A DNA stretch of 64,000 bases from an uncultured Pelagibacteraceae bacterium (lineage in GTDB: Bacteria > Pseudomonadota > Alphaproteobacteria > Pelagibacterales > Pelagibacteraceae), in the NCBI GenBank assembly GCA_902557235.1, contig CACDZR010000001.1:160631-224630 (forward strand). The letters run 5' to 3'. Below are positions 1 to 64,000 of the stretch, piece by piece. The notes under the pieces were generated by a model. That model searched no databases. It worked only from the letters and a program-made list of their open reading frames with translations, and had not been told where the DNA came from. A program made the translations under genes and the position numbers. Position 1 is the first letter of the stretch. Every line of letters begins with the position of its first letter.

Positions 1-2
1 CA

Positions 3-407
3 AAAGATCAAACAGAGACACATAAAAAAATGTTCAAACTTTCAGATACACTTGTTAAAGAATTAAAAGAGAGTGATATTATAATAATTTCTGCTCCAAT
101 TTATAATTATGGACCTCCAGCAACTTTAAAAGCCTGGTCGGATCTTGCAGCGAGAGTAGGGGAAACTTTTAGATTCAAACCAAACGGAAGAAGAGAAGGC
201 TTATTAAAGAACAAAAAAGCTTATTTAGTAATTACTTCTGGTGGAACAAAACTAAATAGTAATGAGGATTTTCTTACTCCTTGGTTGAAGTTTATTTTAA
301 ATTTTTTCGGTATAGAAAAGGTTGAAGTAGTAAGTGCAGACCAAATGTCACTAGATTATGAAAAATCAATAAAAGAAGCTGAGAAACAGATAGAAAATTT
401 ATCTTAA
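3..407 (+). CDS. FMN-dependent NADH-azoreductase / flavodoxin-fold NAD(P)H reductase, 5'-truncated
   Basis: Flavodoxin-like fold reductase of the AzoR/AcpD type, which would use FMN and NAD(P)H to reduce quinones or azo compounds in the cytoplasm. The visible part holds the flavin-contact stretch 'SAPIYNYGPPATLKAW' and a later 'VITSGGT' strand-loop, both typical of this family. The track starts at ATG 30, but the frame is open to the window edge (reading KDQTETHKK just before it). Family members are about 200 aa, so the N-terminal third lies outside the window. It converges on the dioxygenase gene with a 4-base overlap. The family is clear; the physiological substrate is not. Confidence 0.82.
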   Translation, partial: KDQTETHKKMFKLSDTLVKELKESDIIIISAPIYNYGPPATLKAWSDLAARVGETFRFKPNGRREGLLKNKKAYLVITSGGTKLNSNEDFLTPWLKFILNFFGIEKVEVVSADQMSLDYEKSIKEAEKQIENLS

Positions 408-1504
408 TAATTAAATTTTCTTTTTAAGTGTTTAAGCCTTCCCTCAGTGCTATCATAATCAATATAACATCCCTGAAGAAAACGATTTCCCTCATTAGCA
501 TCATAAGTAGTTCTACCATGTAACAATCTATAGTTATCCATCATTAACAGATCACCTGGAAGAAGTTTAAATTCTATTCTGTAATTTTCTGAATTATAAA
601 GTTCAGATATTTTTTTTCTCGCAGAATAAAATAAATCTAATTTTTCTTTATCAATTAATGGAACAAAATCTAATCGTGGACTAAAACGCACTTGTTTAAA
701 ATTACCATTTTCATCTAGCTGTATCATTTCAGCCCAATCCTCTAAAATCACACTTTCATCAATAAATTGAAAACGTATCTTTACCTCAGTTAAAATTTTA
801 TAATATTCTGGAAAATCTTTTTTTATTTTCTCAGAAACAGTATATCCATCAACTAGAGTTGACAAACCGCCCGTAACTTCATTTTCAATACAGTGAAGCA
901 TTTGAATACAAGGCACAGGATTTCTATAAGGATTATCTGTATGAGGAGCCAATGGCAAAGAGGTGTAAGCTAAGTCATTTGGATTTGGTTTTGATTTTAC
1001 ATTAAAAAACTCACCAAAATTTGTACGTCTCACACTTCCTATTGAATTCGCAAAATCTATTATAAAATTATTTTTTGTTGGCACATTTTTAAAGATTACA
1101 AAACCATATTGATAAAAATTGACTAACGCTTTGTACATCTCATCAGTTTCAAATAGATTATCTTTGAATTCGAAAGTATTTTGATCTTTAAATGAGGAGT
1201 CCCATTTTATTTTTTCGATTTGTTTAACATCATTAATATTTGAGAATTCTTTAAAAATATCAATTATAGAGATCTTTGTTGAAGCTCCATCATTGAATTT
1301 AATTTCTAAAAAATTACTTTTTAAGCTTAAATCTTTGATTTGAATGTTTTCTGGTAATTGAGTTGGGTCAAATAATCTTTGTTGAGTAGACTTATCAACA
1401 AAGTTTTCTCCGTTAACTCTTTCTCTAAGCCAAAATGGGTGGATCTCTTTTTTATGACCCTTATTTTCAAAAAATACCTTGTTATCTTTTAACTCTAATT
1501 TCAT
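404..1504 (-). CDS. gamma-butyrobetaine hydroxylase-like Fe(II)/2-oxoglutarate dioxygenase
   Basis: A 366-aa TauD/TfdA-superfamily dioxygenase. The first ~90 residues match the GBBH-type N-terminal zinc-finger-like domain ('FWLRERV', 'QRLFDPTQLP'). The C-terminal catalytic domain has the iron facial triad H188-x-D190 ('APHTDNP') and H329 ('LLHGRTT'), with R341 as the likely 2-oxoglutarate contact. Known relatives hydroxylate gamma-butyrobetaine or trimethyllysine on the carnitine route. In a marine oligotroph it may instead act in breakdown of methylated amines or betaines, which is inference. It is divergent from the hisN-like gene, with a 65-base shared upstream region. No carnitine genes lie beside it. 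Confidence 0.85.
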   Translation of the reverse strand: MKLELKDNKVFFENKGHKKEIHPFWLRERVNGENFVDKSTQQRLFDPTQLPENIQIKDLSLKSNFLEIKFNDGASTKISIIDIFKEFSNINDVKQIEKIKWDSSFKDQNTFEFKDNLFETDEMYKALVNFYQYGFVIFKNVPTKNNFIIDFANSIGSVRRTNFGEFFNVKSKPNPNDLAYTSLPLAPHTDNPYRNPVPCIQMLHCIENEVTGGLSTLVDGYTVSEKIKKDFPEYYKILTEVKIRFQFIDESVILEDWAEMIQLDENGNFKQVRFSPRLDFVPLIDKEKLDLFYSARKKISELYNSENYRIEFKLLPGDLLMMDNYRLLHGRTTYDANEGNRFLQGCYIDYDSTEGRLKHLKRKFNY

Positions 1505-1569
1505 CTATTTTTAAATCATTATTTAAAATTTTGCTTTAATCAATAGTAATAAAATAGTATTAGAGCGTT

Positions 1570-2373
1570 GTGCAAATTTTAAAATCATCAGATTATAAAC
1601 TTTATTCAAAGTTCATTGAAAGTTTAGCTAAGAAATTAACTAGATTTTATTACTCTAAATTAAACAAACCCTTTAAAGTATCGAATAAACTTAGAAGCGG
1701 TTATGACCCTGTAACAACCGCTGACAAGGCTTTTGAACGATTCATCAGAAATGAGATTAAAAAAAAGTTTCCAAATCACCAAATTATAGGTGAAGAATTT
1801 GGCTATAAAAAAACTAAAAGTGATTATTCATGGGTTATAGATCCTATAGATGGAACTCGATCATTTGTGATAGGAAATCCAACTTGGAGTAATTTGATAT
1901 CTTTAAATTATAAAGGTAACCCAGTCGTAGGTCTTGCTAATTTTCCAATTCTTAAAAAGTTTTATTTTAATACCTCATTTAATTCTGCGTATGTTTCAGA
2001 AAATGGAAAGAAAAAGAAAATACTTGTAAACCAAAAAGCAACTTATTCTAAAATGAAATTGTCTGCAGCTTTTCACGGCAGTCTGTCATTAAATAAACAA
2101 AAAAAAATTCCTCAAATTTTAAAAAGAATGCAATTTCCCTGTTCGGATGCTTTAAGTTATTCTCATTTTGCCGAGGGTAAACTTGATGTTGTTATTCAAT
2201 GTGGAAATAAAATTTGGGATATTCATGCTTTAATACCAATTATTGAGGCTGCAAAAGGGATTGTCTCGACTTGGAAAAATGATGATGCTAAGAAAGCCGG
2301 AAATATTATTTGCTCAGCTAATAATAATTTACATAAAAAAATGCTTAAAATTTTAAAACCAGTTTCTAGCTAG
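1570..2373 (+). CDS. hisN: histidinol-phosphatase / inositol-monophosphatase family (HisN-like)
   Basis: A 267-aa Mg2+-dependent phosphatase of the IMPase superfamily. It shows the metal-binding motifs GEE (74-76) and D91-PIDG-T ('DPIDGTRSF'), plus the C-terminal 'WDIHALIPIIEAAKG', which resembles the HisN-type histidinol-phosphatase more than SuhB. The expected reaction is L-histidinol phosphate to histidinol in histidine synthesis; inositol phosphate or another sugar phosphate remains possible. The start is GTG at 1570, and no ATG lies before the conserved region. Its 3' end overlaps the convergent SMR gene by 8 bases. Other his genes are not adjacent, which fits the scattered his genes of streamlined genomes. 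Confidence 0.8.
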   Translation: MQILKSSDYKLYSKFIESLAKKLTRFYYSKLNKPFKVSNKLRSGYDPVTTADKAFERFIRNEIKKKFPNHQIIGEEFGYKKTKSDYSWVIDPIDGTRSFVIGNPTWSNLISLNYKGNPVVGLANFPILKKFYFNTSFNSAYVSENGKKKKILVNQKATYSKMKLSAAFHGSLSLNKQKKIPQILKRMQFPCSDALSYSHFAEGKLDVVIQCGNKIWDIHALIPIIEAAKGIVSTWKNDDAKKAGNIICSANNNLHKKMLKILKPVSS

Positions 2374-2701
2374 TTTTACCCAAAGTATTTAAAAGAATTA
2401 CACCAATAATTATTAAACTTATTCCAATAATCCCATAAAGGTTTGGAATTTGCTGATATTTAAAAACTCCAAATAATGTTACTGCAGTAATCGTTAAACC
2501 TCCATATGTTGCGTATGTAAAACCAACTGGGATAATATTCATAGCTTTAGATAAACAAAAAATACAAGCAACTATAGATATGATACAAAAAATAGTTGGC
2601 CCAATTATTGTAAATCCATTAGTTGATTTTAAAAAACCATTTGAAGTTATTCCAAGAAGGATCGCTAAAGCTAAAAAGATATAACCAGATAAATTTGCCA
2701 T
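2366..2701 (-). CDS. SMR-like small membrane transporter, subunit B of a pair
   Basis: A 111-aa protein with four hydrophobic helices, aligning along its length to the EmrE/SMR fold: 'STNGFT' after TM1, 'IPVGFTYATYGG' in TM3 and 'LIIIGVILLNTLGK' in TM4. The TM1 carboxylate of drug-exporting SMRs (E14 of EmrE) is missing; TM1 reads 'LALAILLGITSNGF' with no acidic residue. It is probably the partner of the paralog 3 bases upstream, as in heteromeric SMR pairs. It is the last gene of the eleven-gene minus-strand run. Substrate unknown; classical drug/proton antiport is doubtful without the glutamate. Confidence 0.8.
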   Translation of the reverse strand: MANLSGYIFLALAILLGITSNGFLKSTNGFTIIGPTIFCIISIVACIFCLSKAMNIIPVGFTYATYGGLTITAVTLFGVFKYQQIPNLYGIIGISLIIIGVILLNTLGKTS

Positions 2702-2704
2702 AAA

Positions 2705-3040
2705 TTATCCTGTTTTACCCAGCAGATTAACAATTAAGACTCCTGATATAATTAATATCAAACCAATGATTGTGAATAGATCAGGCACTTGATTGAATTT
2801 ATATATTCCAACAATTGAAGTCGCTACTATGCAAAGACCAGCAAAAGATGCATAAGTAATACCAACAGGTATAGTTTTCATCACTATTGAAAGAGTAAAC
2901 ATACAACCAATTATTGTGATTGCAGTAATCAAACTAGGAACTAACAATGTGAAACCATTTGCACTTTTTGCAAAACTATTTGCTGCAGTTCCTAATATGA
3001 CAGCAAGTATAAGAATTAGAAAAGCTATAACGTTACTCAC
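2705..3040 (-). CDS. SMR-like small membrane transporter, subunit A of a pair
   Basis: A 111-aa, four-helix SMR-fold protein, clearly paralogous to the next gene ('KSANGFT', 'IPVGITYASFAGL', 'LIISGVLIVNLLGK'). As in its partner, TM1 ('LILILAVILGTAANSF') has no acidic residue, so the proton- and substrate-coupling glutamate of EmrE is absent. Equal lengths and 3-base spacing suggest a heterodimer in the inner membrane. It follows the DUF2798 gene by 15 bases in the same presumed operon. Possible roles include export of a small metabolite or lipid-linked group, as in SMR relatives such as ArnE/ArnF that also lack this residue. That is inference. Confidence 0.8.
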   Translation of the reverse strand: MSNVIAFLILILAVILGTAANSFAKSANGFTLLVPSLITAITIIGCMFTLSIVMKTIPVGITYASFAGLCIVATSIVGIYKFNQVPDLFTIIGLILIISGVLIVNLLGKTG

Positions 3041-3055
3041 AAATAAAAGATATTC

Positions 3056-3277
3056 TTATTTGGTAATTTTATCTACCAATTTTTTAATCGGGGGACCTAC
3101 AAGAAGGGCAGCAATTATTGCAATTGGAAGACTTACTGACCATGCTTTTAAAAAACGGTCGACATACTCATTATCCATTCCAGTATTTATATAAGTAATT
3201 ATTAGTGTCATTAAAAGACTCATCCCAAATCCCATAACTAATATAAATAAAAGGTTAGAATATTTTTTTGGAAACAT
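3056..3277 (-). CDS. DUF2798 family two-helix membrane protein
   Basis: A 73-aa protein with two predicted membrane helices (roughly residues 8-30 and 45-65). The pattern matches DUF2798: 'LVMGFGMSLLMTLIIT' in helix 1, then 'FLKAWSVSLPIAIIAALLVGP' and a short basic tail. No function is established for the family. It is probably an inner-membrane protein. It sits 2 bases after the TPR gene and 15 bases before the SMR pair, so it is likely co-transcribed with both. The plus-strand ORF at 2916-3194 is a shadow of this gene and its neighbour. Confidence 0.75.
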   Translation of the reverse strand: MFPKKYSNLLFILVMGFGMSLLMTLIITYINTGMDNEYVDRFLKAWSVSLPIAIIAALLVGPPIKKLVDKITK

Positions 3278-3279
3278 TT

Positions 3280-3828
3280 TTAAATACTTTGTTTTTGCAA
3301 TTCAATTTGGAGCTTTTCCATCATAATCATAGGAGACTTCATAAACGGATGAACTTTATGAGCTTCAATGTAACTATCAATAGCTTTTTGGTAGTTTTTT
3401 AAAGCTGTTTGAACTAAACCTTGGCCTGTTAGTGCACCGAAATGTCTTTTTTCTATCTTAAGTACCTTGTCAATATCAGCTTGTGATAGCTCGTATTTAC
3501 CCATTAAATATAATACTGTTGCTCTTTTATTCCAAGCTTCTGCCCAATTAGGATCAAGTTTAATGACTTCAGTAAATTTATCATATGCAGCATCAAGTTT
3601 ATTCTCCATCATTGCAGATGAACCATCAGCTAATAACTTTGTTAAATTATTTTTAGTTGGATGAGTAGTCCAAAGATCCCAAATTTTATCCTCTATTTTT
3701 TTTGAATTTTCAAAGTTTAAAGCACTTTTTAATTGAACAAATAATTTATCAATTTCTTTTTTATTATCGTCAGCCAATAAAGACGATGAAAATAAGAAAA
3801 AAATAAAAATGAATGAAATTCTTTTCAC
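3280..3828 (-). CDS. secreted TPR-repeat protein
   Basis: A 182-aa protein with an N-terminal signal peptide ('ISFIFIFFLFSSSLLA', cleavage likely before DDNKK) and at least two tetratricopeptide repeats between about residues 70 and 160. Their signature residues are visible in 'WAEAWNKRATVLYLMGKYELSQ' and 'ALTGQGLVQTALKNYQKAID'. TPRs mediate protein-protein contacts, so this is probably a periplasmic scaffold or adaptor. It directly follows the SnoaL-like gene with no gap, which suggests coupled translation. Similar small periplasmic TPR proteins are common in alphaproteobacteria. The binding partner is unknown and may be another product of this operon. Confidence 0.8.
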   Translation of the reverse strand: MKRISFIFIFFLFSSSLLADDNKKEIDKLFVQLKSALNFENSKKIEDKIWDLWTTHPTKNNLTKLLADGSSAMMENKLDAAYDKFTEVIKLDPNWAEAWNKRATVLYLMGKYELSQADIDKVLKIEKRHFGALTGQGLVQTALKNYQKAIDSYIEAHKVHPFMKSPMIMMEKLQIELQKQSI

Positions 3829-4149
3829 TTACTTAGACATTGGAGTAGCGCCAGTTTCTAAACTAACAATTTTTCCGTCTTTATATCTATAAACCGCCAT
3901 TACAGCTTCAACATTTCCGTCATTAAATGTAACAAAAGAATGGTGTACACCCACTTCATCATTTTCATATACAACCCTAGTTTTATCTTGATTGATATCT
4001 CCACTCATTGCCCATTTTATAACATCAGCTTTTCCTAAAGAATTTCCAGATTTATGCATCGTGAATTTAAAATCATCATGCAAAAGTTCATTCATAGTTG
4101 CCTCATCTTTTTTATCTATTGCATCAGTATATCTTTTTAATATCGACAT
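3829..4149 (-). CDS. SnoaL-like / NTF2-fold small protein
   Basis: A 106-aa protein with the features of the SnoaL-like (NTF2) fold: an N-terminal helix-rich stretch 'YTDAIDKKDEATMNELLHDDFKF', a middle loop around 'DVIKWAMSGD', and C-terminal strands ('GNVEAVMAVYRYKDGKIVSLE'). The family binds small hydrophobic ligands or acts as isomerase or cyclase, but members often have no known reaction. No signal peptide, so cytoplasmic. It lies 1 base after the DUF1330 gene and directly before the TPR gene in the small-protein run. The fold is moderately sure; the function is not known. Confidence 0.72.
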   Translation of the reverse strand: MSILKRYTDAIDKKDEATMNELLHDDFKFTMHKSGNSLGKADVIKWAMSGDINQDKTRVVYENDEVGVHHSFVTFNDGNVEAVMAVYRYKDGKIVSLETGATPMSK

Positions 4150-4150
4150 T

Positions 4151-4438
4151 TTATACTCCTTTAATTATTATTCCGTTACCAATCGAGTTTTCTAAACGGA
4201 TTTGTTTAATTGGTTTGTATTCATCAGAGTTATACCACTCTAAAGCTTTGTCATAACTTGGAAATTTAATAACAACTGTTCTAGGATATGCCCAAGTTCC
4301 TTCTAATACTTTTGTTTCACCACCTCTAACAATATATTCTCCACCAAATTTTTCAGCAATCGGTTTCACTTTTTCTACGTACTCTTTATATTCCTCAGGT
4401 TTTTTTACCTCTATGTTGAATATTGCAAACCCAGACAT
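4151..4438 (-). CDS. DUF1330 domain protein (ferredoxin-like dimeric barrel)
   Basis: A 95-aa protein matching DUF1330, a small alpha/beta-barrel family. Diagnostic segments are 'NIEVKKPEEYKEYVEKVKPI', 'GGEYIVRGGE', 'EGTWAYPRTVVIKFPSYDKALEWYNSDEY' and a final short strand. DUF1330 proteins are dimeric ferredoxin-like barrels related to Dabb and ABM domains; no reaction is firmly known. Cytoplasmic, no signal peptide. The start codon overlaps the stop of the upstream membrane gene by one base, which implies translational coupling. It is one of four genes here of about 95-104 aa that seem to share this fold. Confidence 0.85.
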   Translation of the reverse strand: MSGFAIFNIEVKKPEEYKEYVEKVKPIAEKFGGEYIVRGGETKVLEGTWAYPRTVVIKFPSYDKALEWYNSDEYKPIKQIRLENSIGNGIIIKGV

Positions 4439-4854
4439 TAAGTGTAAATTTTATCAGCTAAACCGTAGCATAAAATTGCACTCATAATTGTAAATACAAA
4501 CGGTGCAATAACACCCTCGTTTGTAGTTTTTTCATTCACACCTGTTTTATTTATTTTAATAGAATAAAAATTACATAAAAAAATACATAGGTTATTTATA
4601 AAAACTAAATTTAAGAATCCCCATGTGTTTTCCAAACCCCCAGGTCTTATAAAACCTACATAGATTGACATTAAAAATACAGCGAGCATAAATGCTCCTG
4701 CCATTCTAATCATTATTGCTCCACTTGGATCTATACCAAATCTTTCCATGAAGCTTTTAGTGCCAAAAATAGTTTGAAATGCGTAAACACCAACTCCAAT
4801 AAAGTGAACTAAATAAATTATTAAATAAAATATCCCATTAAATTTTTCTAACAT
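4438..4854 (-). CDS. four-helix membrane protein of unknown function
   Basis: A 138-aa protein not recognised as a named family. Four hydrophobic helices are visible at roughly residues 8-28, 44-68, 78-98 and 115-135. Between helices 1 and 2 is a conserved-looking 'TIFGTKSFMERFGIDPSGAIMIRMAGA', and a polar loop 'KINKTGVNEKTTNEG' precedes the last helix. It is probably an inner-membrane protein with no catalytic motif I can name. It overlaps DUF1330 by one base and follows the 104-aa gene by 9 bases. Small membrane proteins beside DUF1330/Dabb-like proteins recur in marine bacteria, but no function can be assigned from this. Confidence 0.7.
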   Translation of the reverse strand: MLEKFNGIFYLIIYLVHFIGVGVYAFQTIFGTKSFMERFGIDPSGAIMIRMAGAFMLAVFLMSIYVGFIRPGGLENTWGFLNLVFINNLCIFLCNFYSIKINKTGVNEKTTNEGVIAPFVFTIMSAILCYGLADKIYT

Positions 4855-4863
4855 TTTTTTCTC

Positions 4864-5178
4864 CTAATCGTTAAAAACCATTCTCATTTCATCCTGAATT
4901 GTACCTTCTTTAAAAACACCTTTCATTTTTTTCTGAAGTTCAATGAATTCAGGATCAGCTGACATGTTTGTATCATTTTCAAATGCTTTATCAGTAAACT
5001 GCTCGCCCACAAGTGTTTCTCTTACCGTCCTTGGGTTACCACCAATTTGAAATGAAAAGTAAACTTCATGATCTGGATAATGTTTTTTTCTAACTTTTGC
5101 CAAACCTTTAGAGATTTCCATAGCTTCATCAAGTTTATCATCGTAAACACCAATGGTTCTTGTATAGATTGCTTTCAT
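4864..5178 (-). CDS. small protein, probable ferredoxin-like dimeric barrel
   Basis: A 104-aa protein with no named family recognised. It begins with a strand ('KAIYTRTIGVY'), then an amphipathic helix ('DKLDEAMEISKGLAKVRKKHYP') and a second strand ('HEVYFSFQIGGNP'). This beta-alpha-beta start resembles Dabb/ABM-type barrels. The rest is polar and helical ('DPEFIELQKKMKGVF'). No signal peptide. It lies 11 bases after the 95-aa gene and 9 bases before the membrane gene, in the same minus-strand run. Good spacing and conserved-looking composition support a real gene; the fold assignment is inference from the pattern only. Confidence 0.68.
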   Translation of the reverse strand: MKAIYTRTIGVYDDKLDEAMEISKGLAKVRKKHYPDHEVYFSFQIGGNPRTVRETLVGEQFTDKAFENDTNMSADPEFIELQKKMKGVFKEGTIQDEMRMVFND

Positions 5179-5189
5179 AAATTTCTCTT

Positions 5190-5477
5190 TTAAGCGTTAT
5201 AGTCCATCACTTGGTCAGTACACTCAGTAAATTTATGTGGCTCAAAGAAATCATTCATTTGACCCAATTGATTATTGATATCCGCTTCACTGTTAGCTTT
5301 CCACCAACAAAACATTTGCATTGTATCACCTGGAGTGTTCCAAGTCATTTGACATGCTGCTTTATCACTTGTCATTGATTTAACAATGTCTTCCATTTTC
5401 ATTGAAGCTACTGTTTCACTAAATTTAGCTTTCATCTCTTTTGATTTGAAAGTGTGAGTTACCATATAGTTTTTCAT
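5190..5477 (-). CDS. small protein, probable ferredoxin-like fold (DUF3303-like pattern)
   Basis: A 95-aa protein with a beta-alpha-beta-alpha-beta pattern: strand 'YMVTHTFKS', helix 'MKAKFSETVASMKMEDIVKS', strands around 'CQMTWNTPGDTMQMFCWWKA', helix 'SEADINNQLGQMNDFFEPH', last strand 'KFTECTDQVM'. The order and tryptophan-rich central strand recall DUF3303/DUF4242-type barrels, but the match is weak. Three cysteines (in 'ACQM', 'MFCWW' and 'TECTD') are unusual for so small a cytoplasmic protein in this genome. It sits 13 bases after the 94-aa gene and 11 bases before the 104-aa gene. Function unknown. Confidence 0.66.
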   Translation of the reverse strand: MKNYMVTHTFKSKEMKAKFSETVASMKMEDIVKSMTSDKAACQMTWNTPGDTMQMFCWWKANSEADINNQLGQMNDFFEPHKFTECTDQVMDYNA

Positions 5478-5490
5478 TTTTTCCTTTCAA

Positions 5491-5775
5491 CTATTTTGCT
5501 TTAGTTAAGTGATAAACTGAGTAACTATCTAATACTGCTGACATAATAGGTTTTGATACTTCAGTTCCTTCTATAAATTTATATAGAGCTGCTTCATCAG
5601 TACAAAAAATTTTAAACATAACAGTGCTTTTATCTGGTGTTACTGTTCCAATTGTTTTTTCCACTACTGCAACTTTTGCTCTTTCTGCCAAACCCTCAGG
5701 TGATTGCATAAAACCCATGAATTTTTCAAACATACCTTCTTTTAGTTTAGCAACTACTAACATTTCTTTTTCCAT
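5491..5775 (-). CDS. small protein, probable ferredoxin-like fold
   Basis: A 94-aa protein not assigned to a named family. The pattern is again beta-alpha-beta-alpha-beta: 'KEMLVVAKLK' strand, 'EGMFEKFMGFMQSPEGLAER' helix, 'VVEKTIGTVTPDKSTVMFKIFCT' hairpin, 'DEAALYKFIEG' helix, 'YSVYHLTKAK' strand. It has almost the same length and layout as the next gene, so the two may be distant paralogs. A ribosome site ('AAGGAGAT', minus strand) lies just before the ATG. It follows the secreted 123-aa gene by 10 bases. Function unknown; dimeric barrels of this size often bind heme, polyketides or reactive aldehydes. Confidence 0.68.
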   Translation of the reverse strand: MEKEMLVVAKLKEGMFEKFMGFMQSPEGLAERAKVAVVEKTIGTVTPDKSTVMFKIFCTDEAALYKFIEGTEVSKPIMSAVLDSYSVYHLTKAK

Positions 5776-5785
5776 ATCTATCTCC

Positions 5786-6157
5786 TTAATATAATGTTTG
5801 AACTACTTTTTTTACTCTTTCAGCTCCATTAGGCACTAAAGCTTCAACAAACGTATGACATTTGTCAGTTTTAGCTTTGTTGTATTTTGAGCCGTAATGT
5901 TTATCAACTGCTTTGTTTACTCCAGCATCCCAATCTTTTTCTGGAATACCTATTTCAAGAGCATAGGTTTTTAAAACTTTCACAGTTGAAATTGATTTTT
6001 CTTTCATTCCGTACTCAAATTTTTCACCTGATGGAAGAAAGTAGTTGGCCATATAAATACCAACACAATCCCATGCTTTTGATTTATCTTTATCACTCAT
6101 TTCTGCATTAGCAGATGTAAAGATGAAAAAAGATAAAAGTATAATAATTTTTTTCAT
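5786..6157 (-). CDS. small secreted two-cysteine protein, first gene of the small-protein operon
   Basis: A 123-aa protein with a clear signal peptide ('IIILLSFFIFTSANA', cleavage likely before EMSDK). The mature part is about 105 aa, mostly helical by composition, with one cysteine early ('AWDCVGIYMANYF') and one late ('TDKCHTFVEAL') that could form a disulfide in the periplasm. No named family recognised. It is the promoter-proximal gene of eleven minus-strand genes ending at 2366, so its upstream region (6158-6225) probably carries the operon's control. An inverted repeat ATGTAAC-N6-GTTACAT lies there. Function unknown. Confidence 0.72.
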   Translation of the reverse strand: MKKIIILLSFFIFTSANAEMSDKDKSKAWDCVGIYMANYFLPSGEKFEYGMKEKSISTVKVLKTYALEIGIPEKDWDAGVNKAVDKHYGSKYNKAKTDKCHTFVEALVPNGAERVKKVVQTLY

Positions 6158-6190
6158 AATTTTCCGACGTTAAATAATATTAATATAAAA

Positions 6191-6210
6191 ATGTAACTGT
6201 TTTGTTACAT
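6191..6210. promoter_or_regulatory. inverted repeat ATGTAAC-N6-GTTACAT, candidate operator
   Basis: A perfect 7-bp inverted repeat with a 6-base spacer, 34 bases upstream of the first gene of the eleven-gene small-protein operon and 16 bases beyond the cysK stop codon. The 20-base dyad size suits a dimeric transcription factor. There is no G+C-rich stem or T-tract as expected for a terminator of cysK on the minus strand. The regulator is unknown. Confidence 0.4.
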
Positions 6211-6225
6211 GCCTGGTATGCGTTA

Positions 6226-7227
6226 TTATAACCAGCTAGGAATAGGGAGGTTTTTTTCCTTTAAAAAAGATTTATTAAACATCTTTGAGTTGTATTTATC
6301 TGATCTATCACAAAGAATTGTGACTATCGTTTTTCCTGGGCCTAGCTCTTTTCCTAATCTAATTGCACCTGCAATATTTACTCCGCAACTAGTTCCTAAA
6401 CTTAATCCCTCATTTTGTATTAAATCATAAAGTACAGGTAAAGATTCTTGATCACTGATTGAAAAAGCACCATCAATTTTAGCTTCAGCAAAGTTTTTAG
6501 TTATTCTGCTTGAACCAATACCTTCAGTTATTGATCCACCCTCAGCTTTAAGTTCACCATTCATAATGTGATTATAAAGTGCAGAGCCTGTTGGATCTGA
6601 TAAATAAATTTTTATATTTTTATTTTTTTCTTTGAGAAATTTACTCACACCACCGATGGTGCCACCCGTTCCTGATGCGCAGACAAAGCCATCTACTTTA
6701 CCATCAGTTTGTTCCCAAATTTCTGGTCCAGTCGTTTCGTAATGACCTTTTGCATTAGCAGTATTATCAAACTGATTAGCCCAAACTACACCATTGTTAT
6801 TTGTACTTTTTAATTCTTCAGCAAGACGGCCTGCAACTTTTACATAGTTACCATCATCTTTATATGGCTTGGGTGGTACTAGTCTAAGATCTGCACCAAT
6901 ATTTTTTAAAGTATCTTTTTTTTCTTGGGTTTGGTTGTCATTCATTACAATAATTGTCTTATAACCTAGGGAATTTCCCAAAAGACATAAACCAATCCCT
7001 GTGTTACCCGCAGTACCTTCAACAACAATCCCACCTTCTGAAATTAATTTCTTTTCTTGTGCATCTTTTATTAGCGCAAGAGCAGCTCTATCTTTTACAG
7101 ATCCACCTGGATTTAGGTACTCCGCTTTTCCATAAATATTACATCCAGTGATCTCAGAGGCTGCTTTTAATTTTATTAAAGGTGTATTGCCAACCGACTC
7201 GATAAAATTATTTTTTATTTGTGACAT
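6226..7227 (-). CDS. cysK: cysteine synthase A (O-acetylserine sulfhydrylase)
   Basis: A 333-aa PLP enzyme that makes L-cysteine from O-acetylserine and sulfide in the cytoplasm. The PLP lysine is K45 in 'NPGGSVKDRAAL'. The substrate loop reads 'EGTAGNTGIGL' (usually TSGNTG, so Ser is replaced by Ala), and the phosphate-binding loop is 'ASGTGGTIGG'. It overlaps the stop of cysE by one base, giving a cysE-cysK operon. The two products form the cysteine synthase complex in other bacteria. SAR11 is known to depend on reduced sulfur, so sulfide here probably comes from organic sulfur. The C-terminus ('NLPIPSWL') is slightly extended. Confidence 0.93.
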   Translation of the reverse strand: MSQIKNNFIESVGNTPLIKLKAASEITGCNIYGKAEYLNPGGSVKDRAALALIKDAQEKKLISEGGIVVEGTAGNTGIGLCLLGNSLGYKTIIVMNDNQTQEKKDTLKNIGADLRLVPPKPYKDDGNYVKVAGRLAEELKSTNNNGVVWANQFDNTANAKGHYETTGPEIWEQTDGKVDGFVCASGTGGTIGGVSKFLKEKNKNIKIYLSDPTGSALYNHIMNGELKAEGGSITEGIGSSRITKNFAEAKIDGAFSISDQESLPVLYDLIQNEGLSLGTSCGVNIAGAIRLGKELGPGKTIVTILCDRSDKYNSKMFNKSFLKEKNLPIPSWL

Positions 7228-7796
7228 TAATCTTTATCTTTATCAGTAACAGCATAAGGTTGAAATCCTTTTGTAGCATCACCAACTCTTGTAGCTGGAA
7301 TTCCTACCATTATTGATTTCTCAGGAACATTTTTAGTAACCACTGCATTAGCACCGATTAAGGAATTCTTACCAATTGTTATTGGTCCTAAAATTTGAGC
7401 ACCAGATCCAATTACAACATTATCTTCTAAAGTTGGATGTCTTTTAGTATTTCTTTGATCATTAGTATTTATACTTGGAGCAATCCCGCCTAATGTAACA
7501 TTGTGATAAATTGTTACGTTATTGCCAATCTCAGACGTCTCGCCGATAACAACTCCCATACCATGATCAATAAATAAATTTTTTCCAATCTTTGCTTTTG
7601 GATGTATTTCTATTCCAGTTAAAAATCTTGAAAATTGAGAGATGATTCTTGCAATTAAATCAAATTTTGCAATTGCAAAAAAGTTTGCAATTTTATGAAA
7701 AAAAATTGCCTTAACTCCTGGATAAGTTAAGATAAGACTTATCTTAGATTTTGCCGCAGGATCTCTGTCTATTATAGATTGTAAAAAATCATTCAT
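7227..7796 (-). CDS. cysE: serine O-acetyltransferase
   Basis: A 189-aa short-type (EpsC-like) serine acetyltransferase that makes O-acetylserine from serine and acetyl-CoA, the step before CysK. A short helical N-terminal part (residues 1-60) is followed by the left-handed beta-helix hexapeptide domain ('[21 protein letters not shown]', '[23 protein letters not shown]'). Catalytic His is in '[10 protein letters not shown]'. It lacks the long N-terminal domain of the 270-aa E. coli enzyme. The C-terminus ends 'YAVTDKDKD' without the usual terminal isoleucine that docks into CysK, so complex formation may be weak. It is upstream of and translationally coupled to cysK. Confidence 0.92.
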
Positions 7797-7810
7797 ATAA
7801 TTTTGTCAGC

Positions 7811-7839
7811 TTGATAAAAATATTTAATCTCTATATAGT
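7811..7839 (+). promoter_or_regulatory. sigma-70 type promoter for the VOC gene
   Basis: TTGATA (-35) and TATAGT (-10) separated by 17 bases, ending 29 bases before the ATG at 7869. A Shine-Dalgarno-like AAAGGAG follows. It matches the standard housekeeping promoter layout; in an AT-rich genome chance matches occur, so the call rests on exact spacing and position. Confidence 0.55.
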
Positions 7840-7868
7840 GTTTAAAAACAGTATTTAAAGGAGTAATA

Positions 7869-8279
7869 ATGTACAAAAACACTAATTGTTTTCATCTAGC
7901 AATCCCTTGTGGAGATCTAGAAACAGCAAAAAAATTTTATAGCGAAACTTTAGGCTGCCGACTTGATAATTCAGCACAAGAGTGGGCTGATGTTGATTTT
8001 TGGGGAAATGAACTAACTCTCCATGCAAGTGAACACAAACTAGATAATGAGAGACACGATGTAGATATGGGAAATGTTTCTGTTCCACATTTTGGAGTTC
8101 ATTTATCAAGAAAAGATTTTGATACTTTAAAGAATAGATTGAAAGAAAAAGGTGCAAAATACTATGATGAACCTTATCTAAGATTTAAAGGAACAAAATA
8201 CGAGCAAGAAACATTTTTTGTAAAAGACCCTAACGAAAATATTCTAGAGATTAAAACTTTAACAGCTAATCCAGAGTAA
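7869..8279 (+). CDS. VOC family (glyoxalase/dioxygenase fold) protein
   Basis: A 136-aa vicinal-oxygen-chelate protein with two paired beta-alpha-beta-beta-beta halves: 'FHLAIPCGDLETAKKFYSETLG' at the start and 'HFGVHLSRKDFDTLKNRLKEKG' plus 'EQETFFVKDPNENILEIKT' later. Candidate metal ligands are the His in 'CFHLAIP', His in 'VPHFGVHL' and Glu in 'NILEIKT'. The family covers lyases, dioxygenases and resistance proteins, so the substrate cannot be named. A strong Shine-Dalgarno (AAAGGAG) and a promoter precede it. The LysE-type gene starts 11 bases after its stop and may be co-transcribed. Confidence 0.87.
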   Translation: MYKNTNCFHLAIPCGDLETAKKFYSETLGCRLDNSAQEWADVDFWGNELTLHASEHKLDNERHDVDMGNVSVPHFGVHLSRKDFDTLKNRLKEKGAKYYDEPYLRFKGTKYEQETFFVKDPNENILEIKTLTANPE

Positions 8280-8290
8280 TCTGAATTTAG

Positions 8291-8905
8291 ATGGAATACC
8301 TGGTATTAGGTTTTATTACCGGGCTTAGTTTAATTTTAGCTATTGGCGCTCAAAATATCTTTGTAATAGAGCAGGGGCTTAAAAAACAGTATGTTTTTTT
8401 AGTCTGTTTAATTTGCTCCTTTTCAGACCTCATTTTAATATTTTCAGGCATTCTTCTATTCCACTTTTTCCATCAATACTTCAATATATTTTTAGAGCTA
8501 ACTTTAAACATCTGTTTAATAATTTTTTTAATCTATTTTATATATTCAAAAATCAAATCTTTTAGCGTTAGTGCTAATTTTAATATTGAAAAAAAAGAGA
8601 CCACCAGTACCAAGATTATATTGAAGACCCTTGGTTTCACTTATCTAAATGCACATGTTTATTCTGATACAGTTTTCTTTTTGGGAAATTTTTCAAAAAA
8701 TTTTTTATTTGATGAAAAAATTTACTTCGGTATTGGTGCATCTATAGCTTCGTTTATATTTTTTTTTTTACTGGGTTATTTATCGGTATATTTTTCAAGG
8801 TATGCTCAGAGTGACAAAACATGGAAATATATTAACGGATTCATTATTGGTTTCATGTCTTTACTCACAATTTATATCATTAAAGAAACAGTATATTTTC
8901 TTTAA
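8291..8905 (+). CDS. LysE/ArgO family amino acid exporter
   Basis: A 204-aa inner-membrane protein with about six helices. The N-terminal signature 'AIGAQNIFVIEQGLKKQY' is typical of LysE/ArgO, which export basic amino acids such as arginine or lysine. The middle 'YLNAHVYSDTVFFLG' corresponds to the conserved 'LNPHVYLDTV' segment of ArgO, here with NAHVY. The central loop ('FNIEKKETTSTK') is short and charged. It follows the VOC gene by 11 bases. Relief from intracellular amino acid build-up is the usual role; the substrate here is not known. Confidence 0.88.
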   Translation: MEYLVLGFITGLSLILAIGAQNIFVIEQGLKKQYVFLVCLICSFSDLILIFSGILLFHFFHQYFNIFLELTLNICLIIFLIYFIYSKIKSFSVSANFNIEKKETTSTKIILKTLGFTYLNAHVYSDTVFFLGNFSKNFLFDEKIYFGIGASIASFIFFFLLGYLSVYFSRYAQSDKTWKYINGFIIGFMSLLTIYIIKETVYFL

Positions 8906-8973
8906 CTAGTAGAGTTTTTGAATGACAATTATAGCGCATGTTAAAATCTTAATTTCAAATTAATCTGATTAAT

Positions 8974-9432
8974 ATGCTGTTAAGAAGAAAATTTTTAAAA
9001 TTGTTGGGTCTCTCTATACTTTTTGTATCATTACCTTATCAATTGTTAAGATCAGCAACAAAAAAGATTATAAATCCTGATCTCAGTAAAGCCCAAAAAG
9101 ATATAATGTTTAATGAGGGTACTGAGAGGCCATTTACCAGTGAATTACTTCAAGAAAAAAGAGAGGGTTTTTATCATTGTGCAAACTGTGGAGCAAAATT
9201 ATTTTCATCAAAGTCAAAGTTTGATAGTGGAACAGGTTGGCCTTCTTTTTCTGAGGCTTTGCCAGGTGCATTTAAAACTAAGATTGACTATTCCTTTGGC
9301 ATGAAAAGAATTGAATATCATTGCGCAAACTGTGGTGCACATCATGGTCATGTTTTTTTAGATGGACCTACCGCTACGGGAAAAAGATTTTGTAATAATG
9401 GATTGTGTTTAATTTTTATTCCAGAGGATTAA
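8974..9432 (+). CDS. msrB: membrane-anchored or exported methionine-(R)-sulfoxide reductase
   Basis: A 152-aa MsrB that reduces methionine-R-sulfoxide in proteins. Two zinc CxxC pairs are present ('CANCGAKLF' and 'CANCGAHHGHVF'), along with the substrate motif 'FDSGTGWPSF' and the catalytic cysteine in 'KRFCNNGLCL'. An N-terminal basic-hydrophobic stretch ('RRKFLKLLGLSILFVSLPYQLL') precedes the domain, so the enzyme is probably exported or anchored in the periplasmic face of the inner membrane. The RRKFLK start resembles a Tat signal but is not a canonical SRRxFLK. It converges on the HpsN-like gene with a 4-base overlap. Confidence 0.92.
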   Translation: MLLRRKFLKLLGLSILFVSLPYQLLRSATKKIINPDLSKAQKDIMFNEGTERPFTSELLQEKREGFYHCANCGAKLFSSKSKFDSGTGWPSFSEALPGAFKTKIDYSFGMKRIEYHCANCGAHHGHVFLDGPTATGKRFCNNGLCLIFIPED

Positions 9433-10715
9433 TTAGAAAAACCATATTTTCTTAGTCTTACATCACCTGTCCTTGCATGAGCTTCCATTCCTTCATATCT
9501 AGAAATTCTAGCTGCAGCAGCACCAACTAACTCAGTAGATTCTTTAGTCATTCTTTGAAAACTTAATGTTTTAATAAATTTTCCAACAAACAATCCACCT
9601 GTATATCTTCCTGCACCTTTAGTTGGTAAGATATGATTTGTACCAGAACATTTGTCGCCGTATGCAACAGTTGTTTCTTCACCCACAAATAACGATCCAT
9701 AATTTGTTAATCTTTCATGAAACCATTCTAAGTTTTCGGTTTGTACTTCTAAATGTTCAGGCGCATATTCGTCACTGACTTTAACTATTTCTTCATTAGT
9801 GTCACAAAGAATTACTTCACCATAATCTCTCCAGGCTGCTTCAGCACTTGTTCTAGGGACTTCTGGAAGTTCTGCGATTAATTCTGGAACTCGTTTCATC
9901 ACTTTTTCGGCTAATTCTTTACTAGTTGTATAAAGCCAACATGGTGAGTTATATCCATGCTCTGCTTGTCCTACTAAATCTACAGCAACAATTTCTGGAT
10001 CAGCTTTAGCATCTGCTATAATTCCTATTTCAGTTGGTCCTGCAAATAGATCAATACCAACTTTTCCATATAAAATTCTTTTAGCCTCAGCTACAAATTG
10101 ATTTCCTGGGCCAACTATAATATCTGCAGGAGGATTTTTAAATAATCCATTGGTCATTGCTGCAATTGCAGGAACACCACCTAAATTTAAGATAACATCC
10201 GCACCGCAAAGATCAGCCGTGTATACAATAGTAGGGTGGGCACCAACACCTTCTTTAGGAGGACTACATGCAATAATATTTTTTACTCCAGCAACTTTTG
10301 CTGTAGTTACACTCATTACAGCAGAAGCAATGTGAGCATATCTTCCGCCTGGAATGTAGCAACCTGCTGTATTTACAGGTACTAATTTTTGACCTGCATA
10401 CAAACCATCAGAAAGCTCTACTTCAAAGTCTTGCCCATAATTTTTTAATTGTGCTTCAGCAAATTTTCTAACTCGATCAAATGAAAACCTAATATCATCT
10501 TTGGTTTTTTGATCTAAAGTTTTTTTAATTTCCTCAATTTTGTCTTTTGATACTATAATATCTCCATCATACTTATCGAATTTTTTAGTTAAATCGATGC
10601 AACCTTGTTCTTTTGTTGTTTCGATATTCTTTAGTAAATCTTGAACTATTCCAGTTGTCTTATTGTCGTCAGTTGACGATGTTTTTGGAGATTTTTTTAA
10701 ATAAGTAATTGCCAT
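9429..10715 (-). CDS. hpsN: HisD-family dehydrogenase, probable sulfopropanediol 3-dehydrogenase (HpsN-like)
   Basis: A 428-aa histidinol-dehydrogenase-family enzyme. The HisD-type zinc ligands are kept: Gln and His in 'GQAEHGYNSP', Asp in 'AYGDKCSGTNH', His in 'EGMEAHART'. Several stretches differ from true HisD and match the HpsN subgroup as I recall it: the start 'MAITYLKK', 'GGRYAHIASAVMS', and 'KGAGRYTGGLFVGKFIKT'. HpsN oxidises 2,3-dihydroxypropane-1-sulfonate (DHPS) with two NAD+ to sulfolactate. The neighbouring sulfolactate/malate-type dehydrogenase and tau transporter support a sulfonate role over histidine synthesis. A gap of 61 bases separates it from the upstream phosphate acyltransferase gene. 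Confidence 0.75.
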   Translation of the reverse strand: MAITYLKKSPKTSSTDDNKTTGIVQDLLKNIETTKEQGCIDLTKKFDKYDGDIIVSKDKIEEIKKTLDQKTKDDIRFSFDRVRKFAEAQLKNYGQDFEVELSDGLYAGQKLVPVNTAGCYIPGGRYAHIASAVMSVTTAKVAGVKNIIACSPPKEGVGAHPTIVYTADLCGADVILNLGGVPAIAAMTNGLFKNPPADIIVGPGNQFVAEAKRILYGKVGIDLFAGPTEIGIIADAKADPEIVAVDLVGQAEHGYNSPCWLYTTSKELAEKVMKRVPELIAELPEVPRTSAEAAWRDYGEVILCDTNEEIVKVSDEYAPEHLEVQTENLEWFHERLTNYGSLFVGEETTVAYGDKCSGTNHILPTKGAGRYTGGLFVGKFIKTLSFQRMTKESTELVGAAAARISRYEGMEAHARTGDVRLRKYGFSN

Positions 10716-10776
10716 TAATAAACTTCTATAATTGGTAGCTATTTAAGACAAATATAATTTTAATGCAATCAAACAT

Positions 10777-11688
10777 TTAATCTAATGCAACTACAGCTGC
10801 AGCAATCGAAGCTAATCTAGCAGGTGCTTCATCTGAACGACTAGTTATCACCACAGGTACTTTACCACCTACAACTACTCCAGCAGCACATGCGCCACTA
10901 AAATAGATCAACATCTTTACTAATGCATTGCCTGTCTCTACACTAGGTACCAATAAAACATCTGCAATTCCTGCAACATCATTTTTTATACCTTTAATAG
11001 TTGCAGATTTTTTCGAAATACTATTATCAAAAGCTAAAGGTCCAAATACATCTGCATTTAAATTTTCATTTTTTGCAAGGTTTGTAATTTCTTCAGCTTC
11101 TTTAGAACTTGGAACACTGTCTAAAACCTCCTCTGTTGCAGATAACACTGCAATTTTTGGTCTTTCAATTCCAATTCTGTGAGAAAAATTAATCACGTTT
11201 TTTAAGATATGCATTTTGGTTTTTACATTAGGCAAAACATTTAAAGCGCCATCTGTAATTATTAAAGGTTTATCATCTTTTCCTAAAGTCATGTGCCATA
11301 TATGACTTAGTCTTGTTTTACCTAATAAGTTGTATTCTCTTTTTAAAACTTCTTTCATCAAGATATCTGTATGGATGTGACCTTTAACTATGATTTTAAT
11401 TTTTCCTTCACTAGCAAGTTTTGCAGCTATACCCGCTGTATTATTTTCAACTGGTTCATTTATAATTTCATATTTTGAAATATCCCACTTAATATCTTCA
11501 GCACATTTAATAATTTCTTTTTCGTCTCCTATAAAAATTGGATCAATTAAATTTTCTTTAACTGCATCTTGAACAGATAACATTGGTAATGGTTTTCCAG
11601 CATTAACAATACCAGCTTTTACTCCTTTATTTTTAAGTGCAGCATTCAATAGATTATTTGGAACAACAATTTCTTTATTTGAAAGCAT
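10777..11688 (-). CDS. pta: phosphate acetyl/butyryltransferase family protein (Pta-like)
   Basis: A 303-aa single-domain phosphotransacylase without the long N-terminal part of E. coli Pta. It resembles the C-terminal domain of 'enoyl-CoA hydratase/phosphate acetyltransferase' proteins: 'KGHIHTDILMKEVL' and 'LITDGALNVLPN' in the middle, and 'GPLAFDNSISKKSA', 'VPSVETGNALVKML' and 'VVVGGKVPVVITSRSD' toward the end. It would convert acetyl-phosphate and CoA to acetyl-CoA. In taurine and sulfonate pathways this follows Xsc, which makes acetyl-phosphate and sulfite; xsc is not seen here. It lies 2 bases after the Ldh-type dehydrogenase gene. Confidence 0.85.
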   Translation of the reverse strand: MLSNKEIVVPNNLLNAALKNKGVKAGIVNAGKPLPMLSVQDAVKENLIDPIFIGDEKEIIKCAEDIKWDISKYEIINEPVENNTAGIAAKLASEGKIKIIVKGHIHTDILMKEVLKREYNLLGKTRLSHIWHMTLGKDDKPLIITDGALNVLPNVKTKMHILKNVINFSHRIGIERPKIAVLSATEEVLDSVPSSKEAEEITNLAKNENLNADVFGPLAFDNSISKKSATIKGIKNDVAGIADVLLVPSVETGNALVKMLIYFSGACAAGVVVGGKVPVVITSRSDEAPARLASIAAAVVALD

Positions 11689-11690
11689 AA

Positions 11691-12731
11691 TTATTTCTTA
11701 AGTATTTCTAATTCTTCTTTGATAATTTTAGAAATTTTAATTTCTTTATTTAAATTCATTTTGTATCTTTTATATTTATTTTGTCCTGGATACATTATTT
11801 CTTTTACTCCTTTAACTTTAGGTAATCTTTTAACTTTTTTAATATTGTCTTTAATTCTGTTGTTATAATCTTTTACAAACAAATTTGTTTTAAATGTGAT
11901 GAATAAATGCCCAATATTTTGTGGTCCACTAAAATCTTCAAAAGGATCTTTAACTCTGCCAGCGTGATTACCACCTGTCAAAACACCACTCAATATATCA
12001 ACCATCCACGCTAATCCTGAACCTCTAAATCCTGCAATTGGCAACTGAACACCTTTAAGAGCTTTATTAGCATCAGTTGTTGGTTTACCAAATTTATCTA
12101 AGGCAACACCGATTGGTAGCTTCTGATTATTTTTTGATGCAAATCTGATCTTACCTCTATTTATCATTGAGATTGATGTGTCTAAAATAAAAGGTGCCTT
12201 TGATCCACTTGGAGTTCCAAAACAAATAGGATTTGTACCAAATAAACTTTTAATAGCTCCATGTGGGGCTATGGCTGGTGGGGCATTAGTATAAATCATT
12301 GTAACTAAATTTTTTTTTACAGCTTGCTCGGCATAATATCCAGAGAGTCCATAGTGACCACTATTTCTAACAGCAACTAAACCTATCCCAGTTTTTTTTG
12401 CATTTGAAATTGCTTTTTTTATAGCCATATCAGCTGCAACAAACCCAATACTATCATCGGCATCAATATGTGAAATTGATTGAGAAATCTTTTTAATTTT
12501 TATTTTAGGTTTTGGGTTAATTACTTTTTTGGATATTCGATCACAATACATCTTTAGTCGTGAAAGACCATGTCCATAAGCGCCGACCAATTCTGCATTA
12601 ATTAAAGCTTTTGCAGAAATTTTTGCATGATCTTGATTAAGACCAAATTTTTTAAATATCTTGGTAATTTCCTTTGTTAGAATAACAGCTTTCAACTTAA
12701 CCTTTTCCACGCCATGGGATTGTTTTATCAA
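11691..12731 (-). CDS. malate/L-lactate/sulfolactate dehydrogenase family protein (ComC-like)
   Basis: A 346-aa NAD(P)-dependent dehydrogenase of the LDH2/MDH2 (ComC, YlbC) fold, not the Rossmann lactate dehydrogenase. Signature segments are 'AELVGAYGHGLSRLKMYCDRI', 'VRNSGHYGLSGYYAEQA' (catalytic His), 'NAPPAIAPHGA' and 'LFGTNPICFGTP'. Sulfolactate, malate, ureidoglycolate and others are family substrates; between an HpsN-like and a Pta-like gene, sulfolactate to sulfopyruvate is the best guess. The ATG at 12731 overlaps tauC by 35 bases. A TTG at 12695, just past the tauC stop and 5 bases after AAAGG, would give a more usual 334-aa N-terminus. Confidence 0.83.
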   Translation of the reverse strand: MIKQSHGVEKVKLKAVILTKEITKIFKKFGLNQDHAKISAKALINAELVGAYGHGLSRLKMYCDRISKKVINPKPKIKIKKISQSISHIDADDSIGFVAADMAIKKAISNAKKTGIGLVAVRNSGHYGLSGYYAEQAVKKNLVTMIYTNAPPAIAPHGAIKSLFGTNPICFGTPSGSKAPFILDTSISMINRGKIRFASKNNQKLPIGVALDKFGKPTTDANKALKGVQLPIAGFRGSGLAWMVDILSGVLTGGNHAGRVKDPFEDFSGPQNIGHLFITFKTNLFVKDYNNRIKDNIKKVKRLPKVKGVKEIMYPGQNKYKRYKMNLNKEIKISKIIKEELEILKK

Positions 12732-14622
12732 TAATTTTTCTTAGCGTTATATCAAATAACAATCCAAGCATTCCCATAATAAAAATTGTTATCCAAATTA
12801 CTTCATATTGAAAATATTTTTTAGCTACATTTTCTACAAAGCCAATACCAGTAGTACCTGCTAAAAATTCTGCCGCCACCAATGTCCCCCAACACATACC
12901 TACTGCTACTCTTATACCTGTGAGTATTTCTGGTAATGAATTTGGAAAAATTACATGTCTTAATATTTGTCTTTTAGATGCCCCCAAAGAGTGAGCTGCA
13001 TGAATTTTCGATAATTGAGTTCCTGATGCACCTGCTCTTGCAGAAATAATCATTATAGATAACGAGACCATGAACAATAAAAATACTTTTCCAGTATTAT
13101 CAATTCCTAACACTGAAATTATAAGTGGAGCCCAAGCAAGCGGAGGAACAGGTCTATAAAGCTCAATTAGAGGATCAAAAAAACCTTTTGCAAATCTATT
13201 TAAACCCATAAATAAACCTAAAGGCACTCCAATCAATATTCCAAAAACTAAACCTAAGAAAACTCTTAAAAAAGAGTCCCAAATATGTCCGTAGGGAACA
13301 GGTACTTTAAATAAATTAAAGTCTCCTGTAACAATTTTTAGAACACCACCTTTGAAGTTTTGTTTAACTATTCCATCTTTACTATGAACAGGATATTCAC
13401 CTGGCAAAATATCTGCAATCCAGTCTGGCAAAATAAAGCCAATCATTTTGCTTACATCAACCATTTGTATCCACAATAAAGGAATATCTTTGTAACCCAC
13501 ACTTGGTTTTGACATTAATATGAATTTATTGAACGTATCGGATGGTTTAGGCAACCATCTACCTGAGCCTTGCTCTGAACAACTTGGACCACTAGCAACA
13601 ATAGTTCCTGCAGGAAATAAAAAAATATCAATTAATCTCAAACCACCTTGCTCTTCTTTTTGAGCGTTATCAAATTTGACAATTGCCGCCTGCATCTTAT
13701 CTAATGCATTTGGAGGGTAGATACTTGCAAATTCAATTCTTCTAGCAATCTTAACAATATTTTTTGCGTATGTTGAAGCTACTTCATCACTATCACTTAA
13801 ATCTTTCCTATAAGTCTTAATTTCTTCTTTAAGCTCTTTTATCTTGCTTTTAAATTGAGGGTTATGATTTCTTAACTTGAAAAATTCTTCACTTATTAAA
13901 TTTAATTCTTGAGCTGCGGTGTGAAATTTTAAACCTCTATATGTTGCAGGAACCAAAGGTACCTCTAATGTATTTTCAATAGAGCCTGAACCAGCATCCA
14001 CTTTAGTAATACCCCAACCACCTTCTTCTTCCACTGCTTTTAGTCTTTCATTAAGTTCTTGTTCAGTTTCAAATGGATAATCAGATTTTTGGAAATTTTC
14101 AGTTAAAAGATTAATTTTTCCAGTGATATCATCTATTTTTTGCTGGGTTTCTATTTCTAACAAATCTTCATTTGTAAGTAATGGGATAAGTTCATTAGTT
14201 TTACTTATATAACTGATTAGTATTGTTTTTTGTTGGCTATTTAGTTCTCCAGAATTTTGGATCTCATTTTGAATTAATTTTAAATTTTTATTCTCTTTTT
14301 TGATTTGTGAAGTACTTTTAAACTCTCTTTCTTCTATTGGAAATTGATATTTTAATCCAAGTAAAGAGTCGTTAACTTTTGCAACTTGGCATAGCTCATT
14401 AGCGGATTTTGGATAAAATCCTTTAGCAATATCCCAGGAATAATAGAGCCAAATTAAAAGTAAAAAACTACTTCCAACAATTACCCAGTGAGTACCCCCT
14501 AACGCTCTCTCAGGATTTCCAAATACTGCGTCTACTTTTTCAGTTCTTATTAATCTTCTTCCATAAAGAATACAGCCGACTACAGCAAAGAATATTAGAA
14601 AAGTTAATATTTGAGTTAACAT
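12697..14622 (-). CDS. tauC: taurine/nitrate/sulfonate-type ABC permease with large N-terminal extension
   Basis: A 641-aa inner-membrane permease, more than twice the usual ~260 aa. Residues ~430-641 are the normal SsuC/TauC domain, with the ATPase-contact EAA loop 'AAHSLGASKRQILRHVIFP'. The first ~430 residues hold two helices (about 3-22 and 45-66), a long polar coiled-coil-prone part rich in E, K, Q and N (to ~300), and 'LIDIFLFPAGTIVASGPSCSEQ' followed by 'RWLPKPSDTFNKF'. The extension is probably periplasmic and may contact the binding protein. The gene directly follows tauB and feeds into the Ldh-type gene by overlap. The fusion looks genuine: one open frame with no repeat or stop. Confidence 0.87.
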   Translation of the reverse strand: MLTQILTFLIFFAVVGCILYGRRLIRTEKVDAVFGNPERALGGTHWVIVGSSFLLLIWLYYSWDIAKGFYPKSANELCQVAKVNDSLLGLKYQFPIEEREFKSTSQIKKENKNLKLIQNEIQNSGELNSQQKTILISYISKTNELIPLLTNEDLLEIETQQKIDDITGKINLLTENFQKSDYPFETEQELNERLKAVEEEGGWGITKVDAGSGSIENTLEVPLVPATYRGLKFHTAAQELNLISEEFFKLRNHNPQFKSKIKELKEEIKTYRKDLSDSDEVASTYAKNIVKIARRIEFASIYPPNALDKMQAAIVKFDNAQKEEQGGLRLIDIFLFPAGTIVASGPSCSEQGSGRWLPKPSDTFNKFILMSKPSVGYKDIPLLWIQMVDVSKMIGFILPDWIADILPGEYPVHSKDGIVKQNFKGGVLKIVTGDFNLFKVPVPYGHIWDSFLRVFLGLVFGILIGVPLGLFMGLNRFAKGFFDPLIELYRPVPPLAWAPLIISVLGIDNTGKVFLLFMVSLSIMIISARAGASGTQLSKIHAAHSLGASKRQILRHVIFPNSLPEILTGIRVAVGMCWGTLVAAEFLAGTTGIGFVENVAKKYFQYEVIWITIFIMGMLGLLFDITLRKIIDKTIPWRGKG

Positions 14623-15420
14623 TTAATTATCTTTTCCCATAATTTCCTCTTCCATGTTCCAGATCATTTCAAGGATTTCTTCTCGTTTTTGAGAAAACTC
14701 TTTGTTTTTTTTAATTTCCCTCAGGTCCTCTTTTAATCCCATTGAAGCGAATGGAAGATTATATTCTTTATGTATCCTTCCTGGTCTGGGAGCCATTACA
14801 TATAATCTTTCACCTAGAAGTAAGGCTTCCTCAACCGAGTGAGTAATAAGAATAATTGTTTTACCAGTTTCTTTCCAAATTTTTAAAACGAGGGACTGCA
14901 TTTTTTCTCTTGTAAGAGCATCAAGGGCTCCTAATGGTTCATCCATTAAAATCAAATCTGGATTATTGATTAGACATCTTGCAAGAGCAACTCTCTGCTG
15001 CATTCCTCCAGATAGCTGATAAGTTGGAGTATTTCCAAAACCTTTTAATCCAACAATCTCTAACCATTCATCAACTTTTTTCTGAGTTTCAATTGGATCT
15101 TCTTTTTTCATTCTTAATCCAAAGTTGACATTTTCAGCAACTGTTAGCCATTCAAACAGAGCACCTTGTTGAAAAACCATTCCCCGTTCAACTCCTGGTC
15201 CATCAATTTCTTTGTTATTTAAAGTAATACTTCCTGAAGTTGGTCTAATAAATCCTGCAGTAATATTTAATAATGTAGTCTTTCCACAACCAGACGGCCC
15301 AAGAACAGTAAGAAGTTCTCCTTTTTTAAGAGTAAAATTTAAATCTTTTAATGCATGAACAGTTTCTCCTTTAGGAGTTTTAAAAATCATGTTTAGATTT
15401 TGTGAAATTAAATCACTCAT
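14623..15420 (-). CDS. tauB: taurine/sulfonate-type ABC transporter ATP-binding protein
   Basis: A 265-aa ABC ATPase of the TauB/SsuB/NrtD type. It has Walker A 'GPSGCGKTT', the Q-loop in 'MVFQQGALFEW', signature 'LSGGMQQRVALARCL', Walker B 'LILMDEPLGALD' and the switch His in 'ILITHSVEEA'. It powers import through the neighbouring TauC-like permease. Its stop and the tauC start are adjacent. A strong terminator-like hairpin lies between tauA and this gene, so the ATPase and permease are probably made at lower levels than the binding protein. Substrate specificity rests on TauA, not on this subunit. Confidence 0.94.
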   Translation of the reverse strand: MSDLISQNLNMIFKTPKGETVHALKDLNFTLKKGELLTVLGPSGCGKTTLLNITAGFIRPTSGSITLNNKEIDGPGVERGMVFQQGALFEWLTVAENVNFGLRMKKEDPIETQKKVDEWLEIVGLKGFGNTPTYQLSGGMQQRVALARCLINNPDLILMDEPLGALDALTREKMQSLVLKIWKETGKTIILITHSVEEALLLGERLYVMAPRPGRIHKEYNLPFASMGLKEDLREIKKNKEFSQKREEILEMIWNMEEEIMGKDN

Positions 15421-15438
15421 AAAGAAGCTTTATATTTG

Positions 15439-15486
15439 AATTTTTAATAAAAAAATAGGCACCAATTTATTACAATTGGCGCCTAT
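15439..15486 (-). terminator. intrinsic terminator / attenuator between tauA and tauB
   Basis: On the minus strand, the transcript after tauA reads ATAGGCGCCAATT-GTAATA-AATTGGTGCCTAT followed by seven U (15448-15454). The 13-bp stem (15474-15486 with 15455-15467) has one A-C mismatch and a 6-base loop. This is a classic Rho-independent terminator, placed 23 bases past the tauA stop and 35 bases before the tauB start. Partial read-through would set a high TauA to TauBC ratio. Confidence 0.8.
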
Positions 15487-15508
15487 TAAAATTTAAATTA
15501 CCCTTAGA

Positions 15509-16450
15509 TTATAAAGGTAAGAAACTAGTATCTACGTTTCCTCTTGGTGTTCCCATTCCTTTTAAGAATGCATCAAGATTTCCACTTTCCATAGATTGTT
15601 TAGTTTCCTCAGGTGTTAGAAACTTAAAGCCACTTAAAGTTTCTTTCATATCAGCAACTTTCATTTCAGAAGCTTTTGACATTGAGTTCATATCGCTTTT
15701 ACCAGCTCTATATCTCGCATTAGCTTCGTGAGTTACTTCAATAAAAGTTCTTAGCATACCTGGATTTTCCTTCATAAACTTTGTAGTCACTGAAGTAATA
15801 TCGATACCTAAGATACCTGCATCTCTAGCTTCTTGAACTGTAAGTAATCTAGATCCAACTGCAGTTGCAGCTTTAATTGAGTTACCACCAAATAAACATG
15901 CCATTACAACATCACCACTTACTAAAGCAGCAGCACCTTCTTCAGGGTCCATTTGAATGATATCCATTTTTTTTCTGTCCGCACCAACAACTTTCATACT
16001 TTCATCAAAAACGTATTCAGCCATTGTACCAAGTGGAACAGCAACTTTTTTACCTTCAAGCTCAGTAGCGTTAGCTTTTGTTATACCAGAAGCGTTAGAT
16101 GTTACACATGTTGTACCACCCATTCCGTATTCCATAGCTATATCTACAAGTTTAATCGGAGCTTTAGATTTAACAGCATTAATAAAAGGAACTAAACCTT
16201 GAGAGTAAGAGATATCAATGTCTCCTGCTAACATAGCATCAGTCATAGCACCACCATTAGTAAAGTTTGTCCATTTTACTGGAACACCTAGAGCTTTAGC
16301 GAAGTTTTTCTTCATCATGTCCTCTAGATTTGGGCTTGGCCACTCTAAGAAATATGCAACTCTAACTTCATTAGCTGCAGAATTAGCAACTGAAATTGAA
16401 AGATTAAGAGCTACAAAACATCCAAGAATAAAACTAATTATTTTTTTCAT
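15509..16450 (-). CDS. tauA: taurine/sulfonate-type ABC periplasmic binding protein
   Basis: A 313-aa periplasmic binding protein of the TauA/SsuA/ThiY type 2 fold. The signal peptide is 'KKIISFILGCFVALNLSISVANSA', and the mature protein begins near ANEVRVAYFLEWPSP. Other landmarks are 'TNGGAMTDAMLAGDIDISYSQG' and 'KKVAVPLGTMAEYVFDE'. The ORF track starts at 16483, but I prefer the ATG at 16450: AGGAAGAGG lies 5 bases before it and the signal peptide then starts correctly. It is first of the tauABC operon and precedes a terminator hairpin. Taurine is the likely ligand because an aminotransferase and alanine dehydrogenase are divergently encoded; other sulfonates are possible. Confidence 0.88.
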   Translation of the reverse strand: MKKIISFILGCFVALNLSISVANSAANEVRVAYFLEWPSPNLEDMMKKNFAKALGVPVKWTNFTNGGAMTDAMLAGDIDISYSQGLVPFINAVKSKAPIKLVDIAMEYGMGGTTCVTSNASGITKANATELEGKKVAVPLGTMAEYVFDESMKVVGADRKKMDIIQMDPEEGAAALVSGDVVMACLFGGNSIKAATAVGSRLLTVQEARDAGILGIDITSVTTKFMKENPGMLRTFIEVTHEANARYRAGKSDMNSMSKASEMKVADMKETLSGFKFLTPEETKQSMESGNLDAFLKGMGTPRGNVDTSFLPL

Positions 16451-16526
16451 TTTTCCTCTTCCTTGTTTATTTATATGTTTCAATTTTAAGATTAAATTGA
16501 CCTATATGTAAAACAAAAAAATGATC

Positions 16527-16557
16527 ATTATAGTTATGCAACTTTAAGTTGTGACAA
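16527..16557 (-). promoter_or_regulatory. tauA promoter with palindrome in a 19-bp spacer
   Basis: On the minus strand TTGTCA (-35, 16552-16557) and TATAAT (-10, 16527-16532) are separated by 19 bases. The spacer begins with the perfect palindrome CAACTT-A-AAGTTG (16539-16551). A 19-base spacer with a dyad inside is the layout of MerR-type activated promoters; a repressor site would also fit. It faces tauA, and tpa is divergent on the other side. Confidence 0.5.
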
Positions 16558-16637
16558 TTATTTTGGTGGTTAATCAGTCTTAATTAGTCTAAAGAATCTG
16601 TAATTAGGTAAATTAATAAAATTTATAGAAAGTAATT

Positions 16638-17984
16638 ATGAGCTCAGAAAAAAGAACTTCGGTTCCAAATTCTTTAAATGAACATTGGATGCCATTTTCA
16701 TCCAATAGAGACTTTAAAGAAAATCCTAGATTAATTGTAGAGGCAAAAGGTGTATATTTAAAAAATCATCAAGGACAAACACAGATTGACGCGAGCTCAG
16801 GATTATTTTGTAATCCTTTAGGACATGGACGAAAAGAAATAATCGATGCCATAAGTAATCAATTAAAAACTTTAGATTATTGCCAACCATTTCAACAAGG
16901 TTTTGGTGGATCATTTGAATTAGCAACTAGAATTTCAAAGCATACTCCAGGAAATTTGAATAGAATTTTTTATACTATCTGTGGATCAACTGCTGTAGAG
17001 ACAGCTATTAAAATTGGTATTGCATATCATAGAGCTAGAGGCGATAGCCAAAGATTTAGATTTGTAGGACGTGAACGTGGTTATCATGGAATGAATATTG
17101 GTGCAACTTCAGTTGGAGGTATGGTAAATAATGTAAAAACATTTGCAAGTGTACTTATGCCTGGAGTTGTTCATATGAGACATACACATTTACCAGAACA
17201 TAAATTTGTAAGTGGTCAACCAGAAACAGGAGTTGAACTTGCAGAGGATCTAGAAAGAATTTGTACAAATTTTGGAGCAGAAAATATTGCAGCTTGTATT
17301 GTTGAACCAATTGCAGGGTCGACTGGAACATTAGTTCCACCTAAAGGATATTTGCAAAGATTAAGAGAAATTTGTGACAAGCACGGCATACTTTTAATTT
17401 TTGATGAAGTTATTACTGGTTGGGGCAGAACTGGTTCACCATTTGCTTCACAAGAGTATGGTGTAACGCCAGACTTAATGACAATGGCAAAAGCCACTAC
17501 TAATGGGATAAGTCCATTAGGAGTTGTTGCATGCAAAGAAGAGATTTACGATGCTATCATGGATGATGCACCTAAAGGAACAATTGAATTGTTTCATGGT
17601 TATACTTATTCAGGAATTCCTATTTCAGTTGCTGCAGGTTTAGCAGTACAAGATATTTTTGAAAAAGATGACATATTCAACAGAGCAAAAGATTTGGCTC
17701 CATATTTCCAAAAAGGTTTAATGTCTCTAAAAGATATTGATATTGTAGACAATATTAGAGGATACGGAATGATGGGTGGAATTGACATTAAAATGGATAA
17801 AAAACCCGGTGCTGCAGGATTCACTTGTTTTAAACATTGTTATGAGGCTGGTGTAAATTTTAAAGCTACTGGTGATTGTTTGATAATCGCTCCAATGTTT
17901 ATTTGTGAAAAAAAACATATTGATGAAATTATTGAAAAACTAAGAACTGGAATTACAAATTACGCTAAAAGTAAAAAGAATTAA
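16638..17984 (+). CDS. tpa: class III aminotransferase, taurine/beta-alanine:pyruvate type
   Basis: A 448-aa PLP aminotransferase of the omega-amino-acid group. The start 'LNEHWMPFSSNRDFKENPRLIVEAKGVY' is typical of beta-alanine/taurine:pyruvate enzymes. PLP contacts are in 'CGSTAVETAIKIG', 'FDEVITGWGRTG' and the lysine of 'MTMAKATTNG'. The expected reaction is taurine + pyruvate to sulfoacetaldehyde + alanine (or beta-alanine to malonate semialdehyde). Divergence from tauABC and a 9-base gap to alanine dehydrogenase, which recycles alanine to pyruvate and ammonium, argue for taurine. The symbol is by context; sequence alone does not separate taurine from beta-alanine as substrate. Confidence 0.84.
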   Translation: MSSEKRTSVPNSLNEHWMPFSSNRDFKENPRLIVEAKGVYLKNHQGQTQIDASSGLFCNPLGHGRKEIIDAISNQLKTLDYCQPFQQGFGGSFELATRISKHTPGNLNRIFYTICGSTAVETAIKIGIAYHRARGDSQRFRFVGRERGYHGMNIGATSVGGMVNNVKTFASVLMPGVVHMRHTHLPEHKFVSGQPETGVELAEDLERICTNFGAENIAACIVEPIAGSTGTLVPPKGYLQRLREICDKHGILLIFDEVITGWGRTGSPFASQEYGVTPDLMTMAKATTNGISPLGVVACKEEIYDAIMDDAPKGTIELFHGYTYSGIPISVAAGLAVQDIFEKDDIFNRAKDLAPYFQKGLMSLKDIDIVDNIRGYGMMGGIDIKMDKKPGAAGFTCFKHCYEAGVNFKATGDCLIIAPMFICEKKHIDEIIEKLRTGITNYAKSKKN

Positions 17985-17993
17985 ATTTCATTA

Positions 17994-19112
17994 ATGAGAA
18001 TTGGTGTACCTAAGGAAATTAAACCTCAAGAAAATCGAATTGGTCTAACACCTGATAGTGTTAAAACATTAGTATCAGAAGGTCATGAAGTTTTAGTCGA
18101 AAATAATGGTGGTTTCGAAGCAGGTTTTGAAAACGATCAATTTATAAAAGCTGGAGCAAAAATTGCTAAAAGTGCAGCAGATATTTTTAACGATGCAGAC
18201 ATAATTGTTAAAGTCAAAGAACCTCAAAAAGTTGAGGTAGATATGATTAGAGAAAATCAAATCGTATACACTTATCTTCATTTAGCTGCTGCGAAAGAAC
18301 TAACTGAAGGATTAATTAAATCTAAAAGTATTAATATTGCCTATGAAACTGTCACTGATGATAATGGTAGGCTTCCATTGCTTGCTCCAATGAGCGCTGT
18401 TGCAGGAAGAATGTCAGTTCAAGCAGGAGCACATTGTTTAGAAAAAAATCAAAAGGGTAGAGGCCTTTTGTTAGGTGGTGCACCTGGTGTTACTGGTGGA
18501 ACGGTTGTAATTTTAGGTGGCGGAGTTGTAGGAGAAAATGCTGCGGTTATTGCGACTGGTATGCAAGCAAAAGTTCATATTGTAGATAAATCCGAAGCAA
18601 GATTAAAACAATTAGTTGAGATGTTTGGTAATAAAATTATTCCAGAACAAAGCGATAAAATAGATTTGAATAAATTAGTTGCTGAAGCAGATTTATTAGT
18701 AGGTGGAGTTTTAATTCCAGGTGCAGAAGCACCAAAATTGATAACTAAAGACATGTTAAAATTAATGAAAAGAGGATCAGTCATTGTCGATGTTGCAATT
18801 GATCAAGGTGGATGTGTTGAAACTAGTAAACCTACAACACACGGAGACCCCACATACATAGTTGATGATGTAGTTCATTATTGTGTAGCAAACATGCCTG
18901 GTGGCGTACCAAGAACCTCTACGTTAGCATTAAATAAAGCAACGTTGCCTTTCTTAGTAAAACTTGCAAACAAAGGTTATCAAAAAGCTTTAGGGGAAGA
19001 TAAAAACTTTTTAGCAGGATTAAATGTTCATAAGGGTCATGTGACTTATAAAGCTGTTGCAGATGTTTTTGGACATGAATATGTTAACCCAGGAGATGCA
19101 ATCAAAAATTAA
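17994..19112 (+). CDS. ald: alanine dehydrogenase
   Basis: A 372-aa NAD-dependent alanine dehydrogenase (alanine to pyruvate, ammonium and NADH). Family motifs run through it: 'MRIGVPKEIKPQENRIGLTP' at the start, 'YTYLHLAAAKELTEGL', the substrate-site 'GRLPLLAPMSAVAGRMS', the nucleotide loop 'VVILGGGVVGENAA', and 'PGGVPRTSTLALNKATLPF'. The length is standard. It sits 9 bases after the aminotransferase gene and 4 bases before the DMGDH-like gene. With the aminotransferase it would release taurine nitrogen as ammonium and regenerate pyruvate. Confidence 0.96.
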   Translation: MRIGVPKEIKPQENRIGLTPDSVKTLVSEGHEVLVENNGGFEAGFENDQFIKAGAKIAKSAADIFNDADIIVKVKEPQKVEVDMIRENQIVYTYLHLAAAKELTEGLIKSKSINIAYETVTDDNGRLPLLAPMSAVAGRMSVQAGAHCLEKNQKGRGLLLGGAPGVTGGTVVILGGGVVGENAAVIATGMQAKVHIVDKSEARLKQLVEMFGNKIIPEQSDKIDLNKLVAEADLLVGGVLIPGAEAPKLITKDMLKLMKRGSVIVDVAIDQGGCVETSKPTTHGDPTYIVDDVVHYCVANMPGGVPRTSTLALNKATLPFLVKLANKGYQKALGEDKNFLAGLNVHKGHVTYKAVADVFGHEYVNPGDAIKN

Positions 19113-19116
19113 TTAA

Positions 19117-21561
19117 ATGGAAAAAAAACTTCCAAATAGCACTAAAGTTGTTGTTATAGGAGGTGGAGTGGTAGGTTGTTCAGTTGCTTACCATTTAGCT
19201 AAATTTGGTTGGAAAGATACAATTCTTTTAGAAAGAGATCAGTTAACCTCAGGGACAACCTGGCATGCAGCTGGATTAGTAAGTCAATTAGGTCCCTCAG
19301 CAGCAATTACCAAAATTAGAAAATATACTTTAGATCTTTATAAAGAACTTGAAAAAAAAGTTGATCATTCAGCTGGATTAAAATTGAACGGTGCACTTTC
19401 AATTGCTGAGAATAAAGGTAGATGGCAAGAACTTCAAAGACAAGCAACCACAGCTCAGCTCTTTGATGTTGATGTAAGAATTTTAGATAAAGATCAAATT
19501 AAAAAAGATTATCCAATTGTGAATACCGATGAAGTTTTAGGAGGAATTTTAATGCCAGGCGATGGTGCTGCAGATCCATCAGGAGTAACACATATGTTAG
19601 CAAAAGCAGCTAGAATGGAAGGAGCAAAAATTTTTGAACAATCTCCTGTTGATGAAATTTTAACAAAGAATGGAAAAATTTCTGGAGTAAAAGTAAATGG
19701 CCAAAAAATTGATTGCGAGTATATAGTTTTAGCTTCAGGAATGTGGTCACGCCAAATTGGAGAAAAAGCTGGAGTAAGTATACCTCTTTATCCAGCAGAA
19801 CATTTTTATATTATTACTGAGCCGATTGAAAATCTTTCTAAAACTTTACCAGTGATAAGAGATTTTGATAATAGGACTTATATTAAAGAAGACGCTGGAA
19901 AAATATTAGTTGGTATATTTGAGTCTCAGTCTATTCCAGCTTGGGATAAAATTAACAAAGTTCCAGAGGATTTTTCGTTTGGAGAATTTCAAGAAAATTT
20001 TGAGCATTTTGAACCTTATTTAGCTACTGCAATTAAAAGATTTCCAGTTTTAGAAACAGCAGGAATTAGAAAATTTTTTTCAGGTCCAGAGTCATTTACT
20101 CCAGATACAAATACACTATTAGGAGAGGTGCCTGAAATAAAAAACTTTTTTGTATGCTGTGGTTTAAACAGTATTGGAATTGGAAGTGGAGGAGGAGTTG
20201 GTAAAGTTACTGCTGAATGGTTAATCAATGGACATATTAACGAAGATATTTTTTGTTATGACATTAAAAGATTTCAAAAATTTCATTCTGATCTAAGTTT
20301 TATTAAAAAAAGAATTACGGAGTCTTTAGGAGATTTATATGGAATGCATTGGCCGTTTAAACAACATAAAACTTCAAGGAATATAAAAACTCTTCCATAT
20401 CATGATGAGTTAAAAAGTTTTGGTGCTTGTTTTGGTGTGTCTGGTGGATATGAAAGACCTATGTGGTTTGCATTAGATGGAGAAAAAACGGAATATGAAT
20501 ACAGCTATAATTACCAAAATTGGTACCCTTCTGCAGAATATGAAACGAATAATACTGTCAAGAAAGTTGGTTTATTTGACTTAACTCCTTTTTCTAAATT
20601 TGAGATTAAATCTGATAAAGCTCATAAGGAATTACAAAAAATTTGTACTGCAAATATCAAAAATGAAGTTGGCAAATGTATTTATACACATATGTTAAAT
20701 CCCGATGGTGGCATTGAAGCAGATTTAACAGTTGTTTGCATCGATAAAGATCATTTTAGAATTATAAGTTCTGCAGCCACAAGGGAGAGAGATAAATTTC
20801 ACATAAAAAAATACCTCGCAAAAGATATAGAGTTAAAAGACGTTACAGATGATTTTTGTGTATTTGGTGTGTTTGGACCAAAGAGCAGAGCTTTAATGAA
20901 ATCAATTTCAAAAGATAATTTTGAAAATGATAATTTTAGATTTAGTACAGCAAAATATATCACTATTGAAGGAATTAAAATTTGGACTCAAAGATTGTCA
21001 TATGTTGGAGAATTAGGTTACGAATTATATGTTAAATCGAAAGATGCTAAAAAAATTTACGAATTGCTGATTGATAAAGGTAAAGATTTTAACCTTTCGA
21101 ATTGTGGTATGCACGCTATGGATATTATGCGAATGGAGAGCGGGTTTTTACATTGGGGCCATGATATTTCACCAGAGGAAAATCAATATCAAGCAGGTTT
21201 ATCTTTCACAATAAGTTCTAAAAAAGAGGATGAATTTATTGGTAAAAAAGCATTGGAAAAGATCAAAAAAGAAAAAATTAAAAGTAGATTTGCAATGTTT
21301 ACTTTAAAAGATAGTAAGCCAGGTGAACCATTATTGCTTCATGATGAGCCTATATATTTAGAAAATAACATTATAGGAAGATCAACATCAGGCAATTATT
21401 CTTTTAATTTTAAGAAAAATTTAACATTTGGTTATATCAATAACGATATTTCAAATGACGAACTTCACAAAAAACATCTATTCATTGAAGTAGAGAAAAA
21501 AAAATATCCAATAGAGATTATTATCAAACCTTTAAAACAAACTAATTTTAAAAATAATTAA
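19117..21561 (+). CDS. dimethylglycine/sarcosine dehydrogenase-like FAD oxidoreductase with GcvT domain
   Basis: An 814-aa two-part enzyme. The N-terminal ~400 residues are a DAO-type FAD oxidoreductase with dinucleotide motif 'VVIGGGVVGCSVAYHLAKFG', then 'GTTWHAAGLVSQLG' (flavin attachment region) and 'GDGAADPSGVTHML'. Residues ~420-810 are an FAO_M/GCV_T folate domain ('LFDLTPFSKFEI', 'RLSYVGELGYELYV', 'HAMDIMRMESGFLHWGHDI'). Relatives demethylate dimethylglycine or sarcosine and pass the methyl group to tetrahydrofolate. Position as third gene after the aminotransferase and ald suggests an N-methylated amine entering the same route, for example N-methyltaurine. That substrate is inference. 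It overlaps the BASS gene end by 4 bases. Confidence 0.87.
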   Translation: MEKKLPNSTKVVVIGGGVVGCSVAYHLAKFGWKDTILLERDQLTSGTTWHAAGLVSQLGPSAAITKIRKYTLDLYKELEKKVDHSAGLKLNGALSIAENKGRWQELQRQATTAQLFDVDVRILDKDQIKKDYPIVNTDEVLGGILMPGDGAADPSGVTHMLAKAARMEGAKIFEQSPVDEILTKNGKISGVKVNGQKIDCEYIVLASGMWSRQIGEKAGVSIPLYPAEHFYIITEPIENLSKTLPVIRDFDNRTYIKEDAGKILVGIFESQSIPAWDKINKVPEDFSFGEFQENFEHFEPYLATAIKRFPVLETAGIRKFFSGPESFTPDTNTLLGEVPEIKNFFVCCGLNSIGIGSGGGVGKVTAEWLINGHINEDIFCYDIKRFQKFHSDLSFIKKRITESLGDLYGMHWPFKQHKTSRNIKTLPYHDELKSFGACFGVSGGYERPMWFALDGEKTEYEYSYNYQNWYPSAEYETNNTVKKVGLFDLTPFSKFEIKSDKAHKELQKICTANIKNEVGKCIYTHMLNPDGGIEADLTVVCIDKDHFRIISSAATRERDKFHIKKYLAKDIELKDVTDDFCVFGVFGPKSRALMKSISKDNFENDNFRFSTAKYITIEGIKIWTQRLSYVGELGYELYVKSKDAKKIYELLIDKGKDFNLSNCGMHAMDIMRMESGFLHWGHDISPEENQYQAGLSFTISSKKEDEFIGKKALEKIKKEKIKSRFAMFTLKDSKPGEPLLLHDEPIYLENNIIGRSTSGNYSFNFKKNLTFGYINNDISNDELHKKHLFIEVEKKKYPIEIIIKPLKQTNFKNN

Positions 21562-22409
21562 GTTCTATTTCTTAAGAAAAATACAAAAAGAACAGAAGTC
21601 ATCATCATAATCAAAGCATAAGCTGCTGTTGGAACCATGTAAGTCATGTTTTGTCCAAACAGTTGAGTTCCTACAAAAACAGCTAACGTTCCATTTTGTA
21701 ATCCACACTCAAGAGATATACATCTTTGTTGAGCAACACCTGATGCAAAAAATTTAGCTACGTAAAAGCCTATGATCATCATGGAAATATTAAGAACCAA
21801 AGCAATAGTTCCTGCTGTAGTTAGGAACATTATGATGCTATCCCATTCTTGAATGTAGATAGCAATGAAAACAATTGAAAATAATCCTATAGATGCTTTT
21901 TCAATAATTTTGATATTATTTTCTATGAAATCACTAAAAAATTTTCTAATAATCATTCCAATTATCACTGGCACAGTAACTACAAAAAACATCTTTAAGG
22001 ATATACCAAGCATTGAAACATCTTTTTCGATATAAGTGATATTAAATAAATCAATTGATAAGAAAACTATATAAGGAACTGAAACAATACTTATCAAACT
22101 AGTAAACGCAGTGAGAGATATAGATAGTGCGACATCACCATCTGCAAATTTAGTGAGCACATTTGATGTTACTCCACCAGGTGCAGCTGCAATCAACATT
22201 ACCCCTAAAGCTAGCTCAATTGGAGTTTTTAAAATAATTATTAACAGATAACCAATAATTGGAAGAACAACTAATTGACAAATTAAACCAACAAAAAATT
22301 CTTTTGGATGCTGAAATACTCTTGTGAAATCTTTTACTGTTAATGACGCCCCAAGCCCTAACATTATAAGAGCTAGCGCAAATGGCGCTATTGTTGTTAC
22401 TATACCCAT
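21558..22409 (-). CDS. bile acid:sodium symporter (BASS) family transporter
   Basis: A 283-aa inner-membrane protein with nine or ten helices. Family features include 'LALIMLGLGASLTVKDF' at the start, 'AAAPGGVTSNVLTKFADGDVALSISLTA' in the conserved crossover region (sodium site) and 'SLECGLQNGTLAVFVG' near the end. BASS members use sodium to move organic anions such as bile salts, pyruvate, pantoate or sulfonated compounds. Placed by the sulfonate genes, it may carry a sulfonate or keto acid; this is inference. It lies 40 bases after the double-HTH regulator on the same strand, so regulator and transporter may form an operon. Confidence 0.9.
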   Translation of the reverse strand: MGIVTTIAPFALALIMLGLGASLTVKDFTRVFQHPKEFFVGLICQLVVLPIIGYLLIIILKTPIELALGVMLIAAAPGGVTSNVLTKFADGDVALSISLTAFTSLISIVSVPYIVFLSIDLFNITYIEKDVSMLGISLKMFFVVTVPVIIGMIIRKFFSDFIENNIKIIEKASIGLFSIVFIAIYIQEWDSIIMFLTTAGTIALVLNISMMIIGFYVAKFFASGVAQQRCISLECGLQNGTLAVFVGTQLFGQNMTYMVPTAAYALIMMMTSVLFVFFLRNRT

Positions 22410-22449
22410 GACCCCTCTGTGTAATAATCGAAAATAATTTATTAAAGAT

Positions 22450-23427
22450 TTAAGAAATTACAAGAAGATTTAAAATTTTACGAATAAACTTTGCCTTATA
22501 TTTAAAAATTTGTGCTTGATAAGGTAAAATTTTTCTAAAATTCATAGTGGTTAGCACATATTGTTTTTTTTTATTTAACTTTATTAAATCCTCTTTTATT
22601 AAATATTTACACTTTCTAATTATTGTTGCTCTGGGAATTTTTGTCATATCAGAAATCGACATTGCGCTTATACCAGTTTCTGCCCCAAGATTTTCTATAA
22701 CAATATTACTAGTAGTAAAGTAATCTAATGAGGGTTTATTCTTATCAGAATTTAATTGATCTGTTACGTTTAAAACTTGGTTCATGCAAACTGTTCCCCA
22801 AATATGAAACGTAGTTAAATCTTTAAAAAATTTATGGTAACCTATAATCAATGGTATTTGCATTCTATAAAACCAACCCCATGCCAATGAAAATCTTTTT
22901 TTTATAATATTTTCAATAATTTTTTGATCAGGTTTTTTAGAATAAACCTTATCTTTATTTAAGGCTTTGGAAACTAAAGATATATATTTTGATGAAAATT
23001 TTATTTGTTGTTCTGGCTTAACAAAGTCGAATGCTTTTCTATCGATTACAATTTTTTTTTTATTACGAGTTATTACACCTTCATTTTCAAGTTCTATAAC
23101 TTTTCTTCTAATTGTTTCTTTAGGTAAATCTAATTTTTCACAAAGTTCAGTAATACTAAACCTATCAATTTGAAGATATGATTTCGAGTAGTATTCATCA
23201 TAAGAGTATTGAATATTCATCTGGTCGTAAAATTGAAGAGTCTTTTCAATTAAAGAAATTATTATCATATATTTATAGTGATCATTAAATGGCCTATAAA
23301 CACTGTTCATCCAATTCCATTGATGTGATATCCAATCTTTACTTAGAGTAGAATAATGAGACATAATGGATTCATATACCTGGTCGTCGGAGAGTGTTTT
23401 TGAAAAATCTATTTCCTGAATGCTCAT
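22450..23427 (-). CDS. transcriptional regulator with two winged-helix (HTH) domains
   Basis: A 325-aa protein not assigned to a named family. Two helix-turn-helix segments are visible: 'SITELCEKLDLPKETIRRKVIELENEGVI' at about residues 95-125, and 'SAMSISDMTKIPRATIIRKCKYLIKEDLIK' at about 265-295. Both look like MarR/IclR-type winged helices, and each is followed by a short basic strand ('RNKKKIVIDR', 'NKKKQYVLTT'). A tryptophan-rich helical part lies before and between them. Its promoter region carries two identical 13-bp direct repeats, so it probably binds its own promoter. It likely controls the downstream BASS gene; wider targets are unknown. Confidence 0.78.
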   Translation of the reverse strand: MSIQEIDFSKTLSDDQVYESIMSHYSTLSKDWISHQWNWMNSVYRPFNDHYKYMIIISLIEKTLQFYDQMNIQYSYDEYYSKSYLQIDRFSITELCEKLDLPKETIRRKVIELENEGVITRNKKKIVIDRKAFDFVKPEQQIKFSSKYISLVSKALNKDKVYSKKPDQKIIENIIKKRFSLAWGWFYRMQIPLIIGYHKFFKDLTTFHIWGTVCMNQVLNVTDQLNSDKNKPSLDYFTTSNIVIENLGAETGISAMSISDMTKIPRATIIRKCKYLIKEDLIKLNKKKQYVLTTMNFRKILPYQAQIFKYKAKFIRKILNLLVIS

Positions 23428-23442
23428 AACTTTAATTTTGCT

Positions 23443-23471
23443 AATAGAAACCCAAATTGAACAGTTGTCAA
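23443..23471 (-). promoter_or_regulatory. promoter of the double-HTH regulator
   Basis: On the minus strand TTGACA (23466-23471) and TCTATT (23443-23448) with a 17-base spacer, 16 bases before the start codon at 23427. The -35 box is perfect, the -10 weaker. One of the two 13-bp direct repeats fills most of the spacer, so bound protein would block RNA polymerase. Confidence 0.55.
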
Positions 23472-23494
23472 TTTAATAGTGACCCAAATTGAAC
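23450..23494. repeat. two 13-bp direct repeats ACCCAAATTGAAC, candidate operator
   Basis: ACCCAAATTGAAC occurs at 23450-23462 and again at 23482-23494, identical in all 13 bases and 32 bases apart (about three helical turns, so on the same face of the DNA). One copy is in the promoter spacer, the other upstream of the -35 box. A perfect inverted repeat AATTGA-N7-TCAATT (23455-23473) overlaps the first copy. Direct repeats suit a protein with two tandem DNA-binding domains, such as the adjacent regulator. Confidence 0.6.
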
Positions 23495-23538
23495 TTTCAT
23501 AAAATTGTTCTTATCATTGTAAAATGTTTTAATAAAGT

Positions 23539-23769
23539 ATGAATACTAAAGGCTTTACAGAGAATACTGAAAATATCGAGACCCCAAATGATATTAATGT
23601 TTCTGAAAAGCCTTTAAATCCAAACAAAATTAGTTCTGGAAGAGTTGATATCAACGTTTTAAAGTCAAAACTAGAGGCACAACAAGGTAAGGAGTTAAGA
23701 AAAAATATTTTCATTTTTTCATTTTGCATTCTGCTATTAGGTTCGATTGGAATATTTCTATCTTTATAA
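23539..23769 (+). CDS. small single-helix membrane protein, paralog 1
   Basis: A 76-aa protein of unknown family. A polar N-terminal half ends in 'ISSGRVDINVLKSKLEAQQGKELRKN' and is followed by one C-terminal membrane helix ('IFIFSFCILLLGSIGIFLSL'). The polar half probably faces the cytoplasm, judging from the lysine and arginine residues before the helix. The next gene has the same design with ISS, DINVL and RK conserved, so the two are tandem paralogs. The opposing minus-strand ORF 23529-23729 is taken as a shadow. Function unknown; a membrane-tethered adaptor is a possibility but is inference. Confidence 0.7.
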   Translation: MNTKGFTENTENIETPNDINVSEKPLNPNKISSGRVDINVLKSKLEAQQGKELRKNIFIFSFCILLLGSIGIFLSL

Positions 23770-23808
23770 TTTTATTTGCTAATAATTTAAAAGAGTGTTT
23801 TATTACCC

Positions 23809-24021
23809 ATGATGAAAAATTTAACTAATTCTCTTAAACAAAAACTTACTTCGAAATATACAGTTTCTGACATACCACAAATCTCCTCTAGAAGTACAGA
23901 TATTAACGTTCTTTTGAACAGAGTAAAATCTGACAAAAAAGAAGAAATTAGAAAAAAGTTTTATTTTTCTGCTGCTGCTTCTGCAGGATTAATTTTATTT
24001 GGTTTAGTTGTTTTTAGCTAA
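23809..24021 (+). CDS. small single-helix membrane protein, paralog 2
   Basis: A 70-aa protein of unknown family with the same plan as its 76-aa upstream neighbour: a polar N-terminus, the motif 'ISSRSTDINVLLNRVKSDKKEEIRKK', and a single C-terminal helix ('FSAAASAGLILFGLVVFS'). The helix is of different composition (alanine-rich) while the linker motif is kept, which points to selection on the cytoplasmic motif. It starts 40 bases after the first paralog's stop. The start could be ATG 23809 or the next ATG codon 3 bases on. No named domain recognised. Confidence 0.7.
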   Translation: MMKNLTNSLKQKLTSKYTVSDIPQISSRSTDINVLLNRVKSDKKEEIRKKFYFSAAASAGLILFGLVVFS

Positions 24022-24069
24022 AACCAAACATTTAATCAAAAATCACATGAATTTAATGATTAATAATTA

Positions 24070-24097
24070 TTGAATCAAAATTTATAAATATTATAAA
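24070..24097 (+). promoter_or_regulatory. candidate promoter of the tRNA gene
   Basis: TTGAAT (24070-24075) and TATAAA (24092-24097) with a 16-base spacer, ending 15 bases before the first base of the tRNA. The position suits a tRNA promoter; the boxes are only near-consensus. Confidence 0.4.
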
Positions 24098-24112
24098 TCA
24101 ACAAAGTAAAAA

Positions 24113-24189
24113 GGCGGGGTAGCTCAGTTGGTTAGAGCGCGGGACTCATAAGCCCGAGGTCAGTGGTTCGATCCCACTTCCCGCTACCA
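24113..24189 (+). tRNA. tRNA with CAU anticodon, probably elongator tRNA-Met
   Basis: A 77-base cloverleaf with encoded CCA. Acceptor GGCGGGG pairs with TCCCGCT (G-U at both ends), D-arm GCTC/GAGC, anticodon loop CTCATAA, T-arm AGTGG-TTCGATC-CCACT, discriminator A. The D-stem and paired 1-72 position are of elongator type rather than initiator. CAU could also be tRNA-Ile2 after lysidine modification, which the sequence cannot exclude. The anticodon stem CGGGA/GCCCG leaves an A31-G39 mismatch next to the loop. The rfbA stop codon starts at the very next base on the other strand. Confidence 0.93.
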
Positions 24190-25059
24190 TTATTTAGTTA
24201 GTTTTCTCAAATAATTTGAATACTCACAATTTCCATAAAAATTAATTGCTTTAATTATTTGATTATTTGAAATCCATTTATTATTTAAGGCGATTTCCTC
24301 AAGGCATGCAATTTTAAATCCTTGTCTATTTTCAATAGCGGATACAAATGCAGATGTTTTATAAAAGTCTTCTATAGAACCCGTATCTAACCAAGCTCCA
24401 CCTCTCCCAATTATATCTGCACTCAACTGTTTTTTTGATTTATAAAAATTTAATAAATCAACAATTTCTACCTCACCTCTTTTTGATGGCTTAAGTTTTT
24501 TTGCTAATTCAACTACTTTATTATCAAAAAAGTATAATCCCGTAATTGCTAAATCTGACAAGAATTTTTTTGGTTTTTCTTTTATTGATAAGATTTTATT
24601 TTTTTTATCTACTTTTGCCACCCCAAATGCTTCAGGGTGTTGAACCTTATGCAATACCACTCTAGCACCTTTTTTTAATTTTGTATTTTCTTGAAGTTTT
24701 GAAGTAAGATTTTGACCATAAAAAAAATTATCTCCCAAGATCATTGCAACGTTATCTTTGCCAATAAATTTTTCCCCAATTACAAAAGCATCAGGTAACC
24801 CCCTTGGTTTATCTTGTTCAAGATAAGTTATTTTTATTCCCAAATTATTTCCATTTGGAATAAGTTTTTTATATTGATACAATTGTCCTTTATTAACAAT
24901 AATTAAAATGTCTTTTATTCCTGCAAGCATTAAGATTGATAGAGGATAAAAAATTAAAGGTTTATCATAAATTGGAAGAAGTTGTTTGTTAACCGCTTTT
25001 GTTAATGGACTCATCCTAGTACCCTTGCCACCAGCTAAAATAATTCCTTTTTTAATCAT
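24190..25059 (-). CDS. rfbA: glucose-1-phosphate thymidylyltransferase
   Basis: A 289-aa nucleotidyltransferase making dTDP-glucose from dTTP and glucose-1-phosphate, the first step to deoxysugars for surface polysaccharide. It has the N-terminal nucleotide loop 'GIILAGGKGTRMSPLTKAVNKQLLPIYDKP', 'LGDNFFYGQNL', 'HPEAFGVAKVD' and 'AITGLYFFDNKV'. The length is standard. Its stop codon abuts the 3' end of the tRNA with no gap. It overlaps rfbB by 4 bases, giving an rfbBA operon. rfbC and rfbD are not in the window, so the product sugar need not be rhamnose. Confidence 0.95.
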   Translation of the reverse strand: MIKKGIILAGGKGTRMSPLTKAVNKQLLPIYDKPLIFYPLSILMLAGIKDILIIVNKGQLYQYKKLIPNGNNLGIKITYLEQDKPRGLPDAFVIGEKFIGKDNVAMILGDNFFYGQNLTSKLQENTKLKKGARVVLHKVQHPEAFGVAKVDKKNKILSIKEKPKKFLSDLAITGLYFFDNKVVELAKKLKPSKRGEVEIVDLLNFYKSKKQLSADIIGRGGAWLDTGSIEDFYKTSAFVSAIENRQGFKIACLEEIALNNKWISNNQIIKAINFYGNCEYSNYLRKLTK

Positions 25060-26069
25060 GATTTCCCTAATCTTTTAACAATATCTTTTTTTGACAAGTT
25101 TTTGTAGTACGTTTTATTTTTAGTATACCACTCAAATGTTAATTTAATCCCCTCTGAAAAATTAACTTTTGGTTTCCAACCAAGTTTTTTAATAATTTTA
25201 TTGCTGTTTAAAGCATACCTAATATCATGTCCTGGACGATCTTTAACGAAATTTATTTTTACATTTTTTCCAATTTTTACTAACTTTTTTGAAATAGCTA
25301 ATAGTTGTGAACACACTTGTAAGTTATTCAAATTTTTATTTGAACCAATATTATAAAATTCTCCAATTTTGCCTTTTAAAAATACTTTTATTAAAGCTTC
25401 ACAATGATCTTTTACAAAAATCCATTCTCTTGAATTTGTGCCTTTCCCATAAATTGGTAAGGGTTTATTATTTAAAATGTTGTAAATTAATTTTGGTATT
25501 AATTTTTCAGGATGTTGTTTTGGCCCATAATTATTTGAACAATTAGTTACAATAGCTGGAATTTTATAAGTTCTAACATATGATCTGACTAAGTGATCTG
25601 AGGCTGCTTTGCTCGCAGCGTAAGGTGAACTAGGATTATAAGGAAAATTTTCATTTGAACGGCCTTTTAAAATATCACCATAAACTTCATCAGTAGAAAT
25701 ATGAATTAATTTACACTTATATTTTCTAGCAAATTTTTTAAAACACTCTAATAAATTATATACATCAACAATATTACTATCAATAAAGTTAGCTGGATTA
25801 TCTATAGATCTATCTACATGAGTTTCAGCAGCAAGATTAAAAATGCAGGAAGGCTTATATTTATTTAATATTTTATTGAATTTTTTATCCCCTATGCTGC
25901 ATTTTATAAACTTATAGTTTTTAAAAGATTTTAATTTTCTTACATTATAGAAATTTGATGAATAAGTGACTTTATCAATATTTATAACAAAATATTTTTT
26001 TTTTATTAATAACTCAATTAAATTACTTCCTATAAATCCTAACCCGCCAGTTACAATTATTTTTTTCAT
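25056..26069 (-). CDS. rfbB: dTDP-glucose 4,6-dehydratase
   Basis: A 337-aa extended short-chain dehydrogenase converting dTDP-glucose to dTDP-4-keto-6-deoxyglucose. Visible are the NAD loop 'VTGGLGFIGSNLIELL', 'NLAAETHVDRSIDNPANFIDSN', the catalytic 'ISTDEVYGDI' and the YxxxK pair in 'SPYAASKAASDHLVRSY', then 'NCSNNYGPKQHPEKLIP' and 'GRPGHDIRYAL'-like 'DRPGHDIRYALNSN'. The C-terminus is lysine-rich like the other island genes. It is divergent from the glycosyltransferase gene and precedes rfbA with a 4-base overlap. Together they supply an activated deoxyhexose intermediate. Confidence 0.95.
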   Translation of the reverse strand: MKKIIVTGGLGFIGSNLIELLIKKKYFVINIDKVTYSSNFYNVRKLKSFKNYKFIKCSIGDKKFNKILNKYKPSCIFNLAAETHVDRSIDNPANFIDSNIVDVYNLLECFKKFARKYKCKLIHISTDEVYGDILKGRSNENFPYNPSSPYAASKAASDHLVRSYVRTYKIPAIVTNCSNNYGPKQHPEKLIPKLIYNILNNKPLPIYGKGTNSREWIFVKDHCEALIKVFLKGKIGEFYNIGSNKNLNNLQVCSQLLAISKKLVKIGKNVKINFVKDRPGHDIRYALNSNKIIKKLGWKPKVNFSEGIKLTFEWYTKNKTYYKNLSKKDIVKRLGKS

Positions 26070-26127
26070 TGATTATTTTATTTTTACATTAGCAAAAAGT
26101 ATTAGTATAGTTGATTACACCGATCAT

Positions 26128-27018
26128 ATGTCAATATCTAGGCAAAATTTAACAGTAATTATTGTAAGCTTTATGAGTGAAAATGTGATTCATGACTGTA
26201 TTAGCTCTATACCCAAAGATGTCAAAGTTATTGTAGTTGATAATTCAAACAATAAAACTTTTAAAGATGAAATTGAAAAAAAATATAACAATGTTCGTTG
26301 CATATTATCTGAGAATAATATTGGCATGGGTGCAGGTAATAATTATGGATTAAGTGAAATTGATACTGATTATGGATTTATTCTTAATCCTGATGTTGTA
26401 TTAAGAAATGATACAATTGATGAAATCATACTTGCCTCTAATAAAATTAATGCATTTTCTATAATTTCTCCAATTATGGAAGAAGAAAATTATCCAAACT
26501 ACAAGATAAATAAAGATGATAATTATATAAATAAAAAAGATGAACCTTTTAAAGTAGAGAGTGTTGATGGATTTGCAATGTTATTAAATATTTCGAGATT
26601 AAAAAGATTAAAAAATTTTAGAGATAAAAAATTTTTTGATGAAAATATTTTTCTTTATTTAGAAAACGATGATTTATGTAAAAGAGTAATCGAAAATAAT
26701 GAGGACATTTATATCGTACCAAAATCGAAAATTAAACATCTTGGCGCAAAAGGGGTTAATGAAAAATATAAATATGAAATAGAATTATCAAGAAATTGGC
26801 ATTGGGTTTGGTCAAAATTTTATTATAATAAAAAACACTATGGTTTTTTAAAAGCATATATAAAAGTGTTTCCAATATTTATATCAGCAACTTTAAAATT
26901 ACTTTTTTATTTTTTTATAAATAAAAAAAAAAAAGAAATATACTTATTTAGAGTATTGGGATTTGTAAATGCAGCAATAGGAAAAAAATCTTTTTACAGG
27001 CCTAAAATTGATTATTAA
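26128..27018 (+). CDS. family 2 glycosyltransferase
   Basis: A 296-aa GT-A fold glycosyltransferase, probably adding a sugar to a surface glycan at the inner face of the membrane. It starts with 'NLTVIIVSFMSENVIHDCISSIP', followed by 'VVDNSNN', 'NNIGMGAGNNYGL' and the metal-binding 'FILNPDVVL' (DxD-like position NPD). The acceptor part has 'FFDENIFLYLENDDLCKRV'. A hydrophobic C-terminal stretch ('IFISATLKLLFYFFI') may tether it to the membrane. The track starts at 25966, but that part overlaps rfbB antisense; ATG 26128 begins the family match. It resembles WbbL-type rhamnosyltransferases, though specificity is unknown. Confidence 0.87.
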   Translation: MSISRQNLTVIIVSFMSENVIHDCISSIPKDVKVIVVDNSNNKTFKDEIEKKYNNVRCILSENNIGMGAGNNYGLSEIDTDYGFILNPDVVLRNDTIDEIILASNKINAFSIISPIMEEENYPNYKINKDDNYINKKDEPFKVESVDGFAMLLNISRLKRLKNFRDKKFFDENIFLYLENDDLCKRVIENNEDIYIVPKSKIKHLGAKGVNEKYKYEIELSRNWHWVWSKFYYNKKHYGFLKAYIKVFPIFISATLKLLFYFFINKKKKEIYLFRVLGFVNAAIGKKSFYRPKIDY

Positions 27019-27542
27019 TGACCGGGAAATTCTATCAAGTTTTCTACTTTATAGTTTTTGGAAATTAGATTATCAGAACCTTTAAGATCAAATAAATTTA
27101 TTACAAAAATAAAACCAGCAACTTCCCCTTTTGAAATTTTAATTAATTTAGCTGCTGCCTCAGCTGTTCCACCAGTAGCGATTAAATCATCTATAATCAA
27201 AACTTTATCACCCTCATCTATAGAGTCTTTATGCACCTCAATTGTTGCTGATCCATATTCTAACTCAAAGTCAACAGAGTGTACATCTGACGGTAACTTG
27301 TTTTTTTTTCGTAACAAAATAAATGGTTTATTTAATATATAGGAAACTGCAGAAGCAAATACGAAACCTCTCGACTCAATAGCAGCAATTTTTGTAAAAT
27401 TAAACTTCTTTGATCTTTGAACAATTTGATCAATACTCTCTTTAAAAGCATTTTCATTTTTTATTAAAGTTGTGATATCTCGAAAAAGTATACCTTTTTT
27501 TGGATAGTCAGGTATTGATCTTATATATTTTTTCAGTTCCAT
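27015..27542 (-). CDS. apt: adenine phosphoribosyltransferase
   Basis: A 175-aa phosphoribosyltransferase converting adenine and PRPP to AMP. Key parts are 'IRSIPDYPKKGILFRDITTLI', 'AIESRGFVFASAVSYIL', the flexible loop with 'SATIEVHKDSI' and the PRPP loop 'VLIIDDLIATGGTAEAAAKLI'. It is a housekeeping gene inside the surface-sugar region. Adenine is released by MtnP, encoded 3.6 kb away on the plus strand, so Apt completes adenine salvage from methylthioadenosine. It overlaps the glycosyltransferase gene by 4 bases in convergent orientation. Length and motifs are fully standard. Confidence 0.96.
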   Translation of the reverse strand: MELKKYIRSIPDYPKKGILFRDITTLIKNENAFKESIDQIVQRSKKFNFTKIAAIESRGFVFASAVSYILNKPFILLRKKNKLPSDVHSVDFELEYGSATIEVHKDSIDEGDKVLIIDDLIATGGTAEAAAKLIKISKGEVAGFIFVINLFDLKGSDNLISKNYKVENLIEFPGH

Positions 27543-27569
27543 AAATTTAATCTTAATAATATTTATTTC

Positions 27570-28379
27570 TTAATTAAACAATTTTTTACTCAATTTTATA
27601 CATTCTTTTTTAAGTTGGGCGATATTAATATTAATGTCTATTTTTTTTTTAAGCTTAGAATTATTTAAATAAAAGGATTGATTTTTTTTGTTATTATTAA
27701 GCTTAATAACTTTATATTTTTTTTTATTTTTAATCGAATTTAAAAGCCAATTATTTAATTCTTTCAAGTAAACCTTTTTTCCCATTGAAACATTAAAAGT
27801 TCCAAATACTCTTTTTTTGATGATAGAATTGATTATCTTAGAGAACGTATTTATATCAATAAAATCTTTGAACTCATTTTTATTCAAAATTAATTCTTTT
27901 TTTTCAACTTTGCTAATCAAATAATCAAGATAAGTATTATGAATTTTTCTAGGGTTATATTTTTTAAAACCAATTATATTGGAAATTCTTAAAATAATAT
28001 TTTTATTTCCCTTAATCTTTAAAATTTTTTTTTCAGTTATGTATTTATTTTTTTCATAATTATTTGAACACTTTATTTTTGAGTTCTCATAAATATTTGC
28101 CTTAGGTTTATAAATTTTTCTTGAACTAAAGAAAATAAAATTGGTATCTTTATTAAGTTTTTTTACTATTTTTAAATCAATATCATTATTTATAGAATAG
28201 ACTTTTTTTACATAATTTTTATTAATCGAACAATTAATTATATAATCAAATTTATTGAGATTTTTTAAAGATTTTGAATTAAAGCTTTTAATTTTTACAA
28301 TGTGTTTATTTTTTAAAAATGTATATAAATTAGTTCCAATGAAACTATTTTTGCCAAAAATTAAAATTTTTTTTTTCAA
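27570..28379 (-). CDS. NAD-dependent epimerase/dehydratase (RmlD/SDR-like), very AT-rich
   Basis: A 269-aa extended-SDR protein. The N-terminal dinucleotide site is 'KILIFGKNSFIGTNLYTFL', followed by 'IINCSIN', a serine strand 'FIFFSSRKIY', and a possible YxxxK pair in 'NNYEKNKYITEKK'. The later 'LRISNIIGFKKYNPRK' matches the epimerase middle region. It could be a dTDP-4-keto-6-deoxyglucose reductase or epimerase acting after RfbAB, or another sugar-nucleotide enzyme. Lysine, asparagine and isoleucine dominate to an extreme degree, unlike the flanking housekeeping genes. That composition points to rapid drift or transfer within the island. Confidence 0.72.
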   Translation of the reverse strand: MKKKILIFGKNSFIGTNLYTFLKNKHIVKIKSFNSKSLKNLNKFDYIINCSINKNYVKKVYSINNDIDLKIVKKLNKDTNFIFFSSRKIYKPKANIYENSKIKCSNNYEKNKYITEKKILKIKGNKNIILRISNIIGFKKYNPRKIHNTYLDYLISKVEKKELILNKNEFKDFIDINTFSKIINSIIKKRVFGTFNVSMGKKVYLKELNNWLLNSIKNKKKYKVIKLNNNKKNQSFYLNNSKLKKKIDININIAQLKKECIKLSKKLFN

Positions 28380-28426
28380 TTAATGTGTTTTAAAAAATTA
28401 ATTATCATTAACTTATAATATTTGAG

Positions 28427-29209
28427 ATGAAATTGTCTATAATAATACCAGTTTATAATAGCTCTAAAATTTTAGAGAAACTTATAACTGAGATTAATTC
28501 TAACCTATCTAATAAATTTGAAAAAGATTATGAGATAATTTTGGTAAATGACTCCAGTAAAGATAATAGCTGGGCTGTGATTAAAAAAATTTCAAGAGAG
28601 TTTGATTTTGTAAAAGGAATAGATTTAAATAATAATGTGGGACAACATGGAGCTGTTTTTGTAGGGTTAAAGCACTCAATAGGAAATAAGATAATAATTA
28701 TGGATGATGATTTACAACATCCACCTAAAAGTTTAATAGCTATTTACGAGCAATTAGATTTATATGATGCTTGTTACACCCTTTATTTAAAAAGAAAACA
28801 TGTTTATTGGAAAATATTAGTCAGCACACTAAACAATTTTTTTTCAAGCTTTATTTTTGATAAACCATTTAAAATTTATACTTCTTCAATGAAAGGAATA
28901 AGAAGTGATATAAAAGATAGATTTATTGATCATAATCCAAAGATACCATTTATTGATAGTTTAATTTTAAAAGAAGCTAAAAATATAACTAACATAAGGG
29001 TTAATCACCAAGAAAGATTTGAGGGAAAAAGTAATTACGATATTAAAAAATTATTTGTTTTATGGTTTGACATGATTGAAAATTATCATTTTTATCCATT
29101 TAGATTTGGATCTTTAATAGGGTTATTTTCATTTTGTATTGTCAAATTTTTACGAATCTTTAATAGTAAAAAAAGTTTTTCTTTTAAGATTAAGGAAAAA
29201 ACTTTCTAA
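28427..29209 (+). CDS. family 2 glycosyltransferase (DPM1/GtrB-like)
   Basis: A 260-aa GT-A glycosyltransferase starting 'MKLSIIIPVYNSSKILEKLI', with 'EIILVNDSSKDNSWAVI', 'NNVGQHGAVFVGLKHS' and the metal site 'IIIMDDDLQHPP'. This pattern is that of polyprenyl-phosphate sugar transferases such as GtrB and ArnC, which make lipid-linked sugars for flipping. These usually have two C-terminal helices; here only one weak hydrophobic stretch ('FGSLIGLFSFCIVKFL') follows. Possibly it is a shortened member. It is convergent with the GT39-like gene by 4 bases, and that enzyme class uses lipid-linked sugars as donor, which fits a donor-transferase pair. Confidence 0.85.
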   Translation: MKLSIIIPVYNSSKILEKLITEINSNLSNKFEKDYEIILVNDSSKDNSWAVIKKISREFDFVKGIDLNNNVGQHGAVFVGLKHSIGNKIIIMDDDLQHPPKSLIAIYEQLDLYDACYTLYLKRKHVYWKILVSTLNNFFSSFIFDKPFKIYTSSMKGIRSDIKDRFIDHNPKIPFIDSLILKEAKNITNIRVNHQERFEGKSNYDIKKLFVLWFDMIENYHFYPFRFGSLIGLFSFCIVKFLRIFNSKKSFSFKIKEKTF

Positions 29210-30633
29210 TTAATTTTTTTTAATTGGTATAGTTCTAGATGATTAAATATTATATTTGATTTAACTTTATAGTTATTTAGCTTATTAGGTTTAACGAATC
29301 TCTCATTTGTTATGTCAGTGAAATAAATCAACCATAAATTATCTGGTAATTCAGAGTTATTATTATAGTCAATATAAATTAAATCTTTATCAATTTTTTC
29401 AGAATACTTTTTAAGATAATTTTCATATACAAAATTAATGTTAATAGGGTTGTTTTCAACGTAGACAAATGAATAATTTGGATTGTCATTTTCAACAATA
29501 TATTCTAAAGATTTTCTAACCTCAGGTTTTGATGGATAAATGTTTGTATAGAATTGTTTAAAAGTATTTTCTGTAAAATGATTTAAAAAACTTGGAGCTA
29601 CTAATAAAAAAATAAAAACATATTTTTTATATTTATTTTCAAAATTCAAACTCAAACTGCTGATTAAATATAATATTGGTATTAAAACAAAAAATATATA
29701 TCTATCTATTAGTATTGGCTCAAAAACTAGGCTGTAAGTAATTGGAATCAAGTATGTTAAGAATAAAAAAATAATAAGAAATAGTTCTATATCAAATTTA
29801 CTTAAAATTTTATTTAATTGACTTAAAATTAAATAGAGTAGGATTATTAAATGTAATAATCCTAAAATTCTTGAACCAAAAAAAGAGGAAAAATAATAAT
29901 TAGTGAAAAAAGAAGCTTTAAATCCTGGTATCCAAGAAGGCGTGTGTGATATATTGTTCAAGTAAATTAAAATAAATAAAAGAGATGAAATTGAGGTGGA
30001 TAAAAATAATAAAAAATTATTTTTTGTAAAATTATTCTTAATTATCCATAGCAAGAAAATATAAAAATTCATAGATATTATTACGATAATTGAATAGGCA
30101 TGACTAAAAAGCATTAAAAGAGAAACTATAAAAACTAATAGATAACTAAAAAAATTTTTAAACTCTCTAATTTTTCCTTTATAAAAAATAAGGTTAAGTA
30201 AAATTATAGTTAATAAAAATGTCAGTGTATAAGAGCGTAGCTCAATACTATATCGAATATGATAAATGTTAATTGTTAATAAAATAATTCCCAGAATTGC
30301 ACTTTTGTATGTTTTGTTAGTTTTTATAAATTTGTAAAAATAAAAAATTGAAATAATGCTTAAAAATAAGCTCAAATATCTTGAATACTCTAAATTATAT
30401 CCAAAAATTTTATGAAAAAATTTTAATATGATTTCATAAGTGACTGTTAAGTTTGAATCAAAGACCAACTTTATAGTTTCAAAAAAATCTAAATGTGGAT
30501 TTGATAAATAAAAACTTACCATTTCATCTGACCAAAAATCATTAAAATTTGTGTTGAAACCTCTTATCAACAATCCAAATAAAATGATTAAAGTTACAAA
30601 TAAAGTTTCATGTTTAAAGGAATTTGTTTTCAT
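29206..30633 (-). CDS. multi-pass membrane glycosyltransferase (GT39/ArnT-like, GT-C fold)
   Basis: A 475-aa protein with about ten membrane helices and a C-terminal periplasmic part of roughly 100 residues. The first periplasmic loop carries the acidic pair 'FNDFWSDEMVSFYLSNPHLD', the usual GT-C catalytic site, followed by 'YLSLFLSIISIFYFYKFI'. Such enzymes move a sugar from polyprenyl phosphate to a glycan, lipid or protein on the periplasmic side. The lipid-linked donor could be made by the neighbouring GT2. Composition is strongly phenylalanine-, isoleucine-, asparagine- and lysine-rich, as in other island genes. Specificity is unknown. Confidence 0.8.
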   Translation of the reverse strand: MKTNSFKHETLFVTLIILFGLLIRGFNTNFNDFWSDEMVSFYLSNPHLDFFETIKLVFDSNLTVTYEIILKFFHKIFGYNLEYSRYLSLFLSIISIFYFYKFIKTNKTYKSAILGIILLTINIYHIRYSIELRSYTLTFLLTIILLNLIFYKGKIREFKNFFSYLLVFIVSLLMLFSHAYSIIVIISMNFYIFLLWIIKNNFTKNNFLLFLSTSISSLLFILIYLNNISHTPSWIPGFKASFFTNYYFSSFFGSRILGLLHLIILLYLILSQLNKILSKFDIELFLIIFLFLTYLIPITYSLVFEPILIDRYIFFVLIPILYLISSLSLNFENKYKKYVFIFLLVAPSFLNHFTENTFKQFYTNIYPSKPEVRKSLEYIVENDNPNYSFVYVENNPININFVYENYLKKYSEKIDKDLIYIDYNNNSELPDNLWLIYFTDITNERFVKPNKLNNYKVKSNIIFNHLELYQLKKIN

Positions 30634-30679
30634 GATTTAATATTGCTACTATAATATATTAAACTAAATTAATTATATC

Positions 30680-31549
30680 ATGTTAAATAAGTTAGCAATA
30701 ATTGGTGGTAGTGGTCTTTACGATGTTGAAGAATTCAAAAAAAGAGAATTAATTGATTTAAAAACTCCCTGGGGTAAACCGTCCGACCAGATTTTAAAAA
30801 CTAATTATAACAATAAAGAAGTTTATTTTTTACCAAGACATGGGAGAGGTCATTTTATTTCTCCCTCTAAAATAAACTTTAGAGCAAATATTGATGCTCT
30901 TAAACAGCTAGGTGTAACTGACATTGTATCAGTATCAGCAGTTGGATCTTTAAAAGAAGATTTACCTCCAGGAAAGTTTGTTATTGTTGATCAATTTATT
31001 GACAGAACATTTGCAAGAAAAAAAACATTTTTCGAAGATGAAATTGTTGCTCATGTTTCTATGGCTCATCCAACCTCAAGTGGTTTGATGAATGCGTGTG
31101 AGGAAGCAATTAAAAAGGAAAAAATCGATTATCAAAGAAATGGAATATACGTTGTAATGGAAGGACCTCAATTTTCGACCTTAGCAGAGTCAAATTTATA
31201 TAGATCTTGGAAAGCGGATGTAATTGGTATGACTAATATGCCAGAGGCAAAATTAGCTCGAGAAGCAGAGATAAGATATGCATCTGTCTCGATGGTCACA
31301 GACTATGATTGTTGGCACCCAGATCATGAAAACGTTGATGTTCAACAAGTTATAAAAGTTTTATTAGGTAATGCTGCTAAAGCAAAAAATATGATTAAAA
31401 ATTTAATAGAAAATTTCGAAGATCACATTGATCTTAATGATCCAACTAATAATTGTTTGGATGTAGCAATTATAACAGCACCTGAAAAAAGAACAAAAAA
31501 GACAATAGAAAAACTTAAAACTGTTGCTGGTAGAGTTTTAAATAAATGA
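30680..31549 (+). CDS. mtnP: 5'-methylthioadenosine phosphorylase
   Basis: A 289-aa nucleoside phosphorylase splitting methylthioadenosine (MTA) into adenine and 5-methylthioribose-1-phosphate. Motifs include 'AIIGGSGLYDVEEF', phosphate contacts in 'PRHGRGHFISPSKINFRAN', 'VSAVGSLKEDLPPG', 'EGPQFSTLAESNLYRSW', 'IGMTNMPEAKLAREAE' and the final 'DYDCWHPDHENV'. The asparagine-methionine-proline stretch matches MTAP rather than guanosine/inosine enzymes. It starts the mtnP-mtnA-aldolase-speDE operon and overlaps mtnA by 4 bases (ATGA). MTA is the by-product of the SpeDE enzyme encoded last in the same operon. Confidence 0.95.
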   Translation: MLNKLAIIGGSGLYDVEEFKKRELIDLKTPWGKPSDQILKTNYNNKEVYFLPRHGRGHFISPSKINFRANIDALKQLGVTDIVSVSAVGSLKEDLPPGKFVIVDQFIDRTFARKKTFFEDEIVAHVSMAHPTSSGLMNACEEAIKKEKIDYQRNGIYVVMEGPQFSTLAESNLYRSWKADVIGMTNMPEAKLAREAEIRYASVSMVTDYDCWHPDHENVDVQQVIKVLLGNAAKAKNMIKNLIENFEDHIDLNDPTNNCLDVAIITAPEKRTKKTIEKLKTVAGRVLNK

Positions 31550-32616
31550 GAATTCAAGGAAAAGAATATCGGACTATATGGTTTGAAAATAATGTTGTAA
31601 AAATTATTGATCAAACAAAACTTCCACACCAATTTATTATTAAAGACCTTAAAACAGTTAAGGACTCAATTAATGCGATAAAGGTAATGGAGGTAAGAGG
31701 CGCACCTTTAATAGGAGCTACAGCCGCTTATGGAATGGTTTTAGCTATTATTGAAAATAATGATCAATCATTTTTAAAGAAATCTGCAAAAGATTTAATT
31801 AGCTCAAGACCAACAGCAATAAATTTAAAATGGGCTGTTGATAGAATGATTAATAAATTATCCGGTGTTAATAGCGATAAAATTTTAGAAATAGCTTTGA
31901 ATGAAGCAAAAGATATATGTGAAGAGGATGTAAAATTTTGTGAAAATATCGGATTGAATGGACTAAAAATTATTGAGGAAATCTATAATAAAAAAAAGGA
32001 TACAGTTAATATATTAACTCATTGCAATGCAGGTTGGCTAGCAACAATAAATTGGGGGACTGCAACTTCTCCAATTTATCATGCACACAAAAAAGGAATT
32101 CCTGTTCATGTGTGGGCAGATGAAACAAGGCCAAGAAATCAAGGTGCAAACCTCACTTCATATGAATTAAATGAAGAAGGAGTTAATAACACAATCATTG
32201 CAGATAACACAGGTGGAATTTTAATGCAAAGAGGTGAGGTTGATATGTGTATTGTTGGAACAGATAGAACTTTAGCTAATGGAGATGTTTGTAATAAAGT
32301 TGGAACTTATCTTAAAGCACTAGCAGCTCATGATAACAAGATTCCTTTTTATGTTGCATTACCAAGCTCTACAATAGATTGGAATTTAAAAGATCATAAA
32401 GATATTCCAATTGAAGAGAGAAATTCAGATGAATTATCTCATATGGAAGGTTTAGATGAAAAAGGAGACATTAAAAAGATTCAAATATATCCAAAAAAAA
32501 GTAAAGCTATGAATTTAGCTTTTGATGTAACTCCTGCAAAATATGTTACTGGATTAATTACTGAAAAAGGTGTGTGCGAAGCATCGGAAAAAGGACTTAA
32601 AGAATTATTTAAATGA
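31546..32616 (+). CDS. mtnA: S-methyl-5-thioribose-1-phosphate isomerase
   Basis: A 356-aa isomerase turning methylthioribose-1-phosphate to methylthioribulose-1-phosphate. Family signatures are 'KVMEVRGAPLIGATAAYGM', 'THCNAGWLATINWGTATSPIYHAH', 'VWADETRPRNQGANLTSYEL' and the catalytic-site 'VGTDRTLANGDVCNKVGTY', then 'ALPSSTIDW'. The cysteine and aspartate of the active site (C in HCNAG, D in VGTDR) are present. It overlaps mtnP and the aldolase gene by 4 bases each, implying tight coupling. The E1 part of the related eIF2B family is excluded by these motifs. Confidence 0.95.
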   Translation: MRIQGKEYRTIWFENNVVKIIDQTKLPHQFIIKDLKTVKDSINAIKVMEVRGAPLIGATAAYGMVLAIIENNDQSFLKKSAKDLISSRPTAINLKWAVDRMINKLSGVNSDKILEIALNEAKDICEEDVKFCENIGLNGLKIIEEIYNKKKDTVNILTHCNAGWLATINWGTATSPIYHAHKKGIPVHVWADETRPRNQGANLTSYELNEEGVNNTIIADNTGGILMQRGEVDMCIVGTDRTLANGDVCNKVGTYLKALAAHDNKIPFYVALPSSTIDWNLKDHKDIPIEERNSDELSHMEGLDEKGDIKKIQIYPKKSKAMNLAFDVTPAKYVTGLITEKGVCEASEKGLKELFK

Positions 32617-33266
32617 AAAATTTAGATCAAAGAAATCAAATTATTGAATATTCATTAAAATTAAATTCTACAAATCTCTCACCTCTTAGATCTGGCAATA
32701 TATCATTAAGAGGAATGGAGAATGATATAGAGGGATACTTAATTACCCCATCAGGAAAAAAATATGAAACATTAAAACCTGAAGACATTGTTTTTATGGG
32801 ATTAAATGAAAATGAAAAAAACGATCTAACCAACAAACCATCGTCTGAATGGAGATTTCATCGAGATATCTATAGAAATAAAAAAGGGGCACATGCCATT
32901 GTTCATGCTCATTCTCCACACGCAACGGCTGTATCTTCACATGGAAAACCCATTCCACCTTTTCATTACATGATTGCTCTTGCAGGAGGAGATGACATTA
33001 AATGTGCTGAATACGCGACTTTTGGAACTGAAGCGTTGTCTAAAAATGTAATCAAAGCTTTAGAGAATAGAAGTGCTTGCTTAATGTCTAATCACGGGCA
33101 GGTTGCTTTTGGAAAAAATTTAGAGGATGCATTTGAACTTGCACAAGAGATAGAAAATATTTGTCATCAATACACTATTGCACTAAAGTTAGGTGAACCT
33201 AAGATTCTTTCATTTGAAGAAATGAAAAAAGTTTTAGATAAGGCTAAAAACTATAAAAAAGGGTAA
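32613..33266 (+). CDS. class II aldolase/adducin family protein (candidate methylthioribulose-1-phosphate aldolase)
   Basis: A 217-aa zinc aldolase of the fuculose/ribulose-phosphate type. The zinc histidines are in 'IVHAHSPHATAVSS' and 'LMSNHGQVAFG', and the phosphate loop is 'SGNISLRG' near the start with 'TPSGKKYETLKPEDIV'. Directly after mtnA, its likely substrate is 5-methylthioribulose-1-phosphate. It could act as aldolase giving dihydroxyacetone phosphate and methylthioacetaldehyde (the DHAP shunt), or as MtnB dehydratase of the methionine salvage route; the family contains both. No other mtn genes (mtnC, mtnD, mtnK) are seen here, favouring the aldolase. It overlaps mtnA by 4 bases. 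Confidence 0.87.
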   Translation: MKNLDQRNQIIEYSLKLNSTNLSPLRSGNISLRGMENDIEGYLITPSGKKYETLKPEDIVFMGLNENEKNDLTNKPSSEWRFHRDIYRNKKGAHAIVHAHSPHATAVSSHGKPIPPFHYMIALAGGDDIKCAEYATFGTEALSKNVIKALENRSACLMSNHGQVAFGKNLEDAFELAQEIENICHQYTIALKLGEPKILSFEEMKKVLDKAKNYKKG

Positions 33267-33267
33267 G

Positions 33268-34308
33268 ATGATTAAAGTTGGGGAGCATATTACTTTAGAT
33301 ATTATAGGTACTACAAAAGAGTACGATTCTACAGTTTTTGAAAAAGTAATAAATGAAATTGCTAAAGCAGCTAATGTAACTATTTTAAATATTTCAAAAT
33401 ATAAATTTGAACCTCAGGGCTTTACAATTTTAGCTTTATTAGCCGAAAGTCACATCAGTTTTCATACATTTCCAGAAAATGGAATAATTAGTTTTGATTT
33501 TTTTACTTGTGGAAAAATAAGCCCATCAGTAGCAATCGATATTGTTAAAAAAGAATTTGAACATAAAAGAATTGTTAAAAAAGAATTTAATAGAGATACT
33601 AGATCTCTTTACCACGATATCTATAGTTCACCAGGATTACAAAAATCGTATGTTGTAAATGAAGTTTTAGAAGATTTTAAATCAAAAGTTGGTCAACACA
33701 TTGAAATTTTAGAATTAGAACAATTTGGAAAATCTTTATTTATTGATGGTGAAATACAGGTAGCGTCATCAGACGAACATTTGTACAGTTCAACTTTTGT
33801 TGGAGCAGGTCTGAAGTTAAATAAAAAAAATGAAAGAGCAGCAATAATTGGTGGTGGTGATGGGGGTGTTGCAAGAGAATGTATTTCAAAAAAGTTTAAT
33901 TTTATAGATTGGTACGAATTAGATCCAGAAGTTGTAGATGTTTGCAATAAACATCTTGGTGATATAGGAAAAAGATCTACAGAAAAGAATTCTGTAAAAT
34001 GTGTATGGGGTGACGCGTTTGAAAGTATAAAGACAGTAAATGAAGATACGTATGATCATATTTATGTTGATTTAAATGATGATCAGTTTTGTATAGATCT
34101 TGCTGCTAAAAATATGGACTCTTTAGTGAGAATACTTAAACCTAAAGGAGTTATAACTGCACAGGTAGGAAGTCAGGACAAAAAACCTCTTCAAGTTGAA
34201 AATTGGTTGAATGTATTCAACCATCATTTTGGAAACACTAATTTATCCAGAGTTTACATACCTAGTTTTGATTGTTCTTGGAACTTTTCTTCTTCAATAA
34301 ATCATTAA
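33268..34308 (+). CDS. speDE: SpeD-SpeE fusion: AdoMet decarboxylase plus spermidine synthase
   Basis: A 346-aa fusion. Residues ~1-115 are a bacterial SpeD domain; 'AESHISFHTFPENG' holds the pyruvoyl serine where the chain would self-cleave. Residues ~120-346 are an aminopropyltransferase with 'QKSYVVNEVLE'-type start, 'SSDEHLYSSTFVG', the AdoMet loop 'IIGGGDGGVARE' and 'YELDPEVVDVCNKH'. Together they would decarboxylate AdoMet and move its aminopropyl group to putrescine, releasing MTA. The usual 'D-S/T-D-P' acceptor motif reads 'YVDLNDDQF'. It is 1 base after the aldolase gene. Some SpeD relatives decarboxylate ornithine or arginine instead, which cannot be ruled out. Confidence 0.88.
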   Translation: MIKVGEHITLDIIGTTKEYDSTVFEKVINEIAKAANVTILNISKYKFEPQGFTILALLAESHISFHTFPENGIISFDFFTCGKISPSVAIDIVKKEFEHKRIVKKEFNRDTRSLYHDIYSSPGLQKSYVVNEVLEDFKSKVGQHIEILELEQFGKSLFIDGEIQVASSDEHLYSSTFVGAGLKLNKKNERAAIIGGGDGGVARECISKKFNFIDWYELDPEVVDVCNKHLGDIGKRSTEKNSVKCVWGDAFESIKTVNEDTYDHIYVDLNDDQFCIDLAAKNMDSLVRILKPKGVITAQVGSQDKKPLQVENWLNVFNHHFGNTNLSRVYIPSFDCSWNFSSSINH

Positions 34309-34369
34309 TTTTTTCTTTTTAATATCTACAATTTGTGAAATACTATTTTTTTTATTAAAGGAGATAACA

Positions 34370-35197
34370 ATGAATATATTCAAGAAAACTATTTTTTCAG
34401 TTTTACTTTCTCTATTGGTAATGGGAAATGTTAATGCTGATAAAATAAGAATTGGAACAGAGGGTGCTTATCCTCCATGGAACTCAAAAAATGAGGCAGG
34501 TAAGTTAATAGGTTTTGAAGTTGAATTAGCTTACACGCTATGCAGATACATTGGACAACAATGTGTAATAGTTGAACAAGATTGGGATGGAATGATTCCA
34601 GCTTTAATCATGAGAAAGTTTGATGCGATAATGGCAGGAATGTCAATTACTGCAGAACGACAAAAAGCTATAAGCTTTTCTCAAGGTTACGCTGATGAAG
34701 TTGCATCTTTAGCAGTTATGAAAGGATCTAGTCTGGAAGGTTTAGATACACCAGCTGGAATAAACCTTACTAAACCAAATGCTGCAGCTAAAAAAGCTCT
34801 CAAAACACTTACAGCTGCATTAGCAGGTAAAACTGTTTGTGTGCAAACTGCTACGATCCACCAAAACTTTTTAGACTCTGGTGATGTAGGAAAAGTAAAT
34901 GTAAGAACTTATAAAACACAAGACGAAGTTAACCTAGATTTAGCATCTGGAAGATGTGATGCTGCATTAGCTGCTGCTGTTGCATTTAGTGATTATGCGG
35001 AAAAATCTGGTAAGCCAGTTGTCTTAACTGGACCAACTTTCTCAGGTGGTGCATTTGGAAACGGTGTTGGAGTAGGTATTAGAAAAGATGATACTGAACT
35101 TTTGAAAAAGTTTAACGCCGCTATCAATAAAGCTAGAAAAAACGGAGACATTAGTAGAATTGCTACTAAGTGGTTTGGTTTCGACGCTTCTATGTAA
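34370..35197 (+). CDS. polar amino acid ABC periplasmic binding protein (Arg/Lys/Orn type)
   Basis: A 275-aa type-2 binding protein with signal peptide ('KTIFSVLLSLLVMGNVNA') and the SBP_bac_3 start 'KIRIGTEGAYPPWNS'. Other marks are 'GFEVELAYTLCRYIGQQC', 'DWDGMIPALIMRKFDAIMAGMSITAERQKAISFSQ' and the C-terminal 'VGIRKDDTELLKKFNAAI'. The family closest by pattern binds arginine, lysine, ornithine or octopine. A strong Shine-Dalgarno (AAAGGAG) lies 6 bases before the ATG. A 9-bp hairpin follows the stop. The speDE gene upstream suggests a link to ornithine or arginine as polyamine precursor; this is inference. Confidence 0.9.
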   Translation: MNIFKKTIFSVLLSLLVMGNVNADKIRIGTEGAYPPWNSKNEAGKLIGFEVELAYTLCRYIGQQCVIVEQDWDGMIPALIMRKFDAIMAGMSITAERQKAISFSQGYADEVASLAVMKGSSLEGLDTPAGINLTKPNAAAKKALKTLTAALAGKTVCVQTATIHQNFLDSGDVGKVNVRTYKTQDEVNLDLASGRCDAALAAAVAFSDYAEKSGKPVVLTGPTFSGGAFGNGVGVGIRKDDTELLKKFNAAINKARKNGDISRIATKWFGFDASM

Positions 35198-35212
35198 TTA
35201 AATTTTAGATTT

Positions 35213-35235
35213 GGCGACTATCATGTATAGTCGCC
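35213..35235 (+). terminator. strong hairpin between ABC binding protein and permease genes
   Basis: GGCGACTAT-CATGT-ATAGTCGCC is a perfect 9-bp stem with a 5-base loop, 7 bases before the permease start at 35243. No T-tract follows, so it is more likely a 3'-end stabiliser or processing barrier for the binding-protein mRNA than a simple terminator. It also lies where the permease ribosome site should be. Confidence 0.7.
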
Positions 35236-35242
35236 AATCTGT

Positions 35243-35935
35243 ATGGAACTTCTAGCATTTGGAGATACTGGTTGGGGTGATGAATTATTTTATGCAACCC
35301 TGATGACAATAGCTGTTTCAATAACAGCAATGTTTATAGGTTTTCTTTTTGCTTTAATCTTTACACCATTAAAATTATCAAAAAATAAGTTTTTAAATTT
35401 TATCGCCAATTCTTACACAACTATAATAAGAGGTGTTCCAGAGTTATTAGTAATTTACCTTTTCTTTTTTGGTGGAACTGGTGCAGTAATGTTTGTTGCA
35501 TCAATATTTGGTTATAATGAATATATTGAAATAAATGCATTTATTACAGGTGCATTTGCGATTGGGATAATCTCTGGCGCTTATTCTACAGAAGTTTTTA
35601 GAGGAGCAATACAATCAATTGATAATGGCCAGTTTGAAGCTGCTAACGTATTAGGTCTCAATAAGTTTGGGAAATTTTTTAAAATTATTTTACCTCAAAC
35701 ATTAAGATTAGCTATTCCAAATCTAAGTAACGTTTGGCAAATAACACTCAAAGATACTTCTTTAATCTCAGTTACAGGTTTAGTTGAAATCATGAGACAG
35801 TCGTATATTGCTGCTGGATCAACAAGAGATCCATTATTCTTTTATTCATTTGCTGCAGTTTTATATTTATTACTCACTTTTGTAAGCATGAAATTAATCA
35901 ACAGATTAGAAGTTAGATATAGTAGGGGGTATTGA
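35243..35935 (+). CDS. polar amino acid ABC permease, subunit 1 (HisQ/ArtQ-like)
   Basis: A 230-aa inner-membrane permease with five or six helices. It has the His/Glu/Gln-type permease start 'MTIAVSITAMFIGFLFALIF', the periplasmic 'TTIIRGVPELLVIYLFFFGG' and the EAA loop 'EAANVLGLNKFGKFFKIILPQTLR'. It pairs with the next permease (4-base overlap) to form the channel. The usual ATPase subunit is not found beside it, so an ATPase encoded elsewhere must be shared. A hairpin sits between the binding-protein gene and this start, and no ordinary Shine-Dalgarno is visible outside it. Confidence 0.9.
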   Translation: MELLAFGDTGWGDELFYATLMTIAVSITAMFIGFLFALIFTPLKLSKNKFLNFIANSYTTIIRGVPELLVIYLFFFGGTGAVMFVASIFGYNEYIEINAFITGAFAIGIISGAYSTEVFRGAIQSIDNGQFEAANVLGLNKFGKFFKIILPQTLRLAIPNLSNVWQITLKDTSLISVTGLVEIMRQSYIAAGSTRDPLFFYSFAAVLYLLLTFVSMKLINRLEVRYSRGY

Positions 35936-36609
35936 TGGATCTTGAATTGATGATTAATAGTTTCCCAAAGTTACTTAATGCTGCTGTAATAACTTTAAAA
36001 CTTCTTTCAGTTTCTTTAATAATTGGATTGTTCATTGGATTATTTTTTGCGATTCTTAGATTGAATAAAAATATTTTAATCAATAGATTTGCTTATGGAT
36101 ATTCATATGTTTTTAGGGGCACTCCACTTTTAGTACAGATTTTTATAATTTATTTTGGATTAGGTCAGATTGAATATTTAAGGTCGACAGTTTTATGGGT
36201 AATTTTAAAAGAACCATATTGGTGCGCAATTATTGCTTTTGCTCTAAACACGGGTGCTTATACTTCAGAGATATTAAGATCAGCATTTCAAACAATTAAA
36301 CCTGGAATAATAGAGGCAGGTAAAAGTTTAGGTATCTCAAATAAAGTAATCTTTTATAAAATTCAGATACCTATAGCTATAAGACAATCTTTACCAGCTT
36401 ATGGAAATGAAATTATCCTGATGATGAAAGGAACTTCTTTAGCAAGTACAGTTACCATAATGGACCTTACAGGTGTTGCAAAATATATAATTTCAACAAC
36501 TTTTAAACCAATTGAAGTATTTATAGTTGCTGGTGGGATTTATCTATTTATGACTTTTATCATTCACAACGTAATTAAATTTTTAGAGAAAAAATATAGT
36601 TTTAATTAA
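35932..36609 (+). CDS. polar amino acid ABC permease, subunit 2 (HisM/ArtM-like)
   Basis: A 225-aa permease of the same family: 'AAVITLKLLSVSLIIGLFIGLFFAILRL', 'YSYVFRGTPLLVQIFIIYFGL' and EAA loop 'EAGKSLGISNKVIFYKIQIPIAIRQSLPAYGNE'. It starts within the stop of the first permease (ATGA overlap, 4 bases), so the two are translationally coupled. It is convergent with the M24 peptidase-family gene by 4 bases. There is no downstream ATP-binding gene, so the operon is SBP-permease-permease only. The pair should import a basic or polar amino acid into the cytoplasm. Confidence 0.9.
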   Translation: MMDLELMINSFPKLLNAAVITLKLLSVSLIIGLFIGLFFAILRLNKNILINRFAYGYSYVFRGTPLLVQIFIIYFGLGQIEYLRSTVLWVILKEPYWCAIIAFALNTGAYTSEILRSAFQTIKPGIIEAGKSLGISNKVIFYKIQIPIAIRQSLPAYGNEIILMMKGTSLASTVTIMDLTGVAKYIISTTFKPIEVFIVAGGIYLFMTFIIHNVIKFLEKKYSFN

Positions 36610-37758
36610 AGCACTACTAAGTCTAATTTTTGTTTACCAAGTCTTTCATTACCATCTTCTGTAACTAAGTAAGTTTCACCAAGATTCATGGCTAGCTGAT
36701 GTTCAGAGTCCATTAATATCATATGCATAAAAAATATATTTCCAGGCTGAATTACATAAGGATTATTGGTGTAAAGCATTGGCCAATCCATCCAGTTTGG
36801 AGAAAAAGTATTTCCTAATGAGTAACCACAAGCGTTCATTCGTGCTTTTTTAAAACCAAGTTCATCAAATGTTTTTGCATGAATATCAAAAACTTCTCCA
36901 ACTTTATTCCCAGGTTTTAATTTACTTTCACAATTTTTAAGAGCTTCAACACATGCTTCATGCATTTTATGATGTTTAGGATCTGCTTTACCAATAGGAA
37001 TAGTTCTAAACATTGCAGAATGGTAATGTCTATAAGTACCAGCCCATTCAATAGTTAATTGATCTTGTTTATCTAAAATTTGTTTTTCTGCTTGATAACG
37101 ACAAAGCAGTGCATTTTTACCAGAACCAATTATAAATTCATTTGCAGGATAATCTCCACCACCTTCAAATATAACTCTGTTCATTTCTGCTAATATCTTA
37201 GATTCGCTAACACCAGCTTTTGCATATTTCCATGCCTCGTCTAAAGCTTTATCAGCAAGCTCTGCAGCTTTTTTAACATAAACAATTTCCTCTTTAGATT
37301 TTACTACTCGTAATTTTGTTATTAAGTCTGATTTATCTTCAATAGAACAATAATTTTCTAAAGAATTGTTTAATCGAAGAGCATTACGACCAGTTAAACC
37401 ATAAGCTTCATATTCAACTCCTAATTTTTTTCCTTTAAGATTTAACTCATTTAAAATAATTTTAAGATCATCAGTTGGATTTGATCCATCTTTATCAACC
37501 CATATCCTGATATCTTCTATGTTAGATGTATTTTGAGCCTGTCTTAAATCAGGAGCTCTTGTGAGCAGTATTATATTTCCGCTTTTATCTAAAACCAATG
37601 TCTGAAAAAAAAACATAACCAAAGGTATCATATCCAGTTAACCAATACATGGACTCTTGTCTAAACATTAAAAGAGCATCAAGATTTTGCTCTTTCATCG
37701 AATTTAAAACTTTATTTTTTCTGCTAGAAAACTCTTCTTTTGAAAAATGAAGCGCCAT
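36606..37758 (-). CDS. M24 family peptidase/hydrolase (Xaa-Pro or ectoine-hydrolase type), frameshifted near the N-terminus
   Basis: A creatinase/prolidase-fold protein of about 383 aa if one T is removed from a nine-T run (plus-strand A9 at 37605-37613). The track gives only 36606-37631. Reading upstream from ATG 37758 gives MALHFSKEEFSSRKNK, then 'MFRQESMYWLTGYDTFGYVFF', which joins 'QTLVLDKSGNIILLTRAPDL' in the other frame. Metal-site stretches are 'IEWAGTYRHYHSAMFRT', 'MNACGYSLGNTFSPNW' and 'MHMILMD'. It resembles DoeA-type and Xaa-Pro dipeptidase-like enzymes. The frameshift may be a sequencing error, a real pseudogene, or slippage on the homopolymer. Confidence 0.82.
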
Positions 37759-37767
37759 TAGAATTAT

Positions 37768-38157
37768 TTAGTAACTAGTATATTCTTTTATCTCTTTTAT
37801 AACTGAACCGGTGTGATTATTAATTTCTAATTTTATTTTTGCACGATCATCATTAAGAAAATGGACGTCTCTTGAAAGTTTAATAAATTTTTCGCCAAAA
37901 TCTTTATCTTTTTCACATTGTCTTTTATCATCCTCAATAACCCATAGTTTAGAATTTATTTCTTTTAATGATTGATAAAGATCATTAAGTTTATCGTCAG
38001 ATTTTACATTCTTATCCAACTGATCTTTTAAAATAGAGTGTTCATTGTTAATAAATTTTAGTTTTTCCGAATCTTTAATTTTTCCTTGTTTGATTTCTAA
38101 AATTGAAATTTTATCTAAAAGTTCACCTATCGAAACTTCAACTATAATTTTATTCAT
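37768..38157 (-). CDS. DUF6165 family protein
   Basis: A 129-aa protein. The start 'IIVEVSIGELLDKISILEIKQGKIKD' is the hallmark of DUF6165, followed by a charged coiled-coil-prone stretch ('LNDLYQSLKEINSKLWVIEDDKRQCEKDKDFGEKFIKLSR') and 'HFLNDDRAKIKLEIN'. The family is often encoded near glycosyltransferases and LPS genes, which fits the divergent GT9 gene 33 bases away. No catalytic residues are known. It is probably cytoplasmic. It lies 9 bases before the M24 gene start on the same strand. Confidence 0.82.
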   Translation of the reverse strand: MNKIIVEVSIGELLDKISILEIKQGKIKDSEKLKFINNEHSILKDQLDKNVKSDDKLNDLYQSLKEINSKLWVIEDDKRQCEKDKDFGEKFIKLSRDVHFLNDDRAKIKLEINNHTGSVIKEIKEYTSY

Positions 38158-38189
38158 AAAATTTAATACTGTGCTATCTTGTTATAAAT

Positions 38190-39131
38190 ATGTCTAATAT
38201 TTTAATTATTAAACACGGATCATTAGGAGATATAGCTCAAGCAAGTGGTGCAATTCAAGACATATCTGAAAATCATAAAAATGATCGAATTTATTTACTA
38301 ACTACAAAAGCTTATTTAGAAGTTTTTAAAAAAAATCCATTTATTCATGAAGTAATTCTAGATAAAAGGTTGCCAAGATATAATCTTATATACTTATATT
38401 TCTTAATGAGGGAACTTAAGAAACATAGTTTTTCAAAAGTTTTCGATCTTCAAAATTCCTCAAGAACAAATTTTTATAAAAATATTCTTTTTCCTAAAGC
38501 AAAAAAAGAAACATGGTCTAGCTCAATTACAACTTTGCCAGAAGTAATAGATAAAAAGGAATTTGATAAACACTCTGTTCTAGATAGATTTAATCATCAA
38601 TTACAAACATCAGGACTAAAAACATCTCATACTTTAAATCCTAATTTTAGTTGGGCTGGCTCTGAGATCAGTAAAATTAAAGATCATTTCAAATTAGACA
38701 AATTTATTTTATTATTTCCTTTTTGCTCACCTCACTTACACATTAAGAAATGGCCTTATTACAATGATCTTATAAAACTTATTTTAGATAAATTTGGTAA
38801 CGAGTATAAAATTGTAATAGCTCCGGGCCCCTCTGAGATAAATGATGCAAAAGAAATAAATGCTGAAATTTTATTAGATAATGGAAAAGCGCTTGATATT
38901 TCTCAACTAACTTCTTTAATTAAAGAAAGCACCTTTGTTATTGCAAATGATACTGGACCTGCTCATATTGCAGCTCATGTTGGAGCTAAAGGCTTAACTT
39001 TATTTGGAAAACATACTACTGCATACAAAGTCAGCATTGAAAGAGATAATTTTAAAGCAATTGAAGTAACAGACTTGAATAATTTAAGTGCAGAAAAAGT
39101 TTTTGAAAGATTATCTAATTCTTTATCTTAG
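38190..39131 (+). CDS. family 9 glycosyltransferase (heptosyltransferase-like)
   Basis: A 313-aa GT-B fold transferase of the ADP-heptose:LPS type. It opens 'NILIIKHGSLGDIAQASGAIQDI' (the family 'GDxxxxxP' acceptor loop). It then has 'VFDLQNSSRTNFY', 'FPFCSPHLHIKKWPYYNDL' in place of the usual PGS loop, 'IVIAPGPSEINDAKEI', and the donor-site 'VIANDTGPAHIAAHVGAKGLTLFGKHTT'. It likely builds lipopolysaccharide core on the cytoplasmic side. Typical members run about 320-350 aa. Divergent from DUF6165 and convergent (17-base overlap) with the AbrB-type gene. Confidence 0.9.
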   Translation: MSNILIIKHGSLGDIAQASGAIQDISENHKNDRIYLLTTKAYLEVFKKNPFIHEVILDKRLPRYNLIYLYFLMRELKKHSFSKVFDLQNSSRTNFYKNILFPKAKKETWSSSITTLPEVIDKKEFDKHSVLDRFNHQLQTSGLKTSHTLNPNFSWAGSEISKIKDHFKLDKFILLFPFCSPHLHIKKWPYYNDLIKLILDKFGNEYKIVIAPGPSEINDAKEINAEILLDNGKALDISQLTSLIKESTFVIANDTGPAHIAAHVGAKGLTLFGKHTTAYKVSIERDNFKAIEVTDLNNLSAEKVFERLSNSLS

Positions 39132-40194
39132 TTTTTTCTACTAATCTTAAAATTACTGGCACAATAAATAATATAAATAATAGTCTTATAATATGATGAA
39201 AAGCAACAAAGTCTGGTTCTAAATCAAAAGCAATTGCTATAACAGCTACTTCATAAATCCCACCAGGACAGAAAGATAAAATCAAACTTAAAAAATTATT
39301 ATCAACAAAAAATGTTGCAATATATGCAGCTACAAGGCCTAATAAAACCAAAAGTATAGTTGCAACTAATCCATGAAAAGAATTATTAGCCACTTCTTTA
39401 AATGTTTTATTAGCAAATCTACAACCAACCGATGCTCCTAAAATTAATAAACAAAAATTGATAGAGGCATCTGGTAATTTATAAGAGGCAATGTCAAATA
39501 TTTGTAGGACACCACTTGCTACTAATGTTCCTGAAAGAAGTGCTGCTGGAACTTTAAATTTATCAAAAAAGAATATGAATATTAATGAAACTAAAATTAA
39601 TAAAACTAATTCCCAATGGTTTTGTGACATATAATCAAATTTTTCTAATTCCAAGGCTTCAGCAGGGTAAAGACTAACAATTATAAAAGGGAATAAGGTT
39701 ATGATAATTATTAATCTTATTAAATGTGCTGTTGCTACTTGAGATAAATCAGATTTTTCGTACTCAGCTAAAATCATTAAAGGACCTAATGCACCTGGAG
39801 CAGCTGAAAATATAGATGTTTTTTCTTTATACCCTGAAAATTTTTGTAAATATTTTGAAACAATCAAGATACTAACAACAATATAAAAAAACATAATAAC
39901 TGTAGTCCAAGCCCAATTAACCATTTGACTAAAAAGATTTTGATCAATGTAATTTCCAATATGAAGTCCTAAGATAATTAATATTGAGCTTAGTGCTATT
40001 TTTGGCATTAAAATCTGAAACCCATTCAAAGCAATTAATGATGTTGCAATCATTGGACCTATCATCCAAGCAAGTGGGATATTGAGAAAGTCTGCAATAA
40101 TTGCACTTGGGATAGAAACCAAAATTACAATTAAGAATTTTTTTGTAAATACTTGACCTAAGTTTTCCCGGTCTAAGTGTATCACTTTTAACAT
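39115..40194 (-). CDS. AbrB family membrane protein (ammonia monooxygenase/AbrB duplication type)
   Basis: A 359-aa membrane protein with about ten helices in two similar halves. Each half has a glycine/proline motif: 'IPSAIIADFLNIPLAWMIGPMIATSLIALNG' in the first and 'VPAALLSGTLVASGVLQIF' in the second. The family segments 'SAAPGALGPLMILAEYEKSD' and 'SFCPGGIYEVAVIAIAFDLEPDFVAFHHIIRLLFI' are clear. These proteins are often called AbrB or putative ammonia monooxygenase, though they are not related to the AbrB DNA-binding regulator. A transport role is likely. It is divergent from tctCBA, whose family often has such a neighbour. Confidence 0.85.
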   Translation of the reverse strand: MLKVIHLDRENLGQVFTKKFLIVILVSIPSAIIADFLNIPLAWMIGPMIATSLIALNGFQILMPKIALSSILIILGLHIGNYIDQNLFSQMVNWAWTTVIMFFYIVVSILIVSKYLQKFSGYKEKTSIFSAAPGALGPLMILAEYEKSDLSQVATAHLIRLIIIITLFPFIIVSLYPAEALELEKFDYMSQNHWELVLLILVSLIFIFFFDKFKVPAALLSGTLVASGVLQIFDIASYKLPDASINFCLLILGASVGCRFANKTFKEVANNSFHGLVATILLVLLGLVAAYIATFFVDNNFLSLILSFCPGGIYEVAVIAIAFDLEPDFVAFHHIIRLLFILFIVPVILRLVEKTKIKN

Positions 40195-40212
40195 GTACTC
40201 TATCTTTGGTTG

Positions 40213-40241
40213 TTGACTAGTTCAAATATAGTATGTTTAAT
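40213..40241 (+). promoter_or_regulatory. tctCBA promoter (TTGACT-N17-TTTAAT)
   Basis: TTGACT (40213-40218) and TTTAAT (40236-40241) with an exact 17-base spacer, 33 bases before the ATG of tctC. The same hexamer pair with the same spacing stands before dctP (52497-52525). A GAGAGGA ribosome site lies just before the start. Confidence 0.6.
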
Positions 40242-40274
40242 CCAAGATATTAAATATAACAACGAGAGGAAATA

Positions 40275-41255
40275 ATGAAACTAATTAAATCTTTTTTTTC
40301 AGTTTTATTCTCAGCTCTTCTTTTATTATCAACTACAACAGTCAACTCAATTGCAATAGATAAATTACATTTTGTAATTGGTGGAGGTGCTGGTGGTGGT
40401 TGGGATGGAACTGCTAGAGGTACTGGAGAAGCTTTGACAAAAGCTGGCTTTTTAAAAAGTGCATCATTTGAAAATATGTCAGGTGGTGGAGGAGGTAAAG
40501 CTTTAGCTTATATGATTAATACTAAGCCTGAAAATACTATCTTAGTACAATCAACACCATTGGTTTTAAGATCAATTACAAGACACAAAGGTTATGTAAG
40601 TGGAAGTGGAACTTTATCTTATAAAGATGTTGTGCCTATCGCTGGAGTAATTGGTGATTACGGTGCAATCGCAGTTGCAAAAAACTCACCTTATAAAAAC
40701 TTTGAAGATGTTGTGAAAGCATATAAGGCAGATCCTAGTTCAATTAAGATGGCTGGTGGTTCTGTAAGAGGAAGTATGGACCATTTGATTGGTGCTTTAG
40801 CGTTTCAAGCTGCTGGAGCAAATCCAAATGATGTAGCTTACATTCCTTACGATGCAGGTGGAAAAGCATTAGCTGGACTTTTATCTGGAGAAACACAAAT
40901 TATTTCTACTGGTTTAGGTGAACTTATGGGAGCAAGAGATCAAGTAAGAATTATTGGTATTACTGCACCTGAAAGAGTTTCTGATGCACCAGATGCACCA
41001 ACACTTAAAGAACAAGGATATGATGTACAGTTTGTTAACTGGAGAGGATTTTTTGGCCCTCCAGGCATGAGTAATAAAGACAAGAAAGCTATTGCTAAAA
41101 TGTTAGGCGATGTACAAAAAACTCCTGAATGGGAAGCTGTAAGAGCAAGAAATGCTTGGGTTAATATTTATAACCCAGACAAAAAGTTTGTTAAGTTTTT
41201 AAAAACACAAACTAAGGAAATGACAGCTCTTATGAAAAAACTAGGAGTTATTTAA
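40275..41255 (+). CDS. tctC: tripartite tricarboxylate transporter (TTT) binding protein
   Basis: A 326-aa periplasmic protein of the Bug/TctC family. Signal peptide 'IKSFFSVLFSALLLLSTTTVNSIA'; mature start 'IDKLHFVIGGGAGGGWDGTARGTGEAL'. The ligand loop is 'FENMSGGGGGKALAYM'. Then 'YKDVVPIAGVIGDYGAIAVAKNSPYKNFEDVV' and 'NWRGFFGPPGMSNKD' appear in their usual order. It binds a carboxylate such as citrate, tartrate or an aromatic acid. The glycine-rich start differs from the common 'PAGGPSD' form, so the ligand may be unusual. It is first of tctCBA; a 29-base gap without hairpin leads to tctB. Confidence 0.93.
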   Translation: MKLIKSFFSVLFSALLLLSTTTVNSIAIDKLHFVIGGGAGGGWDGTARGTGEALTKAGFLKSASFENMSGGGGGKALAYMINTKPENTILVQSTPLVLRSITRHKGYVSGSGTLSYKDVVPIAGVIGDYGAIAVAKNSPYKNFEDVVKAYKADPSSIKMAGGSVRGSMDHLIGALAFQAAGANPNDVAYIPYDAGGKALAGLLSGETQIISTGLGELMGARDQVRIIGITAPERVSDAPDAPTLKEQGYDVQFVNWRGFFGPPGMSNKDKKAIAKMLGDVQKTPEWEAVRARNAWVNIYNPDKKFVKFLKTQTKEMTALMKKLGVI

Positions 41256-41284
41256 TCTTTAGGGTTAATTAATTAGGAAGAGCA

Positions 41285-41755
41285 GTGAATATAAATACTA
41301 CAAAAATTATATCACTGCTCTTTTTTATTTTTTCAGCATTCTATTTATATACAGCTTATCAAATTCAAGTTTTTGCATTTGATGAAAATGCACCTTTTAA
41401 TGCAAGAACATTTCCAATTTATTTAGGTTATACAGGTTTATTTTTCTCTGGTTTAAAATTAATTTTACCAGACCCTGATACTATTAAAGTTGAACACAAA
41501 ACTTTAGAATATAAAAAAACAGGAATATTAATTCTTATTGCAATTATATACGGAGCAACAATTTTAAAAGTTGGATATTTTTTAACTACTTCTTTATTTT
41601 TGTTTGCCTCATATTATTTTTTAGGTGAAAGAAGATGGATATTAATGTTTCTATTGTCTTTTCCATTTGTTGCAGCATTCATGTATCTGTTGCATGGAGT
41701 TCTTGATATTTATCTAAGAGATCCTTTTTTAAAATCAATTGGGGTGATGGGATGA
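41285..41755 (+). CDS. tctB: TTT transporter small membrane subunit
   Basis: A 156-aa membrane protein with four helices: residues ~6-26, ~45-62, ~80-98 and ~105-145. It matches TctB by its 'FNARTFPIYLGYTGLFFSG' region and by position between tctC and tctA. GTG start at 41285, with AGGAAGAG just before it. It overlaps tctA by 4 bases (ATGA). TctB subunits are poorly conserved, so the call rests partly on context. It completes the inner-membrane complex of this sodium- or proton-driven importer. Confidence 0.88.
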   Translation: MNINTTKIISLLFFIFSAFYLYTAYQIQVFAFDENAPFNARTFPIYLGYTGLFFSGLKLILPDPDTIKVEHKTLEYKKTGILILIAIIYGATILKVGYFLTTSLFLFASYYFLGERRWILMFLLSFPFVAAFMYLLHGVLDIYLRDPFLKSIGVMG

Positions 41756-43254
41756 TAGAGGGAATTCTAATTGGTTTAACCACAGCGCTTACATTCCAAA
41801 ATATTTTCATGGTAATGATTGGTTGTTTCTTTGGAACAATTATTGGAATGTTACCAGGTCTTGGTCCAATGACTGCGATTGCTTTAATGATACCAATCAC
41901 ATATGGCTTTGATCCTGCTACTGGATTAATTTTAATGGCTGGTGTTTATTATGGTGCAGTCTTTGGTGGCTCAACATCTTCAATTCTATTAAATGCACCA
42001 GGTGTTCCTGGGACGGTAGCCACATCATTTGATGGATATCCAATGGCTCAGCAAGGTAAAGCAGGAAAAGCTTTAGCTATTGCCGCTTGGAGCTCTTTTG
42101 CGGGTGGAACATTATCTGCTATTTATTTATTATTTTTAGCTCCAAGTTTATCAAAAGTGAGTTTATCATTTAGATCACCAGATTATTTTGCACTGATGAT
42201 TTTAGGTTTAACTGCCATTGCAGCTTTTTCATCTAAAGGTCAGTTCTTAAAAGCAATGATGATGGTAGTGCTTGGTTTAATGTTAGCATCTGTTGGTCAA
42301 GACTCTTTATCAGATATTACAAGATTTACATTTGATAATATGAATTTAACTGATGGAATTAGCTTCGTTCTTGTTGTGATGGCAACTTTTGCAATGAGTG
42401 AAGCATTAACTATTATTTTAAAAAGAAATGATCCAACAGCTGCTGCTAAACAAGTTTCATTAACAGAATTAGGTTCCATTAAAATTAATAAAGAGGAAAG
42501 AGGAAAAATGTATAAAACTATTCCAAGATCCTCTGTCATTGGTTTTTTAATAGGGGTCTTACCAGGAGCTGGAGCAACTATCGCATCATTCTTAGCTTAT
42601 GGAATGGAAAGAAATTTAGTTAAAGACGATGAAAAAGAAAAGTTTGGAAAAGGAAGTGTAAATGGATTATCTGCTCCTGAAACTGCTAACAATGCAGCAT
42701 GCTCAGGCTCATTCGTACCAATGTTAACATTAGGGATACCAGGCAGCGGTACTACAGCTGTTATGTTAGGAGCTCTTTTAGGTTTTGGTATTCAGCCTGG
42801 TCCAAGACTTTATATGACAAATCCAGAAATTTTTTGGTCAGTGATAATGTCAATGTATATTGGAATGGTTATTTTGTTGATATTAAATCTACCATTGATT
42901 CCTTACATTGCTAGAATTCTTGCAGTTCCAAAAAATTATTTGATACCATTAATATTGTTTTTTTCCATCACTGGTATTTATGTAATGTCATTTAATAATT
43001 TTGATATTTATTTAATGATTGGAATAGCAATTGTAGCAACATTTCTTAGACTTTATGATTTTCCAATGCCACCACTGATATTAGCATTTGTTCTCGGTGG
43101 TTTAATGGAAGAAAATTTAAGAAGATCTTTATTACTAAGTAATGGATCTTGGGAATTTTTATGGGATAGAACTCTTACTGTTTGTATATTAGTTACAACA
43201 ATACTTATAGTTTTATGGCATATCTATAAAACTTTGACAAAAAATAAATCTTAA
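41752..43254 (+). CDS. tctA: TTT transporter large membrane subunit
   Basis: A 500-aa membrane protein with about twelve helices. Diagnostic segments are 'IIGMLPGLGPMTAIALMIPITYGFDPATGLILMAGVYYGAVFGGSTSSILLNAPGVPG' (quoted in part), and, in the second half, 'IGVLPGAGATIASFLAYG', 'NGLSAPETANNAACSGSFVPMLTLGIPGSGTTAVMLGAL'. Both GxxPGxGA repeats of the family are present. It forms the transport path for the ligand delivered by TctC. It overlaps tctB by 4 bases and converges on the GT4 gene by 4 bases. The length is standard. Confidence 0.95.
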   Translation: MIEGILIGLTTALTFQNIFMVMIGCFFGTIIGMLPGLGPMTAIALMIPITYGFDPATGLILMAGVYYGAVFGGSTSSILLNAPGVPGTVATSFDGYPMAQQGKAGKALAIAAWSSFAGGTLSAIYLLFLAPSLSKVSLSFRSPDYFALMILGLTAIAAFSSKGQFLKAMMMVVLGLMLASVGQDSLSDITRFTFDNMNLTDGISFVLVVMATFAMSEALTIILKRNDPTAAAKQVSLTELGSIKINKEERGKMYKTIPRSSVIGFLIGVLPGAGATIASFLAYGMERNLVKDDEKEKFGKGSVNGLSAPETANNAACSGSFVPMLTLGIPGSGTTAVMLGALLGFGIQPGPRLYMTNPEIFWSVIMSMYIGMVILLILNLPLIPYIARILAVPKNYLIPLILFFSITGIYVMSFNNFDIYLMIGIAIVATFLRLYDFPMPPLILAFVLGGLMEENLRRSLLLSNGSWEFLWDRTLTVCILVTTILIVLWHIYKTLTKNKS

Positions 43255-44333
43255 TTAAAAATTTTTTTATACTCTTCTAAGGTTTTGTCCCATTGAAATT
43301 TTGAAACATATTCTTTGGCATTTTTTCCAAATTCAATATATTTTTTATTTTCAATCATTGAATTTAATGATGAATAGATGTCATCTAGATTGTTCCCATC
43401 ACAAATTAATCCAGTCTTATCGTGGTCAATAGCATCTGATGCACCACCATCTTTTCCTCCTAATGAAGGAATTCCATATTGTGCTGCTTCAATATAAGCT
43501 ATCCCAAAACCTTCAACAGAGGTTTTATGTATTATAGATGGCATGACAAAGATATTTGACTTAGCTATTAAGGCATTTTTTAAATCATTACTTATGTCTT
43601 TAAAGAACATTACTTGTGAAGTTAGATCTAACTCTTCAACTAATTTTTTTATATTTTCCTCTTCATCACCATAACCAATACAAATATAAACAATATCAGG
43701 GTATAGTTGTTTTAAATTTCTTAATGCCATAATTACTTTTTCATGATTTTTTCTTTTATCAAATCTAGAAACAGTAATTAGTCTCGGTGTTTTTACTTTT
43801 AATAGACTCTCAACTTTCTCAAGAGATTTTTTATTTAATTCCTGAACTGGATCAGCCCCAGGGTTTATGACTATAACTCTGTCTTGATCTACACCATTAT
43901 TTATTGCTAAATTCTTTGTATATTCAGAATTCGCAATTATTTTCTCTACATTATTAAGAACTTTTACAACTCTTTTATTTAATGAACTTCCTACAGGATG
44001 GTTGATTTCCTTACCATGAATTAAACAGTACTTTTTTTTATCAGTTTTTATCAACTCTAAACTTTTCCAGTGATCAGCAATGATACCTTCAACTTTATTT
44101 TCTTTTAAAAATTCATTTATTAATTGAGCTTTTCTTATTTTTCTTAAAAATTTTATTCCACCAACTCTTTCAATTGAAAAACTTGCTTGTTCATCAAAAT
44201 TTTTATGATTTTCATAATAATCTGCAAAAACTTTAATCATAAAATTTTTGGACATTTCACGTGATAAACCCCACATCAAACTTTGCATTCCACCCAATTC
44301 TGGTGGGAAAGTTCTAGTAACAATAATATACAT
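43251..44333 (-). CDS. family 4 glycosyltransferase
   Basis: A 360-aa GT-B retaining glycosyltransferase. It opens 'IIVTRTFPPELGGMQSLMWGLS' (nucleotide-fold start with the PPxxGG loop), with 'VINPGADPVQ' and 'LITVSRFDKRKNHEKVIMAL' in the linker region. The donor-site EX7E motif is in 'SVEGFGIAYIEAAQYGIPSLGGKDGG'. It likely adds a hexose to a lipid or surface glycan. It overlaps the thioredoxin-fold gene by 1 base, a coupled pair with no obvious shared function. Acceptor and sugar are unknown. Confidence 0.9.
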   Translation of the reverse strand: MYIIVTRTFPPELGGMQSLMWGLSREMSKNFMIKVFADYYENHKNFDEQASFSIERVGGIKFLRKIRKAQLINEFLKENKVEGIIADHWKSLELIKTDKKKYCLIHGKEINHPVGSSLNKRVVKVLNNVEKIIANSEYTKNLAINNGVDQDRVIVINPGADPVQELNKKSLEKVESLLKVKTPRLITVSRFDKRKNHEKVIMALRNLKQLYPDIVYICIGYGDEEENIKKLVEELDLTSQVMFFKDISNDLKNALIAKSNIFVMPSIIHKTSVEGFGIAYIEAAQYGIPSLGGKDGGASDAIDHDKTGLICDGNNLDDIYSSLNSMIENKKYIEFGKNAKEYVSKFQWDKTLEEYKKIFN

Positions 44334-44887
44334 TAATTAGTTTTCCACTTAATACCACATCCAGTACTAGGAATTTGGTATTCAGGTCCTTTATTAGTTT
44401 CAGCTATTTGTATCATTGCTTTTAAAAGATCACTGTCCCCATCTCTTACCGGTATCAATTTTTTAAGTTCTCTCACTCTTCCTCTATATTGAAGTTCCAA
44501 ATCTTTGTTATATCCAAAAAAATCTGGAGTACATACCGCGTCATAAGTTTTTGCAATTTCTTGAGTTTCATCAACCAAATAAGGGAAACCAAATTGATTT
44601 TCTTTTGAAAATTTTATCATATTTTCAAATGAGTCTTCAGGATAATTTTCTGCATCATTAGCGCAAATAGCTACTGAATTGATACCGATATCTTTTAATT
44701 TTTTACAATCTTCAACTATATCTCTCGTCACTGCTTTTACATATGGGCAGTGATTACAGATAAACATGATTAACGTTCCTTTTTCACCTTTGATATCTGC
44801 TAAGGAAAGAATTTTACCCTCTGTTGATTTTAGCTCAAAGTCATGAGCTTTTTGACCAAAATCACATATTGGAGTTTGTATGGGCAT
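44333..44887 (-). CDS. thioredoxin-fold (AhpC/TSA-redoxin) protein
   Basis: A 184-aa thioredoxin-like protein. The active-site pair is in 'FICNHCPYVKAV' (CxxC), after the redoxin-type start 'APDF'-like 'KAHDFELKSTEGKILSLADIKGEKG'. Then comes 'DETQEIAKTYDAVCTPDFFGYNKDLELQYRGRV', with the cis-proline in 'CTPDFF'. The C-terminus has 'IPSTGCGIKW', a conserved extra cysteine typical of this cytosolic redoxin group. No signal peptide, so cytoplasmic. It might be a disulfide reductase or peroxiredoxin-like enzyme. It is divergent from the gamma-carbonic-anhydrase gene. Confidence 0.87.
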   Translation of the reverse strand: MPIQTPICDFGQKAHDFELKSTEGKILSLADIKGEKGTLIMFICNHCPYVKAVTRDIVEDCKKLKDIGINSVAICANDAENYPEDSFENMIKFSKENQFGFPYLVDETQEIAKTYDAVCTPDFFGYNKDLELQYRGRVRELKKLIPVRDGDSDLLKAMIQIAETNKGPEYQIPSTGCGIKWKTN

Positions 44888-44907
44888 AATGTAATAATAT
44901 ATAAATT

Positions 44908-45420
44908 ATGTTTTACGATTTAAAAGATAAAAAACCAAAAAACTCTGGCGAAAATTGGGTAGCACCTAATGCAACTATAATAGGTGATGTTACTTTAGAA
45001 AAAAATTCTAGCATCTGGTTTAATGCAACTTTAAGAGGGGATTTAGAAAATATACATATTGGCGAAGGCTCTAATATCCAAGACGGGAGTGTGTTACACA
45101 CAGATCCTGGTTATCCTTTAAAGGTTGGAAACAACGTTACTGTTGGACACATGGTAATGCTTCACGGCTGTATGATAGGGGATAATAGTTTGATCGGTAT
45201 TGGTGCAGTAATTTTAAATAATGCAAAAATTGGTAAGAATTGTCTTATAGGTGCAAAGGCTTTAATTACAGAAAATAAAGAAATTCCAGATAACTCTTTA
45301 GTAATTGGTTCACCAGGCAAGGTTATAAGAGAAGTTACAGAAGAGGAAAAAAAAGCTATTATTGAGAACACCAAGCACTACCAAGATAATTGGAAAAAAT
45401 ATTCTAAATCTATATTCTAA
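44908..45420 (+). CDS. gamma-carbonic anhydrase-like hexapeptide protein
   Basis: A 170-aa left-handed beta-helix protein of the gamma-CA/YrdA/PaaY group. Zinc histidines are visible in 'GSVLHTDPGYPLKVGNNVTVGHMVMLHGCMIGDNS': His in VLHTD, VGHMV and MLHGC. Each coil has hexapeptide spacing (for example 'ATIIGDVTLEKNSSIWFNATLRGDL'). A helix closes the C-terminus. The reaction is probably CO2 hydration or an uncharacterised hydrolase role; many YrdA members are inactive as carbonic anhydrases. It is a single gene, divergent from the redoxin. The downstream gap to the ASST-like gene (97 bases) holds no recognised signal. Confidence 0.9.
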   Translation: MFYDLKDKKPKNSGENWVAPNATIIGDVTLEKNSSIWFNATLRGDLENIHIGEGSNIQDGSVLHTDPGYPLKVGNNVTVGHMVMLHGCMIGDNSLIGIGAVILNNAKIGKNCLIGAKALITENKEIPDNSLVIGSPGKVIREVTEEEKKAIIENTKHYQDNWKKYSKSIF

Positions 45421-45517
45421 AATTTAAGATGACTTTTACTAATAATTATAAATCATTAAATGGCTTTATTAAAATTTATTTTTTAAAGCTCACCTTTAAT
45501 ATTTTAAAGAGGTAATA

Positions 45518-46867
45518 TTGAAATTTTTAGAGAGTTTTATGTTTAAAAGAATTTCCCTATGGGTATTCTTATTATCTTTTATTGCATTTGTCTTAATTTC
45601 ATTAATTTTGATTTGGAGTATGTATTATATTTATAATGCACCATACCCACACGGAATTAAGACTAGATTTGGTAACAAGGTTAATACCGTTGCCAAATTT
45701 ACAGATGATGGATTGAGGCTCATTAACAGTTTTACTACTACAATAGAACCAAGAAAAATTAAATTTAAAAAATTTTATGGAATAAATGATTATAATAAAG
45801 ATTTTAAAGATGAAGGTTTTATTCTATATTCGTCTATTGATAAAGATGCCAATCCAATTACAGTATTATTTGATATAGAAAAGAGAAAAAAAGTTTTTGT
45901 CTGGAAATGGCCTATCAAAGATATATTTGATAATTCAACTATTGGCAAAAAAGTAACCAAGTGTTGTTTTAGGGGACAACATCCAATTATAATGGAAAAT
46001 GGAGACTTAATTTCAAATTCTTCACAAGGTCCACTTGTAAGAATTAATAAAAACTCTGAATTAGTTTGGTTAGTTGATAGACAGACGCATCATTCGATTA
46101 GTTTGGATCATAACGGAAATATTGTGGTGCCTGTTGTCTCACAATCTCCACCTGATAAAAATATTAATCCGACCAGAGAAGATGGTTATATTGTGGTTGA
46201 TCCCAGCACAGGTAAAGTTATATTTGAGGAAAATTTAAGAGATATACTTGAAATTAACTCATATTTTGGTCTTTTGTATGGAATAGGGGCTCCAGAACAG
46301 GACTTGATACATTTAAATGATGTTGAGACAATTCTTGAAAATGATGATTTTGTAAAAAAAGGAGACTTAGTTTTTAGTTTGAGAAATTTATCAACAGTTT
46401 TTTTGTACAGACCAACGTCAAAAAAAATTATTTGGCTAAAAAATGGACCTTGGCTAAAACAACATGATGTTGATTATATTGGAGACGGTAATTTTTCAAT
46501 TTTTGATAATGGTGTTGTTGATGATACATATTTTTCAGAAATAAAAGAAAACCAGCCTACACACAGATACGAAAACAATAAGAATTCAATTAAGAATTAT
46601 GATATGAAAGATGATACTGTAACTGAAATATTTTCTTTAACAGAGAAAAATGAGATATTTACTCCAACCCAAGGTTTGCACAGGATCTTAAGAAATAAAG
46701 ATGTCTTTATAGAAGAAAGTGATATGGCTATTCTTCATAGAGTATCAAAAGATCAAAAATTAATTTGGAGCTATGTTCACAATATTTCAAGCGAATTTAT
46801 AGGGTCTCAACATTGGAGCAGATATTATTATAGAGATGAGTTGAATTTTGATTTTATTAAAGAATAA
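45518..46867 (+). CDS. arylsulfotransferase (ASST)-like membrane-anchored protein
   Basis: A 449-aa protein with one N-terminal helix ('LWVFLLSFIAFVLISLILIWSMYYIY') and a large periplasmic beta-propeller-like domain of the ASST family. Repeating units read 'IMENGDLISNSSQGPLVRINKNSELVWLVD', 'HHSISLDHNGNIVVPV', 'DLIHLNDVETILENDDFVKKGDLVFSLRNLSTVFL' and 'QHDVDYIGDGNFSIFDNG' (quoted in part). Histidines in 'THHSISL' and 'LKQHDVDY' match catalytic or structural positions of such enzymes. Start TTG 45518, after AAAGAGGT. True arylsulfotransferases move sulfate between phenols; activity here is unproven. Confidence 0.78.
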   Translation: MKFLESFMFKRISLWVFLLSFIAFVLISLILIWSMYYIYNAPYPHGIKTRFGNKVNTVAKFTDDGLRLINSFTTTIEPRKIKFKKFYGINDYNKDFKDEGFILYSSIDKDANPITVLFDIEKRKKVFVWKWPIKDIFDNSTIGKKVTKCCFRGQHPIIMENGDLISNSSQGPLVRINKNSELVWLVDRQTHHSISLDHNGNIVVPVVSQSPPDKNINPTREDGYIVVDPSTGKVIFEENLRDILEINSYFGLLYGIGAPEQDLIHLNDVETILENDDFVKKGDLVFSLRNLSTVFLYRPTSKKIIWLKNGPWLKQHDVDYIGDGNFSIFDNGVVDDTYFSEIKENQPTHRYENNKNSIKNYDMKDDTVTEIFSLTEKNEIFTPTQGLHRILRNKDVFIEESDMAILHRVSKDQKLIWSYVHNISSEFIGSQHWSRYYYRDELNFDFIKE

Positions 46868-46878
46868 TTTTTAATTTT

Positions 46879-47802
46879 ATGAAAAAAATTGTTACATTAA
46901 TACCAAGCGCTACGGAGATCGTCACTTTTCTTGGCAAAAAAGAATTAATTGTAGGAAGATCACATGAATGTGATTATCCAAAAGACTTAAACAACATAAA
47001 AAAGCTGACTTCACCAAAAATAAATGTTGATGGAACAAGTGGAGAAATTCATAAAGAAATAACAGAAATTTTAGAAAATACTTTATCTGTTTATAAAGTA
47101 GACGTAAGTGAATTAAAGAAATTAAACCCAGATGTTGTTGTAACACAAGCACATTGTGAGGTATGTGCTGTCAGCTTTCCAGAAGTTGAGGAAATTGTCA
47201 CAAACCATCTCAATAAAGATACTAAAATAATCTCTCTTCAACCTAACACTTTAGATGATGTATTTGATGATATTAAAAGGGTAGCCAAAGGTCTTCAAAT
47301 AGATGAGATCACAACAAAAAATTTGATTAAACCATTAGATGAAAGATTAAAAAATATTAAGATTAAAACCTTAAGTCAAAAAAAAAGAACTATAGCATGC
47401 ATAGAGTGGATAGATCCTTTGATGGCAGCAGGTAATTGGATACCAGAAATGGTAAAAATATCTGGCGGTGAGGATATATTTGGAAAATCAGGAAAAGATT
47501 CGCACTGGATAAAGTTTGATGAAATTAAAAAATATAATCCAGAAATAATTATTTTTTTACCATGTGGGTATGATATTGAAAAAACTAAAAATGAAGTCGA
47601 AAATTTGTTAAATCAGCAAAATAAATGGAGTATGTTAAAAGCATTTAAAAATAAAGAAATTTATATTTGCGACGGTAATCAATTTTTTAACAGACCTGGA
47701 CCTAGATTATTAGAATCACTTGAGATTTTTGCAGAAATTATTCATCCTGAATTATTCAATTTTAACCACAAACAGGATGGGTGGATAAATTTTTTTAAAT
47801 AA
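46879..47802 (+). CDS. BtuF-like cobalamin/iron-type periplasmic-binding-fold protein without signal peptide
   Basis: A 307-aa protein of the helical-backbone binding fold (BtuF/FepB, PF01497). It starts 'VTLIPSATEIVTFLGKKELIVGRSHECDYP', followed by 'LKKLNPDVVVTQAHCEVCAVSF', 'LQPNTLDDVFDDI', 'CIEWIDPLMAAGNWIPEMVKISGGEDIFG' and 'NRPGPRLLESLEIFAEI'. The initial methionine is directly followed by the domain, so there is no signal peptide and the protein is cytoplasmic as annotated. BtuC and BtuD are not adjacent. Such cytosolic versions are widespread and probably not transporters; ligand unknown. It follows the ASST-like gene by 11 bases. Confidence 0.84.
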   Translation: MKKIVTLIPSATEIVTFLGKKELIVGRSHECDYPKDLNNIKKLTSPKINVDGTSGEIHKEITEILENTLSVYKVDVSELKKLNPDVVVTQAHCEVCAVSFPEVEEIVTNHLNKDTKIISLQPNTLDDVFDDIKRVAKGLQIDEITTKNLIKPLDERLKNIKIKTLSQKKRTIACIEWIDPLMAAGNWIPEMVKISGGEDIFGKSGKDSHWIKFDEIKKYNPEIIIFLPCGYDIEKTKNEVENLLNQQNKWSMLKAFKNKEIYICDGNQFFNRPGPRLLESLEIFAEIIHPELFNFNHKQDGWINFFK

Positions 47803-47803
47803 T

Positions 47804-47846
47804 TTAGGGAACTAACCAGCTTTCTTTTTTTTATTTTCCAAATCAA
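47804..47846 (-). pseudogene. decayed fragment of the 3' end of the PNPOx-like gene
   Basis: This 43-base stretch repeats the last 41 bases of the PNPOx-like gene (48060-48100), beginning GGAACTAACCAGCTTTC in both copies. Read on the minus strand it would give D-L-E-N-K-K, then after a 2-base T-run change E-S-W-L-V-P-stop. Two extra T and a few substitutions break the frame. The rest of the 257-base gap (47803-48059) is AT-rich with no gene seen. It is probably the remnant of a duplication or of a replaced gene end. Confidence 0.6.
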
Positions 47847-48059
47847 TTTTTTAATAATAACTTAATATTTCTTTAAAATTAATTTAAACTTTCTTAGTTA
47901 GATAATTTTATATTTTAATGATTAAGAAAATAATTAAATTTTTAAAGAAATTTGTGAATTTTTAAATACAAGCTGATGATTTTAAATTTGCTCATATTTA
48001 TTTCATTAATTATGGGAAGTTATTTTTTAAGTTTTGTAATCAGTTAAACTACTTATTTT

Positions 48060-48659
48060 TTAAGGAACTAACCAGCTTTCTTTTTTGTTTTCAAAATCAA
48101 ACTTAGCCCGACGGTGACCTCTGGCTGCAAGATATAGCCATTCAATAGATTTGATTTTACATTTAATTACAGCGAAGTTTTTGTAACCTTCTTCACTTTG
48201 TTCCATTGTATAATCAAAATCTTCTAATTTTGATATCATACCTGAGGTTGGATTATCTGATTTAGTCCCAGGAGGATTATCAGTTAAGTAACATCTTCTG
48301 CTTATATGTTGAGTTTTTTTCCAAGAGTCCTTTGTTGTAGAATTTTGATTATTTACTTCACACTCAACTTTAACTCTTAACTGTATTTTTTCCTCTTTGT
48401 CATAGAAAACTAGAGAGGCATTATTATTTTTTTTGAGAATATCTACCTTTGGAGATCTTAAATCAGTATGAAACTGTAATAGATTGTTTACTCTATCTGA
48501 TTTACGTAAAACAACTATTCTTCCATCGACCTCATTTTGGTGAGCACAGATGAAAACAGGAATTCTAAATGGTGAACCTCTATTGGTCACTGCATCATCT
48601 AACATAGACCAATATTTATTTTGAATTTCTGTAAAATCTTCATAGTATGCTGGCTGCAT
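48060..48659 (-). CDS. pyridoxamine 5'-phosphate oxidase-family flavoprotein
   Basis: A 199-aa split-barrel FMN-binding protein of the PNPOx type. It has 'RIVVLRKSDRVNNLLQFHTDLRSPKV' (FMN contact), 'ASLVFYDKEEKIQLRVKVECEV' and 'SRRCYLTDNPPGTKS', and closes with 'HRRAKFDFENKKESWLVP', like the C-terminal RxxF motif of PdxH. The middle is more divergent than in true PdxH, so it may be a general stress or other flavin oxidase rather than the vitamin B6 enzyme. It follows the 3-hydroxyisobutyrate-dehydrogenase-like gene by 3 bases on the minus strand. A decayed copy of its 3' end lies downstream. Confidence 0.82.
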   Translation of the reverse strand: MQPAYYEDFTEIQNKYWSMLDDAVTNRGSPFRIPVFICAHQNEVDGRIVVLRKSDRVNNLLQFHTDLRSPKVDILKKNNNASLVFYDKEEKIQLRVKVECEVNNQNSTTKDSWKKTQHISRRCYLTDNPPGTKSDNPTSGMISKLEDFDYTMEQSEEGYKNFAVIKCKIKSIEWLYLAARGHRRAKFDFENKKESWLVP

Positions 48660-48662
48660 ACT

Positions 48663-49532
48663 TTACTTTCTAAATCTTTTTATTAAGCTTGAAGTATCCC
48701 AACGATTGCCACCCATTTTTTGTACTTCCCCGTAATACTTGTCCACTAGTTCAGTAACAGGTAACAATGAGCCATTATTTTTAGCTTCTTCCATTGCAAT
48801 CTTTAAGTCTTTTCTCATCCAATCCACTGCAAAACCAAAATCAAACTTATCATCAATCATTGTTTTATATCTATTTTCCATTTGCCAAGATTGAGCTGCA
48901 CCTTTTGAAATAACCTCAATTACATCTTCCATATTCAATCCAGCTTTTATTCCAAAATTAATAGCTTCAGACAAACCTTGAACCAAACCTGCTATACAAA
49001 TTTGATTAACCATTTTTGCAAGTTGTCCACTTCCAGCCTTACCAAGCAATTTCATTTTTTTACTGTAACAATCTATTTTATCTTTAGCTTTATCAAAATC
49101 ATCTTGATCACCACCAATCATTACAGTTAATGCACCATTCTCTGCTCCAGCTTGTCCACCTGACACGGGTGCATCTAAAAAACCCCAACCATGTGCTTTA
49201 GAATTATTATATAGTTTTCTTGCAATTTCAGCTGATGCAGTTGTGTTATCAATATGCACAGCGCCTTTTTTTATAGTGTTATAAATTCCTTTTTTTCCAA
49301 TTGTAACCTCTGATAAGTCGTCATCATTACCTACACAAGTAAAAACAAATTCAGCATCTTTAGCAGCTTCAGCTGGAGTATCTGCCATTTTACCTTTGTA
49401 TTCTTTTATCCATTTTTCAGCTTTGGATTTCGTTCTATTAAAAACAGTTACATTGTGTCCGCCTTTTGATATATAACCAGCCATTGGATAACCCATGACA
49501 CCTAGACCTATGAAAGCAACATTACAGCTCAT
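48663..49532 (-). CDS. 3-hydroxyisobutyrate dehydrogenase-family protein (GarR/GlxR type)
   Basis: A 289-aa beta-hydroxyacid dehydrogenase. The NAD loop is 'AFIGLGVMGYPMAGYISKGGHNVTVFNRT' (in part), with 'DAPVSGGQAGAENGALTVMIGGD' (substrate loop) and the catalytic lysine region 'GQLAKMVNQICIAGLVQGLSEA'. Substrates of the family include 3-hydroxyisobutyrate, tartronate semialdehyde and succinic or glyoxylate semialdehydes, and these cannot be told apart here. It is divergent from the MFS gene (11-base gap). The gene order PNPOx-HIBDH suggests co-transcription. Length and motifs are standard. Confidence 0.91.
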   Translation of the reverse strand: MSCNVAFIGLGVMGYPMAGYISKGGHNVTVFNRTKSKAEKWIKEYKGKMADTPAEAAKDAEFVFTCVGNDDDLSEVTIGKKGIYNTIKKGAVHIDNTTASAEIARKLYNNSKAHGWGFLDAPVSGGQAGAENGALTVMIGGDQDDFDKAKDKIDCYSKKMKLLGKAGSGQLAKMVNQICIAGLVQGLSEAINFGIKAGLNMEDVIEVISKGAAQSWQMENRYKTMIDDKFDFGFAVDWMRKDLKIAMEEAKNNGSLLPVTELVDKYYGEVQKMGGNRWDTSSLIKRFRK

Positions 49533-49543
49533 AATTAATTAAT

Positions 49544-50749
49544 ATGTTTAAAAGTTTAAGTTTAAAAGTAATTATATTTGGTTTTATATTTACATTTTTT
49601 TCTAGTTTTGGACAGAGTTTTTTTCTTGGTCTATTTAATTCTAGCATACGAGAAGCATTATCTATCACCCAGGGACAATTTGGAACAATTTATGCATCTG
49701 CAACTTTGTTGAGTAGTTTTTTATTAATTTGGGTTGGAAAAAAAATAGATGATATCAATATATTCAAATTTGCATTTTTTGTAACAATACTTTTATCTTT
49801 TTCGTGTTTTTTCTTTTCAAAAATTTCTTCAATAACTTTTTTATTTATTTCAATTTTTCTCATGAGATTTTCAGGTCAAGGTATGATGTCTCATACCGCA
49901 ACAACAACAATCTCTAGATATTTTACAAAATCTAGAGGAAAAGCTTTAAGCACGAGCTGGTTTGGTCTTTCTACAGCTGAGTTTATATTACCTGTTTTGA
50001 TTGTATATTTGCTTACCATCACCTCTTGGCAAAATTTATGGATATATATCTCAATATCAATTTTGATATTTCTTCCGATTACATCTTTTATTTTAGTAAA
50101 AAATTTAAACTTTGAATCAAGGGAAGAGACAAGCCAAGAAGAATTTAATCAAAAGATAAAACAATGGAAAAGAATTGAAGTACTTAAAGATTATAGATTT
50201 TATATCGTTTGTTTGAATATGTTAGCTATGCCATGGATTGCAACAGGTGTATTTGTTTACCAATCTTTTATTACAGAGTCTAAAGGGTGGGGCGCTTATG
50301 TAATCGCCCAATCATTTATGGTTTATTCAGTTTTATCAGTAATAACTTTGTTAGTTGCAGGTTTTTTGATCGATAAATTTACTAGCAGAAAACTACTTAT
50401 TTTCATGAATATTCCATTATTAATCTCGACTATAGTTTTAATGTATTTTGATATTTCATTTTCAGCTTTCTTATTTTTAGGCTTAATTGGGATATCAAAT
50501 GGACTTGCAAACGTACTAGGTTCCTCAACGTGGGCAGAAATTTATGGTGTTAGATACATTGGCTCCATAAAAGCACTAACCACAGCATTAATGGTTTTTT
50601 CAACGGCATTTGGTACTGCATTGTTTGGTCTTTTAATTGATACAGGATTTTCAATAGAGCAGGTTGCTCTTGTATCATTTATTTATATTGCTTTAGCTGC
50701 CGCCTTATTATTTTTTGTTAGAAATAAGTTGAATCCAAAATATTTATAA
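49544..50749 (+). CDS. major facilitator superfamily transporter
   Basis: A 401-aa protein with twelve predicted membrane helices and an inner loop of about 30 polar residues ('NFESREETSQEEFNQKIKQWKRIE') between the halves. The N-terminal half has 'FFLGLFNSSIREALSITQGQFGTIYASATLLSSFLLIWVGKKIDD' (in part), the loop 2-3 basic MFS motif region, and 'SRYFTKSRGKALSTSWFGLS'. This resembles the oxalate/formate or monocarboxylate type. The start lies 11 bases from a divergent dehydrogenase start. Substrate unknown; carboxylates are the most common in this group. Confidence 0.87.
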   Translation: MFKSLSLKVIIFGFIFTFFSSFGQSFFLGLFNSSIREALSITQGQFGTIYASATLLSSFLLIWVGKKIDDINIFKFAFFVTILLSFSCFFFSKISSITFLFISIFLMRFSGQGMMSHTATTTISRYFTKSRGKALSTSWFGLSTAEFILPVLIVYLLTITSWQNLWIYISISILIFLPITSFILVKNLNFESREETSQEEFNQKIKQWKRIEVLKDYRFYIVCLNMLAMPWIATGVFVYQSFITESKGWGAYVIAQSFMVYSVLSVITLLVAGFLIDKFTSRKLLIFMNIPLLISTIVLMYFDISFSAFLFLGLIGISNGLANVLGSSTWAEIYGVRYIGSIKALTTALMVFSTAFGTALFGLLIDTGFSIEQVALVSFIYIALAAALLFFVRNKLNPKYL

Positions 50750-50792
50750 AATTCTTCTTGATTTTTTAAAGATCACTGTATAGATACTCCGC

Positions 50793-51326
50793 ATGGCTAG
50801 AGTAACAGTAGAAGATTGCATTGATAAAGTAGAGAGTCCTTATGAATTAGTGTTAGTTGCTAAAGAAAGAGCAACTCAGTTAAACACTGGAATAGAGCCA
50901 ACTTTAGATAGAGATAACGACAAAAACACAGTTATAGCTCTAAGAGAAATTGCAGAGGAAAATATTAAAGTAAATGAACTTACCGAAAGTGCAGTTTATA
51001 AATTAAGAAAGCATGTAGAGCAAATTGATGATGGTGCTGAAGATGATGAGGATGTAGGTGATGATTTTGAAAGTCTATATAAAGGTGAAATTTCAAAAAG
51101 TGGTACACCTATTTTACCATCTAAGAGAGCAAGAAAAACTCCAGACAAAATTCAAGTTTCTAATGAAGATTTAGCAGAACTATCTCAAACTGCTAAACCA
51201 GATATTGACACAGCAGCAACAGATGAAACAGGTGGTGAGCAAGGGGATGTTTCATTAGATGAAGTAACTGAAACAGAAAATCAAGCTACTGAGCAAGACA
51301 CATCAAACGAAGCTGAGAACAATTAA
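50793..51326 (+). CDS. rpoZ: RNA polymerase omega subunit with long acidic C-terminal tail
   Basis: A 177-aa omega subunit. Residues 1-75 hold the conserved part ('[33 protein letters not shown]', '[18 protein letters not shown]'), which helps assemble the beta-prime subunit. The remainder (about 100 residues) is low-complexity and acidic, with '[13 protein letters not shown]' and a tail rich in T, E, Q, D and N ('[24 protein letters not shown]'). Most omega proteins are 70-130 aa, so the tail is unusually long. It converges on the CoA-transferase gene by 4 bases. The spoT/relA gene that often follows rpoZ is not here. Confidence 0.93.
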
Positions 51327-52465
51327 TTAAATTCTTTTAATATTTTTTCCCTATGTTCGTCTAAATCAGGGATATCACCTCTAGTTTTTTCATCTTTATA
51401 AGTAGACATTTTAATTGGATTACCTGCTAATTTAAAATCTCCAATTTCTTTATGAAATGCTTTAACAATCATATTTCTTGCATCTACCTGAGGATTTTCT
51501 ACTGCTTCTTTAATATTGAATATTGGACCACATGGAATCTTTTCTTTTTCCATATCTTTAACCCATTCACTTGTAGATCTAGAAACTAATTTCTTTTCAA
51601 GTATATTTTTAAGTTCATCCATATTTTTAGATCTAGATGAATTGTCAGAAAATTTTGGATCTTTACTCATTTCAGGCATTGCTAAAAGTTCACAAAGTTT
51701 TTCAAATAATCTATCATTTCCAGCTGCTATAATAATGTAACTATCTTTTGTTTTAAAAGCTTCAAACGGTGCAATTGATGGATGACGTGAACCCATTGGT
51801 TTTGGAATTTCATTTTTTGCTAAGTAACGAGCGATAGCATTTTCTAAAATTGCTATTTGACAATCTAGCATCGAAACATCTATGAACATCCCTTTACCTG
51901 TTTTTTGTCTATCATAAAGAGCTGCATTAATTCCAATTGCTGTGAACAAACCAGCAGTGATGTCACCAATTGATGTCCCAACTCTAGTTGGTTCAGAATT
52001 AGGCTGACCAGTTACACTCATTAATCCACCCATACCTTGTACAACCATATCGTAAGCAGGTAACTCTTTCAAAGGACCGGTTTGACCAAATCCAGAAGCA
52101 GATGCGTAAATTAATTTAGGATATTTTTTATTTACATCTTTCCAACCATAACCCCATTTTTCTAAAGTACCTGGTTTGAAATTTTCCACTAAAATATCAG
52201 CTTTAGATAAAATTTTATCAAAAATTTTTTTATCCTCACTATTTTTTAAATTCAGCGCAATACTTTCTTTACCTCTATTCAATGACATAAAATAGGCCGA
52301 GTAATCTTTAATGAATGGTCCAAATTTTCTAGAGTCATCTCCAATTTCTGGGGCTTCAACTTTAATTACTCTTGCACCAAGGTCTGATAGTATCATTGTG
52401 CAGTAAGGACCGACCAATACCCTTGTTAAATCAACTACTAGTAGGTTTTTTAACGGTCCATCCAT
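51323..52465 (-). CDS. CaiB/BaiF (class III) CoA-transferase
   Basis: A 380-aa class III CoA-transferase. It starts '[35 protein letters not shown]' (in part) and has '[19 protein letters not shown]', '[34 protein letters not shown]' and the catalytic-aspartate region '[15 protein letters not shown]'. It moves CoA between carboxylic acids such as succinate, formate, oxalate or carnitine-like acids; the substrate cannot be named. It is divergent from the TRAP transporter gene dctP (95-base gap), so the imported acid may be its substrate. That is inference. Confidence 0.92.
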
Positions 52466-52496
52466 ATAATTTTATATAACATGAGTTTTTGTCGAC

Positions 52497-52525
52497 TTGA
52501 CTCTTATTAATAAGTTCACTTTAAT
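52497..52525 (+). promoter_or_regulatory. dctPQM promoter (TTGACT-N17-TTTAAT)
   Basis: TTGACT (52497-52502) and TTTAAT (52520-52525) with a 17-base spacer, 35 bases before the dctP start. The same hexamers and spacing are found before tctC. GAGGG stands 9-13 bases before the ATG as ribosome site. Confidence 0.6.
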
Positions 52526-52560
52526 TCAACTATTAAAAATAACAATAGAGGGAAAAAATA

Positions 52561-53571
52561 ATGTTAAAAAAGATATCTTTATATTTAACTTCATTAGTTT
52601 TTGTTTTTACTACTATTGGTTCTGCTTATGCAGTTACGCTGAAAGCAAGTCACCAATGGCCAGGTACACCAAGAGCTGATGGATCTTATGACCCACGTCA
52701 CGAAATGGTTCAAATCATTGCTGACGAGGTTAAAAAAGCAAATGTTGGAGTAGATATTAGAATTTACCCAGCTAAATCATTATACAAACCAAAAGAACAG
52801 TGGAAACCAATGACAACTGGTCAATTAGATATTTCTGCTTTTCCATTAGCATATGCTTCTAAATTCCATCCAGAATTTGATGCAACTTTAATGCCTGGAA
52901 CAGTAAAAAATCATGACCATGCATTAAGATTTAATAAAGGTCCAATGATGACTGAAATTAAAAAGATTATTAATGATGCAGGTGTTGTAGTTTTGTCTGA
53001 TGCTTGGTTAGGTGGTGGTTTTGCTTCAAAAACAAAATGTATCAAAAATCCTAGCGATGCAAAAGGTCAAGTTATGAGAGCTGCAGGAAAAGCGTTTAAC
53101 CAAATGTTAGAAGCAGCTGGAGCTGGTATACAAAGTATGCCATCATCTGAAATTTACACAGGTTTACAAACTGGTGTATTAACAGGTGCTAACACTAGTT
53201 CAGGAAGTTTTGTAAGTTACAAAATTTATGAACAAGTTTCATGTGCAACTCCTCCAGGAAAATTTGGTCTATGGTTTATGTATGAGCCAATTTTGATGTC
53301 AAAAAAATCTTTTGATGCTTTAAATTCTAAGCAACAAAAAGCTTTAATGAAGGCTGGAAAAGTTGCTGAGAAATACATGACAGCTCAAGTAGAAAACTTA
53401 GATAAAAAGTTTGAAGATGCTTATAAAGCTGCAGGTGTGAAATTAGTATACATGGATGCAAAAGATCATGCTGCATGGGTAGAGATTGCGAAAAAATCTT
53501 CTCATAAGGCGTTTGCTGATAAAGTTCCAGGTGGCGATAAGCTGATGGAAATGGCTTTAGCAGTTAAATAA
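52561..53571 (+). CDS. dctP: TRAP transporter periplasmic binding protein
   Basis: A 336-aa DctP-family protein. Signal peptide 'KKISLYLTSLVFVFTTIGSAYA'; mature start 'VTLKASHQWPGTPRADGSYDPRHEMV'. The family's central ligand region is 'QLDISAFPLAYASKFHPEFDATLMPG', followed by 'GGGFASKTKCIKNPSDAKGQVMRAAGKAFNQML' and 'MPSSEIYTGLQTGVLTGANTSSGSF' (the conserved arginine lies in MRAAG). Ligands are usually organic acids. The longer ORF from 52497 is in another frame. A strong terminator hairpin follows its stop, before dctQ. Confidence 0.93.
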   Translation: MLKKISLYLTSLVFVFTTIGSAYAVTLKASHQWPGTPRADGSYDPRHEMVQIIADEVKKANVGVDIRIYPAKSLYKPKEQWKPMTTGQLDISAFPLAYASKFHPEFDATLMPGTVKNHDHALRFNKGPMMTEIKKIINDAGVVVLSDAWLGGGFASKTKCIKNPSDAKGQVMRAAGKAFNQMLEAAGAGIQSMPSSEIYTGLQTGVLTGANTSSGSFVSYKIYEQVSCATPPGKFGLWFMYEPILMSKKSFDALNSKQQKALMKAGKVAEKYMTAQVENLDKKFEDAYKAAGVKLVYMDAKDHAAWVEIAKKSSHKAFADKVPGGDKLMEMALAVK

Positions 53572-53585
53572 AATAATATATAAAG

Positions 53586-53623
53586 AACCCCTATTTATTC
53601 TTATTAAATAGGGGTTTTTTTTT
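53586..53623 (+). terminator. intrinsic terminator between dctP and dctQ, U-tract abutting the dctQ start
   Basis: AACCCCTATTTA-TTCTTAT-TAAATAGGGGTT forms a perfect 12-bp stem with a 7-base loop, followed by a T-run (53615-53623). The next base opens the dctQ ATG at 53624. There is no separate ribosome site: only the stem's own GGGG lies upstream. Most transcripts should stop here, giving excess DctP. Confidence 0.85.
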
Positions 53624-54118
53624 ATGAAAAAAAAGTATCTTCAATTTTGTGATCATATAGCCAAAGCATGTGGTGCTTTTGCTGTATTAGCATTGCTCTT
53701 ATCAATCTTAGTAATCGTTGAACTTGTTTTTGAAAGATATTTTTTTCAAAGAGCAATCACATGGCAAACAGAACTTGTAACTATGTTGTTAGTTGCATCA
53801 ACTTTTATAGGGAGTGTATACGTTCTAAGTGAGAAAGCTCATGTGAGCATGGAATGGATTTATGATTTTTTATCCAAGAAAAATATAATTAGATTAAAAA
53901 TTTTTACATCATCTATTAGTTTATTATTTTTCCTAATTTTATTTTATTTTGGATTTTTAATGTTCGAGGAAGCATTTACCAAAAATTATTCAACTGGAAC
54001 CGTGTGGGATCCACCACTATGGATACCATACTCATCAATGATGTTGGGGGCTTTATTGATGATATTACAGTATATCGCAGAAATTATAAAACTAACTGAT
54101 GAAAAGGATTTTAAATAA
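53624..54118 (+). CDS. dctQ: TRAP transporter small membrane subunit
   Basis: A 164-aa DctQ with four helices (about residues 15-40, 48-70, 88-110 and 130-152). It carries 'LVIVELVFERYFFQRAITWQTELVTMLLVASTFIGSVYVLSEKAHVSMEWIY' (in part), typical of the family with the E/W-x2-E and 'AHVSMEW' segment. It couples DctP to DctM. The start directly follows the terminator's U-tract. DctM begins one base after its stop. Translation from the read-through transcript may depend on opening of the hairpin. Confidence 0.9.
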   Translation: MKKKYLQFCDHIAKACGAFAVLALLLSILVIVELVFERYFFQRAITWQTELVTMLLVASTFIGSVYVLSEKAHVSMEWIYDFLSKKNIIRLKIFTSSISLLFFLILFYFGFLMFEEAFTKNYSTGTVWDPPLWIPYSSMMLGALLMILQYIAEIIKLTDEKDFK

Positions 54119-55450
54119 ATGGATCCATTGATTATAGCATTAATTGTTGCGGTCTTTACTTTATTGGTACTTTTTTCTGGAATTCCAATTGCATTTGGTT
54201 TGAGTTTTGTTTCGATAGCTCTTTTGGTTACATTTGAAGGTTTTCAAATGCTTGATGTCTTTGCGGAGACGTTTTTTGCAGGATTAAACTCATTTGTTTT
54301 ACTTTCGATACCAATGTTTATTTTAATGGGAATGGCAGTTGCCAATTCTCCTGCAGGAAAAGATTTATATACAGGATTAGATAGATGGCTTTGGAGAGTA
54401 CCGGGAGGATTGGTAATTTCAAATATTGGGGCATGTTCAATTTTTGCAGCTTTAAGTGGATCTAGTCCAGCAACTTGTGCTGCAATTGGAACAATGGGAA
54501 TACCGGAGATGAGAAAAAGAGGTTACTCCGACCAAATTGCAACAGGAACCATTGCTGCTGGAGGAACCTTAGGAGTTTTAATTCCTCCTAGTATTGTTTT
54601 GATTGTTTACGGAATCGCAACCGGTACATCAATTGGAAGATTGTTTTTATGTGGTCTTGTACCGGGCTTTATGTTGGCAGGTATGTTTGCGATATGGGCT
54701 CTAATACACAGTTATTTTATTGATAAAGATGCAGCAAAAGCTTTGAGAAATAGAGTAAGACCAACTTTAAAAGAAAAACTTGAAGTATTACCAAGAATTC
54801 TTCCTTTCTTAGCGATTATCGCTGGTGTGTTGTATGTACTTTATGGAGGAGTCGCAACACCATCAGAGGCTTCTGGAGTAGGGGCATTTTTAGTTTTTGT
54901 ATTAATTGCTGTTGTATACAAAATTTATCAGCCAAAAAAGATTTGGAACATTGTTAAGGTTTCAATGAAAGAAAGTGTAATGATAATGTTCATTATTGCT
55001 GCTTCATATCTTTTTGCATTCACTCTTTCACAACTTTATGTAACTCAATCTCTAGCACAAAGCATGGTGGAATTAAGCTCAAACAAATGGGTTGTGTTCA
55101 TTCTAATAAACATATTTCTTTTGATAGCTGGTTTCTTTTTGCCTCCAGTTGCAGTTATTGTAATGACTTCAGCAATATTATTGCCAGTGATTACGACTTT
55201 AGGTTTTGACCCATATTGGTTTGCAATAGTATTTACAATCAATATGGAGATTGGCTTAATTACACCACCAGTTGGATTAAATCTTTATATTATAAAAGGA
55301 ATTACCCCAGACGTTAGTTTGTCAGAAATTTTAAAAGGATCTATACCGTTTATGATAATTATGGCTTTAGCTATAGTAATTTTATGTATTTTTCCTGAGA
55401 TCGTTACATGGTTACCTGATAAAATAATGGGTAAAGACCTTGGATTCTAA
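54119..55450 (+). CDS. dctM: TRAP transporter large membrane subunit
   Basis: A 443-aa DctM with about twelve helices. Family segments are 'IPIAFGLSFVSIALL', 'SIPMFILMGMAVANSPAGKDLYTGLDRWLWRVPGG', 'SGSSPATCAAIGTMGIPEMRKRGYSDQIATGTIAAGGTLGVLIPPSI' (in part) and the C-terminal 'IGLITPPVGLNLYIIKGI'. It is the sodium-driven channel for the ligand bound by DctP. It follows dctQ directly and overlaps the dusA start (TTG 55440) by 11 bases. Length is standard. Confidence 0.95.
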   Translation: MDPLIIALIVAVFTLLVLFSGIPIAFGLSFVSIALLVTFEGFQMLDVFAETFFAGLNSFVLLSIPMFILMGMAVANSPAGKDLYTGLDRWLWRVPGGLVISNIGACSIFAALSGSSPATCAAIGTMGIPEMRKRGYSDQIATGTIAAGGTLGVLIPPSIVLIVYGIATGTSIGRLFLCGLVPGFMLAGMFAIWALIHSYFIDKDAAKALRNRVRPTLKEKLEVLPRILPFLAIIAGVLYVLYGGVATPSEASGVGAFLVFVLIAVVYKIYQPKKIWNIVKVSMKESVMIMFIIAASYLFAFTLSQLYVTQSLAQSMVELSSNKWVVFILINIFLLIAGFFLPPVAVIVMTSAILLPVITTLGFDPYWFAIVFTINMEIGLITPPVGLNLYIIKGITPDVSLSEILKGSIPFMIIMALAIVILCIFPEIVTWLPDKIMGKDLGF

Positions 55451-56444
55451 AAAAAAAATAAACAGAAAAATATCAGTTGCCCCAATGATGGATTGTACTG
55501 ATAGACATGATCGTTTCTTTTTAAGACTGATGAGCAAAAATGTAATGCTTTATACTGAGATGGTTGCTACAAAATCAGCAATTCATGGTGATAGAAAAAA
55601 AATTTTATCCTTTAGTCCTGAGGAAAAACCATTAGCTCTACAAGTAGGTGGATCTAATAAAGAAGAGTTAGCAGAAGTAGCTAAAATTGCAGAGGATATA
55701 GGTTATGATGAAATTAATATTAATCTTGGTTGTCCTAGTAAAAAAGTTCAAAAAAATAAATTTGGAGCATGTTTAATTAAAGAACCTGATTTGGTTGCTG
55801 AATGTATTAGTTCAATGGTTAACGCATGTAAAATTCCTGTTACAGCTAAGACAAGAATTGGTTTCGATGATACAGAAGAGTTCGATTATTTAAATAATTT
55901 TATTCATAAGATGAGAGATGCTGGTTCAAAAACATTTATTTTACATGCAAGGAAGGCTATTTTGACAGGTTTGTCCCCAAAACAAAACTTAAATATTCCA
56001 AAACTAAATTATAAAATGGTTTATGACATTAAAAAAGAAAATCCTAACTTAGAAATAATTATAAACGGAGGGATTACAAAAGTTGATGAAATTAATAATC
56101 ATTTGAAGTTTTGCGATGGTGTAATGATAGGAAGATCAATATATCAAAATCCATATTCTTTAATTAAAATTGAAAAAGAAATATTTAAGACAAAGAATAG
56201 TCCTACAAGGGAACAAGTTGTAGAAAAACTTTTAGAGTATGCTGATAGAGAAGTAAAATCAGGAACAAAAATTAATCATATCATGAGACATACAGTGGGT
56301 TTATACCATGGACAAGTTGGGTCTAAAGAATGGAAAAGATATTTAAGTGATAATATGATGGCAAGAGATTCAGATTTTCAAAAAGCGAAGCATATTATGA
56401 CTATTGTTCAGAATAATGAAAAAGCGATTCAGGCGAATTCATAA
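55440..56444 (+). CDS. dusA: tRNA-dihydrouridine synthase A
   Basis: A 334-aa FMN enzyme that reduces uridine to dihydrouridine in the tRNA D-loop. It has 'ISVAPMMDCTDRHDRFFLRLMSKN' (start of TIM barrel), 'PLALQVGGSNKEELAEVAKIAEDIGYDEININLGCPSKKVQ' (in part) with the catalytic Cys in 'GACLIKEPDL', 'VTAKTRIGFDD', 'HARKAILTGLSPKQN' and 'IINGGI'. This matches DusA rather than DusB or DusC. Start TTG at 55440 overlaps dctM; no ATG precedes the conserved region. The next gene begins on the last base of its stop. Confidence 0.93.
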   Translation: MDSKKKINRKISVAPMMDCTDRHDRFFLRLMSKNVMLYTEMVATKSAIHGDRKKILSFSPEEKPLALQVGGSNKEELAEVAKIAEDIGYDEININLGCPSKKVQKNKFGACLIKEPDLVAECISSMVNACKIPVTAKTRIGFDDTEEFDYLNNFIHKMRDAGSKTFILHARKAILTGLSPKQNLNIPKLNYKMVYDIKKENPNLEIIINGGITKVDEINNHLKFCDGVMIGRSIYQNPYSLIKIEKEIFKTKNSPTREQVVEKLLEYADREVKSGTKINHIMRHTVGLYHGQVGSKEWKRYLSDNMMARDSDFQKAKHIMTIVQNNEKAIQANS

Positions 56445-57280
56445 TGGAAACTTTAGACATTAATGAAATTATAAATCTATTGTTTGTTTTATCTATAGCA
56501 GCCTCAGTTGCTGGTTTTATGGCAGGTTTATTAGGTGTTGGTGGTGGTATTATAATAGTGCCTGCTCTTTATTATGCTTTTACTGTTTTAGATTTTGATA
56601 TTGCAACAAGAATGCATCTTTCAGTTGGTACTTCATTAGCAATTATAATTCCAACTTCTATCATATCAACAAAAACTCATATGGAGTATGATGCAGTTGA
56701 TTTTAAACTCATAAAATCCTTTGGCATATTTATTTTATTTGGAGTTATCGGGGGAACATTTTTAGCAGTAAACTTAAAAACACCAGCTTTCGTTTTATTC
56801 TTTTCCATCATGGCTTTTATAGTTGGTTTATTCTTTATCTTTTTTAGAGAACAACTTTTAAAAAATCCAAAAATGATTTCTGACTCAGCTAAAAATATTT
56901 CTGGAGTTATTATTGGTTTCATATCTGTGTTACTAGGGATTGGTGGTGGTTCATTAATGGTTCCTTTTATGAGAACTTTTGGATACGATATTAGGAGATC
57001 AATAGGAACTGCAGCAGGAGTTGGTTTTTTGATTGCTGTATTTGGTACAATTACAATGATTACTGGAGGTAAAATTGTAGATAATATTAATACACCCTAC
57101 AGTCTTGGATATGTGAATTTACTTGGATTTCTAGTGTTCGTGCCAGTAACAATGATAATGGCTAGAGTAGGCGCGAAAGCAGTTTATAAAATAGATAAAA
57201 ATATTTTGAGCAAGATCTTTGGGATATTTTTAATTATTGTATCGATCAGATCTTTTTTTGAATACTTATCAATAAATTAA
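56444..57280 (+). CDS. TauE/SafE family anion (sulfite) exporter
   Basis: A 278-aa membrane protein with about eight helices in two repeats. Each repeat carries a glycine motif: 'GFMAGLLGVGGGIIIVPALYYAF' and 'GFISVLLGIGGGSLMVPFMRTFG'. The second is followed by 'IRRSIGTAAGVGFLIAVFGTI'. The family exports sulfite, sulfonates or other anions. Sulfite would be produced by sulfonate breakdown in this organism, though the sulfonate genes are 34 kb away. It overlaps dusA by one base, and no sulfonate gene is beside it, so the sulfite role is only a possibility. Confidence 0.9.
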   Translation: METLDINEIINLLFVLSIAASVAGFMAGLLGVGGGIIIVPALYYAFTVLDFDIATRMHLSVGTSLAIIIPTSIISTKTHMEYDAVDFKLIKSFGIFILFGVIGGTFLAVNLKTPAFVLFFSIMAFIVGLFFIFFREQLLKNPKMISDSAKNISGVIIGFISVLLGIGGGSLMVPFMRTFGYDIRRSIGTAAGVGFLIAVFGTITMITGGKIVDNINTPYSLGYVNLLGFLVFVPVTMIMARVGAKAVYKIDKNILSKIFGIFLIIVSIRSFFEYLSIN

Positions 57281-57282
57281 TA

Positions 57283-57483
57283 TTAACCAGTTCCCCATTT
57301 AACCTTATTCCAAATTCTCTCATGAAAATAGTAAAAAAAAAGTGGAAATATTGATCCAACACCGAGAATACCTGCACCTGTGAATGTTCCAGTGTATATG
57401 TATCCAAAAATTACCCAATATACAAAAATGATAAATCTCCAAGAAAAAGTTTTAGCTATTGATCTAATTTTTTTATCTGCCAT
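57283..57483 (-). CDS. DUF2061 family small membrane protein
   Basis: A 66-aa protein with two hydrophobic segments (about residues 15-35 and 38-54). 'RSIAKTFSWRFIIFVYWVIFGYIYTG' and the final 'FFYYFHERIWNKVKWG' are the hallmark of DUF2061, a small membrane family often near sulfur-assimilation genes. No function is known. The start ATG at 57483 directly follows a nine-T tract of a hairpin terminator on the same strand, so expression probably depends on read-through from the upstream phosphomutase gene. It is convergent with the TauE/SafE gene with a 2-base gap. Confidence 0.85.
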   Translation of the reverse strand: MADKKIRSIAKTFSWRFIIFVYWVIFGYIYTGTFTGAGILGVGSIFPLFFYYFHERIWNKVKWGTG

Positions 57484-57522
57484 AAAAAAAAAGAGGTGAC
57501 TTCAGTCTCCCTCCATCACCTC
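57484..57522 (-). terminator. hairpin terminator after the phosphohexomutase gene, abutting the DUF2061 start
   Basis: On the minus strand GAGGTGA-N16-TCACCTC (57522-57493) is followed by nine T (57492-57484) and then the ATG of the DUF2061 gene. The 7-bp stem is G+C-rich for this genome. The loop of 16 bases includes GGAGGGAG, a ribosome-site-like stretch that cannot serve the ATG from that distance. Same design as at dctP-dctQ. Confidence 0.7.
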
Positions 57523-57586
57523 ACGAATCTAGATTAAATGATTCTTTACAGTTTTATGAACACTTTTTAGTTGAATCTTTCCCTTA

Positions 57587-59041
57587 TTAAATTTTTTGAT
57601 CGTACTCACCAATCTTGCCAGTTTTCATTAATGTTTTATCAATGAATTTAAAAATATTTAATTTTCTTTCATCAGAAGTAGGGCTCTCTGTTACTACAAC
57701 TAATGAGGGTTTATTAGAGGATGCTCTAATTAAACCCCAAGAACCATCTTCAAAAGAAAATCTAACTCCATTTACTGTTATAATTTCCTTTATTTCTTGA
57801 TTATCTATTTTAATTTTTTGGTCTTTTATTTTTTTAAATTCCCTTACCATTTCGTCAACTACATTGTATTTTTCCTCATCTCTACAAAAAGGCGCCATAG
57901 TTGGTGATTGGTAAGTGGTTGGAAGCTCTTTAATTATTTCACTCATTTTTTTATCTTGATTATTTAATAAGTGACAAACTTGAATTGCTGAATTAATTCC
58001 GTCGTCGTAACCGTAACCTAATGGTTGATTGAAAAAAAAGTGTCCACTTTTTTCAAATCCAGCTAAAGCTTTTTCACTATGCACTTTTCTTTTGATGTGA
58101 GAATGACCTGTTTTCCAATATAAAGTTTCACATTGATTTTTATTTAAAATTTCGTCAGTTGAATAAAGACCTGTAGATTTTACATCCACAATAAACTTTG
58201 AACTTTTATGTGAATTCGATAAATTTCTAGCGATTAATAGGCCTATTTTATCAGAAAAAATTTCGTTTCCTTCATTATCAATTACACCAACACGATCACC
58301 ATCTCCATCAAAACCAAAACCTATATCAGCATTGTTTTCTTTCACTGATCTAACAATTGCATGAAGCATTTCTAAATCTTCAGGGTTTGGATTATATTTT
58401 GGGAAATTCCAATCTAAATTACAGTCTAATTCTACCACCTCACACCCAATTCCTCTTAGTATATCAGGGGCAAAAATCCCTGCTGTACCATTACCACAAG
58501 CAACAACTGCTTTTATTTTCTTTTTTAATTTATTTTTACTTATTAAATCCTCTTTATAAACTTTATCAAAATCTTTAATTTGTTTTTCATTACCGTTACC
58601 TTCAGTAAAATTTTCATTTAAGGTAATTTCTTTTAATTCTTTCATTTCCTCAGGTGCATGCGTTAATCCTTTTTTGATTCCCATTTTTACGCCCGTCCAA
58701 CCGTTTTCATTATGACTAGCTGTTACCATAGCAACTGCATCGGCATCTAAATTAAATTGTGCGAAATAAACCATTGGTGATAGAGATAAACCAACATCTT
58801 CAATAAAACATCCAGTTGATAGTAAACCCTTTTTTAAAGCTAACTTTATCTTTTCACTATATGATCTATAATCATGACCGACTATTATTCTTGGGTTTCC
58901 TTTTTTAGTATGTTGTTTAATTTGAGTACCTAGACCTTTTCCAAGATTCGTGATTCCCTGCTCATTAATGTCTTTTTCGTAAATCCATCTAGCGTCATAT
59001 TCTCTAAAGCCGAAGGGGTCTATTTTTATTGATTGAGACAT
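57587..59041 (-). CDS. phosphomannomutase/phosphoglucomutase
   Basis: A 484-aa alpha-D-phosphohexomutase. Four domains are seen: 'DPFGFREYDARWIYEKD' at the start, the phosphoserine loop 'VAMVTASHNENGWTGVKMG', the metal loop 'IGFGFDGDGDRVGVID', the sugar loop in 'AGFEKSGHFFF' (E-x-S-G), and the phosphate-binding 'RASSNKPSLVVVTESP' near the end. It interconverts mannose or glucose 6- and 1-phosphate, supplying sugars for surface glycans and the RfbA route. The usual 'T-A-S-H-N' serine is present. It is followed by a terminator and the DUF2061 gene, with 158 bases before nrdA divergent to it. Confidence 0.93.
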   Translation of the reverse strand: MSQSIKIDPFGFREYDARWIYEKDINEQGITNLGKGLGTQIKQHTKKGNPRIIVGHDYRSYSEKIKLALKKGLLSTGCFIEDVGLSLSPMVYFAQFNLDADAVAMVTASHNENGWTGVKMGIKKGLTHAPEEMKELKEITLNENFTEGNGNEKQIKDFDKVYKEDLISKNKLKKKIKAVVACGNGTAGIFAPDILRGIGCEVVELDCNLDWNFPKYNPNPEDLEMLHAIVRSVKENNADIGFGFDGDGDRVGVIDNEGNEIFSDKIGLLIARNLSNSHKSSKFIVDVKSTGLYSTDEILNKNQCETLYWKTGHSHIKRKVHSEKALAGFEKSGHFFFNQPLGYGYDDGINSAIQVCHLLNNQDKKMSEIIKELPTTYQSPTMAPFCRDEEKYNVVDEMVREFKKIKDQKIKIDNQEIKEIITVNGVRFSFEDGSWGLIRASSNKPSLVVVTESPTSDERKLNIFKFIDKTLMKTGKIGEYDQKI

Positions 59042-59131
59042 GCTGTTAATTACTTACATTTTTTTCATTTTTATAGTTGAATTTTTTTTTCACTGTTCTA
59101 TAAATGTTCTGTTGATTTACATAATATTTAG

Positions 59132-59195
59132 TATATTAACACCAAGCGCACACAACATATAGTTGTTTTCGCTATATTAACAAGATATATTAACA
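59132..59195 (+). promoter_or_regulatory. nrdA upstream control region: three TATATTAACA repeats and a NrdR-box-like dyad
   Basis: TATATTAACA occurs three times (59132-59141, 59173-59182, 59186-59195). ACAAC-ATATA-GTTGT (59152-59166), a perfect 5-bp inverted repeat with an AT centre, lies between the first two. NrdR binds AT-centred dyads upstream of ribonucleotide reductase genes, so the dyad may be one. The last repeat ends 4 bases before the nrdA ATG. The rest of the 158-base gap holds nothing else recognised. Confidence 0.5.
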
Positions 59196-59199
59196 AAAA

Positions 59200-61140
59200 A
59201 TGAATAAAATACTATCGCAGGCATTAAAGAAAGCTGTCTCTGAATATAGCCCCAAGGTCGATGAAGTCCAAAAAAGCAATAGACCAGATTTATTCTCTTT
59301 AAATAACGAAACCGAGTTATTTCAAAATGATAAGGGCATAATAATTAAAATTGACCGATCAAAAGATGTAAACTTAACTGATTTTGGTAAGGCAACTTTA
59401 AAAGACAGATACCTTGGTCACAATGAATCTTTTCAAGATTTATTTGCGAGAGTAGCTAGCACATATGCTGACGATAATTTGCATGCGCAAAGAATTTATA
59501 ATTATATAAGTAACCTCTGGTTCATGCCAGCTACACCTGTTTTGTCTAATGGTGGAACTAAAAGAGGTTTACCAATTTCATGTTTTTTAAATGAAGCATC
59601 AGATAGCTTAGGTGGCATTCTAGATCTTTGGAGTGAAAATGTTTGGTTAGCTGCAAAAGGTGGAGGTATAGGAAGTTATTGGGGAAATTTAAGATCAATC
59701 GGTGAGAAGATTGGTAAAGTTGGAAAAACCTCTGGCATTATTCCATTTATAAAAGTTATGGACTCATTAACTATGGCAATCAGCCAGGGTTCATTAAGAA
59801 GAGGATCTGCAGCATGTTATCTTCCAATTGATCATCCTGAGATAGAAGAGTTTATGGAAATGAGAAGACCAACTGGTGGTGATCCAAATAGGAAAGCATT
59901 AAATTTACACCATGGTGTTTTGGTTTCAGATGCATTTATGCGAGCTGTAGAAAATGACGAACAATGGGCATTAAAGAGTCCTGCTGACGGAACCATTCAA
60001 CAAACTATATCTGCAAGAAATTTATGGATTAGATTATTAACAGCGAGAATTGAAACAGGTGAACCTTATATTATTTACATCGATACTGTTAATAGACAAA
60101 TACCGCAACACCATAAGCTTGCAAACCTTACAGTTAAAACTTCAAACCTTTGCAGTGAAATAACTTTACCTACTGGTATTGATAAAGATGGACGAGATAG
60201 AACAGCTGTTTGTTGTTTGTCCTCATTAAATTTAGAAAAGTATGATGAGTGGAAAGATGATCCAGATATGATTGGAGATGTAATGAGATTTTTAGATAAT
60301 GTTTTATCTGATTTTATTAACAAAGCTCCTGAGCAATTTAAAGATGCTAAATACTCTGCTGAGAGAGAAAGAAGTGTTGGGTTAGGAGTGATGGGTTTCC
60401 ATTCTTTCTTACAGAAAAAAAGAATTCCACTCGAGTCTGTTATGGCAAAGTCATGGAATAAAAAGATTTTCAAAAATATTCATGAAAAAGTAAATCAAGC
60501 CTCAAAAGATTTAGCTGAAGAAAGAGGTGCATGTCCAGATGCTGCAGAATATGGTTTTAAAGAAAGGTTTTCAAACAAAACTGCAATTGCACCAACTGCA
60601 TCTATTTCAATAATCTGTGGAGGTGCATCACCAGGAGTAGAACCTATTGCAGCTAACAGTTATACTCACAAAACTTTATCAGGATCTTTCAATGTCAGAA
60701 ATAGATATCTTGAGGAGATTTTGGAAAGTCACGGCAAGAATGATGATGAAACATGGTCAACAATAACTACTAATCAAGGTTCAGTTTCCCATCTAGATTT
60801 TTTAACTGATTTAGAAAAAGATGTTTTTAAAACTGCTTTTGAGTTAAATCAAAAATGGATTATTGAGTTGAGTGGTGATAGGACACCATTTATTTCTCAA
60901 GCACAATCAGTCAATTTGTTTTTACCAGCAGACGTTCACAAAAAAGAATTACATAGAATTCATTTTGATGCATGGAAAAAAGGTTTGAAAAGCCTTTATT
61001 ACTGTAGATCAAAATCAATTCAAAGAGCTGAAAATATCAATAATGCTCAATCAACTGATATCACAGCTAATGTATATAAATCTAAAAATCAACAAACTAA
61101 CGAAGAACCAGAATACGAGGAGTGTTTATCATGTCAGTAG
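59200..61140 (+). CDS. nrdA: class I ribonucleotide reductase large subunit
   Basis: A 646-aa alpha subunit that reduces ribonucleotides in DNA precursor synthesis. Marks: 'FMPATPVLSNGGTKRGLPISCFL' (redox Cys), 'AAKGGGIGSYWGNLRSIGEK', 'GSLRRGSAACYLPIDHPEI', 'KTSNLCSEITLPT' (radical Cys), 'TAVCCLSSLNLEKYDEW', 'IAPTASISIICGGASPGVEP' and the C-terminal 'EYEECLSCQ' pair used by thioredoxin or glutaredoxin. Only about 60 residues precede the catalytic core, so the ~90-aa ATP-cone of many NrdA proteins seems absent, and activity control may differ. It overlaps the nrdB start by 10 bases. Confidence 0.95.
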   Translation: MNKILSQALKKAVSEYSPKVDEVQKSNRPDLFSLNNETELFQNDKGIIIKIDRSKDVNLTDFGKATLKDRYLGHNESFQDLFARVASTYADDNLHAQRIYNYISNLWFMPATPVLSNGGTKRGLPISCFLNEASDSLGGILDLWSENVWLAAKGGGIGSYWGNLRSIGEKIGKVGKTSGIIPFIKVMDSLTMAISQGSLRRGSAACYLPIDHPEIEEFMEMRRPTGGDPNRKALNLHHGVLVSDAFMRAVENDEQWALKSPADGTIQQTISARNLWIRLLTARIETGEPYIIYIDTVNRQIPQHHKLANLTVKTSNLCSEITLPTGIDKDGRDRTAVCCLSSLNLEKYDEWKDDPDMIGDVMRFLDNVLSDFINKAPEQFKDAKYSAERERSVGLGVMGFHSFLQKKRIPLESVMAKSWNKKIFKNIHEKVNQASKDLAEERGACPDAAEYGFKERFSNKTAIAPTASISIICGGASPGVEPIAANSYTHKTLSGSFNVRNRYLEEILESHGKNDDETWSTITTNQGSVSHLDFLTDLEKDVFKTAFELNQKWIIELSGDRTPFISQAQSVNLFLPADVHKKELHRIHFDAWKKGLKSLYYCRSKSIQRAENINNAQSTDITANVYKSKNQQTNEEPEYEECLSCQ

Positions 61141-62147
61141 CAGAGAAAATCAAAGTAGAAAAAAAAGAAATTATCCAACCTAAAAAGATGGGTCTTTTAG
61201 TAGAAAATCCAGTTTACAAACCATTTAGATACCCTTGGTGTTATGACGCTTGGTTAACACAACAAAGAATCCATTGGTTACCTGAGGAGGTACCACTTGG
61301 TGATGATGTTAGAGATTGGCAGAAAAATTTATCACAACCAGAAAAAAATCTTTTAACTCAAATCTTTAGATTTTTTACTCAGGCTGATGTTGAAGTTAAT
61401 AACTGTTATTTAAGACATTATACAACTGTTTTTAAACCAACTGAAGTTTTAATGATGATGACAGCTTTTGCTGCAATGGAAACAGTTCATGTCGCTGCTT
61501 ATTCTCATTTATTAGATACTATTGGAATGCCAGAGTCAGAATATTCTGCATTTATGAAGTATAAAGAAATGAAAGACAAATATGATTACATGCAAGGATT
61601 TAATGTTAATTCAAAAGAAGACATTGCTAAAACTGTTGCAGTCTTTAGTGCTTTCACTGAGGGTCTACAATTATTCGCAAGTTTTGCGATCCTTTTAAAT
61701 TTCCCAAGACACAATAAGATGAAAGGAATGGGCCAAATAGTTACTTGGTCTGTAAGAGATGAAACTCTTCACTGCAATTCTATGATTAGAATTTTTAAAG
61801 AATTCATTAAAGAGAATCCAGAAATCTGGACACCAAAATTAAAAAAAGAATTATATGAAGCTTGCAGAACTATTATTGAACATGAGGATGCCTTTATAGA
61901 TTTAGCTTTTGAAATGGGTCCAATGGAAGGATTAACTGCAAAAGAGGTAAAAGACTATATTAGATTTATTGGTAATAGAAGACTAGTTCAATTAGGCTTG
62001 GAACCAATTTACGATGTACAAAAAAATCCACTTGGATGGTTAGATACAATGTTAAACGCAGTTGAGCACATGAACTTCTTTGAGGGTCGTGCAACTGAGT
62101 ATTCTAAAGCATCTACACAAGGAACTTGGGTCGAAGCTTTTAGTTAA
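61131..62147 (+). CDS. nrdB: class I ribonucleotide reductase small (radical) subunit
   Basis: A 338-aa beta subunit holding the metal centre and tyrosyl radical. Ligands and radical are visible: acid in 'FFTQADVEVNN', E-x2-H in 'FAAMETVHVAAYSHLLD' with the tyrosine in 'AAYSH', and the second site 'VRDETLHCNSMI'. The C-terminus ends 'TEYSKASTQGTWVEAFS'. The track starts at GTG 61122; I prefer ATG 61131, which lies 8 bases after GAGGAG within the end of nrdA. It converges on prpC with no gap (stop codons meet). Iron and manganese use cannot be told from sequence. Confidence 0.94.
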   Translation: MSVAEKIKVEKKEIIQPKKMGLLVENPVYKPFRYPWCYDAWLTQQRIHWLPEEVPLGDDVRDWQKNLSQPEKNLLTQIFRFFTQADVEVNNCYLRHYTTVFKPTEVLMMMTAFAAMETVHVAAYSHLLDTIGMPESEYSAFMKYKEMKDKYDYMQGFNVNSKEDIAKTVAVFSAFTEGLQLFASFAILLNFPRHNKMKGMGQIVTWSVRDETLHCNSMIRIFKEFIKENPEIWTPKLKKELYEACRTIIEHEDAFIDLAFEMGPMEGLTAKEVKDYIRFIGNRRLVQLGLEPIYDVQKNPLGWLDTMLNAVEHMNFFEGRATEYSKASTQGTWVEAFS

Positions 62148-63272
62148 TTATCTTTGATTTAATTGAACAACTTTTCTGTGTTGGTTACCTTTGTAACTAG
62201 CGAGAGGTCTAATCAATTTATTCGCTGCATGTTGTTCAATAATATGTGCTGACCAACCAGTTATTCTTGAAATAACGAAAATAGGTGTGAAAAAATCTGT
62301 ATCAAAACCCATTAAATGATAAGTGGGACCAGTAGGGTAGTCTACATTTGGATGAATATTTTTTCTTTCAATCATAACTTTTTCAACAATGTTGTAAATT
62401 TTTTCAAATTTTTTATCTTTTTTAATTTTAGCAACTTTTCCAAAATATTCTCTCATTGTTGGCACTCTAGAGTCTCCACTTTTATAAACCCTATGACCAA
62501 AACCCATTACGACATCTTTATTATCGAGTGCTTTATTAATCCATTTAAGCGCATTTTCGGGTTTTTTTATTTTATTCATCATATGCATTACTTCTTCATT
62601 AGCTCCACCATGCAAAGGACCCTTTAAACTTGCGATTGCTCCAGTTATTGCTCCATGAATATCAGATAAACTACTTGTTATAGTTCTTGCGGTAAAAGTT
62701 GAAACATTAAAGCTATGTTCAGCATATAAAATTAAAGAAACATCAAAAGCTTTAACAATGTCTTTATTTGGGACTTTACCAAAACACATATGAAAAAAGT
62801 TTTCCGAAAAAGAAAGACTATTTTTTGGAGGTATAATTTTTTTTCCTTTTCTAGCTCTATAAAAAGCGGCCAAAGCCACTGGAGTTTTTGCAAAAATTCT
62901 CATTACTTTTCTCATGTTAGCCTTAGGTGAATTATCTTTTGTTTCCTTATCTTCCAGACCCATAATGCTTACAACTGTCCTTGCTACATCCATAGGGTGA
63001 GCTTTTTTAGGAAATTTCTTAATATCCTCTAATAGAGTTTTTGAGAGTTTTCTCTCTTTTCTTTCTTGTTTTTCAAAATTCTTTAATTGTTTTTTGTTCG
63101 GTAGCTCACCGTTTAGAATTAAATAAGCAACCTCTTCAAACTTACATTTTGCACATAAATCTTGAGCAGCATAACCTCTGTAAGTAAGAGAGTTTATTTC
63201 AGGCATTACTTTTGAGACTTCAGTTTCGTCTACAACAATTCCTAATAAACCCTTTTTTATTTCATCACTCAT
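62148..63272 (-). CDS. prpC: 2-methylcitrate synthase / citrate synthase
   Basis: A 374-aa citrate-synthase-family enzyme, probably condensing propionyl-CoA with oxaloacetate. Features are the short 'KGLLGIVVDETEVSKVMPEINSLTYRGYAAQDLC' start of the PrpC type, 'YAEHSFNVSTFTARTITSSLSDIHGAITGAIASLKGPLHGGANEEVM' (in part, catalytic His), and 'MGFGHRVYKSGDSRVPTMR' with catalytic His and Arg. The shorter length versus 430-aa GltA and the prpB neighbour favour methylcitrate synthesis. It overlaps prpB by one base. Propionate may come from amino acid or DMSP breakdown. Confidence 0.9.
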   Translation of the reverse strand: MSDEIKKGLLGIVVDETEVSKVMPEINSLTYRGYAAQDLCAKCKFEEVAYLILNGELPNKKQLKNFEKQERKERKLSKTLLEDIKKFPKKAHPMDVARTVVSIMGLEDKETKDNSPKANMRKVMRIFAKTPVALAAFYRARKGKKIIPPKNSLSFSENFFHMCFGKVPNKDIVKAFDVSLILYAEHSFNVSTFTARTITSSLSDIHGAITGAIASLKGPLHGGANEEVMHMMNKIKKPENALKWINKALDNKDVVMGFGHRVYKSGDSRVPTMREYFGKVAKIKKDKKFEKIYNIVEKVMIERKNIHPNVDYPTGPTYHLMGFDTDFFTPIFVISRITGWSAHIIEQHAANKLIRPLASYKGNQHRKVVQLNQR

Positions 63273-64000
63273 TATTCATGACCTTCGGTGTTAAAGTTAT
63301 AAATTTTTTCGTCCAAACTATTATATTTTTCATAATCTACAAGATCATATAATCGTTTTCTAGTTTGCATTTTATCAATAATGTTGTTTTGGTGTCCATT
63401 TGCATAAATGTCTCTTAGACCATCCTCAACATTTTTCATTGCTAATCTTTGAGTTGTAACAGGATAAATAACTATATTATAACCAAGCTCTTCTAATTGT
63501 TTGTAATTTAATAATTTGGTTTTACCAAATTCAGTCATGTTAGCTAACAAATAACACGATAGTTCTCTTCTAACTTTTTCAAAATCTTTTTCATCATGAA
63601 GTGCTTCAGGAAAAACAATTTCTGCACCAGCATCAATATAAGCTTTACATCTTTCGATCATTTTATCTATTCCTTCTACACTTTTTGCATCAGACCTCGC
63701 AATGATCTTAAAATTATTATCTTTTTTTGCAGACACACATTCTTTAATTTTTTTAACCATTGCATCAGTTGATATCAATTCTTTGTTATCCAGGTGACCG
63801 CATCTTTTTCTTTCAATTTGATCTTCTATATGAACTCCCGTAATTCCAAACTCCTCAAAAGTTTCTATGGTTTCTTTACAAGATTTAAATCCTGTATCTA
63901 TATCAACAATCGTAGGAAGGTTTGTAACTCTTGAGATTAAATACGACCGTGTACTAACATCTTGCAAAGTAGTTAAGCCAATATCTGGAAAACCAAGATC
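63272..64000 (-). CDS. prpB: methylisocitrate lyase, N-terminally truncated by the window edge
   Basis: The visible ~243 residues belong to the isocitrate lyase/PEP mutase superfamily. Reading back from TTG 63967 the frame stays open to the edge and gives 'DLGFPDIGLTTLQDVSTRSYLI', so the gene begins outside. Other marks are 'IVDIDTGFKS' (metal acid pair), 'GVHIEDQIERKRCGHLDNKELI' (catalytic Cys in KRCGH), 'IIARSDAKSVEGID' and 'FPEALHDEKDFE'. It splits 2-methylisocitrate to pyruvate and succinate in the methylcitrate cycle. It is just upstream of prpC (one-base overlap). The ORF start at 63967 is not the true start. Confidence 0.9.
   Translation of the reverse strand, partial: DLGFPDIGLTTLQDVSTRSYLISRVTNLPTIVDIDTGFKSCKETIETFEEFGITGVHIEDQIERKRCGHLDNKELISTDAMVKKIKECVSAKKDNNFKIIARSDAKSVEGIDKMIERCKAYIDAGAEIVFPEALHDEKDFEKVRRELSCYLLANMTEFGKTKLLNYKQLEELGYNIVIYPVTTQRLAMKNVEDGLRDIYANGHQNNIIDKMQTRKRLYDLVDYEKYNSLDEKIYNFNTEGHE

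Follow-up and report, generated by a model that had tools for sequence, protein, structure and literature searches.

An eleven-gene run in the genome of an uncultured Pelagibacteraceae bacterium is probably a modular SAR11 accessory operon for phosphate starvation, one that PhoB would bind and induce. The run lies in a stretch of 64,000 nucleotides (the window) taken from a genome of 1.0 Mb that is 83% complete. The Pho-box-like element upstream of the operon makes phosphate starvation its likely trigger, and we place control by PhoB, with the ligand-handling role of the products left open, at somewhat better than even. Locus, genome and family numbers (prefixed L, G, g and f) are our own.

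All eleven open reading frames were found on the minus strand between positions 2366 and 6157, bearing out the run described in the first-pass annotation. The largest intergenic gap is 15 bp, from I to J, and E and F share one base; the packing is operon-like, and from it we infer that A to K are co-transcribed as a single operon. Gene A (5786-6157) encodes a secreted, all-helical protein of 123 aa with two invariant cysteines. It is followed by B (5491-5775; 94 aa, an alpha+beta pattern and no Pfam family), C (5190-5477; 95 aa, with invariant cysteines C42 and C57 and a weak SCO4226-like match), D (4864-5178; 104 aa, an alpha+beta pattern and no known family) and E (4438-4854), a membrane protein of four transmembrane (TM) helices. 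Downstream lie F (4151-4438; DUF1330, Pfam E 3e-32), G (3829-4149; SnoaL-like, Pfam SnoaL_2 E 3e-9), H (3280-3828; a secreted TPR protein by Pfam), I (3056-3277; DUF2798, two TM helices, Pfam E 6e-21) and two SMR proteins, J (2705-3040) and K (2366-2701). The putative operator, ATGTAACAAAACAGTTACATTT, occupies 22 bp of the minus strand at 6189-6210, 53 bp upstream of gene A.

Among the eleven products, a family could be assigned only to F, G, H, I and the SMR pair: the Pfam profile search placed F, G, H, I and J, and K was assigned through its match to EmrE. F passes the DUF1330 gathering score comfortably (111 bits vs 23) and has relatives of solved structure (2fiu, 3lo3), and G passes that of SnoaL_2 (37.7 bits vs 27). 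In passing that score G resembles the SnoaL-like proteins of the ketosteroid-isomerase fold; genes of polyketide or steroid pathways are absent nearby. A, B, D and E match no Pfam family above threshold, and C has only the sub-threshold SCO4226-like match (E 0.03). B, C and D had been described as barrel-like, a description that reads no more than their length and their pattern of strands and helices; Pfam gives no match above cut-off to the barrel families (ABM, dimeric alpha+beta barrel), a PDB sequence search returned no convincing match, and the three are mutually dissimilar in profile comparison. The operon does resemble the known DUF1330, ABM, GYD, DUF3764 and SCO4226-like proteins in its clear DUF1330 member F and in the GYD-like, ABM and DUF3764 proteins of its sister operons, whereas B, C and D fall outside the known Pfam models. 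Assigning function by fold was also tried for A and E and abandoned: the AF2 models are confident (pLDDT 93 for E, with four long helices, and 85 for A, with five), yet E found no significant match in the PDB, its best weak likeness being a microsomal GST (E 0.78), and A no fold match better than E 0.9.

The synteny search, named beforehand as a possible refutation of the one-operon claim, came out in its favour, with the genes found together, co-directional and tightly packed. Approximately 145 loci were annotated using profiles built from the operon families, and 87 of these are complete loci running from cysK to the inositol-monophosphatase gene (imp); the usual site of the operon is between cysE-cysK and imp. 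Across the 87 complete Pelagibacterales loci, 823/841 member genes (98%) are co-directional and the median intergenic gap is 9 bp (30 bp or less in 94%), and the run therefore exceeds chance. Relative gene order is largely constant, with A preceding E in 91/91 loci, for example, and DUF2798 (I) is present in 86/87. Membership is another matter, as the 87 loci hold 52 distinct gene sets, and the flanking genes also differ between strains. Sister operons carry additional GYD-like, ABM-like and DUF3764 modules, cupins, a second SnoaL, a DSBA-domain protein, small secreted proteins and small two-TM proteins, and one slot is mostly filled alternately by H, the DSBA-domain protein or a 72-aa two-TM protein. 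The same families also co-assemble, co-directionally, in other contexts, namely L026, L041 and L042 (both of genus g5, near hisD in some), and L068 and L069 (family f2). Scattered genes are therefore not what is seen, since the families assemble together even as their membership changes. This mosaic suggests that each strain retains modules for the compounds it encounters.

E is the most widespread member, occurring in 141/197 sampled Pelagibacterales genomes; C occurs in 76/197. Beyond Pelagibacterales, E was found in five sampled Alphaproteobacteria genomes and C in one (G232), and the named matches retained for C all come from Pelagibacteraceae or Pelagibacterales genomes, so that the C family appears essentially limited to Pelagibacterales. 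In several Pelagibacter genomes E stands alone behind redoxin-like and GT4-like glycosyltransferase genes (L028, L033, L036, L037, L059); these loci have no recognised Pho box, and the other operon genes lie in a different place (e.g. G056, L065).

The element at 6189-6210 consists of two 11-bp units, ATGTAAC-AAAA and CAGTTAC-ATTT. In the same genomes the promoter of pstS contains two or three tandem 11-bp units (e.g. TTTTAAC-AAAA-GTGTAAC-AATT-CTGTAAT), and judged by its letters the tandem upstream of the operon looks like a Pho box. The block between cysK and the first gene is conserved whichever gene leads (A, B, C, SnoaL2 or sec160), and the element keeps its position across relatives with different first genes. 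To score it we trained a 22-bp matrix solely on pstS promoters, with 638 upstream regions from the same loci as controls. With this matrix 84/101 operon promoters exceed the control 99th percentile; the nominal Mann-Whitney p of 3e-50 overstates their independence, because the 101 promoters are mutually related. The window element scores 13.3, the second-best of about 128,000 positions in the window, the top position falling inside a transporter gene. Dinucleotide shuffles of 11 chosen promoters gave p values of 0.0005-0.03, that of the window site being 0.001. A few operons (L030, L055, L061, L063, L078) show no recognisable box in the matrix scan.

We also ran a sequence-only covariance model (R1), built from pstS boxes, over ten genomes. 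It recovered sites before pstS, pstC, phoR, plcP and arsC-like genes, as we name them from their protein sequences, and in G013 (L234) a site at the promoter of operon gene D. As a genome-wide ranker, however, it was set aside: while it found known Pho genes, it gave the window site 6.3 bits, outside the top matches, a low score that arises from the second unit, CAGTTAC instead of CTGTAAC. Among the surrounding observations, plcP and a divergent diacylglycerol-kinase-like gene have Pho-box-like sites on both strands of their common region (L226, L228, L230), a region that lies near pstS in the window's genome and its relatives. Pho-box-like sites also precede an arsenate-reductase-type, arsC-like gene at L241 and L233 (genomes G005 and G038), which would be expected if arsenate stress accompanies phosphate starvation.

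The element can be read in another way. Behind cysK it is also a near-perfect palindrome, TGTAAC-N6-GTTACA, which folds as a hairpin ahead of a T run (-6 kcal/mol, z -3.7) and which in a few strains shows paired changes in its arms (TGTAAT..ATTACA, TGTAGT..GCTACA). These features leave room for two other readings, a terminator of cysK or a binding site for a repressor that recognises the palindrome, with an operon that is constitutive or under a control unrelated to phosphate. The distribution of PhoB bears on the same question. The window's genome encodes PhoB (G000:C2:95591-96265, 329 bits, above cut-off) as well as PstS, but many offshore SAR11 are without the pst-phoBR set (PMC12636525). 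Of the operon-bearing genomes, 11/15 without full-length PhoB retain the box, often letter-perfect (G040, G114, G139, G152), compared with 53/56 that have PhoB; conversely, it is missing or weak in 4/15 vs 3/56 (Fisher p = 0.03, with a threshold picked post hoc and a table compiled by hand). Genomes without PhoB may keep the box because PhoB was lost recently, because a different OmpR-type regulator uses it, or because it doubles as the cysK terminator. Against a terminator or palindrome-reading repressor, conservation of the A-rich "loop" is close to that of the arms. Moreover, in the contexts that are not behind cysK (on the hisD side, divergent from E, and in family f2) the palindrome is lost but the first operon gene is still preceded by the 11-bp tandem (CTGTAAT-AAAT-TTTTAAC-ATAA; TTTTAAC-AAAT-ATGTAAC-AAGA), and there the pstS-trained scores are high (L042, CTGTAATAAATTTTTAACATAA, 19.6; L145, 17.2; L027, TTTTAACAAATATGTAACAAGA, 16.4). 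By our own count, 16/24 promoters not directly behind cysK pass the control 99th percentile. We regard the terminator or repressor reading as the strongest competitor to Pho control, though doubtful. Tracing a regulator through other copies of the palindrome led nowhere, as the sole other exact copy in the window's genome lies inside threonine synthase (TGTAACTTCTGAGTTACA, G000:C5:52704-52721, L002) and is shared by many relatives, which is probably coding conservation. A structural RNA or riboswitch was likewise discarded for lack of any Rfam match.

Other alternatives concern the genes themselves rather than their promoter. The interval between cysK and imp might be a recombination hotspot that gathers small genes whose products have no common function, and the 52 gene sets and variable flanks are what such a hotspot would leave. 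Against it stand the largely constant gene order, the 98% of genes on one strand, and the co-directional assembly of the same families at the five loci elsewhere. Against it, too, stands a distant non-Pelagibacterales alphaproteobacterium (L166, 73-2498), in which a double-barrel-like gene, a cupin, a SnoaL-like gene, a second cupin, GYD and C lie consecutively, and we find a mere hotspot improbable. The promoter of that run is too close to the contig end to be judged. Integron cassettes were rejected because gaps with a median of 9 bp leave no room for attC-like recombination sites between the genes, and a search of Rfam returned nothing. A tandem-duplicated array does not fit either, as the families are mutually dissimilar by profile save for the SMR pair and a moderate DUF1330/DUF3764 match. 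A phage-borne module was also rejected: no relative of C was found in viral contigs, and none of the eight proteins tested matched a PHROG. Finally, the operon might serve efflux of drugs or toxic compounds, the SMR pair acting as pumps and the small folds modifying the drug. J and K share with the SMR transporters (EmrE, Gdx and the paired EbrAB/MdtIJ) their size, four TM helices, gene pairing and similarity to EmrE (J, 4e-14; K, 4e-11; J also Pfam Multi_Drug_Res, 5e-14), and natural-product enzymes include some with a SnoaL or ABM fold. In SMR drug pumps, however, the TM1 glutamate is the position of proton and substrate coupling. In J, V14 takes the place of E14 in the alignment to EmrE, K also lacks an acidic residue in TM1, and none of 113 distinct SMR members has a genuine one (the single flagged case is a misplaced stretch); J also falls below every curated NCBIfam cut-off (Qac, Gdx, EmrE). 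The missing glutamate makes canonical proton-coupled multidrug efflux by the pair unlikely, and the two proteins may instead be flippase-like or structural. We rate an efflux operon as less probable than either the terminator or repressor reading or the hotspot.

Returning to the phosphate-starvation operon, its mixture of ligand-binding folds, secreted proteins and small membrane proteins fits an envelope-linked system that handles a small reactive or hydrophobic ligand, as the first-pass annotation had proposed. PhoB would probably switch the operon on in phosphate starvation through the Pho box upstream of gene A. More tentatively, the SnoaL, DUF1330, GYD, ABM and cupin proteins, with B, C and D by their pattern, would be cytoplasmic proteins that bind or isomerise at least one small molecule, hydrophobic or reactive, derived from the stripping of phospholipids or the import of phosphorus compounds. 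E, DUF2798 and the Glu-less SMR pair would be their membrane partners, more like flippases than drug pumps, while A and H would act outside the inner membrane. A possible setting is the lipid replacement that PlcP and Agt carry out in SAR11 (PMC4796936). The fuller proposition, that unrelated small ligand-binding or isomerase proteins and Glu-less, flippase-like SMR partners are interchangeable modules of an undescribed, strain-variable SAR11 starvation system, is speculative, and we think it rather less probable than Pho control itself.

Pho boxes were reported earlier for the plcP clusters of marine bacteria (PMC4796936). With the known marine Pho regulon (pstSCAB-phoU-phoBR, plcP-agt; PMC4796936, PMC10734472) the operon shares the 11-bp tandem box at a promoter-like distance from the first gene, and its content is patchy and strain-dependent, as in the HIMB59 phosphate islands. 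Unlike that regulon, it lies between cysK and imp rather than in a pst island, carries no known gene of phosphorus chemistry and persists in genomes without phoB. Our literature search found no description of an operon of this make-up and nothing that connects SAR11 with this gene set or with DUF1330 or DUF2798; papers on how SAR11 responds to sulfur and phosphate supplied background only.

SAR11 outnumbers every other heterotroph in the surface ocean, much of which is phosphate-poor. The link to a Pho box makes these unknown small proteins a directly testable starvation response, and gives the first cue as to when they are used. If the proposed system is real, such modules would be used in membrane-lipid replacement or in the use of organophosphorus compounds, and the mosaic content of the operon offers a natural experiment in which modules accompany which waters.
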